64,000 nt of DNA from an uncultured Treponema sp. (GTDB taxonomy: Bacteria; Spirochaetota; Spirochaetia; Treponematales; Treponemataceae), in assembly GCA_947166355.1 (NCBI GenBank), contig CAMVDX010000014.1, positions 1 to 64,000 on the forward strand, written 5' to 3'. Positions 1 to 64,000 of this stretch are shown one piece after another (position 1 is the first letter of the stretch; each line of letters opens with the position of its first letter). The notes under the pieces are model-generated. The model was not told the origin of the DNA. It worked only from the letters and a program-made list of their open reading frames with translations, and did not search any database. A program made the translations under genes and the position numbers.

Positions 1-63
1 ACACTCAACACTCAACACTCAACACTCAACACTCAACACTCAACACTCAACACTCAACACTCT
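1..63. repeat. Heptanucleotide tandem repeat (unit aacactc, about 9 copies; may extend beyond the window start)
   Basis: Direct reading: acactcaacactcaacactc... continuous to about 63. Confidence 0.95.
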
Positions 64-121
64 AACTGTCTGCAAAAGGCTTAAGACAGTAATAATTCTG
101 ATAGCAGTAATAATCCTCAGC

Positions 122-2086
122 ATGATGTCCGTGGCGGCGGCTCCCGATACGTTTGAGTTCGTCGATCAGGAAATCCGTGATATAGTATATATCCTTTCAG
201 TGAGGAGCGGACAGCCTTTAATCTGTGATGACACGGTAAGCGGCAGGGGAAGTTTTTTGTATGTGGCGGCAGATAGTGCAGATGCATTCAGTGATGCATT
301 TGACGCCTTCCTCCAGACGAATAAGCTCCTCGTAATAAAAGAAGAAGGGCTTTGGACGGTAACCAGAATACGGGTAGATGAAGAATCAGACGGAAAAATC
401 AGCGTTCAGAGCTATGACAGTACTCCGGCAGCAGTCTTTGAAAAAATATCTGGAAAAACAGGGCAGGCTGTAATCTACGAGACACTACCCGTACAAAGGG
501 CCTCATTCAGCATAAGGCATCAGAGTGTATACGACACGGTAAGGCTTATGCTACAGCCTTATTCAGAATATACGGTAAACGAGACTGCCGCAGGCGTAGA
601 GGTTGCAAGGAAAAAGGGTCTATCCGATTCTTCAGAGCTTGCCGCAGGCGTGAATGTGCTGTGTGACATAAGGTATTCAAACGGAAGGTACGATGCGGCA
701 GTCAGTAACACGAGGATATCGGAAGTATTGCAGAAGGTTTTCGTTCATACGGACGAGTCATATTCACTGTTCATGCAGAACGATGACAGGATAAAATCAG
801 TTTCATTTACAGAAAAAACGCTTAATGAGACCCTCATACTGCTTCTGGAGCAGGTGAATGCAGAACCGGTACAGAACGACGGGATATGGTACATATTTCC
901 TAGGGCAGAAAGAACAGGGCGGAATACGGTAGCGCAGAGGAGCCGAAGCTGGCACACTGTAAGACTGAGCAACATGGTGGCATCAAAGGCTGTACCGCTT
1001 ATAACAGCAAGGCATCCGGGAATGACGGTCATGGAACTTTCGCCCTCGCTTCTGGGTATATATGCCACCGGCGTGGAACATGAAGACATAAGTAAATATA
1101 TAGAAGAAATAGACCTAGGCCTTGAAAGCAAGGCAATCAGACTGAAGTACATAAAGACATCAGAGCTTGTTGCTTCGCTTCCTCCTGGCATAACGCGGGA
1201 AGAGATAACGGATACAGGAACTGGAAATTCATTTTTCTACAGCGGAAACGAAGAAAAAAGAAACCGGCTGATGGAACAGCTGGCAGAAATCGATGTTCCG
1301 AGAACGCTCGTCAGATATGATCTTCTTATCCTCCAGTATGAAAAAAGTTCAAACCTTTCATGGGGCGTATCAACATCGGTAAGACCGTCGGAGCCCGGGG
1401 ACAGGCTTCTTATAACGGGAGAAGTCGGAAACCTTCTGAACATTAACTTTGATGCTGTAACGGCATTCGGACTTACCTTTTCAGAAAAAATAAATACGGC
1501 AATAGCAAACAACGAGGCAACAGTTTTTGCAGATACGACGCTTTACGGACTTTCCGGCGAAAAGCTTACGTTCAGAAATACCAATACATACAGATACAAG
1601 GATGCGGCAATAGACAGCCAGAGCGGAAAAGAATCGTTTTCAACGATAACGCGGGAAATAACGTCGGGGCTGGTGCTTGAGATAGACGGCTGGGTGTCGG
1701 GAGACGGCATGATAACGATGCAGATAAATACTTCAGTGTCAAAGCAGGGCGTGGACATGTCGAAAAAAAACGGAAATCCGCCGCCGACTTCGGAAAAGAA
1801 CATAACCACAAAGATAAGGGCAAAAAACGGAGAGCCGGTGGTATTGAGTGGACTTAGCCAGTCGGACTATTCACAAAATGACCAGGGAGTACCTGTACTG
1901 TCAAAAATCCCGCTTCTGGGAAACCTTTTCAAGTCGAAGGATAAATCACAGACAAAAACAGAAATGACAATCTATCTGCTTCCTCATATAGAAGAGCTGA
2001 TTCCAGAAAGAGGAAAAAGCAGCTGGAAGGAAATACTGGAGCAGTATGTCAGGGAAACGGAGGAAGCTGATTTTGAAGCATCATGA
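122..2086 (+). CDS. gspD: Secretin-like outer-membrane protein (T2SS GspD-like)
   Basis: ORF; repeated N-domain-like regions and C-terminal secretin signature VPVLSKIPLLGNLFKSK...EMTIYLLPHI. Confidence 0.88.
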   Translation: MMSVAAAPDTFEFVDQEIRDIVYILSVRSGQPLICDDTVSGRGSFLYVAADSADAFSDAFDAFLQTNKLLVIKEEGLWTVTRIRVDEESDGKISVQSYDSTPAAVFEKISGKTGQAVIYETLPVQRASFSIRHQSVYDTVRLMLQPYSEYTVNETAAGVEVARKKGLSDSSELAAGVNVLCDIRYSNGRYDAAVSNTRISEVLQKVFVHTDESYSLFMQNDDRIKSVSFTEKTLNETLILLLEQVNAEPVQNDGIWYIFPRAERTGRNTVAQRSRSWHTVRLSNMVASKAVPLITARHPGMTVMELSPSLLGIYATGVEHEDISKYIEEIDLGLESKAIRLKYIKTSELVASLPPGITREEITDTGTGNSFFYSGNEEKRNRLMEQLAEIDVPRTLVRYDLLILQYEKSSNLSWGVSTSVRPSEPGDRLLITGEVGNLLNINFDAVTAFGLTFSEKINTAIANNEATVFADTTLYGLSGEKLTFRNTNTYRYKDAAIDSQSGKESFSTITREITSGLVLEIDGWVSGDGMITMQINTSVSKQGVDMSKKNGNPPPTSEKNITTKIRAKNGEPVVLSGLSQSDYSQNDQGVPVLSKIPLLGNLFKSKDKSQTKTEMTIYLLPHIEELIPERGKSSWKEILEQYVRETEEADFEAS

Positions 2087-3275
2087 AAAGATTCTTTCGG
2101 CACCATTCTGTGAGAAAAACGGAATGGCGGTCATTTCAGAAAATGAAAGCAGTATTACAGTAGGTTATACGACTGAACCTGAAACTGAAATCCGGGAGAG
2201 GATACAGAGGTATTTTCTTCCGGAAAAGAAAGTTGAATACAGGAAGATAGGAAAGGAAGAATTTGACGTAATTCTTGCAAGGCTATATTCAGGAAGCGGA
2301 ACAAAGGCTTTGATTCGGAAGGACGGAGTAAAGACAGACGAGACGAGTGCTGCAAAAGCTGCTCCGGCAGTAAATCTTTTGAACAGCATAATAAGTGAGG
2401 GAATCCTAAAGGGAGCATCAGACATACATATAGACATAAATACACAGACTGTAAAAGTAAGGTACAGGAAAGACGGTAAGCTTTTTGTGATGCTCGAGGA
2501 TGAAGCAGGGCGTGGAGACAGCGTAGTAGCAAGAATTAAACTTTTATCAGACCTGAACATACTGGAACATAGAAGGTGTCAGGATGGAAGCTTTGAATAT
2601 AGTTATGGCGGCAAAGAGTATGACATAAGAGTGTCGGTAATTCCGGGAACAGAAGGAGAGTCTGCTGTACTCAGGATATTAGGCGGAGATATAAAGGCAC
2701 CTGGACTTGAAGAACTCGGCTTTACAAAAGCACAGCTTATACAGATAAGGACTCTGATGAATGCAGAAAGCGGACTCATAGTGGCAGCAGGTCCAACAGG
2801 GTCTGGAAAAACGACTACGCTTGCAAGCATTATAACGGAAATAAACCGTAGGGACATAAACATAATAACTGTAGAAGATCCTGTGGAATACAGGATAGAA
2901 GGTGTGCTTCAGGTGAACGTGGATGAGGGAATCGGGCGTACATTTGCTGAAGTGCTGAGGAGGATTCTCCGGCATGACCCGGATATACTTATGGTAGGCG
3001 AAATAAGGGATGAACAGACGGCGGCGATGGCATGCAGAACTGCATTAACAGGACACCTCGTATTTGCAAGCATACATACCTCAAGCTGTGAGGAGACACC
3101 GCTCAGGCTTACGGATATGGGAGTACCCCCGTATGTAGTGGGGGCAGTGCTCAGGGGTGTAATTTCACAGAGACTTGTAGAAAAGGTCGGAGGTGGAAGA
3201 ACAGTAAGGGCAGAAATAAGGATATTTGCTAGTCAGGAGGAGGTCAGGTCATTATGCGTACAAAAGGCTGTATAA
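2046..3275 (+). CDS. gspE: T2SS/T4P ATPase (GspE-like), short, without a C-terminal tetracysteine module
   Basis: Walker A AAGPTGSGKTTTL, VEDPVEYR, MVGEIRDEQTA, ASIHTSS, ISQRLV; start may be the internal ATG at 2124. Confidence 0.9.
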   Translation: MSGKRRKLILKHHEKILSAPFCEKNGMAVISENESSITVGYTTEPETEIRERIQRYFLPEKKVEYRKIGKEEFDVILARLYSGSGTKALIRKDGVKTDETSAAKAAPAVNLLNSIISEGILKGASDIHIDINTQTVKVRYRKDGKLFVMLEDEAGRGDSVVARIKLLSDLNILEHRRCQDGSFEYSYGGKEYDIRVSVIPGTEGESAVLRILGGDIKAPGLEELGFTKAQLIQIRTLMNAESGLIVAAGPTGSGKTTTLASIITEINRRDINIITVEDPVEYRIEGVLQVNVDEGIGRTFAEVLRRILRHDPDILMVGEIRDEQTAAMACRTALTGHLVFASIHTSSCEETPLRLTDMGVPPYVVGAVLRGVISQRLVEKVGGGRTVRAEIRIFASQEEVRSLCVQKAV

Positions 3276-4201
3276 GAAGGCTTGGAACAGCACAGTTTCT
3301 GGAGCTGCTTCTGTCACTGGCAGAAAGCGGCGTTCCGGTTCCTGTAGCAGTGAGACTGCTTGAAAAAAGACCTGAGACGGAACGGCTGGCTGAAAAAATC
3401 AGGAAGGAGATGGAAGATGGCGGAACGTTATGCGAGGCACTTTGCGGACTTTCAGGAAAACTTTCAGAGTTTGAGACTATGCTTAGTGCTGCGGAGGAAA
3501 CCGGTGACATAGTTCCGGCTCTGTCAGGCATAGCGGAGGAGCTGAGGGAGATGGATGACGACAGGAAGAATCTTGCGGCAATAATTATATATCCGCTTGC
3601 AGTTTGCGTTCTGAGTCTTACTGGCGGAATATTTCTTGCAGTCAGGGGAATACAGTACATCAAGGTTATTGCAGACCTGGACGGTCAGGAAATCATAAAA
3701 AATCTTTCGGCAGCGACAGTTTGGCCTGTGGCAGTATATCCACTTCTTCTGGTGGCAGCATTACACGAATATAAAAAATATGATTTTCAGTATGTGTTTT
3801 TCAGAAACCTGTATTACATGTCGGTAAGCCATGTAGGAATGGAAGATGCGTTCAGGGTGCTTCTTGGAGAAAAACCGTTTACAAAAAAAGATATAGCCTG
3901 TGTGGCCGGAATGCTGAGGGGAATTCGTGATGGAAGGAAGCTTTCAGATGTTTTTGCACAAAGCGGAAGATTCGATATGTTTACTACGGCCTGGCTGTCT
4001 GTTACAGACGGAAATGGAGAACTTGTCCGTGGATTTGAGAAGATATATGAAAATTACAGGAAGAAGAGGAGGGAGACAAGGGAGCTTTTAAGACGTTTTC
4101 TTGAGCCGGCACTTACCGCCGTATGCGGAATATACGTACTGCTGCTTGCTGCTGGATGCATCATACCCGTATTTGGCAGTCTCGGAAAGCTTGTAATGTA
4201 A
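3254..4201 (+). CDS. gspF: T2SS inner-membrane platform protein (GspF-like)
   Basis: Follows GspE; hydrophobic segments and T2SSF-type pattern (LAESGVPVPVAVRLL, LSEFETMLSAAEETGDIVPAL). Confidence 0.82.
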   Translation: MRTKGCIRRLGTAQFLELLLSLAESGVPVPVAVRLLEKRPETERLAEKIRKEMEDGGTLCEALCGLSGKLSEFETMLSAAEETGDIVPALSGIAEELREMDDDRKNLAAIIIYPLAVCVLSLTGGIFLAVRGIQYIKVIADLDGQEIIKNLSAATVWPVAVYPLLLVAALHEYKKYDFQYVFFRNLYYMSVSHVGMEDAFRVLLGEKPFTKKDIACVAGMLRGIRDGRKLSDVFAQSGRFDMFTTAWLSVTDGNGELVRGFEKIYENYRKKRRETRELLRRFLEPALTAVCGIYVLLLAAGCIIPVFGSLGKLVM

Positions 4202-4215
4202 GGAGAATGATAAAT

Positions 4216-4707
4216 ATGAACTTGAAAAAAATGAAGGTCAGAATCAGGAAAATGGCTGGAAAGGCTGGAAAATGGCTCATGTCAGATTCTGAAGGTTATA
4301 CCTATACGGAGACGGTAATCTGCATAGCAATAATGCTTATTCTTACTGTTGCAGTGGGAGCGGCATCGCTGAAGCTGATAGACAATGCAAAGGAAGCGAA
4401 ATGCCAGCGGGAAATTGAGGCGTTCAGGACTGCGCTTGAAGAGTATTACAGTGAATGCGGAATGCTTCCTACAACGGAACAGGGGCTTTCTGCATTATGG
4501 ACAAAGCCTGTGTTATATCCAGTTCCTTCAAAGTGGAACGGGCCTTATCTTAATACCGAAGTTCCGCCTGATCCGTGGGGAAGAGAATATTATTACAGAG
4601 TACCGGGGACTAACGGACTGAGGTACGAGATTTTTTCTTACGGCAGTGATGGTGAGAAGGGCGGAAGCGGAACGGCAGAAGACATTTATTCATGGAAACG
4701 GAGATAA
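4216..4707 (+). CDS. gspG: Major pseudopilin (GspG-like)
   Basis: Type III signal EG|YTYTETVICIAIMLILTVAVGA with Glu at +5; GspG-like C-terminus LPTTEQGLSALWTKP...PPDPWGREYYYRVPG...SYGSDGEKGG. ORF track start 4123; ATG at 4216 or 4207 more likely. Confidence 0.9.
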   Translation: MNLKKMKVRIRKMAGKAGKWLMSDSEGYTYTETVICIAIMLILTVAVGAASLKLIDNAKEAKCQREIEAFRTALEEYYSECGMLPTTEQGLSALWTKPVLYPVPSKWNGPYLNTEVPPDPWGREYYYRVPGTNGLRYEIFSYGSDGEKGGSGTAEDIYSWKRR

Positions 4708-4710
4708 GAC

Positions 4711-5949
4711 TTGGAGATTGAGCTGAGGGTTCCGTATGCGGAAATCTACAAAATGGGCATGGAAGAAAAGACGTTGTCAGGAAGGAAACTTTATGAATAT
4801 GTCAGGAGTTTGCTTGAAGGACTTCATCCGGGTTTCTGTTCTGAGAGTCTTTGGGATTATAAGGTCATAAAGAGCAGAGAAAAAAAATATATAATTTCAG
4901 CCGTTCTAGACCGTGATTTTTACATTGAAAAAAAACTTACAGAGAAAGGTGCTGTCTTTGTTGCTGAATATGAAAAAGGAAGAAAGACAAGACTTTTTCA
5001 GGGATTCAAATTTGATGAAAAAGGAAAGCGACGGAAGATAAGATATGTGTATATTTCGATAGCATTACTTATGACAGCAGTTTTGTTTCTGATACTTTTA
5101 GGATTCTGCAAGATGAAGCTGGAGAAGCGGCCCGTCATGCAGGACGCAGTTAAAGATGTAGAGGAGATATGGTTGCCGGATGTATTCGGAATTATGAACC
5201 GGAGTGCAGGGATTATAGGAAGGAACGGCGGAAAGATAACTCACGTAAGCTACACTGCTGCACAGACGGGTATAGTAATTTTTTCAGTTACAGGCTGTGA
5301 ACCGTATGCGCTGGTAAGTGACATTACGAAAGAATGCAGAGACTTATCATGCAGCTGCAAAAGCATAGTTTATGGCAGTTCGGGTGCAGCTTTTGAGCTT
5401 AAAGTTGAGACAGAGTTTCCATCCGTAATTCCGGGAAGTAAGACAGAGACAGAGCTGCTCGAGCTTCAGAGCTTCATGTCAGAAAGTCTTTGTGAGGCTG
5501 ACGGGAGACTCCTAACGTCAGTGATGGAAGAAGAGTCGCTAAGGGTGACATTTCTTCTTGAATGTAAAAAGGAAGGTCTGCGGACCATCAACGGTTGTAT
5601 AAACAGAATGTGCATTGAAAGGAAACTGTTTCTTACTGATTTTTCCGAGGAAGGCCCCGGAGAAAAAGACAGGTTTGCTGTGAGTTTCGGGGTAATTCCT
5701 CTTGATGAGAAACAAAATATAGAAGCAGAAGATACAAAGGAGAGCCTTTCGGAACTTTTTGAAGTGGGAAAGGAAAAGAGTGTTTATAAAGCTTCTGTAA
5801 AGGCAATAGATGGACAAGATGTTTTAAGAAAAGAAGAACATCCTTTAGGGTATACGAAAATTGGCTCTGTAAAGAAGGAAGGTAAGAGTTTGTATTACTA
5901 CAGAACAGAAGAAGGAAAGATAGTTGTAACAGAGGCAGAATATGAATAG
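4711..5949 (+). CDS. Single-TM protein in the T2SS operon, possible GspL/M-like assembly factor
   Basis: TTG start, one central TM (YVYISIALLMTAVLFLILLGF), position in operon. Confidence 0.55.
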   Translation: MEIELRVPYAEIYKMGMEEKTLSGRKLYEYVRSLLEGLHPGFCSESLWDYKVIKSREKKYIISAVLDRDFYIEKKLTEKGAVFVAEYEKGRKTRLFQGFKFDEKGKRRKIRYVYISIALLMTAVLFLILLGFCKMKLEKRPVMQDAVKDVEEIWLPDVFGIMNRSAGIIGRNGGKITHVSYTAAQTGIVIFSVTGCEPYALVSDITKECRDLSCSCKSIVYGSSGAAFELKVETEFPSVIPGSKTETELLELQSFMSESLCEADGRLLTSVMEEESLRVTFLLECKKEGLRTINGCINRMCIERKLFLTDFSEEGPGEKDRFAVSFGVIPLDEKQNIEAEDTKESLSELFEVGKEKSVYKASVKAIDGQDVLRKEEHPLGYTKIGSVKKEGKSLYYYRTEEGKIVVTEAEYE

Positions 5950-6421
5950 GAAGGCAGTTTCTGTACTTACAGGAATCATTGTGCTTTTTGCCGGATGCAG
6001 GAGCGTACCTGGGAGCAGGGAAAAGATAACGTTGAACGGAATGATATATGACACTGACAACAGACCTGTCGTGAACTATAGGATACGGATAGACGGAAGG
6101 GGAGTGTGCACGAGTGACATAGGAGGCAGATTCCTAATAAAAAAGATACGGAAGGGAGAGCATGTTTTTTCGGGATATGGAGAAGGATATCTGAAAATTG
6201 AAGAAAAGATAGTCGTATATGACAAAGCTCAGATTCTATACATAAGGGTACCAGCCGTGGATGCAAAATTCAGGGAAGCATTTGCCAGTATAAAAAAGAG
6301 GGAATATGAGGCTGCACAAAAAACAATAAATGAAATACTCGAAAGTGATAAAGACAATGAGGATGCCCTTTATTTTATTGAAGTGATAGAAAAACTCAGG
6401 AGGAAGCATGAGGAAAAATAA
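5942..6421 (+). CDS. Lipoprotein with carboxypeptidase-regulatory-like domain
   Basis: Lipobox LFAGC; GMIYDTDNRPVVNYRIRIDGRGVCTSDIGGRFLI pattern. Confidence 0.65.
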   Translation: MNRKAVSVLTGIIVLFAGCRSVPGSREKITLNGMIYDTDNRPVVNYRIRIDGRGVCTSDIGGRFLIKKIRKGEHVFSGYGEGYLKIEEKIVVYDKAQILYIRVPAVDAKFREAFASIKKREYEAAQKTINEILESDKDNEDALYFIEVIEKLRRKHEEK

Positions 6422-6878
6422 GAGTAAAGCCCGGCTGATTTTTACGGTTTTTCTGACAGCATTATTATATGGCTGTAGAGGCAGCATGATGGACATAAGG
6501 ACACCTCCGTTTGTAATCAGTGAGCCCGAATATCGGGACGGTACGGAGGACGAAAGCTGTATTTTCGGCGGCGTGTATTTTGATTTTTATAACTGGGCGG
6601 AAAGCCGTGTAGTTTATTTGGAAATAAGGATGAATATATATGACAGGAAGACGAGGAAGAGTGCTTTTCCCGGATGTGGAACAATCAAGTCGGGGAACAG
6701 TGTGCTGATAGAAAGCGGAGAGAAAAGGCAGATGTGCATACCGCTTGATGAATATATAAATCAGATGAGTGAAGGCGGCTATCTGATAGACCAGTTTTAT
6801 GTAAGCCGCATTGATTATGAAGATGGAAGGGTGTGGATTGATGAGCTTGGTATGTATGCCTTAAGCGGCAGGGAGTAA
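6408..6878 (+). CDS. Hypothetical lipoprotein
   Basis: Hydrophobic N-terminus with LLYGC; overlaps preceding gene. Confidence 0.55.
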   Translation: MRKNKSKARLIFTVFLTALLYGCRGSMMDIRTPPFVISEPEYRDGTEDESCIFGGVYFDFYNWAESRVVYLEIRMNIYDRKTRKSAFPGCGTIKSGNSVLIESGEKRQMCIPLDEYINQMSEGGYLIDQFYVSRIDYEDGRVWIDELGMYALSGRE

Positions 6879-6881
6879 ACA

Positions 6882-8564
6882 ATGAAAAAAAGAATGGTTT
6901 TAAGGGCAATACTGATAACAGTCATTATTTATGCAGGCTGCTCTAACCCGACAGATAACGGAAGATTGAAAGACGTTACTCCTCAGCCTGTACAGGAGCC
7001 TGCTCCTGAACCTGAAAGTGAACCGGAGCCAGAGTCGCAGCATGAGCCTGAAACACAAAGCGAACCGGAACCTGAATCCGAGCAAGATCCGGAGCCTGAA
7101 CCTGAACCGGAGCTGGAACCAGAGACTGAACCAGCACCAGAGCCGGAGCCTGAACCTGAGCCGGAACCGGAACCCGAGCCTGACCCCGAACCTGAGCCCG
7201 AGCCGGAGCCGGAACCTACCCCCGAACCAGAACCAGAACCGGAACCTGAGTCTGAAGAAGAGGCAGAGCCTCCTGAACTGGAACTTCCCGAAGAAGAGGA
7301 GCCTGCAGAGCTTACGCTAATGGTTTACATGGCGGCTGACAATGACCTTGAAAGCTATGCGCTTCAGAATCTCAAGGCAATGGAACATGCAGAATATGAA
7401 AAGATAAATGTAATCGCTCTTATTGACCGTGCAGAAGGCTACGACCAGACAAACGATGACTGGACTGATACGAGACTATTAGAAATCATGCATGACAGTA
7501 CGGACGGAAGCTGGCTTGTTTCGAGGCGGCTAAAATGTCCTGCCCTCGGAATTTCTGAACGCAGGGTAACAGAACTAGATATGGCAAATCCTGCCGTGCT
7601 CAAAGGCTTTATAGAATTCTGCAAGAGCGAATATGAAGCCAAGCAGTATGCCCTGATTATCTGGGGGCACGGAACCGGCTGGCGTTATGCGGCGGAAGGT
7701 TACAGCGTATGGGGTAGTCGTGCCGTTGCAATCGACGACAAGAGCGGCTCTTATATGAGCGTGCATGACCTCGGGCGTGCCGTGCGCGGACAGGGACTTT
7801 GTGTAATCGGTTTTGACACCTGCTTTGGCGGCGTTATGGAAAACGTATATGAACTGAAAAACTGTGCGACGTATACGGTCGGATGTCCCGGAGTAACTCC
7901 CGGAAGCGGCTGGGATTATGGAAGGCTTCTTGAAGAAATATCAGGTGGAGGCTTTGGTGCAAGAAGTATTGCAACTGCTATGGCGGGCAGCGCTTCGGTT
8001 CAGACTACAGTATTTGTGAATAAGGAAATAGCAAGGCTTATGACAGCTTTTGAAGGCTTTGCAGGAGAACTTGCGGGTTCGATTACTACGGCGGCACAGA
8101 GAAATACTGTGTTCAACACGCTCTTTTGTTTGAGGTCTTACAGCTATACGCAGTATCCGTGTGACATGTACTTAGATATTGGTGCAATGGCCGAATGGTA
8201 TTCGCAGAATGCATCGGGTAACGGTCTGAGGTCTGCGGCTCAGGGGCTGAAGCAGGCAGTGGAGAGGGCTGTGCTTGCGGCGGGTGGAACGGGAAGTTCA
8301 TCGGGAAATGGCGGTGCATCTGGAGGTAGCGGAACCTCTGGGGGCGGAGGTTCGAACGGGGCTTCTGGTGCCGTGGGATTTGGAGTTCATTTTATTCCGC
8401 TCAGCGGAGCGCGTACGGCTGCGGCTGCCCATTCAGAAGATTACATAAAGGACAGTGCAAGAAACGATCAGTGCGCGTTCATAAAAGAAAGCCAGTGGTG
8501 GGTGCCGACTGTGGATGGGAACTCGGGCAGCCTGCTGGATAAGATTTTTTACACGGTTTATTAA
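6882..8564 (+). CDS. Clostripain-like (C11) cysteine peptidase lipoprotein with long PE-repeat linker
   Basis: Lipobox YAGCS; (PEPEPEPE)n; [25 protein letters not shown]; catalytic-type IIWGHGTGW and IGFDTCFGG motifs. Confidence 0.87.
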
Positions 8565-8581
8565 AACGTGAGGAGGTAGTT

Positions 8582-11500
8582 ATGAAGAAGAATATAAAGA
8601 AGATGATTTTTATAATCGGCTGTTTTTTTCTGATATCATCAGGATTAAGTGCTTTTTATTACGGGCCTGACGGACAGCATTCCAGCGGCGGAGGAAAAGA
8701 GAAGCCTTCAGAGAGCAGTCCTTCAAGCGAGTCTGAAAGTCAAACTAATGATAACACCGGAGGCAAATCAGAAAAACAGGGAAACGAAAACGGCGGAACG
8801 AATACCAACCCCGACGGCGGTCAGAGTAATACGGGCGGAACCTCTGGAGGCGGCGGAAATGAAAAAAATAAAGATGGGGCTGATGAAGAAAAAAAGAAAG
8901 AGGAAGAAGAAGCCGCAAGACGTGCACGCGAAGAAGCTGAACGGAAAGCCCGTGAGGAAAGAGAGCATATGGAAGCAATAAAAAATGCTCTGCAGGAAGC
9001 TGAAAAAAAGGCTCTTGATGAAGAGAATCGGTTGCAGGAACTTGAAGCTGAAATTGCAAAGGCTGAAGAGAGGTTAAAGAATGCAGATGATGGAAATATG
9101 TATCCTGCCGCCAGCCGCGCAATGAAACAGACCATGGATTCCCTCAAACGTCAGCAGGAAGAAAAACGTAAAAAATATGATGAAATTCAGAAAGAATGCG
9201 AAAAGCTGAATAAGGAAATCAAGGAAAAGGAAAACTCAAAAACCGGCGGAGACCCGGTAAGGCTTACAACTGGAAGCTATGAACAGAATGAGAGCGATAT
9301 AATAATTTCTGGTGTTCAGCCTTTTGAAGTAAAAAGAAAATATGATTCTGAAAATAAGATTATATCAAGCTTCGGCTACGGCTGGGTAACGAACCTTGAC
9401 CAGAGAATAATACTTGGTACAAGTGCTTCGATACAGAATGAATATGAAGAGCTTCTTGTGAATCTGAGTCAGGCGAAAGAAATTAGAGACAGCCTGGAAC
9501 TGGATATAAAAAGCTCTTACAGAATCTCATCAATAGAAAACGGAGAAACAGAGATTCTTCAAAGAAAGAACCGGCTTCTTGAAATCGGAGCTGCGGCGCA
9601 TGAACTTGCATTGCAGCGGGGAGAAAATATAGAAATAAATATTCCTGTGTTTGAAACAGAAACGGAAACAGATGAAACATCAGAAACACAGTTCTCAGAT
9701 GGTACAGTCAGTGTAGCTCCGGCTTCAGGTTCTGCAGCAGGTTCAGATTCAGGTAAAGTCTCTACTTCTGGTTCTGATTTGAACTCAGATTCCGGTTCGA
9801 ATTCAACATCCGGTTCTGCTTCGACTTCATCTTCCAGTTCTGTAGTAAGTTCTTCATCATCCTCTTCCTCTTCTTCGAGCACCAGTTCACAGTCGGGAAG
9901 CAGCATGACAGGTAATCCGGAAAACAGTCCTGGAAGCAGTACAGGTTTTTCAGGATTCTCAGAAGGTGTAACCTCAGCTTCATCAGACGGGAATCAGAGT
10001 GTTCCTGAAATTGAACCGCTTCCAAATATACTTGAGGGGGTAATAACGGAAGAAGAGCTTAATGCATTAATAGAGAGACTGAGGTTGAAGTCAGAAAATC
10101 TGAGTGTAACGGCTGAGCAGATATCCGCTGAGGCTTACAGGCGCGCCGAAGAACTGGATGGAATTATTGAATCATTTCGGGAAGATGTTTCATTTCTGAA
10201 TCAGATACAGAGTGAATATGAAGCGATGAAGCATGAGGTGGATGCATTTTATGCGGCAGAGTTTGCTCCGAGTGCAGGCCGCCATAACAGGAACAGCAGG
10301 GCTCTTTTTACTGGAATGGAGTCTGGCTATGAGGAAACCGGGCTTGATACAATTACCCTGATAGATGAAAACGAATATCCGCATCTTCTTTATGAAACAG
10401 GAGAAGGAAGCAGAATCTGGAGGAATGACAGTGAGAAAAATATTGTAAACGTTACGGTTGCAGACGACGGCTATCTTGTGTCGCTGCGTGACGGTACGGT
10501 AAAGGCCTTTGATGAAGCAGGCTTTATTATCAGGCTCACAGACAGAAATGAAAACACTATTGGAATCAGCCGTAATCCGGATGAAAAAATAAATTATATT
10601 GAAACTTCTTTCGGCGAAAAATACAGATTTGAATATAACGGAAGATTTATTTCAAAAATAACAAACGAACGTTCGTTAGATGAAAGTGTAAGCTATGGAT
10701 ACAGCGGAAACAGCCTTGTGAGTGTAAAGGATACAGACGGCGATACGGTAACCATGACTTATGATTCAGAAGACCGCATGACTGCTTTGAATAAATGCGA
10801 CGGAAGCAGCGTGCGTTTTGAATATGGAGAACAGACGGCAGATGGCTTAGTTCTTACAACTGCAACCGTAAACGAAGAAGGCTATGCCGAGCATTTTGAA
10901 TATGACAGAAGCGGTATGCGTACTGTATATATAGATCACGACGGAAACAGAACCTGTTACTGGTATGACGGCCGGCACAGAACAGTACGTGAGGAACAGC
11001 CTGACGGAACTGTCATTATAAATGAATATGATGATTTTGATAATTTAATCCGCATGAATGAAAACGGTAACGTTACTTCTTTCAGCTATGACGGCTCTGG
11101 AAATAAAACAGCTGCTTCTTACAGCGACGGAAGTTATGAGAGCTGGAGCTATGATGATTTTGGTCTGGTTATTTCGTATACAGACCGTGACGGTGTGAGG
11201 GAAGAGTATGTCAGGGATGGAAAAGGAAACATCACGGCATATCGCAGAGGCGGAAAAACTGTTTATGAGCAGACTGCTGATTCAAAAGGTCAGGTGACTA
11301 GCCGGACTGTTTATGGAGAGAAAGCAGTTACGGTGAATTATGTTTATGACAGGTACGGCAATGTGGTACGCAAAGAATGCGGCGGCGTGCTTACTGAATA
11401 TCAGTATGACGGCAGGAACAGGCTTGTGAAGGAAAAACAGGCGGGAAAGGTCTTGTCAGAATATCAGTATGAAGGAAATAAAACTGTAAGAAAAGATTAT

Positions 11501-14500
11501 AACGGTCTTGAAACTATATATCTAACTAACGGTCGTAAGGATTTGATTAGAGTTACGCAGAAAGATACCGTTACTGGAATCGTGCATGAAACAAGAATTG
11601 AATACGACAGAAGACATCTGCCGCTAAGAGTTTTCGAGGGAAACGGAGAGAATGAAAAACTTGTTTCTTCATATTTATATACTGCTGAAGGAAAGCTCCG
11701 TGCAGAAATCCTTCATGGCAGTGAAAACTGGATAAGACTTTATGAATACAGAAATAATCAGATATGTGAAGTGAAGCAGTTTAAGGTTTCAATTGGCGGG
11801 CTCGCGCAGGCAAACTCGGTCGGGGCGCATGGTGACCTATTTGAGTCTATCGAAAACACTGGTTCACCAATTGATGAAAATCGTCTGAGAACCTTGCTGA
11901 CAGCAGCGGAAGAAAATGTCTTTGTTCAGGAATATGGATATCAGATCTCTGGCGGAAACAGAAAACTCGTGACCGTAACCGACGGGCTTGGAGTTCAGAA
12001 TCTTTTTGAATATGACAGTAATGGAAATCTTATAAAGACTACGGACGGAAATGGTACTGTAAGGCAGAGAAATTACACAAGGGCCGGCCGTCTTTTTGCA
12101 GAACAGAGTTCTCACGGCGGCTGGTACGAATACGGCTATACTGACGGCTCCCTGAGCAGTGCCAGAGAACAGGGCGGTGCGGCTATCCGTGCTGAATACT
12201 ATCCGGATGGAAGCCTTAAGAGCGAGACAGACCGCTACGGTAAAACGACTTACTATCATTACGACAGTCGCAGCCGTGTAGTAAGTGTACAGAGTGAAGC
12301 TCAGAAAATCTGGTATGAATATGATGATTTTGACAGGGTGGTAAGGAGTGTCGTGGGGAACTCGGCAGATGAAGCTGTAAGCGTTTATTACGAGACTCAT
12401 GAATATTCATCTGATGGAAGAAAGGTAACCGTCAGTGAAGGCGGCAAATACAAGACAGTTTATGAGCTTGATGCCTTCGGAAATGTTGTTAAACAGATTG
12501 ATGGAAATACTAACGAACGTTCGTATGTATATGATATGCAGAACGGTCTTATTGCAGAATATGACGGTTATGGAGAAAAGACTTCTTATGAATACAACGC
12601 GCTTGGACTGGTGAGCAAGGTAACACTGCCGGATGGAACAGAAACAAAATATGAATACAATTATATGGGACTTCTTTCAAAAGTTACGGATGACTGCGGG
12701 ACAGTTTATGAAGCTTTATATGATAAGGCTGGCCGCCTTATAAAGGAGCGTAATCGTGCTGACTCAGAGAAATCCTATGAATATGACAGGGCAGGGCGGG
12801 TTACCAAAGTTCTCTGCGGTGGTGAAGTTGTAGAATCATATACTTACGGTGCTGATAGCCGAACAATAACCGTAAAGGACGGTAACGGTAATGATTACCT
12901 TTATAACTACGACGCCTTCGGTCGCCTGATAAGCGAAAGAAACCGCAGTAGTCTTGAACAGAATTATTCTTACGATGAAGAAGGTCAGCTTAACTACAGA
13001 AACAGCTTTGATGGCGGAACTACAACAATATCTTATTCATCAGACAGAACTGTAAGGACTGTCCGATATTCCGACGGTTCAGAAAACCGATTCGTCTACG
13101 ACATGATTGGTAACATTACAGAATCACAGAACGCTTACGGTAGAACGCAGTACCACTATGACCAGGGTGGCCACATGGTTTACCAGAAAGACGTAACGAC
13201 AGGTGAAGAAATCTATTTTACTTACGATGATGCCGGTAACAGAATAAGACTCGAAAGCTCTAACCGCCAGACTTCATACACCTATGGTAAAAACAACGAG
13301 GTAAAAGAAATTTTTGACAACAGGCAGAGAATCAGTATAAAATTAGAGTATGATAAAGTCGGAAGGGAAGCATTGAGAAAGTTTGGTAACGGCACATCAG
13401 AACAGACTCTATATGATAAAGCAGGACGTGTAACTGTTAAGACTCAGAAAAACAGCCGCGGTGAACTGCTGTGGGGTGAGGGCTATGTGTACGGCAGTGA
13501 CGGTAAACGGAGTGCAACGGTTGATAACCTCGGCCGGATTACTTTCTACGAATACAACAGTAAAGGTCAGCTCAGTGCAGTTTTCTATCCTTATACCGAT
13601 GAGATGATTAGGAATCTGAAGTCGGAAGCTGAAACGAACGGACTTTCTACAACAGCTGAAGCAGGCGAGAACCGTTTTATTACTAGCACAGAAAGAGCAG
13701 AACTAGTTCCGCTTCTAAACTCCATGCAGTACGGACTTGCCTATAATCTTACAAACTTACAGGTTTTCATAAAAGAAAGTTATGCCTACGACAGAAACGG
13801 CAACCGCACAACAAAAACTACCCCTTACGGAAAAATTGAATACACTTACGACAGGGAAAACTGCCTGCTTTCAAGCGGCTCTAAAGGTCAGACTTTCATA
13901 AACTATACTTATGACGCAATGGGAAATCTCCTCACAGAAGAAAGTGCAAATAAAACAGTAAAATACGCCTATAACGCTCAGAACCGCCTGATTTACTGCG
14001 AAGTAACAGACAGAGCAAATAAGGAATATGCCCAGACAACCTATGCCTACGATGCATTCGGCAGACGTATTATTGTACAGGACAGGGGAGAAGCCGCAAT
14101 CCGTACCCTTTACGATGGACTAACCTTTGACATCATTAAGCAGGGACCGACCTTCGCAAACGGCCAGTTCACAGATTCAGGCAGCGGCATAAAGTTCAGC
14201 AGCACCGGCCGCCCGACCGGAGACCGCTACCGCTACTTAGGCGACGAAGACAAAAAAGACGGCAGCCGCTACTTCTATCTGGACGAGGGAACTTACAAAA
14301 ATGTAAGCACTCGTTACCGCGGCGAACGCACAACAATAAACGTAAACGGAACACTAGCTGCCCAGACCACAACCGAAGGAACAGATTACTTTTCAACCGA
14401 CTTACTCGGAAGTATCCGTTCAACAACCGATGTCTACGGCGCACAGAAATCAAACTACACCTACGACGCTTTCGGCACTCTAATTCAGGGCAGTCTAAAC

Positions 14501-15304
14501 GGCACCACAGACCACGGCTACCTGGGCAAACAGTACGAATCAACAAGCCGGCTATACAACTACGGCTACCGCGACTACAAACCGCAGACTGCTAGATTCA
14601 CTACTCTCGACCCAATCCGCGATGGCGCCAATTGGTTCATCTATTGCAATAGCGACCCGGTAAACTTCATTGATTTACTTGGATTATGTGAGGCAAATGA
14701 TAGAGAAAACAATTTCTTACTGAAAGAAAATGAAAGATATACAAATAACATATATGAATATTATATACCTGAGGGTAATGGCAATAGACCTGGAGAAAAA
14801 CGTACTGAGACAAAAGGTGTTGTAATTCATTTTACAGAGGTAACTAGACAGGATCCTAAAAAAACAATAGATGCTTGGATAAAAGATGGAGAGAAAAAGA
14901 AACCAAAGTATGGTAGTGCTCAATATGTAATAGCTACAAATGGTAATATATATGCAGCTATCCCAGAGGATGAAGTTGCATATCATGCTGGTGGAAGTCC
15001 TGAAAATCCACTACGTTCTGAAATGAAAAACAAACTAGGTAATCCAAATAGAACTACAATAGGTATCGAGTTAGAAAATAATTATGATAGTGGAGGCTTT
15101 ACAAGTGAAACTGAAAATGCCGCGATTCAATTAACAGCAGAAATAATGCTAAAAAATGGTTTGGACCCCCAAAAAGACTTGTATAGACATAATGATCTAA
15201 CTGGAAAAAATTGTCCAAAATATTATGTTGATAATCCTGGAGAATGGGAACAATTTAAGTATAAAGTCGAACAAGAAATGGAAAGACTTGGAGGTGTAAA
15301 ATAA
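8582..15304 (+). CDS. Rhs/YD-repeat polymorphic toxin with Sec signal and C-terminal peptidoglycan amidase (Amidase_2-like) tip
   Basis: Signal peptide MKKNIKKMIFIIGCFFLISSGLSA; many YD repeats; Rhs core end ARFTTLDPIRDGANWFIYCNSDPVNFIDLLGL; tip GVVIHFTEVT...SAQYVIATNGNIYAAIPEDEVAYHAGG...NRTTIGIELEN...LYRHNDLTGKNCP. Confidence 0.93.
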   Translation: MKKNIKKMIFIIGCFFLISSGLSAFYYGPDGQHSSGGGKEKPSESSPSSESESQTNDNTGGKSEKQGNENGGTNTNPDGGQSNTGGTSGGGGNEKNKDGADEEKKKEEEEAARRAREEAERKAREEREHMEAIKNALQEAEKKALDEENRLQELEAEIAKAEERLKNADDGNMYPAASRAMKQTMDSLKRQQEEKRKKYDEIQKECEKLNKEIKEKENSKTGGDPVRLTTGSYEQNESDIIISGVQPFEVKRKYDSENKIISSFGYGWVTNLDQRIILGTSASIQNEYEELLVNLSQAKEIRDSLELDIKSSYRISSIENGETEILQRKNRLLEIGAAAHELALQRGENIEINIPVFETETETDETSETQFSDGTVSVAPASGSAAGSDSGKVSTSGSDLNSDSGSNSTSGSASTSSSSSVVSSSSSSSSSSSTSSQSGSSMTGNPENSPGSSTGFSGFSEGVTSASSDGNQSVPEIEPLPNILEGVITEEELNALIERLRLKSENLSVTAEQISAEAYRRAEELDGIIESFREDVSFLNQIQSEYEAMKHEVDAFYAAEFAPSAGRHNRNSRALFTGMESGYEETGLDTITLIDENEYPHLLYETGEGSRIWRNDSEKNIVNVTVADDGYLVSLRDGTVKAFDEAGFIIRLTDRNENTIGISRNPDEKINYIETSFGEKYRFEYNGRFISKITNERSLDESVSYGYSGNSLVSVKDTDGDTVTMTYDSEDRMTALNKCDGSSVRFEYGEQTADGLVLTTATVNEEGYAEHFEYDRSGMRTVYIDHDGNRTCYWYDGRHRTVREEQPDGTVIINEYDDFDNLIRMNENGNVTSFSYDGSGNKTAASYSDGSYESWSYDDFGLVISYTDRDGVREEYVRDGKGNITAYRRGGKTVYEQTADSKGQVTSRTVYGEKAVTVNYVYDRYGNVVRKECGGVLTEYQYDGRNRLVKEKQAGKVLSEYQYEGNKTVRKDYNGLETIYLTNGRKDLIRVTQKDTVTGIVHETRIEYDRRHLPLRVFEGNGENEKLVSSYLYTAEGKLRAEILHGSENWIRLYEYRNNQICEVKQFKVSIGGLAQANSVGAHGDLFESIENTGSPIDENRLRTLLTAAEENVFVQEYGYQISGGNRKLVTVTDGLGVQNLFEYDSNGNLIKTTDGNGTVRQRNYTRAGRLFAEQSSHGGWYEYGYTDGSLSSAREQGGAAIRAEYYPDGSLKSETDRYGKTTYYHYDSRSRVVSVQSEAQKIWYEYDDFDRVVRSVVGNSADEAVSVYYETHEYSSDGRKVTVSEGGKYKTVYELDAFGNVVKQIDGNTNERSYVYDMQNGLIAEYDGYGEKTSYEYNALGLVSKVTLPDGTETKYEYNYMGLLSKVTDDCGTVYEALYDKAGRLIKERNRADSEKSYEYDRAGRVTKVLCGGEVVESYTYGADSRTITVKDGNGNDYLYNYDAFGRLISERNRSSLEQNYSYDEEGQLNYRNSFDGGTTTISYSSDRTVRTVRYSDGSENRFVYDMIGNITESQNAYGRTQYHYDQGGHMVYQKDVTTGEEIYFTYDDAGNRIRLESSNRQTSYTYGKNNEVKEIFDNRQRISIKLEYDKVGREALRKFGNGTSEQTLYDKAGRVTVKTQKNSRGELLWGEGYVYGSDGKRSATVDNLGRITFYEYNSKGQLSAVFYPYTDEMIRNLKSEAETNGLSTTAEAGENRFITSTERAELVPLLNSMQYGLAYNLTNLQVFIKESYAYDRNGNRTTKTTPYGKIEYTYDRENCLLSSGSKGQTFINYTYDAMGNLLTEESANKTVKYAYNAQNRLIYCEVTDRANKEYAQTTYAYDAFGRRIIVQDRGEAAIRTLYDGLTFDIIKQGPTFANGQFTDSGSGIKFSSTGRPTGDRYRYLGDEDKKDGSRYFYLDEGTYKNVSTRYRGERTTINVNGTLAAQTTTEGTDYFSTDLLGSIRSTTDVYGAQKSNYTYDAFGTLIQGSLNGTTDHGYLGKQYESTSRLYNYGYRDYKPQTARFTTLDPIRDGANWFIYCNSDPVNFIDLLGLCEANDRENNFLLKENERYTNNIYEYYIPEGNGNRPGEKRTETKGVVIHFTEVTRQDPKKTIDAWIKDGEKKKPKYGSAQYVIATNGNIYAAIPEDEVAYHAGGSPENPLRSEMKNKLGNPNRTTIGIELENNYDSGGFTSETENAAIQLTAEIMLKNGLDPQKDLYRHNDLTGKNCPKYYVDNPGEWEQFKYKVEQEMERLGGVK

Positions 15305-15898
15305 ATGAAAAAAAATATTAATATTTGTCTAATTTTTTTGATTACAGTATTTGTTTATGGACAGAAATCAATGTTTGATAAATTAACTATTATAGGAGAA
15401 CATGAGGACCTTCATAGCATAATAAATATTGGAAATTCAATAATTGAGACATTAGTTAAAAATGATTATGAACTTCTTTCTCATTATTGTTTTGAAGAAA
15501 TTCGTTTTTCTCAAGCTTTAGGGTTTTCCATTGAAACCGATACAAGCATAAATAAGAAATACATATCAGTTGCAGGAAAATCAAATAAAAAATTTCCATT
15601 TTATTTTTTTCAGCCAGATAAGTTTATTGATTATGAATTAAAAGATATTCTTGAATCCTATAAACCAAATTCTGAAAAATTAGAGGCTGTTGTAATTAAT
15701 GGTTTGATAAAGAATAAAGAAGTTGAGAAAAAATATTTATCTGATTTAGCAAAAATTTTTGGAGAATGTGTTTCACTAGAATATTATTCAGGTCCATCTG
15801 ATTTACAGATAGATTGGGAGTGTACAATTTTAATATTGAAAAAGGTTGGACTAACATATAGACTTGTTGGAATTTCACAAGATTACTGGCAACCATAA
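15305..15898 (+). CDS. Exported small protein, candidate immunity protein to the Rhs amidase
   Basis: Signal peptide MKKNINICLIFLITVFVYG; start codon abuts the Rhs stop codon; AT-rich like the tip. Confidence 0.65.
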   Translation: MKKNINICLIFLITVFVYGQKSMFDKLTIIGEHEDLHSIINIGNSIIETLVKNDYELLSHYCFEEIRFSQALGFSIETDTSINKKYISVAGKSNKKFPFYFFQPDKFIDYELKDILESYKPNSEKLEAVVINGLIKNKEVEKKYLSDLAKIFGECVSLEYYSGPSDLQIDWECTILILKKVGLTYRLVGISQDYWQP

Positions 15899-16026
15899 AT
15901 AAGAACACTGTCGATTTTTTTTATTGAATAATTAATTTTCGTAATTCAAAGAACGTTACGGGGGAACGGGGCTATGAATTTGATTTTTGTTTGGGCATGG
16001 AGTAGGAAAACGTAGAGTAGCCTAGT

Positions 16027-16232
16027 AAGCTCCGGGCAGAAATTCTCCACGGAACTGAGACCTGGATCCGACTCTATGAATACAGAAATAATCAGATTTC
16101 AGAACTCAAACAATTCAAGGTAAATTCGGTGGTTGAGGTCCTTGAAACCACCGCAGATCTCATCGACGAAACAAGATTGCAACCCCTTCTGCACACTGCC
16201 GTCTCAAATGTCTACACTGAGAACACATTTCT
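16027..16232 (+). pseudogene. Rhs internal fragment
   Basis: Translates KLRAEILHGTETWIRLYEYRNNQISELKQFKV...DETRLQPLLHTAVSNVY, matching KLRAEILHGSENWIRLYEYRNNQICEVKQFKV...DENRLRTLLTAAEENVF in the intact Rhs (about 11690-11925). Confidence 0.88.
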
Positions 16233-16511
16233 ACAAACGAGCCCGGAGAAGATGATTTTTCAAGGCGTCTTTCCAGACTTGTAGCGGATTATAAAGAAGA
16301 CGAATAATACAGGAGTGATTATTTAGTAATGAATTTACATGACCATGACATTAGATACGAAGCTCTTGCCGAAGGTGCCAGACAGAAAGCCGTGGAAGCT
16401 GCAAAAGCTTTTCTTGCAGACGGAAAGTATACACCGGAAAGAATTGCAGAACTTCTTAATATCCCTGTAGAAGCCTTTATGGAAAAGGCTCCGCATAGAC
16501 AAGGAAAATAG
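16233..16511 (+). pseudogene. C-terminal remnant of Rpn-family PD-(D/E)XK nuclease/putative transposase
   Basis: TNEPGEDDFSRRLSRLVADYKEDE*YRSDYLVMNLHDHD...FLADGKYTPERIAELLNIPVEAF, in-frame stop; matches the C-terminus of the CDS at 23305-24138. Confidence 0.88.
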
Positions 16512-16642
16512 GCAGATGAACTTGCAAAAAAAGGTGGCGGAAGTTTTCCGTCACCCAAAAAGGAGAAAAGGATTTAGTTTTGTTTATGCTTGTTATAGAT
16601 TGCCGTGTCGGGCACGAGCACGGCAAAGACTTGGCAGTTGTT

Positions 16643-18913
16643 TTATTTGAGCTTAAATCCAAAGAAGAATGAAGGATGTACACTTTTATCATCACCCTTG
16701 ATTGTCCATTTGTGGCGTGTGAGTTCAAATGCACGGTCATTTTCGCCGTGATTCTGAATATCAAATGACATACCGGCGTTCAGTTCAATGAATCTTCCAG
16801 GGAAGAGGGTAACTGTAGTTCGGAATGATGGTATACCATATTTTGAGCCTTCATAGTTTTCTTTATTCTCTATTGCTTTGTCTAAATCATTTTCATAAAG
16901 AACGAACTTATAAAGCCATTCAAAATCAAGATAGATAAAGCCGAATCGGAATTCTGTTCCGATGCCGCCGTAAGGAATCCAAAGTTCGTTTTTTTCATCC
17001 TTAAACATTTTAGAGGCGTCATAAGTCAGACCAAGTGTTACAAAGAAATTTCTGGTTCCGCTCTGATAATAAGTATCAAACATATTATCTGTATTCCAGC
17101 TGAAGCCAACGTGATGCATTCCGTTTTTAATAAAGTTGAATACACCAATTGCAATTCCATCACTTTCTTCTGCAATGTTTATAACGCCAATCTGAGCGCC
17201 TTTTACTTTGCGTGCACAGTTGAAAAGTCCTGTAATCTGGGCACCATCTACATCTTCTGCAACATTAAAAAGTCCGCTTACCTGAGCACCGTTCACATCT
17301 TCTGCAACATTAAAGAGTCCACTCACCTGAGTACCATTTAAATTATTTGCTGTATTAAAGAGACCTGTATATTGCCCGCCGTTTACAGTTCCGCCTGCAA
17401 TATTAAAGAGACCAGAAGCCTGCAAACCGTAAACGCTGCCTTCTGCAATATTCATCAGTGAAGATGCCTGAATAATTCTTATATTTTTGTCATATGCTCC
17501 AAAAATACCGAGAGACGTAAGTGAATAATCTTTGCCACCGTTAACAATGTTTACGCCAGGGAAAACAGAAAAGTGGAAGTAACTCATTACGGCCGGATTA
17601 AATTCAGATATTGAAATATCATCTTCGTCTTCTTCTTCGTCATCATCTAAAAGTGGAGGAAGTTCAATTTCGTTATCATTTTCAATTCCTTCTGATGATT
17701 CAGAATCTGCATCTTCTAAAGTTTCATGGCGGCGACGTGAACCAGTTACAGCAGGTTCTTCTTCTGCAGTAGTTGTAAGCCCATCCAAAGAAAGGATTTC
17801 ATCATCTTCTGAGATATCTTCATCAGAACCGCCACGAAGACGATTTTCTTTTCTCTTGATTGTTGAAAGAGTATTCTGGTCGAGTACGTAAATCTGATCC
17901 TTGTTCAAAAGGAAGTAGCCCTGTTTAGTAGAATATTCATCAATTATAACTGCCGAATACTGGCCTGCCGGAAGAGCCATAAAAATAGGCTGTCCTTCAA
18001 CCTTGTTGATTTCGGAAATCAGTTTGCCTTCTGCATTGCGGATGATAAACTTTCCTTTTGCTTCCTTTGAAAGTGAAAGCATTGCTTCGGCAGTTGAGAT
18101 GTCGGAAAGGATGAGGTCTCCAGAACCCACCAGCGTAATATTATAATTAGGATGCTGAGGTCCAGCCTTACTTGATTCAGTTTTAGAAAGAGTATCGTTG
18201 AAGGCATACGAATAGAGCTCGTTTAATGTAACCTTGTTGTCGCCCGAAGCATCAGCTGCTCCGCGGAGCCCTGTAATCATTGCGTTAGTAAAATAAGATG
18301 ATTCAATTTCATCTGATTCCTGAGAATATTCGTTGTCTGAGCTCGAAGAAAGATATGCGTGACCTGTAACAACCGAAGAGTCATCGAGCAGGAACGGCTT
18401 GCGCTTTTGACCTCCCTTAGTGCGGATAAAGTTTCCTGAATAACATGAGTCCAGAATTACAACGTGAATGTCGCTTGGGACCTCGGTAATTGCGGCCTTG
18501 AGCGAAGAGTAATCATAAGGAACGTCGCCGAGAAGAAGAGAGGTTTCATCTGAGTGACCCGAATAGTAAAAAATGAACTCGGAACGTTTAGCATGAGTTT
18601 CGCTGTTTTTAATTTTATCAGTAATCTGATTAAGAGTTTCGTCAATCTTTTCTTTTGTCGGGTCTATGAGAACAAAACTGTTTGAGTCGTTTACACCACC
18701 GATTTCTGACATAGCCTTCTGGAAATTCTGAGCATCACTGCCTGCATATAAAAGCTTTTCACGGCCTTTTCCGCCTTTGTTAGATCCAATGTAAATAGCG
18801 TAGCGGTCAACTCCGCTTGTGTTTTCTTCTGCCTGATTTGCAGAATTACTTGTTGCGGCAAAAAGCTGTACAAAGCTAAAAAGTATTAATGTCGTAATAA
18901 TTATCTTTTTCAT
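16643..18913 (-). CDS. Secreted caspase-family (C14) protein with C-terminal repeat/outer-membrane-like region
   Basis: Signal peptide; RYAIYIGSNKGG; catalytic motifs FYYSGHSDE and VVILDSCYSGNF; repeats SGLFNVAEDVNGAQ. Confidence 0.85.
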   Translation of the reverse strand: MKKIIITTLILFSFVQLFAATSNSANQAEENTSGVDRYAIYIGSNKGGKGREKLLYAGSDAQNFQKAMSEIGGVNDSNSFVLIDPTKEKIDETLNQITDKIKNSETHAKRSEFIFYYSGHSDETSLLLGDVPYDYSSLKAAITEVPSDIHVVILDSCYSGNFIRTKGGQKRKPFLLDDSSVVTGHAYLSSSSDNEYSQESDEIESSYFTNAMITGLRGAADASGDNKVTLNELYSYAFNDTLSKTESSKAGPQHPNYNITLVGSGDLILSDISTAEAMLSLSKEAKGKFIIRNAEGKLISEINKVEGQPIFMALPAGQYSAVIIDEYSTKQGYFLLNKDQIYVLDQNTLSTIKRKENRLRGGSDEDISEDDEILSLDGLTTTAEEEPAVTGSRRRHETLEDADSESSEGIENDNEIELPPLLDDDEEEDEDDISISEFNPAVMSYFHFSVFPGVNIVNGGKDYSLTSLGIFGAYDKNIRIIQASSLMNIAEGSVYGLQASGLFNIAGGTVNGGQYTGLFNTANNLNGTQVSGLFNVAEDVNGAQVSGLFNVAEDVDGAQITGLFNCARKVKGAQIGVINIAEESDGIAIGVFNFIKNGMHHVGFSWNTDNMFDTYYQSGTRNFFVTLGLTYDASKMFKDEKNELWIPYGGIGTEFRFGFIYLDFEWLYKFVLYENDLDKAIENKENYEGSKYGIPSFRTTVTLFPGRFIELNAGMSFDIQNHGENDRAFELTRHKWTIKGDDKSVHPSFFFGFKLK
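17120..17470 (-). repeat. About 60-bp coding tandem repeats (xSGLFNxAxxVxGxQ) in the caspase-family gene
   Basis: GLFNIAGGTVNGGQYTGLFNTANNLNGTQVSGLFNVAEDVNGAQVSGLFNVAEDVDGAQITGLFNCARKVKGAQ. Confidence 0.88.
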
Positions 18914-18940
18914 ATCGCTATCCCTGATTATTTCTTTCCG

Positions 18941-19765
18941 TTATTTTTCGAGAGTAAAAGTTACACCTTCCGTCTTTTTTGGTAAATACGAAAGCTCTGT
19001 AAGATATTCTATATCAGTTTTATTTTGAATTTTATTTTCAATATCTTCCAGTGTGAACTGATTTTTTGAAGTTACCATAATAAAACATTCAAAATCCGGT
19101 GCGTTATCCAGCTCGTAAGAAAAGTCGAGCGGAGTTTCATCACTACGATGAATGAGTTGAGCAGCTTCCCAGCCAGTTTCAGGGAAATGTCGTGTAATAT
19201 TACCGTTTCCGTCTACACTGAAAATAATTCCGTATTCATCTGAACCGGCATTATAAGTAATTTGAATTACATCTCCTGGTTTTGCAAAATCTCCGTTGTT
19301 AAGAGCCTGAATTTCGCGGCCTTTCTGGCGGTAAAGGTTGATTGCTGGTGTAGAAGCATCAGATGCTACAATATTTCCTTTTACACGTTCTGTAGGAGCA
19401 GAGTGGCTTGAAAGCTTAGAGTTTTTAAGCCCTGCCGGAATCAGTATTGCAGCTAAAAGAACGGCTGCGGCAGCATAAGATAAAATTCGGGTTGCAGGGA
19501 AATGTAAAATATTTGATTTTTCTTTGAAAGTAACTGAAGTTGCCGGGCTGGCAGAGTTTGTTGAATTAATTGAATTACGAGCGAGCTTACCTGCAACGGC
19601 TGCTCTCATAGCCTGTACGGAATATTTGCTAAGAATATCCTCATCAGATTTTTTAAGATTATCTAATTCGGCTTCTATGTTTTCTTTTCCATAAAGTGAG
19701 TAGAAATTTTTTGCATCAAGTTCAGAGTTTTTAATTTCCTCTAAAATTCTAGTTGGAATGGCCAT
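18941..19765 (-). CDS. Single-TM anti-sigma-like protein with DUF4384-like extracytoplasmic region
   Basis: TM ILSYAAAAVLLAAILIPAG; FAKPGDVIQITYNAGSDEYGIIFSVDGNGNITRHFPE; adjacent to sigma gene. Confidence 0.6.
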   Translation of the reverse strand: MAIPTRILEEIKNSELDAKNFYSLYGKENIEAELDNLKKSDEDILSKYSVQAMRAAVAGKLARNSINSTNSASPATSVTFKEKSNILHFPATRILSYAAAAVLLAAILIPAGLKNSKLSSHSAPTERVKGNIVASDASTPAINLYRQKGREIQALNNGDFAKPGDVIQITYNAGSDEYGIIFSVDGNGNITRHFPETGWEAAQLIHRSDETPLDFSYELDNAPDFECFIMVTSKNQFTLEDIENKIQNKTDIEYLTELSYLPKKTEGVTFTLEK

Positions 19766-19766
19766 A

Positions 19767-20255
19767 TTACATCATGCCTCCTGCATATTCCTTAAGTTTT
19801 TCCAGACGTTTTCTAATTCCGGAAACAGACATTTTCATTTTTTTGGATGTTTCTTCAAGAGTGTAGCCGTCAACATAATGTAAAATTGCAATCTGTCGGT
19901 CTTTGGTGTCACGTTCTGAAAAAATGCAATCCAGAAGAATCGAAGTTTCAATTTTCTCTGTTCCTTCTGAACTTGCACTGTCTTCAACAATTTCTGCAAT
20001 TACATCAAATTCAGGTCCATTACGCAGTTTGTCAGAACGAATTTTATTCAGACAGATATTTGTTGCCATAGTGTACAGAAGGCTTGAACAAACGTTAGTA
20101 ATTTTTTCCTTCCGTTCAATAAGGCGAACAAAAACATCCTGCATGGCATCAAGAGCCTTTTCTTCATTCTTAAGAAGAAAGCGGCATCGTCTGAGTACCA
20201 TAGGACCAAACTGGCGGTATAGATTATCAAAATCATCCATCGACAAAGTTTTCAT
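19767..20255 (-). CDS. ECF-type RNA polymerase sigma factor
   Basis: Sigma-70 r2 (ALDAMQDVFVRLIE...ATNICLNKIRS) and r4 HTH (HYVDGYTLEETSKKMKMSVSGIRKRLEKLK). Confidence 0.85.
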   Translation of the reverse strand: MKTLSMDDFDNLYRQFGPMVLRRCRFLLKNEEKALDAMQDVFVRLIERKEKITNVCSSLLYTMATNICLNKIRSDKLRNGPEFDVIAEIVEDSASSEGTEKIETSILLDCIFSERDTKDRQIAILHYVDGYTLEETSKKMKMSVSGIRKRLEKLKEYAGGMM

Positions 20256-20323
20256 TGTACAATTATTCCTGTCATTAAGTTTAACAGATGAGAATGGGAA
20301 AAGTGTTACAAGCCTATAAAAAA

Positions 20324-20404
20324 AAATCCGTTAAAAAACGAGCCGAAAGGGTCGTTTTAGGATTTTCCACAAAATGGCTCAGAGGCAAGCTGTGCTTGCC
20401 GACT
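20324..20404. repeat. Dispersed palindromic element, family D (nested GNRA-loop hairpin plus ggcaagctgtgcttgcc hairpin)
   Basis: aatccgttaaaaaacgagccgaaagggtcgttttaggatt...cagaggcaagctgtgcttgccgactt; related copies at 36822-36904 and 53538-53584. Confidence 0.85.
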
Positions 20405-21253
20405 TTAATAATTATTCAGCGTAAGTCCTGTATATGTCTTAGCGTATTCATCGCCTGCGCTGCGTATAACTTTCTCCATCTCTTCTGTAAGATGTTTAGC
20501 GGCAATTGTATCAGAAAGATTTTTATAGTTTTCTATATGAATTACCGGCAGCATTTTTATATCATACAGATATTTTTCTAGGTGATTATAAGACCAGAGC
20601 GGATCGTATTTTCCAAGACCATATTTATCGCTTCCGCCAATGAATAATGGCTGAACATCACAACCGCAGTATAATGCAATTCTGGCCGCTCCCTTTTTGT
20701 AATTATTGCGACCAATACGAGGTGAACGTGTTCCTTCTGGAAATACAATTACATTACAGCCCTTATCAATGAGTTTTTTACATTCAACAAGTACATCATT
20801 AAAATCTGTTGTATTTGTAATATAGGCCTGTTTAATTACACCACGGAGCGGAGTATGTGTAAGGCTTCCGCGAACAATACAGGTTGAATTAGGCACAAGA
20901 GACATAATGTAAACAAAATCCAGCAGAGAAGGATGGTTTGCTATTATGACTTTGCTGTGAATATTTCTGAAGGCCTGTTTATCTTCGACTTTAAGAATTG
21001 AAGATCTGCAAATATGAAGGTTTTTTAAAAAAACTCTGAAAGTATGAGAAACATAGGCGCGGGCAATTATGCCGAAATCCTTTTTATGAAGAGTAAAGAG
21101 TCTGATAAATGGAAATACAAAAATCGCAAGAAAGACTGCACCAAGTCCAAAAAATAGAATTGCGCCTATCTTAGAAATGCAACAATAAATATAAATAAAA
21201 ATGTTTTTAATTTTTGGCTGCTTGCTTTTGTAACTAATCTCACTCTTACTCAT
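20405..21253 (-). CDS. 1-acyl-sn-glycerol-3-phosphate acyltransferase (PlsC-like)
   Basis: NHPSLLDF (HX4D variant) and VFPEGTRSP motifs. Confidence 0.85.
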   Translation of the reverse strand: MSKSEISYKSKQPKIKNIFIYIYCCISKIGAILFFGLGAVFLAIFVFPFIRLFTLHKKDFGIIARAYVSHTFRVFLKNLHICRSSILKVEDKQAFRNIHSKVIIANHPSLLDFVYIMSLVPNSTCIVRGSLTHTPLRGVIKQAYITNTTDFNDVLVECKKLIDKGCNVIVFPEGTRSPRIGRNNYKKGAARIALYCGCDVQPLFIGGSDKYGLGKYDPLWSYNHLEKYLYDIKMLPVIHIENYKNLSDTIAAKHLTEEMEKVIRSAGDEYAKTYTGLTLNNY

Positions 21254-21277
21254 AAGACTCTAATTAAACACTTCAGA

Positions 21278-21955
21278 CTATTTCAACAAAAAATGAAGAA
21301 ACTCAACAGGGGATTTTCCGACATCCGAAAAATCATCCAGACAAACACTATTATCTTTTTTATCCGTACTTACAACACAGGCATAAGCCAGCGGAATATT
21401 TTCTTGAGGTCGCTTGTCTCCATAAACTTCGGGAACAAGCTCATCGGCATAAACCAGAATGATTTCTTTTTCAGTTCCGGCAAGCACTGGGGCTACAGCT
21501 GCCTTAAAAGCCTCTGAAAAATCATTGTTTGAAGGATATAAGACAGAATAACCGCCTTTTAAGCCGAATGCAAGAGTAGCAGAAGAAACTGGCGTATTAA
21601 AAACAGAAAGAGAAAAACCTGCCGGTAAAATCATTCCGTCTTCAATAATACCCTTATTTATAGTAAATTCGCGTTCAATTTCGCCGCGCAGTGAAATAAA
21701 CACAAGCTTAGTTTCTTTGGAAATATTTGTTTTTTCCAGAAGACTATGTATTACATGCACCGTCATCTTTGTAATCTGCGAAAGACGGCGGCGGAAAAGC
21801 GGGTCAGTATATTCCAGCTTTGGAGATTCTTTAATCTGTTCTATCTGAGCATCACCAGAGAGCCAGCTTTGCCATAACTGTTCGTCATCTGCAAGGCCGG
21901 GAGCCCATTTAGAAATGCCAGAAATATAAATTTCCTTCATAGTATCCATTGTCAT
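21278..21955 (-). CDS. Ketosynthase-like N-terminal domain protein (chain-length-factor-like, Ketoacyl-synt_2 type)
   Basis: Short KS-like fold, no visible catalytic Cys; position next to PlsC/ACP genes as in aryl polyene clusters. Confidence 0.6.
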   Translation of the reverse strand: MTMDTMKEIYISGISKWAPGLADDEQLWQSWLSGDAQIEQIKESPKLEYTDPLFRRRLSQITKMTVHVIHSLLEKTNISKETKLVFISLRGEIEREFTINKGIIEDGMILPAGFSLSVFNTPVSSATLAFGLKGGYSVLYPSNNDFSEAFKAAVAPVLAGTEKEIILVYADELVPEVYGDKRPQENIPLAYACVVSTDKKDNSVCLDDFSDVGKSPVEFLHFLLK

Positions 21956-22016
21956 TCCAAATTTGTTTCGGAATCTCTATTACTAGATGCTGAAACAGTT
22001 CAGCATGACAGTATTT

Positions 22017-23135
22017 TTAGGCTTTCTTGAAACACAAGAGAGAATAAGCATTACTTCCCAGATTATGATGAGCACAATCAAGTTTAAAGCCTGCTTCTTC
22101 AATTGCGTCTACCAGTTCCTGATAGCGGTACATCTTGCTGTTTCCGTTTGCAATACAGGTAAAATAAAGTGAAGTTCCCATCAAAGAATAAGAGCTTGCT
22201 TCAAACTTCTGCTTGTCCCAGAGAGGCTCCAGAACCCAAACGTTAGTATCAGGAGTTGCAGCCTCGTGAACCTTCTTTAAAATCTTAGTAATCTGGTGCA
22301 GGCTAAAGCAGTCAAGGAACTGACTCATCCATACAGCATCAGGGTTGGCCGGGAGCTTTGTTGATTCTTCAAGTACGTTACCCATAGAAAAATCTACGCG
22401 GTCTGCAAAGCCTGCTTCAGCAGCATTTTTCTTTGCAACATTAGCCTGACCCGGCAAATCACAGATAGTCATTTTAACATCAGGATCGTAGCGGCAGCAG
22501 GTTAAAGACCACTTACCAGTGTTTCCACCAATGTCCAGAATATGTTTTGGTTTTTTAGCAAACACAATAGGAAGAGCTTCCGGGAATGCAATATCAGAAT
22601 AAAAATGGTCAAATTCAAACCAGGATTTTTTAGGCTGATCCGGCAAAGTAGAAAGAGCTTCGTAAACAGTAACCCATTTATCACCAAAAACCTTAAGTCC
22701 TTCTGGCTTACCGTTTTTAATTGACTTTTCGAGATCCCACGCACCTTCATAACAGATGTCGTTTGTAAACCAGAAGTTTACGCGGGTTAAATCATCCTCC
22801 AGAAGCATCCAGCCGATTTTACCGAGCTTATATTTTTCACTCTTCGGGTCAGATTCAGAATCTTCTGTAAGCTTAATAACGTTCATTCCAAGGGCCATTT
22901 CACAAAGAACGCCTACTCCATATTCAGAAAGGCCAGTTTTTTCAGCAAGTGCGGCGCGGGTAATACCATCATCACCAGCGTCTTCAATAGCCTTCATAAT
23001 GCCAAGGTTAAGCATTGTCTTAATTGCCTGAAAAGCCAGAGGGGCAAAAGCAATTTTCTGTGCTTCAAATTTTGCGTCTACAGCGCGCAAATCATCTTTC
23101 TTGTATTTTTCAATATCAAAATAAGCTTTATCCAT
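22017..23135 (-). CDS. SAM-dependent O-methyltransferase-like protein
   Basis: N-terminal winged helix (EKTGLSEYGVGVLCEMAL); HILDIGGNTGKWSL; MTICDLPGQ. Confidence 0.82.
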   Translation of the reverse strand: MDKAYFDIEKYKKDDLRAVDAKFEAQKIAFAPLAFQAIKTMLNLGIMKAIEDAGDDGITRAALAEKTGLSEYGVGVLCEMALGMNVIKLTEDSESDPKSEKYKLGKIGWMLLEDDLTRVNFWFTNDICYEGAWDLEKSIKNGKPEGLKVFGDKWVTVYEALSTLPDQPKKSWFEFDHFYSDIAFPEALPIVFAKKPKHILDIGGNTGKWSLTCCRYDPDVKMTICDLPGQANVAKKNAAEAGFADRVDFSMGNVLEESTKLPANPDAVWMSQFLDCFSLHQITKILKKVHEAATPDTNVWVLEPLWDKQKFEASSYSLMGTSLYFTCIANGNSKMYRYQELVDAIEEAGFKLDCAHHNLGSNAYSLLCFKKA

Positions 23136-23214
23136 AGCGTTTAAAGTATACTATATTAATGGATTTTTCAAGGAGTGCGGAATCCCGCCCTACTCCTCAA
23201 CCACCTGCGGTGTT

Positions 23215-23300
23215 TTCGGCTACCCCACCCAGCGGGGGCAAAACACCCCGACATCGAGCCCCCGCAACGCCCAGTTTAAGGCATACAGATTAGCATTTGT
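23215..23300. repeat. Left inverted copy of GC-rich dispersed element (family G)
   Basis: Reverse complement ctgtatgcc...gggcgttgcgggggctcgatgtcggggtgttttgcccccgc...ggggtagccga matches 25225-25305. Confidence 0.8.
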
Positions 23301-23304
23301 AGGA

Positions 23305-24138
23305 CTAGCAGATACTTCCTTGTACTGTAATCTTTTCGGCAAACGATTCTACAGGAATATTAAGAAGTTCAGCTATTCTTTCCGGAGTATACTTTCCATC
23401 TGCAAGAAGAGCTTTTGCGTCTTCTACGGCTTTCTGCTGTTCGCCTTCTCTCTTTGCGATGCGTATAATGTCCTGGTCATGTAAATTCATAGCGGCGTAA
23501 TCACTCCTGAATTCTTCATTCTCTTTAATCTTTGCAACAAGACTGGAAAGACGTTTTGAAAAATCATCTTCCCCGGGTTCATTGGTGTTTATGAAGTGAA
23601 GGAAAGCCCGGATTTTTTCATCCGTTTCCTTTTCATAAGCACTTGAATTATAAATCACTTTGAGAGAATTGTCATTCAAATTTACCTTACTGTTTTCTTC
23701 GCAGATGTTTCTGAAGGTGTAGCACGGTAAGCCGTAATAGTTTTCATTTTCGTCCATAAAAGGGTCATCCTTACAGATGAAAAGTATGTAGCTGTCTTTC
23801 AGCTGAACATAATCCTGTCCTTTCATAAGGCTGTCCATATTCAGCATGGATTCATAATAACGAATCCGTTTTCCGAGGGCTTCCATAGGGTAAGACTGGA
23901 TTTCAATATCAATGACTTTGTCTGAATCTTTGATATAAACATCAAGCCGGACTCCTTTGCTTGTATAATAGGGAGCGATTATTTTTTCGAGTTCGGGATA
24001 CTCAACATGATTTACCTTGATATGAAGCAGCCGTTCTACGAGTTCGGTACAGACTTCCGGGTCTTGCAGGACTTTCTGAAACATCCAGTCATCACTGAAA
24101 GTGAGTTCATCAAATAATTTTGGCATAAAAACCTCCAC
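23305..24138 (-). CDS. Rpn-family recombination-promoting nuclease / PD-(D/E)XK putative transposase
   Basis: MPKLFDELTFSDDWMFQKVLQDPEVCTELVERLL; VRLDVYIKDSDKVIDIEIQ; GKRIRYYESMLNMDSLMKGQDY. Confidence 0.87.
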   Translation of the reverse strand: MEVFMPKLFDELTFSDDWMFQKVLQDPEVCTELVERLLHIKVNHVEYPELEKIIAPYYTSKGVRLDVYIKDSDKVIDIEIQSYPMEALGKRIRYYESMLNMDSLMKGQDYVQLKDSYILFICKDDPFMDENENYYGLPCYTFRNICEENSKVNLNDNSLKVIYNSSAYEKETDEKIRAFLHFINTNEPGEDDFSKRLSSLVAKIKENEEFRSDYAAMNLHDQDIIRIAKREGEQQKAVEDAKALLADGKYTPERIAELLNIPVESFAEKITVQGSIC

Positions 24139-24253
24139 ATATAATAAATGCCAAAAAATTCGATTTCAGACAAAAATTCAGTAAAAAAGTGAAAAAAAAG
24201 TTAAATTGTTTGGAAATAAGCAGAAATTGCCTGTACAATTAAACTATAATTAA

Positions 24254-24421
24254 GTTGGAAAAGGACAGAAGCCTGCTTGGAGCATCAAAAAAGGAATAAC
24301 GTCACTAAATAATCCTCATTATCAATTTATAGATAATGAGGGAAATGTTATATGGGATCCTTATTATGAAGTTCCAGTAGAAATGACTCAAACAGAGATT
24401 CTTAAAGTTTATACTTTTTAG
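24254..24421 (+). pseudogene. Candidate orphan toxin C-terminal tip fragment (55 aa, no start codon)
   Basis: Open frame VGKGQKPAWSIKKGITSLNNPHYQFIDNEGNVIWDPYYEVPVEMTQTEILKVYTF* directly before an exported-protein gene. Confidence 0.5.
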
Positions 24422-24432
24422 AGGTGAATTAA

Positions 24433-25143
24433 ATGAAGAAAGTTACTTTTCTTATTATTTTATTAAATGTTTCGCTTCTTTTTGGATATGACTTACGCGG
24501 GTATTGGGGGTTGAATGTTTTAACTCCGGAAAATATGAAATATAAACATGAGAATGTTTCTTGGGGGATAAGTAAAACTTATGAAACAGAAGATGGTTTT
24601 TTGATTGATATCAACGATAAAGACTGTTTTTTAAGGTTTAAAAGATGGGGAAAAATTCCCATCGATGAAATAATTGAATCTGATAATTCAATCATTATTC
24701 GGTTTAATTGGAAAGAGAAATCTTCATATATAGAATTTAGCATTATAACTGAATACGAAATGTATATAAAATCAATGAACACAACTTTTGGCATTCCAAA
24801 TGGATTAAATAACAGATTCTTTAAGCTTGAAGGTCCTGAGAATTCTATATCATATCCTGTCATGGGAAAAATCCTTAATAAACAGAATCTAACATGGTGC
24901 GGTTCGTATCTTGGAATATTACCGGAAAACTTATTAGTTACAATTATTTATATTTCTAATACTTCGAGAATATCAGACATATCTGATAAAAAGCAGTTAA
25001 TTATTCGGGTTAATGAAAATGAATTAATCGATTTTTCTGATGAATATTACAAAAAATTCAAATTAGAAAGAAAGAATACATATGTTTATGGTGAAATCAA
25101 GTTATCTGATATTATAATTGAAAACAATTTCGAAATATATTAG
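24433..25143 (+). CDS. Exported protein, candidate orphan immunity protein
   Basis: Signal peptide MKKVTFLIILLNVSLLFG; 11 nt after the tip fragment stop; AT-rich; same layout as 15305-15898. Confidence 0.5.
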   Translation: MKKVTFLIILLNVSLLFGYDLRGYWGLNVLTPENMKYKHENVSWGISKTYETEDGFLIDINDKDCFLRFKRWGKIPIDEIIESDNSIIIRFNWKEKSSYIEFSIITEYEMYIKSMNTTFGIPNGLNNRFFKLEGPENSISYPVMGKILNKQNLTWCGSYLGILPENLLVTIIYISNTSRISDISDKKQLIIRVNENELIDFSDEYYKKFKLERKNTYVYGEIKLSDIIIENNFEIY

Positions 25144-25219
25144 AGATTGTTTTTTATAACTAACTATTAGAAAGTTCTTAAAGTACATTATTTGAGTAAC
25201 AACCTATATCCCACAAATG

Positions 25220-25305
25220 ATAATTTGTATGCTCACTGATTGGGGCGTTGCGGGGGTGGCGCAATGTCGGAGGATTTTGCCCCCGCAGAGGGGGTAGCGG
25301 ACAAG
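25220..25305. repeat. Right inverted copy of GC-rich dispersed element (family G)
   Basis: ttgtatgctcactgattggggcgttgcgggggtggcgcaatgtcggaggattttgcccccgcagagggggtagcgga. Confidence 0.8.
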
Positions 25306-25474
25306 ACCGGAACGAACGAAGTGAGCGAGGACTTGGGAGCGAGGGGGAGACTTCCCCCATCCTATGTATTTTTTTTTCTGAAAAAACAACAAAATCTGTT
25401 CATATTGCTTTTTTTATTCTTATTTAATAAAATAGTACGAATAATAAAATAAATGTTATCATTAGGGAAAGAAT

Positions 25475-25732
25475 ATGGAACAGTTGAAAAACGAGATAAA
25501 GGAAGTTATTATCTCATCGCTCCAGCTCGAAGATATTAAGCCGGAAAATATTGTAGATTCTGAGCCGCTTTTCGGTGAAGGTCTCGGACTTGATTCTATT
25601 GATGCTCTTGAGCTTGGAGTAGCACTTAAAAAGAAGTTCGGTGTTAAATTTTCTGCAGAGAGCGGAGAAAATAAGAAGCACTTTGCTTCTGTAAATGCAC
25701 TGGCTGATTATATTACAGCTCAGAAAGCTTAA
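25475..25732 (+). CDS. Acyl carrier protein
   Basis: Phosphopantetheine site GLGLDSIDALELGVALKKKFGV. Confidence 0.92.
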   Translation: MEQLKNEIKEVIISSLQLEDIKPENIVDSEPLFGEGLGLDSIDALELGVALKKKFGVKFSAESGENKKHFASVNALADYITAQKA

Positions 25733-25763
25733 GTAATTAAACAAATTTTAGAAGGAGATTTGT

Positions 25764-26015
25764 ATGTCTAAAGATGAAATTTTTGACAAGCTTAAAGGTA
25801 TTTTGGTTTCAGAATTCGAGCTTGACGAAGGTGATGTAACTCCTGATGCACTTCTTGGAGATGATTTGGATTTGGATTCTATCGATTCTATTGACCTTAT
25901 CGTAAAAATGAAGGAATTTATGCCTGCTGATAAGGGAAATGTTGATCCATCAATTTTCAAGACTGTAAAGACTGTTCAGGATGTAGTTGATGCCCTTGTT
26001 CCATACATGGCATAA
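25764..26015 (+). CDS. Acyl carrier protein (second)
   Basis: DDLDLDSIDSIDLIVKMKEF. Confidence 0.9.
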   Translation: MSKDEIFDKLKGILVSEFELDEGDVTPDALLGDDLDLDSIDSIDLIVKMKEFMPADKGNVDPSIFKTVKTVQDVVDALVPYMA

Positions 26016-26031
26016 GGGAAACTAAAGACTG

Positions 26032-28047
26032 ATGAGAAAATTCCTTAAGGCGCTTTTTTATGTTATTGCGGCCGTTTATCCAATCCTTGTTTTTACACTG
26101 CTTGTAGTGTTCAAGGTGGAAACAAAGATTCTTTCTTTGTGTATTATTGCGCTGGCGGCGGCATTCTTTTTAAGTGCTACAGGAAGCAGAAAGACCGGGG
26201 ATAAAAAAGGTGCTTTGGACTGGAAGCCGCTTCTTAGTTCTGTGCTTTTTTTGGCTGCCGGTCTTTTTTGTTTTATTACTGGAAAAGAGTTTTTTATTAA
26301 GCTGTATTCTGTTGTAATAAATCTTACTCTTCTTGTAGTTTTTGGCAGCACGCTTTTTCTTCAGCCGAATATTATTTTTAGATTTGCAACTCTTGCAGAC
26401 AAATCTATTCTCGGCTCTTCCTATGAAAATCAAGTTAAGTTATACTGTAGAAATGTTACTATAATATGGTGCTGTTTTTTTATAATAAACGGCAGCATAT
26501 CGGCTTACACAACATTTTTCTGCAGCCGCGAAGTATGGGCGCTTTATAACGGCGGTATTTCGTATGTGCTGATGGGAACTTTGTTTGTTGTAGAATATAT
26601 TATTAGAAAACTGGTGGACGCAAAAATGATTAAGGCTTATCCGATTTCAAAATTTAAGGCTGATTCGCGAAAGGATGATTATGTTCTCTGTTATGAAGAT
26701 ACCTGGACAGGTGGTGCAGACAAAGCTGCCCGTTATAAAACCTGGAAGGACTTTCTGATTGATACAGCAAAGATGCGTCGTTTTATTGAATCGACTGGTG
26801 CAGATGAATTTATTCTTCATTGTGAAGATTACTGGTATTTTCTGTGTACCTTTGTAGCGCTTTTGCAGTGTCAGAAGGCAGCGTACCTTACGCAAAATAT
26901 TACTTCTAATTTTATGACAGATGTGAGAAAGTCTGGCATGGCTTTTTTGACAGATCAGAAAATTTCTGAACCGGATGCTCCTGGACTTAGCAATGCGGTT
27001 TCTATTCCGAAGGTGATTGAAGAGAGTGCGGAGCCGGAGGAAGCTGAGTTCCGTACTACTCCAGAGATTAATGGTGAAACAACAAGGATTTTCCTTTTTA
27101 CTTCGGGCAGTACAGGTAAGCCTAAAGCTGTTCCTCAGCGCATGAAGGAATTTGAAGAAGATAATGCTTTTATTATTTCTAAATGGGGAAAAGAAATTAC
27201 TGAGCGTAAGCTTGTTACTACGGTAAGTCAGCATCATATTTATGGATTTTTGTTTGGTATTTCTTTGCCGTTTACTTTGGGAACTCCATTCCGCAGAAAC
27301 CGTGTTGAGTTCCCGGAGGAGTTTGAAAAACTAACAGACGTTAGTTATATTATTATTGCGACTCCGGCCTTTTTGAAGCGAACGGTTGAAGTTGAAGATA
27401 AGCTTTCTATGAAAAATGTCTGGATTTTTACAAGTGGCGGCGCAGTTTCTCCTGAGCTTGCGGTTCAGACTGAAAAGGTTTTCGGCTTCTGTCCGCTTGA
27501 GGTTTATGGTTCTACTGAGACCTCGGGAATTGCTTATCGCCAGCAGAATAAAGACAAGCTTGTATGGACTCCGTTTGATAATGCTAAAATCTGGCTTGGT
27601 GATGATGGATGTCTGAGAATTATTTCGCCTTATATTAAGAACCCGGAAGGTTTTGCTACTGCCGACCTTGCTGAAATTTTTGAAGATGGCCGCTTCCTTC
27701 TTAAGGGCCGTTCGGACTCTATCGTAAAAATCGAAGAAAAACGAATTTCTATGACTGAGGTAGAAGGTCGACTTTTGGAAACTGGTCTTGTTGAAGATGT
27801 AAAGGTTGTTGCATTGAGCAATGATGTGCGCCAGTATCTTGCGGCTGCTGTGGTTTTGAACGAAAAAGGCCGCGAGCAGTTTAAGGACACAGAAAAGTTT
27901 AAGATAAACCGTTACTTTCATAACTTTTTGATGAAGTATTTTGAGAATGTTGTAATTCCAAAGAAGTGGCGTTTTATGGATAAATTACCGACAGACGTTC
28001 AGGGAAAGAAACATAAGCTTGAGATTATGGCGTTGTTTGAAAATTAA
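26032..28047 (+). CDS. Membrane-anchored AMP-dependent acyl/aryl ligase
   Basis: N-terminal TM segments; LFTSGSTGKPKAVPQ; VYGSTETSGIAYRQ; KGRSDSIVKIEEKRIS. Confidence 0.85.
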   Translation: MRKFLKALFYVIAAVYPILVFTLLVVFKVETKILSLCIIALAAAFFLSATGSRKTGDKKGALDWKPLLSSVLFLAAGLFCFITGKEFFIKLYSVVINLTLLVVFGSTLFLQPNIIFRFATLADKSILGSSYENQVKLYCRNVTIIWCCFFIINGSISAYTTFFCSREVWALYNGGISYVLMGTLFVVEYIIRKLVDAKMIKAYPISKFKADSRKDDYVLCYEDTWTGGADKAARYKTWKDFLIDTAKMRRFIESTGADEFILHCEDYWYFLCTFVALLQCQKAAYLTQNITSNFMTDVRKSGMAFLTDQKISEPDAPGLSNAVSIPKVIEESAEPEEAEFRTTPEINGETTRIFLFTSGSTGKPKAVPQRMKEFEEDNAFIISKWGKEITERKLVTTVSQHHIYGFLFGISLPFTLGTPFRRNRVEFPEEFEKLTDVSYIIIATPAFLKRTVEVEDKLSMKNVWIFTSGGAVSPELAVQTEKVFGFCPLEVYGSTETSGIAYRQQNKDKLVWTPFDNAKIWLGDDGCLRIISPYIKNPEGFATADLAEIFEDGRFLLKGRSDSIVKIEEKRISMTEVEGRLLETGLVEDVKVVALSNDVRQYLAAAVVLNEKGREQFKDTEKFKINRYFHNFLMKYFENVVIPKKWRFMDKLPTDVQGKKHKLEIMALFEN

Positions 28048-28049
28048 CC

Positions 28050-28120
28050 GTCATTGCGAGGCGAAGCCGAAGCAATCCATTAATATAGATTGCTTCGCAC
28101 TGCGTGCTCGCAATGACGGG
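28050..28120. repeat. Dispersed palindromic repeat, family A (gtcattgcgag...gcaatcc)
   Basis: ccgtcattgcgaggcgaagccgaagcaatcc...gattgcttcgcactgcgtgctcgcaatgacgg. Confidence 0.88.
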
Positions 28121-28137
28121 AAGGCAAGGAGTTTTTA

Positions 28138-28505
28138 TGAATTTTAATGATCATGATATAAAAGATGAAACTATTGTAAACAAAGGTGAAAATACTCTGG
28201 CTTTGGAATTTGTGATTCCGGCGAGCAGCGATTTTTTTGACGGGCATTTTCCTCAGTATAAGCTGCTGCCGGCGGTTGCTCAGTTTGAGATTATCACTCG
28301 TTTTTCACGAAAATATTTTTCAACGCAGCGTTATGTTCCAAGTATCAGAAGAATTAAGTTTTCTGCACCGATTAAGCCGGGAACTAAGATTCATCTGGAG
28401 CTGGAGAAAAAAGTTGATAAGAAGTCTGTAAGCTTTAATATGGCTGATGCGAATGTCGAAGGCAAGGTTTATTCTTCCGGAGCATTTAATTATTTAGATG
28501 AATAA
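28138..28505 (+). CDS. 3-hydroxyacyl-ACP dehydratase-like hotdog protein (ApeI/FabZ-like)
   Basis: FVIPASSDFFDGHFPQYKLLPAVAQFEI; ORF track start 28104, ATG at 28138 more likely. Confidence 0.78.
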
Positions 28506-28538
28506 AAAAGATTTAAAAAAAGGTGGTAATAATTTACT

Positions 28539-29288
28539 ATGAGTTATGGTTTTGTAATTCCGGTATACAGGCATGGTTCTACTCTTGAAGCAGTTGTAAA
28601 AAGTCTGCTTTCTTTTAACTTTCCTATTATTGTAGTTGATGACGGAAATGATGAGGAAAACCGTGCTCTTATTTCTGGTGTTGCAGAAAAATACTCACTT
28701 GTTACTGTTGTTACACGAGCTAAAAATGGCGGCAAAGGCAAAGCAATGATTGACGGAATTCGTAAAGCAGATGAGATGGGACTTACTCACATTCTTCAGC
28801 TGGATTCTGATGGTCAGCATGATGCCGGAAAAGCTGCCCGCTTTATTGAGCTTTCACAGAAAAATCCGGAGGCGATAATCTGTGGATTTCCGGAATATGA
28901 AAAAGATGCGCCTAAGACTCGTGTAAATGGCCGTAAGTTTGCAAACGGCTGGATTCATTTTGTAACGCTTTCGGGCGATATTAAGGATGCAATGATTGGA
29001 TTTAGAATTTATCCGGTTGCTCCTTTTATAAAGATGCTTAAACGTACTTTGTATATAGATGGCCGCATGGGCTTTGATATTGAAGTTTTAGTCCGTCAAT
29101 ACTGGCAGGGAGTTCCGCTTATTTCTGAGGCAGTAAAGGTTTATTACCCGGCAGATGGAATTTCAAACTACCGATATTTTAAAGATACGGTTAGAGTTTC
29201 TGGAACTTATGCAAGACTTTGTATTGGCCTCGTATTCAGATTACCGATACTTTTAATTCGTAAGCTAAGGAAATTATTTCATAAATGA
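28539..29288 (+). CDS. Glycosyltransferase family 2
   Basis: PVYRHGSTLEAVVKSLLSFNFPIIVVDDGND...LQLDSDGQHDA. Confidence 0.88.
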   Translation: MSYGFVIPVYRHGSTLEAVVKSLLSFNFPIIVVDDGNDEENRALISGVAEKYSLVTVVTRAKNGGKGKAMIDGIRKADEMGLTHILQLDSDGQHDAGKAARFIELSQKNPEAIICGFPEYEKDAPKTRVNGRKFANGWIHFVTLSGDIKDAMIGFRIYPVAPFIKMLKRTLYIDGRMGFDIEVLVRQYWQGVPLISEAVKVYYPADGISNYRYFKDTVRVSGTYARLCIGLVFRLPILLIRKLRKLFHK

Positions 29289-30241
29289 ATGAAGAGCTAC
29301 ACCACTGGTCTGAGCGCCAGGAAGTAATAAAAACTAACAAACCGCTTAAGTTTCTTCTTATTCTCCTCAAATTTATTCCGGGCTTTATAGTTCGTTTTTT
29401 CATTTATCCTGTAAGCTTTTTCTTTTTTATTTTTGCGCCGGATGCAAGAAGGGCTGCAAAAATTTATCAAAAGCAGCTCAGGGAATTTACGGGCCGTAAA
29501 ATTCCAAAGCACATTAATCCTTATATACAGATTTTTTCTTTTGCGCTCTGTATTGTAGAAAAGCTTGAAGGCTGGCTTGGAAAAATCAAGTTCAGTAAAA
29601 TTCAGTATCAGAATGATGATATTGACAATATTCTGGCTCTCTTAAAGGAAGGCAAGGGTGCTGTTCTTATAACCTCGCATCTTGGAAATATGGAGCTGCT
29701 CAGAAGTCTTTCTGATTATAACTACCAGTTGGTAGGAAGAGATGTTCCTGTTTATGTCATAATGGACACAGATATTAACAGCAATTTTTCTGAAACTCTA
29801 AAAAGCGTTAATCCTAAGGCGTCATTTAACGTTATTAACTCTAATGAAATTGGACCTGATTCAATTGTTACTTTGATGGACGCAATTGAAAATGGAGCCC
29901 TGGTTGTAATTGCCGGAGACCGCACTTCGCCTAATGCAAAAGAAAAGGTTTTAAAAATCAGCTTCCTTGGAAAAGATGCTTCGTTCCCGTATGGGGTATT
30001 TTTGATTCCGGCACTTTTAAAAGCTCCTGTTTATTTTATGTTCGGGCTTAGAAGCAGAATGTCGATTTTTAATCCAAAGCAGAATGTTTATATTGAAAAA
30101 TGTCATACAGATTTTGATTGCCCGCGTAGTGAGAGAGAGACACGAATTGTTCAGTGCTGCGGCGAATTTGTTGCACGGCTTGAAAAATTCTGTATTTTAT
30201 ATCCATATCAGTGGTATAACTTTTTTGACTTCTGGCAATAA
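29285..30241 (+). CDS. LpxL/HtrB-like lipid acyltransferase
   Basis: LLKEGKGAVLITSHLGNMELLR; VVIAGDRT. Confidence 0.82.
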   Translation: MNEELHHWSERQEVIKTNKPLKFLLILLKFIPGFIVRFFIYPVSFFFFIFAPDARRAAKIYQKQLREFTGRKIPKHINPYIQIFSFALCIVEKLEGWLGKIKFSKIQYQNDDIDNILALLKEGKGAVLITSHLGNMELLRSLSDYNYQLVGRDVPVYVIMDTDINSNFSETLKSVNPKASFNVINSNEIGPDSIVTLMDAIENGALVVIAGDRTSPNAKEKVLKISFLGKDASFPYGVFLIPALLKAPVYFMFGLRSRMSIFNPKQNVYIEKCHTDFDCPRSERETRIVQCCGEFVARLEKFCILYPYQWYNFFDFWQ

Positions 30242-30340
30242 AATGCGAGGAGCAAAATGCAGTGCTGCGCAAGACTAAAAAGATTTACGTCATTGCGAGG
30301 AGCCGTAAGGCGACGAAGCAATCTATTTTCAGGAGGATTT

Positions 30341-30982
30341 ATGAAAAAAACATTAATTTTTACTTTTATATTATTTCTCTCAACAATTCTTTTTTCACAG
30401 ACCCTGGAATCTGTATGCTCTTCTCTTGCTGAGCATCCAAATACAACCGGCGATTTTATTCAGACTAAAACAATACTAACTAACGGTCGTAAGTTGAAAT
30501 CAAATGGAAAATTTATTCTGAGTACTCTTGGAATTTTATGGCAGACAGAAAAGCCTTTTCCTTCTTCTCTTATTCTTACAGAAGATTCGATGATTCAGAT
30601 TGCAGCCAATGGAAACAAATCTGTAATGAGTGGAAAAGATAATCAGATTTTTGCAAATATTTCTGATACCCTGCGTTCTGTTTTTAATGGTGATGCCGAA
30701 AAATTACAGGAAAATTTCAAATGTGATTTTTCAAATGATAAAGACGGATTATGGAAGGTTGAACTGACTCCAAAGGATTCTACGATTGCGGCTGTTATGA
30801 GTACGCTGATTCTTTCTGGAAATTACAAGGGTGCTGATGGCTCAGATAAAATATTGGAAGCAACTCTAAACAGTCTGGAAATGATAGAAGCATCTGGTAA
30901 TACAATTACTTACGAATTTTCAAATCAGAAATATCCAAAGGAGCTTTCCGCAGATGAAAAACAAATTTTTGTCATTGAATAA
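30341..30982 (+). CDS. LolA-like outer-membrane lipoprotein carrier
   Basis: Signal peptide MKKTLIFTFILFLSTILFS; NTTGDFIQTKTI...LKSNGKFILSTLGILWQTEKPF. Confidence 0.82.
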   Translation: MKKTLIFTFILFLSTILFSQTLESVCSSLAEHPNTTGDFIQTKTILTNGRKLKSNGKFILSTLGILWQTEKPFPSSLILTEDSMIQIAANGNKSVMSGKDNQIFANISDTLRSVFNGDAEKLQENFKCDFSNDKDGLWKVELTPKDSTIAAVMSTLILSGNYKGADGSDKILEATLNSLEMIEASGNTITYEFSNQKYPKELSADEKQIFVIE

Positions 30983-33452
30983 GGCCCTGCAAACTGTTTC
31001 TCAAAAAAAGTTTTTGGCAGCGTGGTTTATTTATCATATTGTATTTCTTGTAGTTTTTATTTTTTCATTAATTGCATTCCGAAATCAAATTCAAATTGAT
31101 TCAGATTTATTTAATCTTGTTCCAAAAAGCATTTCCATGGATTCAGTAAAAAAAGCTGATGAAAAAATGATGGCTGTAACTTCGCAGAATGTTTTTGTTC
31201 TTGTTGCAAATGATGATTTTGCTGAGGCTAAGCGGGTTGCAGAAGCTGTTTACGGTGAGCTGAAGGATAGTAGAAATTTTGAATCACTTTCTCTTTATAG
31301 TGATGTTGGTGCTATGGGAGAAATAACGGACTTTTTATATAAGTACCGCTGGAATCTGATTGATGAAAAAACCGCTGATAAAATCTTAAACGATGAGAGC
31401 GGACTTGCAGCCCAGGACTTTGCTCTGGAGGCTCTTTCTAAAGCTTACGGCGGTTTTACAATGTTGCCTCTGGATAATCTTGATTCAGATCCTTTTTTAC
31501 TTACGGAATATAATCTTCAGAATTACCTTTCGGCCTTGCAGAATGCGGGAACTGCCATGAGTGTAAAGGACGGAGTTCTTGCTTCGCACTTTGAGGGTAA
31601 ATGGTATGTTATGATTCGCGGAGTTCTCAGCACCCGCGGTTCAAAGCTTGCTTCAAAAGATAATGCTATTACGGAGATTTATTCTGCCTGCAATTTAATG
31701 GAGGCGCAGTCTGCAGGTACGAGCTTTGTTTATTCCGGAACACCGTTTCATAGTCATGAGAGTTCTACGGCAGCGAGCCGCGAGATCTCGATAATTGCGA
31801 CGGTTTCGATGCTTGTGGTAATAATTCTGCTGATTTTTATTTTTCGGTCTGTGCGGCCGCTCGCTTTTTCGGTTGGTTCAATTCTGATTTCTATTGGAAC
31901 AGCAGTAATTGCTACTCTTTGTGTGTTCCACAAAATGCATGTAATTACTCTTGTTTTTGGAACTTCACTGATAGGCTCATGTATAGACTACAGCCTTCAT
32001 TATTTTACTCATTGGGCCGGAAATAAAGAACTAAAAAGTGGAATGGAAATCCGAAATCATATTTTTTCCGGACTCCTTATGGCAATTATTTCTACAAGCA
32101 TTTGTTTTGCGATTCTGCTTTTTGCACCTTTTACGATTCTTAAGCAGATGTCTTTTTTCTGTCTTACCGGATTAATCAGTTCTTTCCTTACGACTATTGC
32201 AATTTACCCTTATATTAAACTTCCTGCAAATCGTGGCAATGTACGTTTTTCAGATGCCTTTGGAAAAATGATTTCAAAGGTTGAACAGAAATGGGTAGGA
32301 AGAATTGTGATAGGCGTGTTATTTACAGCCGCAATTCTTTCTATAATTGTTTTTCATAAAAATGTCAGAATTAAGAATAATCTTCTTACACTTTATGATA
32401 TGCATGGCAAACTGCTTGAAGATGAGATTACAGCAAGTAAGGTTATAGAATATACTCCGGGCGGCTGGTATATTGTGAGCGGTTCAACAGAAGAAGAAGC
32501 ACTTGAGAATGAAGAACAATTGCGGAATTCTTTTGAACGGGCCGTTAACAATGAAGTCGGTTATGTAAGTACTTCAGATTTTGTGCCTTCTAAGCGTAAT
32601 CAGGATAAATCTCGGGCTGCTTATAAAAAGCTCCTGGAGCTTGCAGAATATCAGTTTTATGCTCTTGGCTACGAGCCTGCCGAAGCGACTGCTCTTGCAA
32701 ATCAGCTGTATTCAGAATTTGAATCTACAGAAGGTGAATATGTTTCTTTTGAGGCAGGCAATGTTCCAGATTTTATAACATCTGCAATTTCTTCTGCCTG
32801 GCTTGGAAAGGTTGGTGAAAAATATTTTACAGTTCTTTTACCAACACGTGTAACAGATTATACTACCTATCGTTCGTTAGTTGAGAATAATGATAATGCA
32901 TTTTTTATCAGTAAGTCACAGGATATAAGTGCAGATTTGGATCAGCTAACTGCTATGGTTTTAAAATTCTTTGTAGTTGCATATATCCTTATGTTTATAA
33001 TGCTCCGCTTTTTCTATACCTGGAAGCAGTCATTAAAAATAATTTCTGTTCCACTTCTTATAATTCTTGTGGTTGTTGCAGTTTTTGCAGCCTGCAAAAT
33101 TAATATGGAATTCTTTTCGGTTACAGGGCTTATTCTTGTTTTTGGACTTGGGCTTGATTACATTATTTATATGATGGAAAACGAAAAGAAATCGCATGGA
33201 GCAGCAGCTACTGATACATCTGGTGCATCTGGCACTTCCTCTCAGACTTCGACTCTTGAACCGTTTGCAACAATGGTTTCATTTGTTACGACAATTATTT
33301 CATTTGGAGCTCTTGCTTTGAGTTCTTTCAAGCCGGTGCATTTAATTGGCTTGTCAATTTTCATTGGTCTTTTTACAGCTTATATCTGTTCATTCTTTTA
33401 CGGACGTGCAGGAAGTGCAGGTGAGATAAAGGAGTCTAAAGTAAATGAATAA
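30954..33452 (+). CDS. MMPL/RND-family exporter
   Basis: 832 aa, multiple TMs, two MMPL-like repeats. Confidence 0.85.
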   Translation: MKNKFLSLNKALQTVSQKKFLAAWFIYHIVFLVVFIFSLIAFRNQIQIDSDLFNLVPKSISMDSVKKADEKMMAVTSQNVFVLVANDDFAEAKRVAEAVYGELKDSRNFESLSLYSDVGAMGEITDFLYKYRWNLIDEKTADKILNDESGLAAQDFALEALSKAYGGFTMLPLDNLDSDPFLLTEYNLQNYLSALQNAGTAMSVKDGVLASHFEGKWYVMIRGVLSTRGSKLASKDNAITEIYSACNLMEAQSAGTSFVYSGTPFHSHESSTAASREISIIATVSMLVVIILLIFIFRSVRPLAFSVGSILISIGTAVIATLCVFHKMHVITLVFGTSLIGSCIDYSLHYFTHWAGNKELKSGMEIRNHIFSGLLMAIISTSICFAILLFAPFTILKQMSFFCLTGLISSFLTTIAIYPYIKLPANRGNVRFSDAFGKMISKVEQKWVGRIVIGVLFTAAILSIIVFHKNVRIKNNLLTLYDMHGKLLEDEITASKVIEYTPGGWYIVSGSTEEEALENEEQLRNSFERAVNNEVGYVSTSDFVPSKRNQDKSRAAYKKLLELAEYQFYALGYEPAEATALANQLYSEFESTEGEYVSFEAGNVPDFITSAISSAWLGKVGEKYFTVLLPTRVTDYTTYRSLVENNDNAFFISKSQDISADLDQLTAMVLKFFVVAYILMFIMLRFFYTWKQSLKIISVPLLIILVVVAVFAACKINMEFFSVTGLILVFGLGLDYIIYMMENEKKSHGAAATDTSGASGTSSQTSTLEPFATMVSFVTTIISFGALALSSFKPVHLIGLSIFIGLFTAYICSFFYGRAGSAGEIKESKVNE

Positions 33453-34068
33453 AAATTTTTGGAATCATAAATTCTATTGTGCATTTACAATTTTAATTTT
33501 CTGTGTTTGTATTTTTCTTACCTCTTGTGCTTCAAAATCAAAAATAAATGATGAAGTATCGTCTGGCTTTTGTGCAGTAAATCTTAGACCTGTTTATATA
33601 ACTAACTCAAAAAAAATTATGCTTTTATTACCGGAATATAATGATGTTGTGGTTGATTCAATTCAACTACTGAACGGTAGTTTTGGTGACACAGAATTCT
33701 CTCTCATGTCTTATACACAAATCGATCCTACGGGAATCAGTCTTTCTCTTATGAATGACTTTGGCACAGATATGGGAAATGTTTTTTATGATGGCGAAAA
33801 GGTTGTTTTTGATTCTGCATATTTTCCAAAACAGCTGCCGGGTGAATATATAATTGCTGATATTCAGAATGCTTTTTATGATTCTATAGTTTTAAAAAGC
33901 AATTATGAAAAATCCGGTTTAATTTTTGAAGAAGAAATAAATGAGAACAGCACGATTCGAAAAATTATAGATAAGAAAAAAGTTATAGAAGAAATCAAAA
34001 TAGAAGAAAAAAGCGTATCAATAAATAATTATCTGAGAAATTACAAATACGTTCTTATAAGCGAATAA
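33445..34068 (+). CDS. Hypothetical lipoprotein at the end of the aryl-polyene-like operon
   Basis: Lipobox-like LTSCAS; overlaps the MMPL gene. Confidence 0.6.
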   Translation: MNKNFWNHKFYCAFTILIFCVCIFLTSCASKSKINDEVSSGFCAVNLRPVYITNSKKIMLLLPEYNDVVVDSIQLLNGSFGDTEFSLMSYTQIDPTGISLSLMNDFGTDMGNVFYDGEKVVFDSAYFPKQLPGEYIIADIQNAFYDSIVLKSNYEKSGLIFEEEINENSTIRKIIDKKKVIEEIKIEEKSVSINNYLRNYKYVLISE

Positions 34069-34088
34069 ACATACTTTACAAAAGATCT

Positions 34089-34200
34089 TGTCATGCTGAA
34101 CTTGTTTCAGCATCTATACAATATATAAATCTATGGATTCCGAAACACACATTCGTAGCAGGTGCGTGCGAATGTGGCGTAGCGTTCGGAATGACATTTG
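34089..34200. repeat. Dispersed palindromic repeat, family B (tgtcatgctgaacttgtttcagcatct...attccgaa...)
   Basis: Direct reading; related copies near 21948-22015, 49393-49455, 52455-52517, 62577-62612. Confidence 0.85.
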
Positions 34201-34238
34201 AGTGAAATCTTAATTTGTCTGCATGACAGTTAATTACG

Positions 34239-35315
34239 TTATCCTTCTGCGGCATCAAGAACTTCAGGTTCTTTCATTTTATGCTTTTCGGTATACATGG
34301 CTTTATCAGCAAATGAAATAAGTTCTTCTACACTGTTTCCATCTTTCGGGTAAACTGCGATTCCTACTGCTGCCGAAATATCAGCAAGAACACGGTTTGA
34401 AAGTCGGGCAGGTACATTCAGAACGGCTTTAATGCGTTCAACTGTATTTTCATAATTAGTGCCGGTATTTTTTCCACGGAAAATAATAATGAATTCATCT
34501 CCGCCAAAGCGTGCAATTATGTCTTCTGGTCTTACAGATTCTGAAAGTCGTTTTGCAACCTTTGCGAGTGCAGCATCACCAATGGTATGCCCATAATTAT
34601 CATTAATCTGCTTGAAATTATTCATATCTATAAAACAAAGTGCAACCTGGGTTCCATTGCGGTTTGCATAATCAATTTCTTTTTTGAGTGTAAAAATTGC
34701 CGTCTGCTTTGTATAAAGTCCGGTGAGCTGGTCTAAGGTAGCAAGCTGAGCGAGACGAATATTACTTTGTCTGAGCTTAAAAAACAAAAGTGTAAGAATT
34801 GTAAAAGCTGCAATCAAAAGCATTGAAAGGGTGGAAAGAACTATTACAAGATGAATGTTTACCCAGGTTCCGTTTGGAGCTACGGCAAATTCATAATGTC
34901 CATCTGGTATTTCAAGTCGTACAGAAATCGGTTTATGAAGAAGCTCATAAGGTGAACCGTAAATATTGGTACGTTCGTTTGTGTAATTGTTTACTTTATA
35001 AATTGAAAATTTATAGTCGCGGCTCTGTAATCCGAAAAGATTAAAGTGTCCCATAAGAATTTTTTTAAGTGTTTTATCATCATGCTCTAAGGCATTGTTG
35101 TAATTTTCTTTTATTTCAGAAGCATACAAAAGAGCAAGGTTTTCTGCTTCGAGTTTGCGGGAACGTACAGAGCCAAAGGATTCATAAATGCTTATATCTG
35201 TAAAAATCAAAAGCAGAATTAGAAAAACGGCAATTACAAAAACTAAATCCTTTTTCATCAAACGGCTTAATGTTGAAATGTCATACGATTTTTTTCCAAA
35301 ACGATTTGTGTCCAT
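34239..35315 (-). CDS. Membrane diguanylate cyclase (GGDEF)
   Basis: DQLTGLYTKQTA; DMNNFKQINDNYGHTIGD; ARFGGDEFIIIF; two TMs. Confidence 0.93.
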   Translation of the reverse strand: MDTNRFGKKSYDISTLSRLMKKDLVFVIAVFLILLLIFTDISIYESFGSVRSRKLEAENLALLYASEIKENYNNALEHDDKTLKKILMGHFNLFGLQSRDYKFSIYKVNNYTNERTNIYGSPYELLHKPISVRLEIPDGHYEFAVAPNGTWVNIHLVIVLSTLSMLLIAAFTILTLLFFKLRQSNIRLAQLATLDQLTGLYTKQTAIFTLKKEIDYANRNGTQVALCFIDMNNFKQINDNYGHTIGDAALAKVAKRLSESVRPEDIIARFGGDEFIIIFRGKNTGTNYENTVERIKAVLNVPARLSNRVLADISAAVGIAVYPKDGNSVEELISFADKAMYTEKHKMKEPEVLDAAEG

Positions 35316-35641
35316 AAGTATACTATTATAAGCCCAAAATAGAATTTTTTCTAATTATTTTATTTCTTTCTTTGGCAAAGTAGTTCCGCCATCTGCATAG
35401 AAAACTGGCAGGCAGACAAGGGGTGGTTTCATTGTTGAAGAATCTTGCAGCATTTGTTTCTCTTGACGAAAAAGGCGAAAGAAGTTTTAAAATTTTTGCA
35501 AAAATGATTAACACAATGAGTGATTTCTGCTATTATTCCCCGAACGTTGAAATTTAGGTAGTAAAGCTAAAAAAATTGCCTTCGGTTCCTACGCAGCGTG
35601 ACGGCTTTGACCGGTTATTTATCATTACAAAGAGGTAATAG

Positions 35642-36814
35642 ATGTTTAATCGTAGCGATTATGTCAGCGATAAGGACTGGCAGCGTTTTCTCGACTTTTC
35701 TAAGGATTTGGAAACCCCAAATATCGTAATCAATCTCAATACTATCAAGCAGAATTTTATTCGTCTTAGAGATTCATTTCCTTATGCACGAATTTATTAT
35801 GCAATGAAGTCAAATCCGGGTGAACCGGTTCTGGAAATGCTTGCTGAAATGGGTTCCTGCTTCGACATTGCTTCCCGCTATGAGCTGGACATGATTTCTA
35901 AGTTCAATGTTTCGCCGGACAGACTTTCTTACGGCAACACAATCAAAAAGGCTAAGGACATTAAATACTTTTACGACAAGGGTGTGCGCATGTTCGCAAC
36001 CGACAGCAAGGACGACCTCAAGGCCATTGCTGAGAACGCTCCCGGTAGCCGTATTTATGTGCGTATTCTTGTTGAGAACTCGGTAAGTGCAGACTGGCCG
36101 CTTTCCCGCAAGTTCGGCTGTCATCCGGATATGGCTTATGATTTGCTCGTTCTTGCCCGTGACCTTGGCCTCACTCCTTATGGAATCAGCTTCCATGTTG
36201 GAAGCCAGCAGCGCGATATTGGTCAGTGGAACGACGCTATTGCAAAGGTAAAATATCTTTTCACTTCTCTTGAAGAGGAAGAAGGAATCCGCTTGAGCAT
36301 GATTAACATGGGTGGTGGTTTCCCTGCAAGTTACATTGAACCTACGAATACTCTTGCTGAATATGCGGCAGAAATTACACGTTATATCCAGGAAGACTTT
36401 GGAGACGATATTCCGGAAATTATTCTTGAGCCTGGCCGTTCTCTCGTGGGTGACAGCGGAATTCTCACAAGCGAAGTAATTCTGACTTCGCGAAAAAACA
36501 ACACAGCACTGGCACGCTGGGTATACGTAGACGCAGGAAAATTCAACGGCCTCATTGAAACCCTCGATGAGTCAATTAAATATCCTGTTGTAACCAGCCG
36601 CGACAAGCCGGGCGAAAAAGAAGGCATCGTAATTATTGCAGGCCCTACCTGCGACTCTATGGACATTATGTACGAGGATGCAAAATATAAACTTCCGATT
36701 TCACTAAAGGCCGGCGACAGACTTTACTGGCTTTCTACAGGTGCTTATACTTCGACTTATGCGTCTGTGGCATTTAACGGATTCCCGCCGATTAAGACTT
36801 ACTTTATGCGCTAA
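35642..36814 (+). CDS. Fold-type III PLP-dependent decarboxylase (ornithine/lysine decarboxylase-like)
   Basis: IYYAMKSNPGEPVL; ISFHVGSQQ; MINMGGGFPASY; LEPGRSLVGD; AGPTCDSMDIMYED. Confidence 0.87.
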   Translation: MFNRSDYVSDKDWQRFLDFSKDLETPNIVINLNTIKQNFIRLRDSFPYARIYYAMKSNPGEPVLEMLAEMGSCFDIASRYELDMISKFNVSPDRLSYGNTIKKAKDIKYFYDKGVRMFATDSKDDLKAIAENAPGSRIYVRILVENSVSADWPLSRKFGCHPDMAYDLLVLARDLGLTPYGISFHVGSQQRDIGQWNDAIAKVKYLFTSLEEEEGIRLSMINMGGGFPASYIEPTNTLAEYAAEITRYIQEDFGDDIPEIILEPGRSLVGDSGILTSEVILTSRKNNTALARWVYVDAGKFNGLIETLDESIKYPVVTSRDKPGEKEGIVIIAGPTCDSMDIMYEDAKYKLPISLKAGDRLYWLSTGAYTSTYASVAFNGFPPIKTYFMR

Positions 36815-36821
36815 AATCGAA

Positions 36822-36904
36822 GAACCGTTAAAAACAAAGCGCGTAAGCGGTTTGTTTAGGTTCATCGAAAAAAAGCGTCAGAGGCAAGCTGTGCTTGCCG
36901 ACTT
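36822..36904. repeat. Dispersed palindromic element, family D (second copy)
   Basis: gaaccgttaaaaacaaagcgcgtaagcggtttgtttaggttc...cagaggcaagctgtgcttgccgactt. Confidence 0.85.
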
Positions 36905-36911
36905 ATTTTTT

Positions 36912-37604
36912 ATGGAACAGAAAATCAATTATCAAAAAAAATTAGACCAGTTGCTTGCTGCACTCGAGGGGTCGGACGAAAAACCAACTCTCCTGCTGCA
37001 TGCCTGCTGCGGGCCCTGTTCCTCTTATGTGCTTGAATATCTTTCCAAATATTTTCAGATTACAGTTTTGTATTATAACCCCAACATTTATCCTCAGGAA
37101 GAATACGAAAGGAGGCTCGCGGAGTTGAAAAAGCTCTATGAAGTTTTTCCGCCTGCACTGAATACTGGAGTGAAGGTCGTTGAATGCGAGTATGAGCCTG
37201 AACAGTTTTACAACGCCGTGGGAGTGCGTGCCGAGCCCGAGCTCGCCCAGGAGCCCGAAAAAGGCGAACGCTGCCGCCGCTGCTACAAGTTCCGCCTGGA
37301 ACGAGCCGCCGCCTATGCTGCTCAAAATCATTTTGATTATTTCTGTACTTCGCTTTCAATAAGCCCTTTTAAGGATGCCGTAAAAATCAACGAGCTTGGA
37401 GTTGAGATTGAGCGTTCATTGCTGGCCGATCCTGCCACCACTGCCACCGAGCCCTCGGAAAAATCCCCAAAATGGCTTTTTTCTGATTTCAAAAAAAAAG
37501 GCGGCTTCAAACGCAGCCTCGAGCTAAGTGAAGAATACGGCATGTACCGTCAGACCTACTGCGGCTGCGTGTATTCAATGAAGAATAAAGAGAAGAATAC
37601 CTGA
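36912..37604 (+). CDS. queH: Epoxyqueuosine reductase QueH
   Basis: LLLHACCGPCSSYVLEYL...YYNPNIYPQEEYERR...CRRCYKFRL...CGC; ORF track start 36741, ATG at 36912 likelier. Confidence 0.88.
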   Translation: MEQKINYQKKLDQLLAALEGSDEKPTLLLHACCGPCSSYVLEYLSKYFQITVLYYNPNIYPQEEYERRLAELKKLYEVFPPALNTGVKVVECEYEPEQFYNAVGVRAEPELAQEPEKGERCRRCYKFRLERAAAYAAQNHFDYFCTSLSISPFKDAVKINELGVEIERSLLADPATTATEPSEKSPKWLFSDFKKKGGFKRSLELSEEYGMYRQTYCGCVYSMKNKEKNT

Positions 37605-37919
37605 TTATTCAGAAAGGACTTTTAATAAATCTCTTGAGCCATTTACAATTCGAATAACATAAGCTGTATCATCAATTATCTTATAGATTATGGAATACTT
37701 ACCTATAGAAAAGTATCTGACACCTTCACTATAATACGGCTCTTCTGGAAAAAAATGATAAGAATCAGCCATAAAACTCAAATCTTCAACAGCCTGAGTC
37801 AGTTTTTTGAGAAGTTTAATAGCTGCTTTTTGATTCTTATATTCAGTTGCTATAAAAGAAAATATATTGTCTAAATCGATTTCTGCTTTTTCTGAATATG
37901 AAACCTTGAATGTATTCAT
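37605..37919 (-). CDS. ParE/RelE-family toxin
   Basis: FKVSYSEKAEIDLDNIFSFI...YYSEGVRYFSIGKYSIIYKI...VIRIVNGSRDL. Confidence 0.85.
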   Translation of the reverse strand: MNTFKVSYSEKAEIDLDNIFSFIATEYKNQKAAIKLLKKLTQAVEDLSFMADSYHFFPEEPYYSEGVRYFSIGKYSIIYKIIDDTAYVIRIVNGSRDLLKVLSE

Positions 37920-38164
37920 ATTCCGTATTTTTCGAAAAGACGCTGGTGAACTGTCTCTGCAGGGGTTACACGGCCTTTTTTAATATCAGAAAGACCTTCA
38001 TCAATTTTTTTATGGAGCTCATCAGTTGAAGAAACAGTAATACTTGCTGGTGCAGAGATTTCTTCTTGAATAGAATCTTCAAGCATCGTATACAACGAAA
38101 GCTTTTGCTGATAAGAAAGTGTCAAAATTGTATTCAGTAATTTAGAATAATCTTCCTGTGGCAT
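37916..38164 (-). CDS. Antitoxin of the ParE/RelE-type module
   Basis: 82 aa, overlaps the toxin start (4 nt). Confidence 0.75.
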   Translation of the reverse strand: MPQEDYSKLLNTILTLSYQQKLSLYTMLEDSIQEEISAPASITVSSTDELHKKIDEGLSDIKKGRVTPAETVHQRLFEKYGI

Positions 38165-38194
38165 ACTGTCCTCCTGATAAATATTCTAACATAT

Positions 38195-38563
38195 TTAGTG
38201 GTTTATTTCACCATTAATACATCCAAAATTACTGATAAAGTCTACAAGAAGCTTTTCTTTTTCGGGGGAAAGTTCTTCGCATTTTTTTATGATTTCTGAA
38301 TGTTTTCGATATAGCCTGAGTTGATTCTGCTCTTCTTCGTGATTTTTCGAAGAGTTAGGATTATTTGTTCCGTTTACAAGATATTCAACAGATACACCCA
38401 GAACTGCGGCGATTTTTACTGCGGTGTCGGCGGAGGGAGTACCACCAGATTTAATTCCTTGACCAATATTTGTTACACTGAAATTACATTTTCTTGCAAG
38501 ATAAGCTCGATTGATACCCTTATAGTCTATCTCTTCATCAACCCTTTTCCAAAAATCGCTCAT
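38195..38563 (-). CDS. XRE-family HTH regulator (possible controller protein)
   Basis: NRAYLARKCNFSVTNIGQGIKSGGTPSADTAVKIAAVLGVSVEYLVNG; divergent from methyltransferase. Confidence 0.85.
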   Translation of the reverse strand: MSDFWKRVDEEIDYKGINRAYLARKCNFSVTNIGQGIKSGGTPSADTAVKIAAVLGVSVEYLVNGTNNPNSSKNHEEEQNQLRLYRKHSEIIKKCEELSPEKEKLLVDFISNFGCINGEINH

Positions 38564-38634
38564 TATCTAAATATGTGAAATATTTCTGACTTTTTCTTCT
38601 AAAACTATGGATTTTCTGATTTTATCTGTTATAC

Positions 38635-38648
38635 TCAGATATATCTGA
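38635..38648. promoter_or_regulatory. Perfect 14-bp palindrome TCAGATATATCTGA, candidate operator
   Basis: Between divergent XRE and methyltransferase genes; degenerate half-sites (tttctga, ttctgat) nearby. Confidence 0.55.
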
Positions 38649-38693
38649 TTTTGTATTTTTTAGTAAGTAATTATTCACTTATAGGGTAATAAA

Positions 38694-39683
38694 ATGGGAA
38701 ACAATGCAGCTCTACGCAAAGCAGACAGAATTAAAGAAGATGAGTTTTATACACAACTTTCAGATATAGAAAAAGAACTTTCACATTACAAGGAATATTT
38801 TAGAGGAAAGACTATATTATGTAATTGTGATGATCCGCGTATTTCAAATTTTTTTAGATATTTTGCATTGAATTTTAATGAATTTGGAATAAAGAAAATT
38901 ATTTCAACTTGTTATAAAAACCAAGATGTAGATTTATTTACACAAAATGATTGCGAAAAGGCTGTATACATTGAATATACAGGAAATCCTGACGATCCGA
39001 CTTCTACAGATTTTTCAACAATTGAAGTAAAGGAATTAAAAGGTGATGGAGATTTTAGAAGTCAGGAATGTATTGATTTATTGAAACAAGCTGATATTGT
39101 TGTTACAAATCCTCCGTTCTCTCTGTTTAGAGAATATGTTACTCAGTTAATAGAGTATTCGAAGAAATTCATAATAATTGGAAATCAAAATGCTATAAGT
39201 TATAAAGAAATTTTTAAATTATTTAAAGAAAACAAAATCTGGCTGGGATATAAATCAGGAGATATGGCTTTTAGAGTTCCTGATAATAGTGAACCTCGTA
39301 CTACACGTTTTTGGATAGATGAAAAAGGAAATAAATGGAGAAGTATGGGTAATGTTTGTTGGTACACAAATCTTGATACAACAAAACGACATGAAGACTT
39401 AATTCTTTATAAAACATATTCAGCAGAAGAATATCCTAAATTCGATAATTATGATGCAATAAATGTTAATAAAACTTCAGACATTCCATTAGACTATGAT
39501 GGATTAATGGGAGTACCAATTACTTTTTTTGATAAATATAATCCAGAGCAATTTGAAGTAATTGATGGAATTGGACGTTATAGTATTTTAAACAATGAAG
39601 AAACAAAAAAAGCGGGAAAGTACTTATCTATGATAAACGGTAAGGCAATTTATTTTAGAATTATTATCAAGCGTAAAAAATAG
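38694..39683 (+). CDS. EcoRI-family adenine-specific DNA methyltransferase
   Basis: ADIVVTNPPFSLFREYV (NPPF motif), KTILCNCDDPRISNFFRYFA, KIWLGYKSGDMAFRVP. Confidence 0.87.
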   Translation: MGNNAALRKADRIKEDEFYTQLSDIEKELSHYKEYFRGKTILCNCDDPRISNFFRYFALNFNEFGIKKIISTCYKNQDVDLFTQNDCEKAVYIEYTGNPDDPTSTDFSTIEVKELKGDGDFRSQECIDLLKQADIVVTNPPFSLFREYVTQLIEYSKKFIIIGNQNAISYKEIFKLFKENKIWLGYKSGDMAFRVPDNSEPRTTRFWIDEKGNKWRSMGNVCWYTNLDTTKRHEDLILYKTYSAEEYPKFDNYDAINVNKTSDIPLDYDGLMGVPITFFDKYNPEQFEVIDGIGRYSILNNEETKKAGKYLSMINGKAIYFRIIIKRKK

Positions 39684-39689
39684 GCCCGC

Positions 39690-39850
39690 CTGCGAGCTTA
39701 CAGGGCTAGGGCGTGGAGCCACGCCGGAGGCGGCCACCGCAACGAAATGAACTAACGTTAGTTAGTGAATGAAGTGAGGAGGCTGGAGCGATAGCGTAAT
39801 GGCGGAAGGCCCGACCCGAACCCGCCTGCCGGCAGGCAGGAGGAGTGAGG
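39690..39850. repeat. GC-rich dispersed element, family F (gtggagccacgccggaggcggccac...ggctggagcgatagcgtaatggcggaaggcccgac)
   Basis: Second copy at 61720-61920. Confidence 0.82.
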
Positions 39851-39876
39851 GGAGCCCCCAAGGAGAAAAGAAAAAT

Positions 39877-40968
39877 ATGAAAATTACTTTGCACACAATT
39901 AAGGTCCGCGAGCTTGTAAACGGATATCAGGATAATGATGAGGCTGGGGTTGTTGGCTTTGACGGGAAGCTGGATATCAGGCCGCCCTATCAGCGGGAGT
40001 TTTGTTATAATGATAATCAGCAGCAGGCGGTAATGGATACCGTGACGAATGGATTTCCTCTGAACACGATGTACTGGGTAGTTCGAGAAGATGGACGCTA
40101 TGAAGTTCTGGACGGGCAGCAGAGAACTATTTCGATTTGCCGCTATGTGAACGGAACTTATTCTCATAACATGCGTTACTTTACAAACCTGCAGCCAGAC
40201 GAAAAAGAGCAGATTCTGAACTATGATTTGCAGGTTTATTTTTGCGAAGGAACTGACAGCGAAAAACTGAGCTGGTTTAAAACTATAAATATTGCGGGAG
40301 AAAAGCTCACTGAACAGGAAATTAGAAATGCGGTTTATGCGGGCTCGTGGACGGCTGAGGCTAAAAAGATTTTTTCTAAATCGAATTGCGCGGCAAAACT
40401 TTTGGGCGATAAATATGTAAACGGAAATCCTATTCGTCAGGAGCTTCTTGAAACTGTTTTGGGCTGGTACGTTGGAAAAGATGATAAGCTGATTTGTACT
40501 TACATGGGAAAGCATCAGAATGATTCTAATGCAAACGAGCTCTGGGTTTATTTTCAATTTGTGATTGCCTGGATTAAAGCCTTATTTCCAACTTACAGAA
40601 AAGAGATGAAGGGAATTGACTGGGGCATGCTTTATAATCAGTATCACGAAAATGATTATGATCCGGCAGCCCTTGAAAAGGAAATTGTTTCTTTAATTGA
40701 TAATGAGGAAGTTACAAATCATAAGGGCATTTATTATTATCTCTTTGATAGAAAAGAAAGTCATTTAAGTTTGCGGGAATTTGATGATAAGATGAAGCGT
40801 AAGAAATATGAGGAACAGAAAGGCATTTGTCCTCTTTGTAATCAGCATTATGAATTTACTGAAATGCAGGGAGACCATATTGTTCCCTGGAGTCGAGGCG
40901 GAAAAACTGTTTATGAAAATTTGCAGATGCTTTGCAGGCTTTGTAATAATACTAAGAGTAATAAATAA
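39877..40968 (+). CDS. DUF262 (ParB-like) + HNH endonuclease protein
   Basis: DIRPPYQREF, YEVLDGQQRTISI; C-terminal HNH CPLCNQHYEFTEMQGDHIVPWSRGGKTVYENLQMLCRLCNNTKSNK; start 39877 rather than 39799. Confidence 0.88.
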   Translation: MKITLHTIKVRELVNGYQDNDEAGVVGFDGKLDIRPPYQREFCYNDNQQQAVMDTVTNGFPLNTMYWVVREDGRYEVLDGQQRTISICRYVNGTYSHNMRYFTNLQPDEKEQILNYDLQVYFCEGTDSEKLSWFKTINIAGEKLTEQEIRNAVYAGSWTAEAKKIFSKSNCAAKLLGDKYVNGNPIRQELLETVLGWYVGKDDKLICTYMGKHQNDSNANELWVYFQFVIAWIKALFPTYRKEMKGIDWGMLYNQYHENDYDPAALEKEIVSLIDNEEVTNHKGIYYYLFDRKESHLSLREFDDKMKRKKYEEQKGICPLCNQHYEFTEMQGDHIVPWSRGGKTVYENLQMLCRLCNNTKSNK

Positions 40969-41012
40969 AAACAGCAATCGAAAATTCACACTTTCTGTGC
41001 TATAATTAATTT

Positions 41013-43223
41013 ATGGCACAGGAAAGAGCACACGCAACTGATCAGGACATTGAACGAATTTTAAAAGTGAAGGATGCAGACATGGGACTTTTTGTTCTGG
41101 CGATGCATTCTTTGATGGAAAGAGCGCTTAAAGAAAAATATAATTCTGATGATTCTTTTGGTGATTTAATTAATCAATATGTAAATGATTATAAGTTTAC
41201 TCATGGAAATCCTGTAGATGATAAAAAAAGACCTGGGGAGATTTTTTATAAATTATCTGGTGATAAACAAAAGCTTTTTTCGCAGCTTACTAAAATTTAT
41301 GAAAATCATTTTCTTTCAAATAAAGTCCGTCATCGGTTTGAGTTTATATCAGAAGAAAAAGCTAAAACTACAGTTGCCTGTTTTCTTGCCTTTGCACAGG
41401 CAGAAGGCTGGGATTCTCTTAAGACTATAAAAAAACTTGAAGAGGAATTAAAAGAATGGCAGCTTCATGACGGCTACCAGAGTCCTGAACTCAAAAAAGC
41501 AATTGCTGAAATCTCTCGACTTAAATCAGAAAATGAAAATCTTGCGCAAAAGGCAAATGAATTGGCTGACTTACAAAATCAGCTGGCAACAATTTCTGCT
41601 CAGGAAAATCTTCTGAAAAGTCAGCTTGCAGAAAGTGAAGCTCGTCTTTCTAAAAAAGATGAAAAGCTGGATAAGGTTCGCCAGAATGCTAATGAACAGA
41701 GCATGAAGTTCCGAAAAGAACGCGAAGAAATTCTTGCAAAGCTCAAAGACTACGAGCAGACTAAGCAGTATCTTGAGATGCTTGAGCAGGTTGCCTTTTA
41801 TACAAAAACCCGCCACGATTATGAGCAGTCGATAATTACGCTTAGCCGCGAACAGGCTGATGTTCTGAATCAGATAAAAGTAAATCGCGATTTTCTTATC
41901 AAGGGTGCGGCCGGAACCGGAAAATCTCTTGTGCTTATAAAGCTTCTGGAAAAGGCAGTAAATGAACTTAAAGGCGAGCTGGCTTTTGAAGATTTAGCGG
42001 CCACTAACAGCTTCCGCCTGCTCACTTACACAAAGAGTCTTGTAAAATATAATCAGTATGTTACAAAGCTTTTGAATACTCAGGTTTCAGAAAAATCAAT
42101 TACAACAGCAGATTCATTTATTGCTTCTCTTTTGAAAATGTTTTTTCCTGGGAAAGGTTTTGGGTATAAATATTCAGATTATCCTGCAGAAGTTTTTGAT
42201 AATACAGATTTTGATGGAGCGACAATTTTTACAGAAGCAGATAAGTTTATCTGGGCAAACTGCATAAACAAGACTAAGTATGTTGATGAAGTTTGTGAGC
42301 GTGAGGGAATGAAGTTTCCGCTTAAAAAAACTGACCGCGAAAAAATGTGGAAGGCACTCGAAGCAGTTGAGGCAAAGCTTGAGAATTGCAGTTTATGGCC
42401 GAGAAATTTTGCCGCAAAGAAAATTGCGGAACGGCTGGAAGCTGGCGAACTTACAGCCGGCGGCACAGAGGTTGCTTCTGTTATGGCAGAATATTCCTTT
42501 GTTGATGAAGCGCAGGATTTACCGCCGGTAATTCTTTCGGTAATCAAAAAGTCAACAAAAAGAGCTGTCTTTCTTGCGGGCGACAGCGACCAGACAATTT
42601 ATACAAAGGGCTTTAACTGGAATCGTTCTGGAATTGATGTTCAGGGCCGCACAAAAATCCTCAAAACAAATTTCCGTAATACAGCACAGATTCACGAGTA
42701 TGCAGAAAAATATCGCAGCAGCTTTACTCACAAAGACAGCACAACAATGCCCGATGCCTTCCGTCCGGGTCCACCGGTTCAACATATTGTTGCAAAAAAT
42801 AATGAGGATGTAAAAAATCAGATTGTAGAGCAGGTTAAACTTTTGATGAACGCCCTGAACTATGCCGAAGAAAATATCTGCATCATTGCAAATACAAAAG
42901 AAAAGCTTAAAGCTTTACAGGATTTCCTCGACAAAAAGCTGGGAGTTGAGTCTAATATTGTTGAAGATTATTTTGATTTTGAAGGCACAGGCGGAATCCG
43001 TCTTTGTACAATGCAGAACTGTAAAGGTCTGGACTTCCCGGTAGTTCTCTTCCTTGCCGATCACCGTGTTCGCGGTGCAGAAGAAAAATCATTTTATGAT
43101 GAAGAAACTTTTATGATGCAGCAGTTCAACATGGTTTACGTAGCTCTCACCCGTGCAATGGAAATGCTTTATGTTTACACAATCCAGGGCAGCGAATTTG
43201 AGCCGTTTAAGAGATTGTCATGA
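41013..43223 (+). CDS. SF1 (UvrD/Rep-like) helicase with N-terminal coiled-coil extension
   Basis: Walker A GAAGTGKSLVL; FVDEAQDLPP; AGDSDQTIY; NFRNTAQIHEYA; MQNCKGLDFPVV; VALTRAMEMLYVY. Confidence 0.87.
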   Translation: MAQERAHATDQDIERILKVKDADMGLFVLAMHSLMERALKEKYNSDDSFGDLINQYVNDYKFTHGNPVDDKKRPGEIFYKLSGDKQKLFSQLTKIYENHFLSNKVRHRFEFISEEKAKTTVACFLAFAQAEGWDSLKTIKKLEEELKEWQLHDGYQSPELKKAIAEISRLKSENENLAQKANELADLQNQLATISAQENLLKSQLAESEARLSKKDEKLDKVRQNANEQSMKFRKEREEILAKLKDYEQTKQYLEMLEQVAFYTKTRHDYEQSIITLSREQADVLNQIKVNRDFLIKGAAGTGKSLVLIKLLEKAVNELKGELAFEDLAATNSFRLLTYTKSLVKYNQYVTKLLNTQVSEKSITTADSFIASLLKMFFPGKGFGYKYSDYPAEVFDNTDFDGATIFTEADKFIWANCINKTKYVDEVCEREGMKFPLKKTDREKMWKALEAVEAKLENCSLWPRNFAAKKIAERLEAGELTAGGTEVASVMAEYSFVDEAQDLPPVILSVIKKSTKRAVFLAGDSDQTIYTKGFNWNRSGIDVQGRTKILKTNFRNTAQIHEYAEKYRSSFTHKDSTTMPDAFRPGPPVQHIVAKNNEDVKNQIVEQVKLLMNALNYAEENICIIANTKEKLKALQDFLDKKLGVESNIVEDYFDFEGTGGIRLCTMQNCKGLDFPVVLFLADHRVRGAEEKSFYDEETFMMQQFNMVYVALTRAMEMLYVYTIQGSEFEPFKRLS

Positions 43224-43254
43224 AAATGAAAGACGGCTAGGTTTTGTGTCTTAA

Positions 43255-43557
43255 TTATTTATACGTAACCAGAAGAACACTGACTGCGGCCAGTAGAAAA
43301 ATCATGTACACCAGCACAAGCGGAGAGGCAATCTGAGGAAAGCTTATCAGCATAAAAGCGAAGACAAGAGTTAATGCGCCCAGACCCAGAGCTACGTAGC
43401 CGCTGCTTTTTGCGCGCAGCTGATTTTTACGAAGGCCTTCCGGCGACTTGTCGGCAGCAGCTTCGTTGAGCTTGTCTAAAAATCCGGGTAAGAGGAAATA
43501 TACTCCGGCGGCGCAGAAGGCTATGCCGGCGATAAAGAATAGTATAACTAAAATCAT
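43255..43557 (-). CDS. Small multi-TM protein
   Basis: Hydrophobic segments; overlaps ftsK stop. Confidence 0.55.
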   Translation of the reverse strand: MILVILFFIAGIAFCAAGVYFLLPGFLDKLNEAAADKSPEGLRKNQLRAKSSGYVALGLGALTLVFAFMLISFPQIASPLVLVYMIFLLAAVSVLLVTYK

Positions 43558-46500
43558 GGAACGTGAATTACCTCGCGAGGTTTTGCACCGTTTGCAGGGC
43601 CGACAATTCCGCGCTCTTCCATTTCCTCAACGAGGCGTGCTGCACGGTTATAGCCAATCTTCAGACGGCGCTGCAGGTAGCTTGCGCTGGCCTTGCCACT
43701 CTGAACAACAATTTCGAGAGCCTGGTCGTACAGCGGGTCATCATCATCCATCGGCTCGCCGAACAAATCGCGTGCTCCTTCTTCGTCATCGTCGTCAACG
43801 AAAATTTCTTCATCAATGTAGTCTGGCTCGCCGTAGTCTTTTACAGCGGTAACTACATTCTCAACTTCCTGGTCGCTTACGAAGGTTCCCTGAATTCGGA
43901 TTGGAGCAGGATCCACTGCAGAAGCATAAAGCATATCACCACGTCCAAGAAGCTTTTCGGCGCCAACTGTATCAATAATGATATTCGAGTCTGTACGGCT
44001 GGCAACCATGAAGGCGATTCGGGTTGGAATGTTTGCCTTGATAAGACCTGTGATTACGTTTACAGATGGACGCTGAGTTGCGAGAACAAGGTGAATACCA
44101 ACCGCACGGCTCATCGCAGTAAGACGCGCTACGATATTTTCGAGTTCCTTTCCGCTGGTTGCCATGAGGTCGGCAAACTCATCAATAATAACAACGATGT
44201 ACGGCAGCTTTTCTGTACAGATTTTCTGCTCTTTAATTTTTTTGTTGTAGTTAGAAATATCACGTACACCCATACCATCGAGCAAAGCGTAACGGCGTTC
44301 CATTTCGCATAGACACCACTGCAGGGCCTGGAGGGCTTTCTTTGGCTCTGTGATTACCGGTGTGAGCAGATGTGGAATATTATTGTAAAGCTTGAGCTCG
44401 ACAACCTTAGGGTCTACGAGAATCATTTTTACATCTTCAAAACTTCGTTTGTAAAGAATTGAAAGAATCAGTGAGTTTACACAAACAGACTTTCCGGAAC
44501 CAGTTGCACCGGCAATCAGCATATGCGGAGTTTTTACGAGGTCTATCAGCTGGGCCTTTCCAAGAATATCTTTTCCGAGTACAACAGGTACAGCCATCTT
44601 CTTCCATTCAGGTAAATCCATTTCTATGATTTCGCGGAAGCCAACTACCGATCGGTTGCGGTTTGGAACTTCAATACCAACAGCCTGCTTACCAGGAATT
44701 GGCGCAACAATTCGGACAGACTGGGCGGCAAGACTGAGAGCGATGTTATCCTGCAATGCAACAATCTTACTGAGCTTTACGCCTGGTGCCGGCAGAATCT
44801 CGAACATTGTAACAACCGGGCCTTTTTTGATTCCGATAATATCAGCTTCAATATTGAATTCAGCAAGAGTTTGCTTTAGGTTGAGTGAAGCCTGTTTTGT
44901 TGCGTCGTCGATAATCCAGTACTGGTCGTCTTTATAGGCTGTGAGCAAATCTGAAGGAATTATATAAGGGCCTTTCTTTGTGGCGCGGTTTGTCTTCGGC
45001 GGATTAGCGGCAATCTCTTTTGTGTGCGGACGGTTTTCTTCCTGCTGTGCATTAAAGAAATCAGAAAGCTCATCTTTGGTCAGATTTGTTGCTCCATGAT
45101 TTGGAGTATTGCCTGCCTGAGCTTTAGAAGATGCGGCTGGTTCTGCTGAATGATCAGCTGCCGGTTCTTCTGCATTTTTTTCTGCAGAGACTTGTGCCGG
45201 TGCAGGTGAATTCTTTCTGATATCAGCTTCCATATCAGAAAAAACGCTGGCAGCCGCTCTTGAAATATCTACTTCATCCTCTTCAACAGTTTCCTGTTCT
45301 TCCTGCAGTGCAAGCTGATTAAAAATCTGTGGCTCATCATCAGCGAAATTATCATCAATGCTTATTTCAGGTTCTGCTGTTTGTTCAGAATTTTCTTCAA
45401 CTACAGGCTCTTGAATTTTTGGAGCAGTTTTCTTTGTATCTACATTTTCAAAATAATTATAAAGATTTTCTTTTGTAGCAATTTTTGGTTCAGCGACATC
45501 ATTAAAATAGGAACCTACCGACTGGTAGTTTTCCTTTTGGTCTGCTGCTTCAGTTGAAGATTTAGTTTCAGATTCAGAGACAGAGTTCTCATCTGTCAAC
45601 TGAATCCGAGTAGGGAACTTAGGTTTCTCTAAATTATTGGCTGAAGTTTTTTTTTCCTCAGTTTCGGCCTGTGCCGGAGTTGATTCATCATGAATCACAA
45701 TCTTATGTGGAAACTTAGGATTTTCAACTACAGTATCAATATAGCGTACAGCTGCGTAAGGATCATTAGAATTATCTTTTGACTCTTCAGCAGATACAGG
45801 AGCTTCAACAGTAGCTTCTGCCGATGCAGAATGCTGAGTTACAGCAGGCTGAACCGGAGCAGTCTCCGGCTTACTGCCAGTTTCCAGCTTACCGCTAGAC
45901 TCCAGCTTACCGCCAGCTTGTTTACTTTCAGATTCAACATCATCGACTGGAGGGAATGTAAGAGCAGGATCATTTTCATCAAAATCAGCATCATATTCAG
46001 GAGGAAGCGATTCTGGCTTTGGAGGAAGGTCAGGCCATTCAAGCTCATCTTCTGGAGTTGTGAGTGCAGCAAATTCTTCCTGTGTAATAATAGAATTCGG
46101 ATTAGAAGAATCAGATTCTTCTTCATCTTGGGTAGCAGCCGGAACAGAAATTGTTTGAGCCGGTTTTTGGTTTTCAGTTTTTGCGGCAGGAATTACCGGC
46201 GGAGTATAATAAACCTCTGAGTCTGGAGCATTTTTGTAATCTTCAAAGGCTGGAGCATCCTGCTCTTCAATTTCAGTTTCGTCATCAGCATCTGCTTCAG
46301 CACCAATATCAGAGGCAGGTTCAATGTCAGAAAGAACTTCATCAAAAATTGAAAGCTTTGGAATATTTTCTCCGTCATAAGATTCGTTTGCATCGTCAGA
46401 AGAATCCTCATTCTTTTTGAATTTTTCCTTGAGCTTTTCAAAAAGCGATTTCTTAGATTTTTCAGAATTATCAGAATCAATAGCAGAGAGCTTAGAAATT

Positions 46501-47111
46501 TTTGTGAAACCCTGATTAATATCCGAGGCTTCAGAATCAGTACTTTCAAAATTTTCCGCGGTCTCCCCAACATCCGCATCCTCAGTCTCTTTGAGAATGC
46601 TTTCATCATTTTCATTTTCCGAGCTCTTACGAACAGCCGCCTTTCTAAATCCCCTGGTGTTAAGTCTGTCAGCAATAATACCGGTTCCCAGGAATTCAAT
46701 TACAACAAGCATAGCTCCGGTAACAAGGGCAATCAGAATTTTTACGATTTTAAACGATGAAAAATCTACCTTTAGAATTGAGCGGATAATGCTTTCTGTA
46801 ACTACGCAGGTAAAAAACGGCACAAGCGCAGTGAGAAGTCGCAGAGTCTTGCGGGCAGTCCATTTAGAAGCAAAGCACGAAAGCCCAGCAGTAAGCAGAA
46901 AGCCCGGAATCAAAATGCTGCAAAAGCCGTAAACAGAATACAGCATATCTCCCAGCATATAAAAAATATTACTATGCCCCGGACCGGCAACGCCATAATC
47001 CAGCGGAAGAAGAATCAAACTGATTGTAAAAAGTGCCGCCAGCAACAGCAATGCGGCTCCCGTTATGAAACTAGACTTATTAGATGCTCTCATAGTTCCA
47101 TTATCGGACAA
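43554..47111 (-). CDS. ftsK: FtsK/SpoIIIE-family DNA translocase with very long acidic linker
   Basis: N-terminal TMs; GATGSGKSVCVNSLILSILY; IDEFADLMAT; RPSVNVITG; C-terminal gamma domain SASYLQRRLKIGYNRAARLVEEME. Confidence 0.95.
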   Translation of the reverse strand: MSDNGTMRASNKSSFITGAALLLLAALFTISLILLPLDYGVAGPGHSNIFYMLGDMLYSVYGFCSILIPGFLLTAGLSCFASKWTARKTLRLLTALVPFFTCVVTESIIRSILKVDFSSFKIVKILIALVTGAMLVVIEFLGTGIIADRLNTRGFRKAAVRKSSENENDESILKETEDADVGETAENFESTDSEASDINQGFTKISKLSAIDSDNSEKSKKSLFEKLKEKFKKNEDSSDDANESYDGENIPKLSIFDEVLSDIEPASDIGAEADADDETEIEEQDAPAFEDYKNAPDSEVYYTPPVIPAAKTENQKPAQTISVPAATQDEEESDSSNPNSIITQEEFAALTTPEDELEWPDLPPKPESLPPEYDADFDENDPALTFPPVDDVESESKQAGGKLESSGKLETGSKPETAPVQPAVTQHSASAEATVEAPVSAEESKDNSNDPYAAVRYIDTVVENPKFPHKIVIHDESTPAQAETEEKKTSANNLEKPKFPTRIQLTDENSVSESETKSSTEAADQKENYQSVGSYFNDVAEPKIATKENLYNYFENVDTKKTAPKIQEPVVEENSEQTAEPEISIDDNFADDEPQIFNQLALQEEQETVEEDEVDISRAAASVFSDMEADIRKNSPAPAQVSAEKNAEEPAADHSAEPAASSKAQAGNTPNHGATNLTKDELSDFFNAQQEENRPHTKEIAANPPKTNRATKKGPYIIPSDLLTAYKDDQYWIIDDATKQASLNLKQTLAEFNIEADIIGIKKGPVVTMFEILPAPGVKLSKIVALQDNIALSLAAQSVRIVAPIPGKQAVGIEVPNRNRSVVGFREIIEMDLPEWKKMAVPVVLGKDILGKAQLIDLVKTPHMLIAGATGSGKSVCVNSLILSILYKRSFEDVKMILVDPKVVELKLYNNIPHLLTPVITEPKKALQALQWCLCEMERRYALLDGMGVRDISNYNKKIKEQKICTEKLPYIVVIIDEFADLMATSGKELENIVARLTAMSRAVGIHLVLATQRPSVNVITGLIKANIPTRIAFMVASRTDSNIIIDTVGAEKLLGRGDMLYASAVDPAPIRIQGTFVSDQEVENVVTAVKDYGEPDYIDEEIFVDDDDEEGARDLFGEPMDDDDPLYDQALEIVVQSGKASASYLQRRLKIGYNRAARLVEEMEERGIVGPANGAKPREVIHVP

Positions 47112-47188
47112 TAAAAAAAAGATTTTAGAGTTTTTAGGGTATATTTTTTCCTTGTTAGATTCCTTGAAAAACTGTTATAATTGAAGAT

Positions 47189-48301
47189 ATGAAAGCATCT
47201 GCAAATAAATCAGAAAAATCAGACAAGCCGGTAAAGACGGTTGGAATTTTGACTTCGGGCGGTGATGCGCCTGGGCTTAATGCGGCAATTCGGGCATTGT
47301 GTATTTCGGGAAAAAATAATTACGGAATGAAGTTTATTGGAATCCGTAATGGTTACCGTGGACTTATAGATAACGATACATTCAAGATGGACGAGATTGA
47401 TCTTGAACCTCTGATTTCTCAGGGCGGAACAATTCTTGGCACTTCGCGTGTAAAGCCATTTAAAAATCCAGTGCCAGATCCTAAAACCGGTCTTCTTCCT
47501 GTTGAGGGAATCAAAGAAACCTTTAAAAAAAATAAGCTTGATGCGCTTGTGTGTCTTGGCGGAAACGGAACAAATACTACTGCTTCGCTGCTTTCTGAAG
47601 CGGGCTTCAACGTAATTGGAATGCCTAAGACTATTGATAACGATATTGTCGGTACAGACGAAACCTTTGGCTTTCATACAGCAATTGATGTTGCAACTCA
47701 CGGAATAGAAGCAATTCGTACAACCGCAAAAAGTCACAGTCGTGCAATGGTTGTAGAAATCATGGGTCACAAGGTCGGCTGGCTTGGTTTGTATGCCGGG
47801 CTCGCAGGTCGTGCAGATGTAATCCTTTTACCGGAAATTCCTTATGACATTAAAAAAATTGCAAAATACATGAAGGCTAAAAAAGCTAAAGGCCAGAATT
47901 ATTTTATTATTGCCTGTTCTGAGGGTGCAATTGATCTGGATGAAGCAAAGCTTGGTAAAAAAGATTTTAAAAAGGCGCGTGAAGCTATGACTCAGAGTGT
48001 TGGCTTTCGTGTTGCAAAAGAAATTGAAGCAGAAACCGGAATAGAAACCAGAACAAGCGTACTAGGATATTTGCAGCGAGGTGGAGATCCTGCTCCTTAT
48101 GATATGATTCTTGCTACAAAGCTTGGAAATGCTGCGGCAGATTTTCTTGCAGAAAAGCGTTTTGGGAATCTTGTTGCCGTAAAGAATGGAATAATTGCTG
48201 CAACTCCACTTTCTGTTGTTGCGGGAAAAGTAAAGGAAATTACAGAAAAGGATCCTGTACTTAAAACTGCCCGAGACCTTGGAATTTGTTTTGGGGACTA
48301 A
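47189..48301 (+). CDS. 6-phosphofructokinase family
   Basis: GILTSGGDAPGLNAAIRAL; GGNGTNTTASLL; PKTIDNDIVGTDETFGF; YLQRGGDP. Confidence 0.93.
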   Translation: MKASANKSEKSDKPVKTVGILTSGGDAPGLNAAIRALCISGKNNYGMKFIGIRNGYRGLIDNDTFKMDEIDLEPLISQGGTILGTSRVKPFKNPVPDPKTGLLPVEGIKETFKKNKLDALVCLGGNGTNTTASLLSEAGFNVIGMPKTIDNDIVGTDETFGFHTAIDVATHGIEAIRTTAKSHSRAMVVEIMGHKVGWLGLYAGLAGRADVILLPEIPYDIKKIAKYMKAKKAKGQNYFIIACSEGAIDLDEAKLGKKDFKKAREAMTQSVGFRVAKEIEAETGIETRTSVLGYLQRGGDPAPYDMILATKLGNAAADFLAEKRFGNLVAVKNGIIAATPLSVVAGKVKEITEKDPVLKTARDLGICFGD

Positions 48302-48303
48302 AT

Positions 48304-49320
48304 ATGGTGAGTATGGTGGGAACTAACCGAGGTTCAGCCCAAGGCGAATTAAAGTGTCACCGTTGTGCAGTCTGTGACGGTTACGGATGTCCTGGAATGT
48401 TGCCGGGGCTCGGCGGCGTTTTTGAGGGTAAAAATTTTCAACTTAATTGCGAGGGCTGGCATGAGCTGTTTGAACAGGTTCAGGCTCACGGGGAAGGCGA
48501 AAGAATCCGCAGGCTTTCTGTAAGGCCGGAGCAGCTTCGTTGTGGTCCGGTTACCGGCGCTGTTGAAAATATTGGTTATGCAAAAGAGTCAGATTTTTAT
48601 TTGCCATATCTTAGGAATGCGGCAGAGGCTGGCTTTGGACTTTGTGTAGGTGATGGCTGCCCTGATGAAAAACTCAAGCTTGGTGCTGCGGCAGTAAAAG
48701 AGTTGGCTGAAAATCTGGTGGCTGGGTCTGACACGGTGCTTGAACCTAACGCGGTAGTTGTACCTAACGCGGTGGTTGAGCCTGTCGAAAACACCACAGA
48801 CTCTCTTAGTGTAAAAGCCGCTTTTTTTCTAAAACCTTATCCTCAGGAAAAACTTTTTGAACGCGCTGAATGGGTGCGTCCTTTTGCAAGTCATATCGGA
48901 ATTGATATTGATTCCTATAATATTGTTACAATGCGAAATCTTGTAAACCTGGAGCGTAAGACTGCGGCCCAGCTGCAGGAGTTCCGCGCTCATACCAAAC
49001 TACCGTTCGTTATTAAAGGTGTCTTTACTGATGATGATTTGGAACTGGTTCGCCAGGTTCGTCCGGATGTAGTTTACATCTCTAACCACGGCGGTCGTGT
49101 AGAAACCAGAATAGGCAGTACAGCTAAGTTTCTTGCTGAGCATGCTGGCGAACTCAAACAGTATTGTAAAGAAATCTGGGTAGACGGTGGAATCCGCACA
49201 AAGCAGGATATTCAAACTGCTCTTTATTTTGGTGCTGATCAGGTAATTATGGCCCGGCCGTTAATAAGGGCAACCTTCGACGATCATTACGCCGAAACGG
49301 TCCGTGAACTCTTAAAATAG
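48304..49320 (+). CDS. FMN-dependent alpha-hydroxy-acid dehydrogenase-like protein with N-terminal Cys cluster
   Basis: KCHRCAVCDGYGCPG; LPFVIKGVFTDDDLELVRQVRPDVVYISNHGGR; IWVDGGIRTKQDIQTALYFGADQVIMARPLI. Confidence 0.82.
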   Translation: MVSMVGTNRGSAQGELKCHRCAVCDGYGCPGMLPGLGGVFEGKNFQLNCEGWHELFEQVQAHGEGERIRRLSVRPEQLRCGPVTGAVENIGYAKESDFYLPYLRNAAEAGFGLCVGDGCPDEKLKLGAAAVKELAENLVAGSDTVLEPNAVVVPNAVVEPVENTTDSLSVKAAFFLKPYPQEKLFERAEWVRPFASHIGIDIDSYNIVTMRNLVNLERKTAAQLQEFRAHTKLPFVIKGVFTDDDLELVRQVRPDVVYISNHGGRVETRIGSTAKFLAEHAGELKQYCKEIWVDGGIRTKQDIQTALYFGADQVIMARPLIRATFDDHYAETVRELLK

Positions 49321-49455
49321 ATTGCTTCGTCGCAAAGCTCCTCGCAATGACGCGGCTTTTCGTCATTGCGAGTGAAACGGTAGAAGAATTGTTGTCATGC
49401 TGAACTTGTTTCAGCATCTGTAACAAAGACCCCGAAACAAGTTCGGGGTGACAGA
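49318..49455. repeat. Adjacent copies of dispersed palindromic families A and B
   Basis: gattgcttcgtcgcaaagctcctcgcaatgacg...; tgtcatgctgaacttgtttcagcatct...ccccgaaacaagttcggggtgaca. Confidence 0.87.
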
Positions 49456-49459
49456 AAAT

Positions 49460-50236
49460 TTAAAACTTTACCTCATAGCCGCCGTAAGTAGCCAGCAGCT
49501 GAATTCTATCTTCAACCCCAATAACAAGAAAAATCTGATGCATGCGGTTTTTTAGAGTTCCAATAGTTATGCCAGAGTCTCTGGCAATTTCCTCGTATTT
49601 TTTTTCTTCAATAATATCACGAAGCCATTCTTTGTCTCTAAGAGTAAGCTCAGGATACTGAGAAAGATCAAGAATGCGGGCAGTCTTGCTTTCATAAATA
49701 ATCTTCAAGAAATTAACAGTAAAGAAAATTGCAGCAAGGAATGTAAGTCCGTAACCAAGAGTAATCACTAGGGAGTTAATGAAACAGAGAAGACCAAATC
49801 TCAAACTAAGACTTAAGAGTCCCAGAAAGAGCAGGAGAGTTATGTAAGTCTTTATATGACAGTGTTTTTGATAAAAACCTCTGTAGAGAAGACAAGAAAC
49901 TCCAAGTATATAAAGCAAAAGCCCAATAGGATTATCAACAACTGTTTCTACTGCAATAATTTTAAATGAATAGATAAAGGCAACAAGAGAAAACAATTCA
50001 AATTTTTGTGGAATGAAAAGTAAAATTATAAAGATGAAAAAGCTGGAAGCATCAATTATTGTAAGACACAAATCTGAATTAAAAAAATCAGCAATAGTAT
50101 TAATTTTTGGAATGCCCAGATTGTAATCACTTCTTAAAAAAAGTCTGATGACGCAAAGAACTTCAACGACAATTCCTAAAATACAGAAAAACCTTATTAA
50201 ACTTTTTTGTGATCTTGAATAATCTTTTTTGTTCAT
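49460..50236 (-). CDS. Membrane protein with C-terminal LuxR-type HTH
   Basis: Multiple TMs; LTLRDKEWLRDIIEEKKYEEIARDSGITIGTLKNRMHQIFLVIGVEDRIQL. Confidence 0.72.
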   Translation of the reverse strand: MNKKDYSRSQKSLIRFFCILGIVVEVLCVIRLFLRSDYNLGIPKINTIADFFNSDLCLTIIDASSFFIFIILLFIPQKFELFSLVAFIYSFKIIAVETVVDNPIGLLLYILGVSCLLYRGFYQKHCHIKTYITLLLFLGLLSLSLRFGLLCFINSLVITLGYGLTFLAAIFFTVNFLKIIYESKTARILDLSQYPELTLRDKEWLRDIIEEKKYEEIARDSGITIGTLKNRMHQIFLVIGVEDRIQLLATYGGYEVKF

Positions 50237-50305
50237 ATTTTTAATTGTTCCTTATTTTTATATTTATAATCATATCGTAAAAATGAAAAAAATTCAAAAA
50301 AAATG

Positions 50306-50334
50306 TTGACAAGTCTATTGTATCACTGTATTAT
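50306..50334 (+). promoter_or_regulatory. Sigma-70-type promoter TTGACA-17bp-TATTAT
   Basis: TTGACA 50306-50311; 17-bp spacer; TATTAT 50329-50334; upstream of GntR gene. Confidence 0.8.
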
Positions 50335-50402
50335 GTACTTAATACAACAGTACACGCGCAGTACGAAAAAATTTGCCTTTACAGGCATTATTAGGAGTCG
50401 AA

Positions 50403-50756
50403 ATGGAATATCAGTTTACAAATGATAAACCGATTTATCTTCAGCTGATTGACTATTTTAAGGCACAGATTATTTCCGGGGAGCTGCCGGAAGGAAGCCG
50501 CCTTGATTCAGTCAGAGACCTGGCGGTCAAAGCTCAGGTAAATCCGAACACCATGCAGAAGGCTCTTTCCGAATTGGAAAGAATGGGGTTGGTTCGTACT
50601 GAAAGAACTTCAGGACGATTTATTACAGACGATAAGGACATGATCAGAAATATGAAAAAAGAAGTTGCTGCAACAGAAATTGCTGCTTTTCTTGAGCGCA
50701 TGAAGGCGCTTGGTTTTGATAAAGATGAAGTTATCAAAATTATCGAGGAAGAATAG
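50403..50756 (+). CDS. GntR-family (YtrA-type) regulator
   Basis: KPIYLQLIDYFKAQIISGELPEGSRLDSVRDLAVKAQVNPNTMQKALSELERMGLVRTERTSGRFI. Confidence 0.92.
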   Translation: MEYQFTNDKPIYLQLIDYFKAQIISGELPEGSRLDSVRDLAVKAQVNPNTMQKALSELERMGLVRTERTSGRFITDDKDMIRNMKKEVAATEIAAFLERMKALGFDKDEVIKIIEEE

Positions 50757-50762
50757 GGGAAG

Positions 50763-51464
50763 ATGATGAATACAGTTTTGGAATGCAAAAATCTTAGAAA
50801 GCAATACGGCAAAAAAATTGCTTTGAAAAATATTGATCTTCAGATTCCGGCAGGTTCGATTGTCGGACTTCTTGGACCAAATGGTAGTGGAAAGACAACT
50901 CTGCTCAAGCTTGCAGCAGGACTTCTTACACCTTCAAGTGGAGAAATTCAGGCTTGTGGTTTTAAGCCTGGCGTTGAATCAAAGGCGCTTGTAGCTTATC
51001 AGCCGGATAAGGTTTACCTCAACGATTGGATGAATGTAGAACAGCTTATCAAAATGATGATGGATTTCTATCCAAACTTTAACAAGGATAAAGCTTACGA
51101 CATGCTTAAACGTTTGAACATTGAGCCAGATCAGAAGCTTAAGACAATGTCTAAGGGAACAAAAGAAAAGGTTCAGTTGATTCTTACAATGAGCCGTGAC
51201 GTAAACCTTTACATCCTTGATGAGCCGATTGGTGGTGTAGACCCTGCAGCCCGCGATTATATTTTGAACACAATCATCAACAACTATAAGGAAGATGCAA
51301 CTGTAATTATTTCTACTCACCTTATTAATGATGTTGAGTCGGTTTTAAATCACATAATCTTTTTGAAGGAAGGTGCAGTGGTTCGCCAGGGAGATGTGGA
51401 TGACATCCGCCAGGAAACCGGAATGTCTATTGACGCTTTGTTTAGAGAGGAGTTCAAGTGCTAA
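50763..51464 (+). CDS. ABC transporter ATP-binding protein
   Basis: GLLGPNGSGKTTLLKL; MSKGTKEKVQL; LYILDEPIGGVDP. Confidence 0.95.
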   Translation: MMNTVLECKNLRKQYGKKIALKNIDLQIPAGSIVGLLGPNGSGKTTLLKLAAGLLTPSSGEIQACGFKPGVESKALVAYQPDKVYLNDWMNVEQLIKMMMDFYPNFNKDKAYDMLKRLNIEPDQKLKTMSKGTKEKVQLILTMSRDVNLYILDEPIGGVDPAARDYILNTIINNYKEDATVIISTHLINDVESVLNHIIFLKEGAVVRQGDVDDIRQETGMSIDALFREEFKC

Positions 51465-52294
51465 CTATGGAAAATACAAATAAGAAATTCAGAAATCCCT
51501 TCCCTGCTATTGGAAAGGTTTTTAAGTATGAGATGATTTCGGGAGCAAGAATTATTCTTCCGATGTATGCAGTTCTGCTTGTGCTTTCGTTGATTATTGG
51601 TGTATTTGCATTGAATAACAATCTTGAGGTTGATCAGGGAGAAGGCTTTGTAAATGCAGTAAAAGTTATCATCATGGTTCTTGATTCTATACTTTCTGTA
51701 GTTACATTTGTAATTGTGCTTTGCATAATTGAACGCCGTTTCAAAAAAACGATGCTTGGTGATGAAGCTTATCTGAATCTTACACTTCCTGTTTCTGTGG
51801 GTGAGCATCTTTGGGGACGCTATCTTGCTAATATAGTTTGGGCAGTATCCTATGGAATTACAATGTTACTTTCTGTGCTTTTAATTTTTATTCGTGTTTG
51901 GAATGAAATAACTTTCGAAGGATTCTTTGGTGATATTGCAAACATATTGACAGATTTTTATCAGACGAACGGATATAGTTTACCAGCTGTAATCATTATG
52001 CTTATTCTGAATGCTTTAGTTTTCTTCATGATGATCAGCGTGTTTAGTTATATGACAGAAAGCATTATTCAGATAATTGGAAAACACAAGACACTTTTTT
52101 CAATCTTGATTTTTGCAGTAATCTTCTTCCTGTTTACAAATCTGCTTCAGGTTTTTGTAACAGATTTTATTGATAGCCACTCATTTTTTAAGGTAAGCTA
52201 CTTGTGGTCTCCACTTTTGTACAATCTGGCATGGACAGTTTTGTTCTCAATTGTTACAAGATTGATTCTGACCTTCAAGCTGAATCTTGAGTAG
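51458..52294 (+). CDS. ABC transporter permease
   Basis: About six TMs, overlaps ATPase gene. Confidence 0.82.
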   Translation: MLTMENTNKKFRNPFPAIGKVFKYEMISGARIILPMYAVLLVLSLIIGVFALNNNLEVDQGEGFVNAVKVIIMVLDSILSVVTFVIVLCIIERRFKKTMLGDEAYLNLTLPVSVGEHLWGRYLANIVWAVSYGITMLLSVLLIFIRVWNEITFEGFFGDIANILTDFYQTNGYSLPAVIIMLILNALVFFMMISVFSYMTESIIQIIGKHKTLFSILIFAVIFFLFTNLLQVFVTDFIDSHSFFKVSYLWSPLLYNLAWTVLFSIVTRLILTFKLNLE

Positions 52295-52332
52295 GTAGAT
52301 TGCGGCTTGATAATATATCATCAAGCCGCAAA

Positions 52333-52376
52333 ACGAATGAGTCAAGGCTTTAAGCGAAAGCGCGCCTTGACCATTC
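52333..52376. repeat. Long imperfect palindrome (possible terminator)
   Basis: cgaatgagtcaaggctttaagcgaaagcgcgccttgaccattcg, immediately after the ABC operon. Confidence 0.65.
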
Positions 52377-52631
52377 GTATTGCCACGTCGCTGCGCTCCT
52401 CGCAATGACGCAACAAACTCCGTCATTGCGAGCACGAAGGCGGGCCAAAAAGTATTGTCATGCTGAACTTGTTTCAGCATCTTCTAGAAAAGATTCCGAA
52501 ACAAGTTCGGAATGACGAATTGTTAATAATACGCAATAGCGTACCGCCCGCATTCTTCAAAGCCAATTTTCTGGTAGAGACTGAATGCGGGCCAACAACG
52601 TCATTGCGAGCACGAAGTGCGAAGCAATCCA

Positions 52632-53753
52632 TTAATAATAGGCAATACTATACTGCCCGCATTCTTTAAAGCCGATTTTCTGGTAGAGACTGAATGCGGG
52701 CTTATTTTTTTCCTTTACAAAAAGAACAGGCTGCTTGCCTGAGCGAAGGGCGCGGTTAGAGAGGGCTGTTACAAGGGCTGCAGCGTAGCCGTTGCGGCGA
52801 TAGAGCGGGTGAGTGTAAACGCCGCCAATCTGCACTTTGTTAATTCCTATTGCGTTGGTGTTAGCCTTAGCTACTATGTCGCCGTCCACAGTCAGGGCAA
52901 AGCAGAGCTGATTTTTTAAGATTTGCCTCAGGCTGATATCCACTTCGGCGTCGGTAATCTGGCGGCCGGGAACGGCAACCTCTTCTTTCATGTAATCTTT
53001 TTGAAGTGGGTGCAGAATTTCCATATCGTGTTCTGTACAGCGGATTATTTCGTCGCCGCCAGAAAGTGCAGGAGCGGTGGTTGAGTAGTCCGAAGGACGT
53101 ATCGAAACCACATTTGACACAGGTGGTTTCGATACACCAGCTTCGCTGGCACTCAACCACCGAAGCATCTTATAATCATAAACCTGTGCCGGGTGGTTGA
53201 GTAGTCCGGAGGACGTACGGTCCCTGAGCCCAGTCGAAGGGTCGAAACCACATCTTACTGAATTGCATACTTCAATCAAAAAGTCTGTCGCTTTTTTTTC
53301 CCCGCTTATACAGCGAATCTGCTTTTTTATGAGATAGTGCAGATTTTCAGAAAGTTCATCTGCATCAATCAAATCAGGATTAGGAATGCAGTGGTAAATT
53401 GTTGAATCAAGATTAAGAATACCGAGAATGCCGGTGGTTTCGATACAGCCGCTGCGCGGCCACTCAACCACCGGAGAATTCGTGCTGGTGTCGGTGGTTG
53501 AGTAGTCCGAAGGACGTATCGAAACCTTATCAGATTGAGAATCCGTTAAAAAACGAGCCGAAAGGGTCGTTTTAGGATTATCCTCTTGATTCTGTTCCTC
53601 AACCACCGGCTTTTCAGAACTCGTAATAAAAATCAGCTTGTCAGTTTTACGCCGCACAAGAGATGCCAGCGAAACACAGGTCTCTTCGTGCGGAATTACA
53701 AACTGTTCTGCCAGAGAAAAATCCTCCGGCGTCTCAACAGGAATTAAAGTCAC
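52632..53753 (-). CDS. GNAT-family N-acetyltransferase with in-frame palindromic repeat insertions
   Basis: C-terminal GNAT core VQIGGVYTHPLYRRNGYAAALVTALSNRALRSGKQPVLFVKEKNKPAFSLYQKIGF; inserted VVEWPRSGCIETT / SIRPSDYSTT / LSASEAGVSKPP. Confidence 0.83.
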   Translation of the reverse strand: MTLIPVETPEDFSLAEQFVIPHEETCVSLASLVRRKTDKLIFITSSEKPVVEEQNQEDNPKTTLSARFLTDSQSDKVSIRPSDYSTTDTSTNSPVVEWPRSGCIETTGILGILNLDSTIYHCIPNPDLIDADELSENLHYLIKKQIRCISGEKKATDFLIEVCNSVRCGFDPSTGLRDRTSSGLLNHPAQVYDYKMLRWLSASEAGVSKPPVSNVVSIRPSDYSTTAPALSGGDEIIRCTEHDMEILHPLQKDYMKEEVAVPGRQITDAEVDISLRQILKNQLCFALTVDGDIVAKANTNAIGINKVQIGGVYTHPLYRRNGYAAALVTALSNRALRSGKQPVLFVKEKNKPAFSLYQKIGFKECGQYSIAYY

Positions 53754-54085
53754 TTAATATGCTCCATAGTTCCATCTGGATGAATAACAGTATGCGACCC
53801 GTCTTCATGGGTTGTAGAAAGAGATGAACAGCTTACAAAAATTGAAGAGAAGCAAATTATCAATAATAAAAGTATTTTCATAAGTAATTATAAATAATAT
53901 ACAGCGTATTAAGAATAAAGAAAATAATTTTTATTTTTTTCTACCCTCCGGAGAATAAACACAATTTTTGAACAATACGACTTTTTATGATTAATAAATG
54001 ACCTTAATGTGACCTATTATTACTTGAAAAGATTGAATATGGATGTATTATAAAAGTGTAATATTTTAAAAATGAGGGTTTATAA

Positions 54086-54412
54086 ATGAACATCTTACTG
54101 CTAAATGTCATAGTTCGAACGATTCCGAAGATTGATGCAAACAACTTTGAAGATAGCCGGCTTATTGTAAAGCCTAGGAAAAAGTGGTTAGAAGATTTTG
54201 TCAATGATATCTTGATTTTTGTATGTTCGCTTATTGCAGTTGTACTGACAGACAAACTTCCAATTCCATATATTGGAACTTTTTTCTTTATCGGAGGGTT
54301 TTATGGAATTTTTCATGGATTAATTTTTGGTATTCGAGCCTTCCTGATTTACAAAGCCTATTATCAAATTTTTAATGAAGATGATATAAAAAAATTAGAG
54401 GAAATAAGATGA
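54086..54412 (+). CDS. Hypothetical protein with TM segments
   Basis: FVCSLIAVVLTDKLPIPYIGTFFFIGGFYGIFHGLIFGI; overlaps next gene. Confidence 0.55.
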   Translation: MNILLLNVIVRTIPKIDANNFEDSRLIVKPRKKWLEDFVNDILIFVCSLIAVVLTDKLPIPYIGTFFFIGGFYGIFHGLIFGIRAFLIYKAYYQIFNEDDIKKLEEIR

Positions 54413-55800
54413 AAAATACTTATGTAAAAATGTATCTTCTGGCATTGTGTTTATTGGTAGGGAGCTTTTTTATTTCTTGTTCAAAGCAGATTTCTACGGC
54501 ACCAATAGAAAAGGATTGCGAATATTTAAAAACTCTTCTTCCAGAGGCTTCTATTGATTTTAGTACTGCTGTAGATGAAGGGTTGAATGTTGATTCCTTT
54601 ATAAATGAAGTAAAGAAGAATTACGTTTTTTATGTAGAAAGAAATCAGAAAAATAAATTTGAAGATTCCGATGAAAATGGAATTTATAACGGCGCTTTCG
54701 TCGGAGCCATAACTTATGCATTGCAGGATGCACTCAAAAAGAAAAATACCCATATGACAATAAAAGGCAAAGATGCATACCTTGCTCATGCTTACGTAAA
54801 CAGAGTGTATGTTTCAGATATTTATTTTGAAAAACTTGATGAAGATTTTAATGTTAGTAACGACTTACAGAATGGTATTTCAAAAGGTATGAAATATACA
54901 GGTGAGAAAAAGAATGTTGTTCAGGAATATGCAGATGGTAAACTGTTCTATAGATATATAGTTTTTTCAGAAGATTTGTCTTTAGATACGGCAGAAATCA
55001 GTTTGGATGGAAATAATATAAAAATTCCGGTAAGACGGGCTGAGTTATCTTCGAGAGAAGGAAAGGATTTGTGGTATGAAGAGAAGGACGATAAGTTTTA
55101 CATAATTGCAAAGACCTTTTATCCGCATTTAGAAAAAAATATAGAAGATTATGAAAGAACACTAAGCGAGATTTGTGAAAAAATTAATGACTACCAGGAA
55201 GTTGTTTTTGATTTGCGTGATAATAATGGAGGCTATATAGAATACTTCCTCCCGATTCTTGCAAGTATGATATTTGGAAAAATAGATCTTGAAGAAGATG
55301 AAAGAGTAGATTTCTTAAATGCAGATTTACATATAGGAGAGCGACAGCTGATGACTGAAACTGTAAAAAACAGCTATCTCTTAGATGGGCAGAATGTTTC
55401 AGATTTTTATTTTGCAAATAAAGGAAAAAGATATTTTATTACAGAGAATATGAAAGAAAAATCAGATATAAAAGCAAATGTGTTTCAGGGAAAAATTTTT
55501 GTAGTAATGAATACTTATACGGTATCAGCGGCTGAAGGTTTTATTTGTCTGTTAAAAAAATATTTCCCAAATCAGGTAATTTTACTTGGTGAAAAAAGCG
55601 GAGGAATGGCAGATTTTTCCGGGGTTTTTCTTTATTTATTACCGGATTCAAAAATACGTTTAAGCCTTTGCTGTGCTGATTGTACTGAATCATCCATATT
55701 AAATCCTCAATATGGATGGCGAGGTGATACAGAAGGATTCTATCCTGATTACTGGATTTTCTCGGAAAGTGACATAGACGGATTCGTGAAATCATATTGA
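54409..55800 (+). CDS. S41-family (tail-specific protease-like) lipoprotein
   Basis: Lipobox-like FISCSK; VVFDLRDNNGGYIEYF; VVMNTYTVSAAEGFICLLK; GEKSGGMADF. Confidence 0.82.
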   Translation: MKNTYVKMYLLALCLLVGSFFISCSKQISTAPIEKDCEYLKTLLPEASIDFSTAVDEGLNVDSFINEVKKNYVFYVERNQKNKFEDSDENGIYNGAFVGAITYALQDALKKKNTHMTIKGKDAYLAHAYVNRVYVSDIYFEKLDEDFNVSNDLQNGISKGMKYTGEKKNVVQEYADGKLFYRYIVFSEDLSLDTAEISLDGNNIKIPVRRAELSSREGKDLWYEEKDDKFYIIAKTFYPHLEKNIEDYERTLSEICEKINDYQEVVFDLRDNNGGYIEYFLPILASMIFGKIDLEEDERVDFLNADLHIGERQLMTETVKNSYLLDGQNVSDFYFANKGKRYFITENMKEKSDIKANVFQGKIFVVMNTYTVSAAEGFICLLKKYFPNQVILLGEKSGGMADFSGVFLYLLPDSKIRLSLCCADCTESSILNPQYGWRGDTEGFYPDYWIFSESDIDGFVKSY

Positions 55801-55809
55801 ATGACAACG

Positions 55810-55970
55810 CCTCCGTCATTGTCGGGCGTAATTTCCCATGTCATTGCCCGGCTTGACCGGGCAATCTTCCGTCCTAAAGACCTCCGGGTCAAGCCCGAAG
55901 GTGACACCCACATCATTGCGAGGCCCCCGAGCGTAGCGTGGGGGGACGAAGAAATCTATATTAATTCCTG
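55810..55970. repeat. Dispersed palindromic repeats (families A/B-like)
   Basis: ccgtcattgtcgggcg...ttgcccggcttgaccgggcaatc; cattgcgaggcccccgagcgtagcgtggggggacgaag. Confidence 0.75.
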
Positions 55971-57322
55971 AACGAATGAATTGGCGCCGGGATTCTTCCG
56001 CCGCGGTTGATAAAGTCTGCACAACCGAACTTGCTTACAGGCATTACAGGGCAGCCGCCGAGAAGTCCGCCGAACTCAACCCATTCGCCGGCCTTTTTGC
56101 CAGGTGCCGGAATAAGGCGGCAGGCAGTTGTTTTATTGTTTACCATACCGATTGCAAACTCATCAGCGAGAATACCCGAAATTGTAGTAGCAGGAGTATC
56201 ACCAGGAATTGCAATCATATCAAGACCTACAGAGCAGACTGTAGTCATTGCTTCAAGCTTTTCAAGGCAGATGGAACCATTCTTTGCGGCTTCAATCATA
56301 CCTTCGTCTTCAGAAACCGGAATAAAGGCACCGCTCAAACCTCCAACGTTTGTGGAAGCCATAACGCCGCCCTTCTTTACCATATCAGTAAGCATAGCCA
56401 GGGCAGCTGTTGTTCCCGGAGCGCCACAGCCTTCAAGACCAATTTCCTCGAGGATGCGGGCAACAGAGTCGCCAACAGCAGGAGTAGGAGCGAGTGACAA
56501 ATCAAGAATACCAAACTGAACGCCAAGACGCTTTGCGGCCTCACTACCCACAAGCTGACCCATGCGGGTAATCTTAAAGGCCATCTTTTTGATTCCGTCT
56601 GCAAGCACGTTGATTGGCTGACCTTTATATTCCTTTGCTGCCGCAAGAATTACACCAGGGCCGGATACGCCAACGTTGATTACACAATCAGCTTCTCCAG
56701 GGCCGTGGAAGGCACCTGCCATGAATGGGTTGTCTTCCGGAGCGTTACAGAAAACTACAAGCTTTGCGCAGCCGTTTACTTCGCAATCACGTGAAACTTC
56801 GGCAGTTTTTACGATTGTCTCACCCATCAGCTTGACTGCGTCCATGTTGATTCCGGATTTAGTTGAGCCCACATTTACCGAAGAGCAAACAAAATCAGTT
56901 GTAGCCAAAGCTTCGGGAATTGAGTCAATTAAAATGCGGTCTGCAGGAGTAATTCCCTTTTGAACGAGAGCAGAAAAACCGCCTATAAAGTTTACGCCGA
57001 GCTCGTGAGCACAGCGGTCGAGTGTCTTGATATATGGAACATAGTTTTTAGCTTCACTTGCGCCGGCAACGAGGGCAATCGGAGTTACGGAAATACGCTT
57101 GTTGATAATTGGTACTCCGAATTCCTTTTCAATATCCTGACCAGTCTGAACAAGCTTGCCGGCTTTCTTCATAATCTTATCGTAGATTTTGTCGCAGGCA
57201 CGCTTACTATCTGAATCAGCGCAATCTAAAAGTGAAATACCCATTGTAATGCAGCGGATATCCAGCTTCTGGCGCATAAACATATTTACAGTTTCCTGAA
57301 TTTCTACTGGTGAAAAAATCAT
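55961..57322 (-). CDS. PFL family protein (UPF0210)
   Basis: [29 protein letters not shown]...[26 protein letters not shown]...[11 protein letters not shown]. Confidence 0.88.
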
Positions 57323-57464
57323 AATAAGCTCCTGAGGGAAGGTAATTATTATGTATTTTAATGAAAACTAAGAACGGGGGCAAGGTAGATGGAATATGAA
57401 GGAATATGAAAAAAAACATCACTGCGAGCAAACTCGCGGGGATTTTTCTGGGGTATTAGGGGCA

Positions 57465-57554
57465 GAGACCTTCGCAGCATAGCTGCTCGGAGACTCGCTA
57501 AAAACAGTCCACTGGACTGTTTTTGCCCTGCTGTGCAGGGCCGCTCACTAAGGG
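57465..57554. repeat. Three-hairpin dispersed element, family E
   Basis: ccttcgcagcatagctgctcggagactcgctaaaaacagtccactggactgtttttgccctgctgtgcagggccgctcactaagg; inverted second copy at 62485-62567. Confidence 0.88.
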
Positions 57555-57582
57555 GTCGACTTTCCCCTCCTTGTGTAAAAAT

Positions 57583-58164
57583 CTACGGTCTGTTAGGACG
57601 GCGGGAACTGCGGCGTGGGCGTGAAGGAGTTACGACAACTGTGCGAGGTGGCGTAGTAATTGCATGGAAAACTCCGCCAATTACGGCACCTACAACCAGA
57701 GCGCCAAGAACATCGTCTGCATCAACGGAATCCTCTACAACTACAGTTTCAACTTTTACATCGGTTGGCTTTTCTGCATAGTAGTCCTTTGGAACCTTCT
57801 GCTTTGCCTTGCCTACAACTGTATCATCATAATTGTCTACAAGCTTTGCACTGATGATATAATTCGGGCCATCGGTTTCAATTTTACCGGTACAGATATA
57901 ATCTGCTTCATCTGACTTTGCAACAACTTCCATTACGTCTGAACAGTAAAGTGAAAACTGAACAGATTTTGAAATCTTCCTGCGCTCATTATTTCCTAAA
58001 TCAGAAGTAAAAACTTTTACGGCAACAGTAGCGCCTTCATCATTAAAATCTTTCAAAAGCTTTTCAACAAGAGAATCAAATGGATCTATGCTGGTAGAAT
58101 CGGCAAAAAGAAAGCCGGCAGAAATAGTGAATAAAATCAATAAAATAGAAAGTAATTTTTTCAT
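57583..58164 (-). CDS. Exported hypothetical protein
   Basis: Signal peptide MKKLLSILLILFTISAGFLFA; Arg/Pro-rich tail. Confidence 0.6.
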   Translation of the reverse strand: MKKLLSILLILFTISAGFLFADSTSIDPFDSLVEKLLKDFNDEGATVAVKVFTSDLGNNERRKISKSVQFSLYCSDVMEVVAKSDEADYICTGKIETDGPNYIISAKLVDNYDDTVVGKAKQKVPKDYYAEKPTDVKVETVVVEDSVDADDVLGALVVGAVIGGVFHAITTPPRTVVVTPSRPRRSSRRPNRP

Positions 58165-58259
58165 AATGTTCTCCTGTTTAAGATTGTCGGGTCAAGCCCA
58201 ATAATGACTCTTATGTCATTGTCCGGTTTAACCAGACAATCTATTCATTATTATAACAC

Positions 58260-58482
58260 ATGAAAGAAGAAAAGGTGTCACTTTAAATTACAAAATGGAT
58301 TGCTTCGCCTTCGGCTCGCAATGACGTGGCAGGATTACTTTGCATTTTATGCTTGCAATGACGTAGGAAGATTGCGTAACTGAACTTGCAATGACGTAGG
58401 AAGGTTGCTACATACTTTGTGCTCGCAATGACGTAGCAGGAATTCGTCATTGCGAGGAGCGAATGCGACGAAGCAATCCATA
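58260..58482. repeat. Cluster of dispersed family A repeat units
   Basis: Repeated tcgcaatgacgt(g/a) and cgtcattgcgaggagcgaatgcgacgaagcaatcc. Confidence 0.85.
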
Positions 58483-58491
58483 TACTGCAAT

Positions 58492-59580
58492 TTATTTACT
58501 GATTTTTACCCAATCCCAAAATGCCGGATCTTCCTGACCAATTCGCCAGAAGCCCATTTTTCTGATGCCCGCTTCTTCGTAAAGGCGGGCCAGCTGAAGC
58601 ACGGAATAGGTGTCGTTGAAATAGCCGGTTACTTCTACCTGGGCTGTGTATTTAAAGGAAGGAATTTCATCTTCATAAATAACTTCGGGAACCTTGTGCT
58701 CTGTCATGATGCGGTTGGCGCCGCTAAAGTACCAGGCTCCGGCGGTGGTTTCGTTTGCCCAGGTGCGGCCGTAGAAAGGAAGTCCCATAATCAGCTTTTT
58801 TTCCGGGATTGATTTTTTTGCATATTCCATGACCTTGCGGCACCAGTCGATATTGGCAACAGCGCCAGGTTTACTGCCAGACCAGTGTTCATCGTAGGCC
58901 ATTACAAAAACGCGGTCGCAGTAATTTGCGATTTCGGCGTATGGGTATATATCTTCGGAAAGCAGCTTAAAGCGGGCCGGGACACAAACCGTAAACCATT
59001 TTACTTTTCCAAGCATGTAGCGCAGGTCCGACAAAAAGCTGATGAAGTTTTTGCGGTCGCGGGCAGGCACAAGCTCAAAGTCTATCTGAACGCCATCGTA
59101 GGCGGCTCCTGCTTTTACAATTGATTTTAAAAGATTGGTGCGAACCTTGCTGCCCGGTTCGAGTATAAAATGAGTAAGAGATTTGCTGTCGCAGGTGATT
59201 ACGAGGTGACAGCGTGCCCCTTTTGTATTTATGCGGGAACGGCTTGGAACGCTTGTGAGCTCGCCATAGCAGTTGATTTCTGCAGAAAAAAAGCAGACGT
59301 CGGTTAGCGGGATGGAATTGTCGTATTCGTCGAGGCGGCTCTGCATAACATAGCCCCAGCTTTCCCGCAGCTGGACCGGCTGACCTTGCGGCTGGCGCAG
59401 GGTGTAGAGCGGAAGGATAGGTTTTTCTTCTTCGGGTTCTGTGTCGGCAACGGAAGGTTCGTCGCCTTTAAATGCATATTCCACTTCTTCGGATGGAACT
59501 TCGGTATCAGCTTTTCCGCGGGCAGAACAGGCGCAGCAAAAAACTGAGAAGATAACAAATAAGCTGATGATTTTTTTCAT
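58492..59580 (-). CDS. GH18-like glycosidase lipoprotein (YaaH-like)
   Basis: Lipobox FCCAC; DGVQIDFELVPARDRKNFISFLSDLR; VFVMAYDEHW; KLIMGLPFYGRTW. Confidence 0.83.
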   Translation of the reverse strand: MKKIISLFVIFSVFCCACSARGKADTEVPSEEVEYAFKGDEPSVADTEPEEEKPILPLYTLRQPQGQPVQLRESWGYVMQSRLDEYDNSIPLTDVCFFSAEINCYGELTSVPSRSRINTKGARCHLVITCDSKSLTHFILEPGSKVRTNLLKSIVKAGAAYDGVQIDFELVPARDRKNFISFLSDLRYMLGKVKWFTVCVPARFKLLSEDIYPYAEIANYCDRVFVMAYDEHWSGSKPGAVANIDWCRKVMEYAKKSIPEKKLIMGLPFYGRTWANETTAGAWYFSGANRIMTEHKVPEVIYEDEIPSFKYTAQVEVTGYFNDTYSVLQLARLYEEAGIRKMGFWRIGQEDPAFWDWVKISK

Positions 59581-59635
59581 ACAAAGATTATCGGCAAATT
59601 GAAGACGGAAGTTGTATTAAAAATGAGTTATAAGC

Positions 59636-59830
59636 GTCATTGTGGTATAGCTCTGTCATTACGCTCAATCTCCGTCATTGCGAGCGGAGCGAAGTACCCC
59701 CCCGACGTCATTGCGAGCGGAGCGAAGCAATCCACAAATAGATTGCCACGCACTTCGTGCTCGCAATGACGTAAATTGCCCGTCGCTTTATTCCTTGCAA
59801 TGACGTAAATTGCTCGTCGCTATGTTTCTC
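59636..59830. repeat. Cluster of dispersed family A repeat units
   Basis: gtcattgcgagcggagcgaag(caatcc) repeated, with inverted partner cacgcacttcgtgctcgcaatgacg. Confidence 0.85.
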
Positions 59831-59839
59831 ACAATTACG

Positions 59840-61567
59840 CTAGTTCATAATAATCCGGTACATCGGTTCTTCGTCGGGGTGCAGCTCCAGAATGTGTTTT
59901 TCGCATTCCAGAACCTCGCTCGGGTCGTGAGTTACGTGCAGCATGGTAGTGGTGCCGCCGTTTCCAATCAGATTCATAAGCTGAAGGATTTTACTGCGGT
60001 AATTCTCGTCCAGACCATGACAAGGCTCATCCAGAATGAGGATTTCCGGAGCTTTTACAGCCGAGCGCAGAATGAGGATGGCCCGCTGCTCGCCGTAACT
60101 GAGGTTGCCGAAGTTTTCTGATTCGCGGCCTGCAAAGCCGCCCAGGGCCAGCCATTTTTTAGCACTTGCAATTTCTAGGTCGGTCGGGGCACCGTAAAGG
60201 CCTATGCTGTCGCGCAGGCCGCTTATAATTACAGCGAGCAGCGAAGTACCTCCCAGCATTCTGTATTCAACGTGCAGGCGGTAAGAAACAATGCCCAGGC
60301 GCTTTTTAATATCCCAGATGGTTTCGCCCGAGCCGCGGCGCTTTCCAAAAATACGCACATCATTGCTGAAAACCTGCATGTTGTCGCCTGTAATAAGCTC
60401 CAGGAAGGTGGTTTTTCCGCTGCCATTTGGTCCGCGAACAAGCCAGTGCTCTCCTCGTCGCAGGCTCCAGTTCAGATGACGCAGAACCTGATGGTCGTCC
60501 CAGCCGACGTTTACATCCTTCATTTCTACTAAGATATCTTCAAGAGGTGGTTTCGATACGGCCTCCGGCCTACTCAACCACCGTGATTCGGCATCTGACT
60601 TACTCAACCAGCGTGATTCGGCCTGGTGGTTGAGTGCCTGCGAAGCAGGTGTATCGAAACCACCGGAGACCTTGGCAGTAGTTAATTCTTCAAAGCCTTC
60701 TTTAAAATTCTGTTTTTCTTTATCTTCTCCAGCTTTTGTAGCTGCAGCTCTTTCCGAAATCAGTTTTTCATACTGGTCTCGCGGGCCGCAGAAAGAAACT
60801 TTTTTATCAGCAAATTCAATGACATGGGTAACAGCATCCGGAACTTCGTGCCAGCGTTCAAGTCCCAGAATGATATGAGGGCGAGCACTTCCGCTCTGTT
60901 TTCCGCCGCTTCGTTTTGCAATTGAATCAAAAAAGTCTAAAAGAATTGCCCGGCTTTGTACATCGAGCCCGGCAAAAGGGTCGCTCAAAATCAAAAGCTT
61001 TTTGCCGGAAACAAGGGCGCGGGCAAGCAGGGTACGACGGATTTCTCCGGTAGACATATATTTGAGGCCGCGGTCCAGAATCTTTTCGATGCCGCAAAGC
61101 TTAATGGCGGGGTCTCCTTCCAGAGCCTTTGCGACCGCCGGAAGTTCGTCACTGCTTACGCCTTTTTTAAGCTGCGGGTTCAGTGCCTGTGCAATAAAAA
61201 TGCGGCCGGTGCGTCCGTGATCAACGCCGCCTTCCAGATAATCACTTTCATCATTTTCGCACTCTTCCTGAATCAGGCGGGCAGCCCGCTCCAGAGAAAC
61301 CAGCTCAGTCGAATCAGAAAAAATATCAGAAAAAAGTCCGTCGGCATTCGGTGTAATTTTGATTCCGCCGGCAATTCCAGCACCAGCAGCCATTCCACCT
61401 TTTCCGGTTGCTGCAAGCGCATTCAAAAAATCAGCCTTGCCTCCACCGTTCGGTCCGATTACCAGCCAGACCTCGCCTTCGTTCATCTTCCACGAAAGCT
61501 CCGGCACAAGCACGGCGCGGCTATTCTCAATCCGACAATTCTGTAAAGTAATCAAGCTTTTGCACAT
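59840..61567 (-). CDS. Double-ATPase ABC protein (ModF-like) with repeat-derived linker
   Basis: Two ABC modules (GPNGGGKADFL; GPNGSGKTTFL; LSYGEQRAILILRSAV; LILDEPCHGLD); linker LNHQAESRWLSKSDAESRWLSRPEAVSKPP. Confidence 0.85.
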   Translation of the reverse strand: MCKSLITLQNCRIENSRAVLVPELSWKMNEGEVWLVIGPNGGGKADFLNALAATGKGGMAAGAGIAGGIKITPNADGLFSDIFSDSTELVSLERAARLIQEECENDESDYLEGGVDHGRTGRIFIAQALNPQLKKGVSSDELPAVAKALEGDPAIKLCGIEKILDRGLKYMSTGEIRRTLLARALVSGKKLLILSDPFAGLDVQSRAILLDFFDSIAKRSGGKQSGSARPHIILGLERWHEVPDAVTHVIEFADKKVSFCGPRDQYEKLISERAAATKAGEDKEKQNFKEGFEELTTAKVSGGFDTPASQALNHQAESRWLSKSDAESRWLSRPEAVSKPPLEDILVEMKDVNVGWDDHQVLRHLNWSLRRGEHWLVRGPNGSGKTTFLELITGDNMQVFSNDVRIFGKRRGSGETIWDIKKRLGIVSYRLHVEYRMLGGTSLLAVIISGLRDSIGLYGAPTDLEIASAKKWLALGGFAGRESENFGNLSYGEQRAILILRSAVKAPEILILDEPCHGLDENYRSKILQLMNLIGNGGTTTMLHVTHDPSEVLECEKHILELHPDEEPMYRIIMN

Positions 61568-61719
61568 GGGTACAGTATAGCTTATTATTGATATCCGCGA
61601 AATACATTATTTTAAGGGAAGATGAAAAACTATTTAAATTCTTTCAAAGACACTCTCCAAAAAAAATGGCGAGGAACTTACAAAACGAAACTCGTAATTT
61701 TACGCTGCGTTAGGGATTG

Positions 61720-61920
61720 GAGCCACGCCGAAGGCGGCCACTGGACTGAGTGAGTTTGTGATGAGACCTCGGTGGGTAATCAGAAAACGGAGTTCTGTGG
61801 TGGTTTCGACAGGCTCAACCACCGTACGTAACGAACGAGGGAAGCGGCTGGAGCGATAGCGGAATGGCGCAAAGCCCGACCGCCCGCGGAGCGGGCGGGA
61901 ACGCCCAGAAAAATCCCTGA
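61720..61920. repeat. GC-rich dispersed element, family F, with a nested family C palindrome
   Basis: ttggagccacgccgaaggcggccac...ggtggtttcgacaggctcaaccacc...ggctggagcgatagcggaatggcgcaaagcccgaccgcccgcggagcgggcggg. Confidence 0.82.
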
Positions 61921-61966
61921 AAAATAAATCTTGTAGGCCGCTGGTAAATTCATTAAAATATTCCAC

Positions 61967-62464
61967 ATGAGTACAACTAACGAATTATGCCCTTGTGGTT
62001 CGGGCAAAAAATATGGCGAATGCTGTGAACCAATTATCAAAGGAAAAATCAAAGCTCCAAGCGCAGAAGCATGTATGCGCGCACGTTACACTTCTTATGT
62101 AGTTCATGAAATCGACTACATCATCAACTCTTGCGAAGAAGGCGAGGGAATCGGCGAAATCGACCGCAAGGCAACAGAGGACTGGAGCAAGCAGTCTCAG
62201 TGGAACGGCCTCAAAATCCTGCGCACAGAAAAGGGTGAAAAAGAAGGCGAAGAAATTGTAGAGTTCGAAGCTGATTATACTCTTCACAATATGCACGACA
62301 TTCATCACGAAATTTCTCTTTTCAAAAAAGTTGGTGATGACTGGAAATATGTTGCAGGTAATGTAATTCCTACAACTGTAAAGCGCGTTGGTGCAAAGGT
62401 TGGCCGCAACGATCCATGCCCTTGCGGAAGCGGAAAGAAATACAAGCAGTGTTGCGGTAGATAA
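61967..62464 (+). CDS. ychJ: YchJ-family protein with two SEC-C motifs
   Basis: [19 protein letters not shown]...[12 protein letters not shown]...[16 protein letters not shown]. Confidence 0.9.
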
Positions 62465-62484
62465 ACTGCAATGTCATCCCGAAC

Positions 62485-62567
62485 TTAGGGAGCGACGGCT
62501 GTAAGCCGTAAAAATGCTCCAGTGAAGCATTTTTAGCGAGTCTCCGAGCAGCTATGCTGCGAAGGGG
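62485..62567. repeat. Three-hairpin dispersed element, family E (inverted copy)
   Basis: cttagggagcgacggctgtaagccgtaaaaatgctccagtgaagcatttttagcgagtctccgagcagctatgctgcgaagg. Confidence 0.88.
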
Positions 62568-62620
62568 TAGGGATCTCATTTGAAGATGCTGAAACAAGTT
62601 CAGCATGACGTGGTAAATAT

Positions 62621-63577
62621 ATGTATATAACAGGTTTCCATTCAATCGAAGAAAAAGTTCGCGCTGCTGGAAAAAACAGCAGGGGCGCGGTAGGCATCTC
62701 AGAAAAGTCGGAAAAAACAGCCGGGCTTAAGATTTATTTCAGCAAGCCGGGGCCTCGTGTTAAGAAAATTCTTGCTGCCGCAAAAGAGGCGGGAATTACC
62801 TGCGAGCAGACTTCAGATGCAGAACTCGACAAGCTTGTGAGCGGGCTCGACGAAACGCTCCGCGACCATCGCGGCATTGTAATGGAAATCAGCGGCGGCA
62901 GCAGTAAAAAGCCTGCGGCAAATCTTGTGGATTTTGATTCCTGGGTAAAGCTGCATAGCGGAAAGCCCGGAGACCTCGGAAAATCCGCAGACGACGGCGC
63001 GTCTGGAGACTTCGAAAAATCCGCAGCCGACGGCGCGTCTGGAGAGCTCGGAAAATCTGCAGAGGTCGGCGCGTCTGGAGACCTCGGCAATCTCAGCAAT
63101 CTCGGAACTTCCGGCACCACCAGCTCTCGCTGCATTGTCGTAATCCTCGACAGCATCACCGACCCCCACAACGTTGGCGCAATTCTCCGCAGCTGCGATC
63201 AGTTCGGCGCTGCCCTCGTAATAATTCCAGAACACAATTCAGCCAGCGACATTGCGGGCAACGAAGTTATCGGCCGTACAAGTGCCGGTGCCAGCGCATG
63301 GGTTCCGGTTGCAATCGTAAACAACCTGGTGCGCGCTGCAGAGCAGCTTAAACAGGCGGGCTTCTGGGTTTATGGCGCTGATGCAGGCGGTCAGAATTGC
63401 CGCACAATAGACTTCGCCGAAAAATCAGTTCTCATAATGGGAAGCGAAGGAACCGGCATTGCATCGCTCCTCGAAAAACAGTGCGACACAATCGTCTCAA
63501 TTCCCACCTGCGGAAAAATCGACAGCCTGAACGTTTCCGTTGCCGCCGGCGTCCTCTTATACGAACTCTCAAAATAA
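62621..63577 (+). CDS. TrmH/SpoU-family RNA 2'-O-ribose methyltransferase
   Basis: VILDSITDPHNVGAILRSCDQFGA; IMGSEGTGIASLLEKQCDTIVSIPTCGKIDSLNVSVAAGVLLYE. Confidence 0.92.
   Translation: MYITGFHSIEEKVRAAGKNSRGAVGISEKSEKTAGLKIYFSKPGPRVKKILAAAKEAGITCEQTSDAELDKLVSGLDETLRDHRGIVMEISGGSSKKPAANLVDFDSWVKLHSGKPGDLGKSADDGASGDFEKSAADGASGELGKSAEVGASGDLGNLSNLGTSGTTSSRCIVVILDSITDPHNVGAILRSCDQFGAALVIIPEHNSASDIAGNEVIGRTSAGASAWVPVAIVNNLVRAAEQLKQAGFWVYGADAGGQNCRTIDFAEKSVLIMGSEGTGIASLLEKQCDTIVSIPTCGKIDSLNVSVAAGVLLYELSK
62968..63105 (+). repeat. In-frame 36-bp coding minisatellite, about 3.5 copies
   Basis: GDLGKSADDGAS GDFEKSAADGAS GELGKSAEVGAS GDLGN. Confidence 0.9.
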
Positions 63578-63611
63578 TCCGACATCCCGCGAACCATCCC
63601 CCTCGCACCCC

Positions 63612-63710
63612 GTCATTGCGAGCAGCTCTGAGGTCCCGAAAAATCTCGTCATCGCACGAACCCCGCCCGTTTACGTCATTGCGAGGAGCGCAGCGACGAA
63701 GCAATCCACC
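63612..63710. repeat. Dispersed family A repeat units
   Basis: cgtcattgcgagcagctctgaggtcccg; cgtcattgcgaggagcgcagcgacgaagcaatcc. Confidence 0.83.
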
Positions 63711-63862
63711 CACTCGACGTGTCAATCTACATCCCCCCTCACACATATCCTCACACTAATCCATATTTTTATTTTGACAAAACCTACAATAAATGTCATA
63801 ATGGATTATCAAAAAAAACTCGGCCGCCATAATTTTTCCGGCCACAACGAAGAGGTATTCCT

Positions 63863-64000
63863 ATGTCCAGACAAGATGATATCGCTGAAAAAGCCGTAAG
63901 AAAATCAACGCTTAAATCACTTAAAAAGAAAAAGCGTTCTCGCCTTGCCCAGCTCAAAATTGATTATGAAAATGCCGTACAGCAGGTGAACATTCTTTAT
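63863..64000 (+). CDS. 5' end of a gene truncated by the window (MSRQDDIAEKAVRKSTLKSLKKKKRSRLAQLKIDYENAVQQVNILY...)
   Basis: ATG with upstream purine-rich gaagagg; open to window end. Confidence 0.7.
   Translation, partial: MSRQDDIAEKAVRKSTLKSLKKKKRSRLAQLKIDYENAVQQVNILY

What the first reader, a model, noticed from the sequence alone, without database searches (positions are those of the whole stretch)
37605..43223. Defence-like island: TA, XRE, EcoRI-type methyltransferase, DUF262-HNH, SF1 helicase
An EcoRI-family methyltransferase without an EcoRI-like nuclease is followed by a DUF262 protein with an intact-looking HNH motif and then a UvrD/Rep-like helicase, with a divergent XRE regulator. 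DUF262-HNH proteins are known from modification-dependent (GmrSD-like) restriction. The set could be a composite restriction system with methylation-based self protection; I do not recognise this exact combination as a named system.
Basis: partly seen in the sequence, partly recalled or inferred. Interest (0 to 1): 0.66.

Follow-up and report, generated by a model that had tools for sequence, protein, structure and literature searches.

The report
EcoRI-type methyltransferase with unrelated DUF262-HNH nuclease
This stretch of a Treponema-like genome carries a compact two-gene restriction-modification system with its own repressor, in which a methyltransferase of the EcoRI family is paired with a nuclease of quite a different build (DUF262-HNH); the pair is common in bacteria and already listed as a predicted type II restriction enzyme family, while the neighbouring helicase and toxin-antitoxin genes are not part of it.

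Summary
The genes are there as described, but the grouping is wrong. The functional unit is 38195-40968: a divergent XRE repressor, an EcoRI-family m6A methyltransferase (52% identical to authentic M.EcoRI) and a single-chain DUF262-HNH nuclease with intact DGQQR and HNH motifs. Methyltransferase and nuclease are co-conserved: 73 of 75 independent loci with readable upstream DNA, in about a dozen phyla, also alone on plasmids and in a Flavobacterium phage. The helicase occurs in none of 79 nuclease loci, and relatives share only 38225-40970 with the window, so helicase and ParE toxin-antitoxin pair are unrelated passengers of a QueH-FtsK insertion hotspot. PADLOC's type II REase model matches the nuclease end to end (465 bits), so this is a predicted type II R-M family, not a new composite. 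What I found no paper on: authentic M.EcoRI proteins nest inside the DUF262-paired methyltransferases, so the same modification enzyme has partnered two unrelated nucleases; the likely target is GAATTC or a close variant (untested; no genomic site avoidance). A four-half-site operator of fixed geometry between XRE and methyltransferase changes sequence with the repressor's recognition helix. Best reading: type II R-M with a GmrSD-fold nuclease blocked by its own methylation, possibly NTP-stimulated.

The parts
38195..38563 (-). XRE-family regulator (122 aa), read as the repressor of the R-M operon
   Evidence: HTH_3 5e-6, RstR-like; divergent from the methyltransferase in most Treponema loci; recognition helix covaries with operator sequence
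38585..38648 (.). Predicted operator: half-sites TCTGA/TCAGA at 38585, 38615, 38635 (inverted) and 38644; the last two form the perfect palindrome TCAGATATATCTGA (38635-38648)
   Evidence: Same 30-20-9 spacing in 8 loci with two half-site types; 0 of 500 shuffles in 7 of them, 2 of 500 in the eighth
38694..39683 (+). EcoRI-family adenine (m6A) methyltransferase, 329 aa
   Evidence: PF13651 469 bits; about 52% identity to M.EcoRI encoded next to R.EcoRI
39684..39876 (.). GC-rich dispersed repeat between methyltransferase and nuclease genes; ends in the AAGGAG ribosome-binding site of the nuclease
   Evidence: 16 matches in the own genome
39877..40968 (+). DUF262-HNH restriction nuclease, 363 aa (corrected start)
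   Evidence: PF03235 + PF01844; PADLOC REase_II PDLC03418 full length, 465 bits; 44-sequence alignment; model pLDDT 87.6

Best explanation
A mobile type II restriction-modification cassette (38195-40968). The EcoRI-family methyltransferase methylates adenine in a short palindrome, most likely GAATTC or a close variant, on host DNA. The DUF262-HNH nuclease (ParB/Srx-type N-terminal domain, helical middle, Zn-ribbon HNH at the C-terminus) cuts unmethylated copies on incoming DNA, and m6A at the site blocks it. The divergent XRE protein represses the methyltransferase-nuclease operon through a four-half-site operator. Shown here: gene content, motif conservation, linkage across phyla, cassette boundaries, relation of the methyltransferase to M.EcoRI, operator geometry. 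Inferred: recognition sequence, blocking by methylation, direction of regulation. Open: whether cleavage uses or is stimulated by NTP, as in GmrSD enzymes. Helicase and ParE module are independent neighbours in an insertion hotspot.
For: Nuclease matches PADLOC REase_II over 372/372 positions. Methyltransferase within 0.9 kb in 73 of 75 loci with upstream room, often overlapping by 4 bp. Pair stands alone on plasmids of Aeromonas, Lactiplantibacillus, Rhodococcus, Gordonia, Leuconostoc and Enterococcus and in Flavobacterium phage laban6-1. Invariant DGQQR and HNH residues. Purifying selection: 67 nt but 4 aa differences to L001. Fold matches: HNH nuclease 4H9D, BrxU, ParB/Srx, all weak in E-value. 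Methyltransferase about 52% identical to M.EcoRI; EcoRI-partnered methyltransferases nest among DUF262-partnered ones, nearest such one 67% identical to M.EcoRI. Cassette boundary 38225-40970. Operator.
Against: No activity data. A GAATTC-predicted homologue in Prevotella intermedia, with a REase gene directly downstream, showed no GAATTC methylation (PMC5608340). GAATTC is not avoided in this genome (180 observed, 208 expected, rank 33 of 64). The repeat between the two genes may weaken nuclease expression. The regulator is missing outside Treponema.
Confidence: 0.8

Rival explanations
1. Composite defence system as proposed: methyltransferase, DUF262-HNH nuclease and helicase (plus XRE) act together, the helicase providing translocation.
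For: The helicase follows the nuclease directly in the same orientation, 44 bp after its stop codon.
Against: No helicase homologue in any of 79 nuclease loci, 47 of which have the full 8 kb on both sides. Shared block with relatives ends at 40970. Helicase homologues have varied neighbours, in one genome a RecB/RecD-like operon.
Confidence: 0.03
2. A modification-dependent (type IV, GmrSD-like) nuclease that happens to sit beside a methyltransferase and targets phages with modified bases.
For: DUF262 with DGQQR is the GmrS domain and BrxU is among the best structural matches; GmrSD enzymes cut modified cytosine DNA (PMC4619093; PMC4437046).
Against: Near-obligate linkage to one m6A methyltransferase family; C-terminal domain is a PF01844 HNH, not DUF1524; a nuclease needing the cognate mark would attack its host.
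Confidence: 0.07
3. Type II R-M whose target is not GAATTC or a close variant but another sequence to which the EcoRI methyltransferase family has diversified.
For: Family spans to about 35-40% identity; no GAATTC avoidance; no GAATTC methylation in P. intermedia.
Against: Window methyltransferase is full-length and about 52% identical to M.EcoRI, and the EcoRI clade nests among DUF262-partnered ones.
Confidence: 0.3
4. Decaying or silent cassette: the repeat inserted between the genes has uncoupled the nuclease and only the methyltransferase still matters.
For: 193-bp dispersed repeat with copies elsewhere in the genome separates the genes, whereas most homologues overlap or abut.
Against: Nuclease keeps its own AAGGAG site and an open frame and is under strong purifying selection, in L001 with the same repeat in place.
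Confidence: 0.1

Closest known systems
PADLOC REase_II family PDLC03418 / predicted type II R-M systems with an EcoRI-like methyltransferase
   Same: Nuclease matches over its full length at 465 bits; EcoRI-family methyltransferase next to it
   Different: No characterised member found in the papers searched; the window copy adds a divergent XRE repressor and a repeat between the genes
EcoRI R-M system (R.EcoRI + M.EcoRI)
   Same: Methyltransferase of the same family, about 52% identical
   Different: Nuclease is DUF262-HNH, not PD-(D/E)XK EcoRI; gene order is M then R instead of R then M
GmrSD / BrxU / SspE DUF262 nucleases
   Same: N-terminal DUF262 domain with DGQQR and a C-terminal His-Me finger nuclease in one chain; BrxU among the top structural matches
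   Different: Shorter (363 aa against about 580 for BrxU), PF01844 HNH instead of DUF1524, bound to a cognate methyltransferase
Controller-protein (C) regulated type II R-M systems
   Same: Small XRE regulator beside the R-M genes with repeated operator half-sites at the promoter
   Different: Divergent from the methyltransferase-nuclease operon rather than co-transcribed with the nuclease; probably a plain repressor (comparison from general knowledge)

Membership tests
Type II restriction-modification system | Separate DNA methyltransferase and nuclease genes, adjacent and co-inherited | tested here: met
   73 of 75 loci with upstream room
Type II restriction-modification system | Nuclease belongs to a catalogued type II REase family | tested here: met
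   PADLOC REase_II PDLC03418, positions 1-372 of 372, 5.7e-140
Type II restriction-modification system | Catalytic motif intact | tested here: met
   Cys pairs, D333-H334, N348, N357 kept
Type II restriction-modification system | Cuts a fixed unmodified site, blocked by cognate methylation, without NTP | not testable with these tools
   Needs purified enzyme
EcoRI R-M system | M.EcoRI-family methyltransferase | tested here: met
   PF13651, 469 bits; about 52% identity to M.EcoRI
EcoRI R-M system | EcoRI-family PD-(D/E)XK nuclease gene | tested here: not met
   Partner is DUF262-HNH
EcoRI R-M system | Recognition of GAATTC | tested here: inconclusive
   Only indirect: GAATTC observed/expected 0.86 in 444 kb of own genome, 1.01 in a relative without the system
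GmrSD type IV restriction | DUF262 domain with DGQQR | tested here: met
   PF03235, invariant DGQQR
GmrSD type IV restriction | DUF1524 C-terminal domain | tested here: not met
   PF01844/PF14279 HNH instead
GmrSD type IV restriction | No cognate methyltransferase | tested here: not met
   Methyltransferase linked in 73 of 75 loci
GmrSD type IV restriction | Cuts modified DNA only | not testable with these tools
   Needs purified enzyme and modified substrates
C-protein regulated R-M | XRE regulator with operator repeats at the R-M promoter | tested here: met
   (sequence only)
C-protein regulated R-M | C gene in one operon with the nuclease, activating it | tested here: not met
   XRE is divergent; activation itself not testable
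Three-gene composite with helicase | Co-conservation of methyltransferase, nuclease and helicase | tested here: not met
   0 of 79 loci

The most novel reading that the evidence does not exclude
A GmrSD-fold, possibly NTP-stimulated nuclease works as an EcoRI isoschizomer or neoschizomer: the EcoRI methyltransferase family has been paired with two unrelated nucleases, and the PD-(D/E)XK EcoRI system arose when the DUF262-HNH partner was replaced.
Probability: 0.35. Interest if true: 0.6.

Novelty: new member of a known kind. Interest (0 to 1): 0.38.

Why it matters
It settles that the reported island is not a new composite system but a widespread, mobile two-gene R-M family. The family has hundreds of members, yet I found no experimental study of it. 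It links the textbook EcoRI methyltransferase to a nuclease fold known from modification-dependent restriction, so it offers a direct test of partner exchange in R-M evolution and of how a GmrSD-type domain could read an unmodified sequence. The matched repressor and operator variants at fixed geometry are a ready set for studying specificity change in XRE regulators.

Tried and rejected
GAATTC avoidance as a clue to specificity: 0.86 in own genome (rank 33 of 64), 0.70 in another carrier, 1.01 in a non-carrier; too weak and confounded by recent acquisition. RAATTY methylation in Campylobacter looked like support for an AATT-core target, but the enzyme is annotated as a D12-class methyltransferase (PMC4294202); the spirochaete RAATTY enzymes (PMC7380536) are not assigned to the EcoRI family there, so I do not use them as evidence. 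Phmmer against the PDB gave mainly HNH-domain matches for the nuclease and nothing for the methyltransferase. Promoter scan no better than shuffles. Operator geometry was clear for two recognition-helix types only; three other types gave weak or no support. Literature searches for a DUF262 type II enzyme found none; subscription journals and REBASE itself were not searchable.

Full report
Observation. Pfam gives ParE for 37605-37919, HTH_3 for 38195-38563, EcoRI_methylase for 38694-39683 (469 bits), GmrSD_N (DUF262) plus HNH for the next ORF, and UvrD/AAA_19-type SF1 domains for 41013-43223. One coordinate needs correcting. The DUF262-HNH ORF runs from 39799 only because it reads through a GC-rich repeat; homologues start at the ATG at 39877, which has AAGGAG upstream. 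The repeat (39684-39876) has 16 matches in the 3.25-Mb own genome.

What belongs together. A scan of 84,980 species genomes with the nuclease gave at least 582 relatives, of which the best 79 loci were read. They come from Spirochaetota, Bacteroidota, Campylobacterota, Pseudomonadota, Bacillota, several candidate-phyla bacteria, Elusimicrobia, Lentisphaeria, Acidobacteria, Verrucomicrobia, Anaerolineae, Ignavibacteria and Vampirovibrio. Four loci begin within 240 bp of the nuclease and cannot show an upstream gene. Of the other 75, 73 have an EcoRI-family methyltransferase within 0.9 kb (in one case on the downstream side), often overlapping the nuclease start by 4 bp; in the two others it lies 5 and 8 kb upstream. 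The helicase is found in none of the 79, 47 of which have 8 kb on both sides. In the genus, 63 of 196 genomes have a nuclease match (some only weak or partial), and every close copy fetched with enough upstream DNA had the methyltransferase. The pair also sits alone on plasmids and in Flavobacterium phage laban6-1.

Boundaries. DNA comparison with L001 and L006 shows homology over 38225-40970 and 38223-40968 and none outside within 35000-47200: exactly XRE, methyltransferase and nuclease. In the relative G015, the same QueH-FtsK interval holds a YhcG-type nuclease instead; in G003, LysA directly adjoins the small gene next to FtsK. So 37605-43240 is an insertion hotspot holding three independent items: ParE module, R-M cassette and helicase. 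Helicase homologues have varied neighbours, in G005 a RecB/RecD-like operon.

The nuclease. 363 aa, matching PADLOC's type II REase model over its full length. Forty-four sequences down to 37% identity share DGQQR, D333-H334, N348, N357 and K360. Against L001 there are 67 nucleotide but only 4 amino-acid differences, dN 0.007 and dS 0.36. The AlphaFold2 model (pLDDT 87.6, pTM 0.69) has best structural matches to the HNH nuclease 4H9D, BrxU, and ParB/sulfiredoxin folds, all with weak E-values. The domain make-up is GmrSD-like, but with a PF01844 HNH in place of DUF1524.

The methyltransferase and the likely target. It is about 52% identical to M.EcoRI proteins encoded beside R.EcoRI. In a tree of 101 sequences, the five EcoRI-partnered methyltransferases form one clade (support 1.0) inside the DUF262-partnered ones; the nearest DUF262-partnered one (L051) is 67% identical to M.EcoRI. 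The tree is unrooted and some inner nodes are weakly supported, so the direction of exchange is inference. This makes GAATTC or a close variant the best guess. Against it: GAATTC is not avoided in the genome, and a P. intermedia homologue predicted as GAATTC showed no such methylation (PMC5608340).

Mosaic structure. Compared with L001, the window is 89-98% identical at the XRE C-terminal half and over repeat plus nuclease, but only 53-79% over the XRE DNA-binding half, operator and methyltransferase. Compared with L006 that middle block is mostly 77-90% identical. The middle block seems to have been exchanged as a unit while the nuclease stayed, which fits a shared target site among these methyltransferases.

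The regulator. In eight Treponema loci the XRE-methyltransferase interval has four half-sites at fixed spacing (30, 20 and 9 bp). Loci whose XRE has the helix SVTNIGQG carry TCTGA-type half-sites; those with PxSYISKG carry GGTAT-type half-sites, at the same positions. Seven of the eight beat all 500 shuffles and the eighth was reached by 2. Three other helix types gave weaker or no support. The shuffles are of single bases, so they do not keep dinucleotide content, and two of the eight loci (L010, L011) are nearly identical. Repression, rather than activation, is inferred from position.

Mechanism and verdict. The best reading is a type II R-M cassette whose nuclease is a single-chain DUF262-HNH protein blocked by m6A at its site. 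NTP stimulation, as in Eco94GmrSD (PMC4437046), is possible and untested. As a system it is a new member of a predicted family; the partner exchange with EcoRI and the repressor-operator variants are the parts worth following.

Noticed in passing
37605-43240: Variable insertion interval between QueH and FtsK: a YhcG-type PDDEXK nuclease in G015 (L218), nothing between LysA and the FtsK side in G003 (L219).
   Followed up: partly
39684-39876: Dispersed GC-rich repeat, 16 matches in the own genome, inserted between methyltransferase and nuclease; also creates a spurious antisense ORF 39706-40557.
   Followed up: partly
41013-43223: SF1 helicase with an N-terminal helical and coiled-coil region; patchy in the genus, next to a RecB/RecD-like operon in G005 (L223).
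   Followed up: partly
G018 (same genome as L004 and L074, Treponema berlinense by matching contigs), contig C13 1-340000: ATTAAT strongly depleted: 3 observed against 51.7 expected, hinting at an ATTAAT-specific restriction system.
   Followed up: no
window and G000 samples (444 kb): ACGCGT depleted (3 observed, 17.3 expected) and GTCGAC (5 against 17.6).
   Followed up: no
L231:2180-4282: Lactiplantibacillus plantarum plasmid protein fusing an EcoRI-family adenine methyltransferase to a C5-cytosine methyltransferase.
   Followed up: partly
L042: Two equally matching methyltransferase-nuclease pairs 7.9 kb apart near both ends of the contig; probably a small circular plasmid assembled with overlap.
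   Followed up: no
L149 (Flavobacterium phage vB_FspS_laban6-1, NC_048834): A phage carries the complete methyltransferase + DUF262-HNH pair next to its tape measure gene.
   Followed up: partly
1-62: Window and contig start with nine perfect copies of ACACTCA.
   Followed up: no
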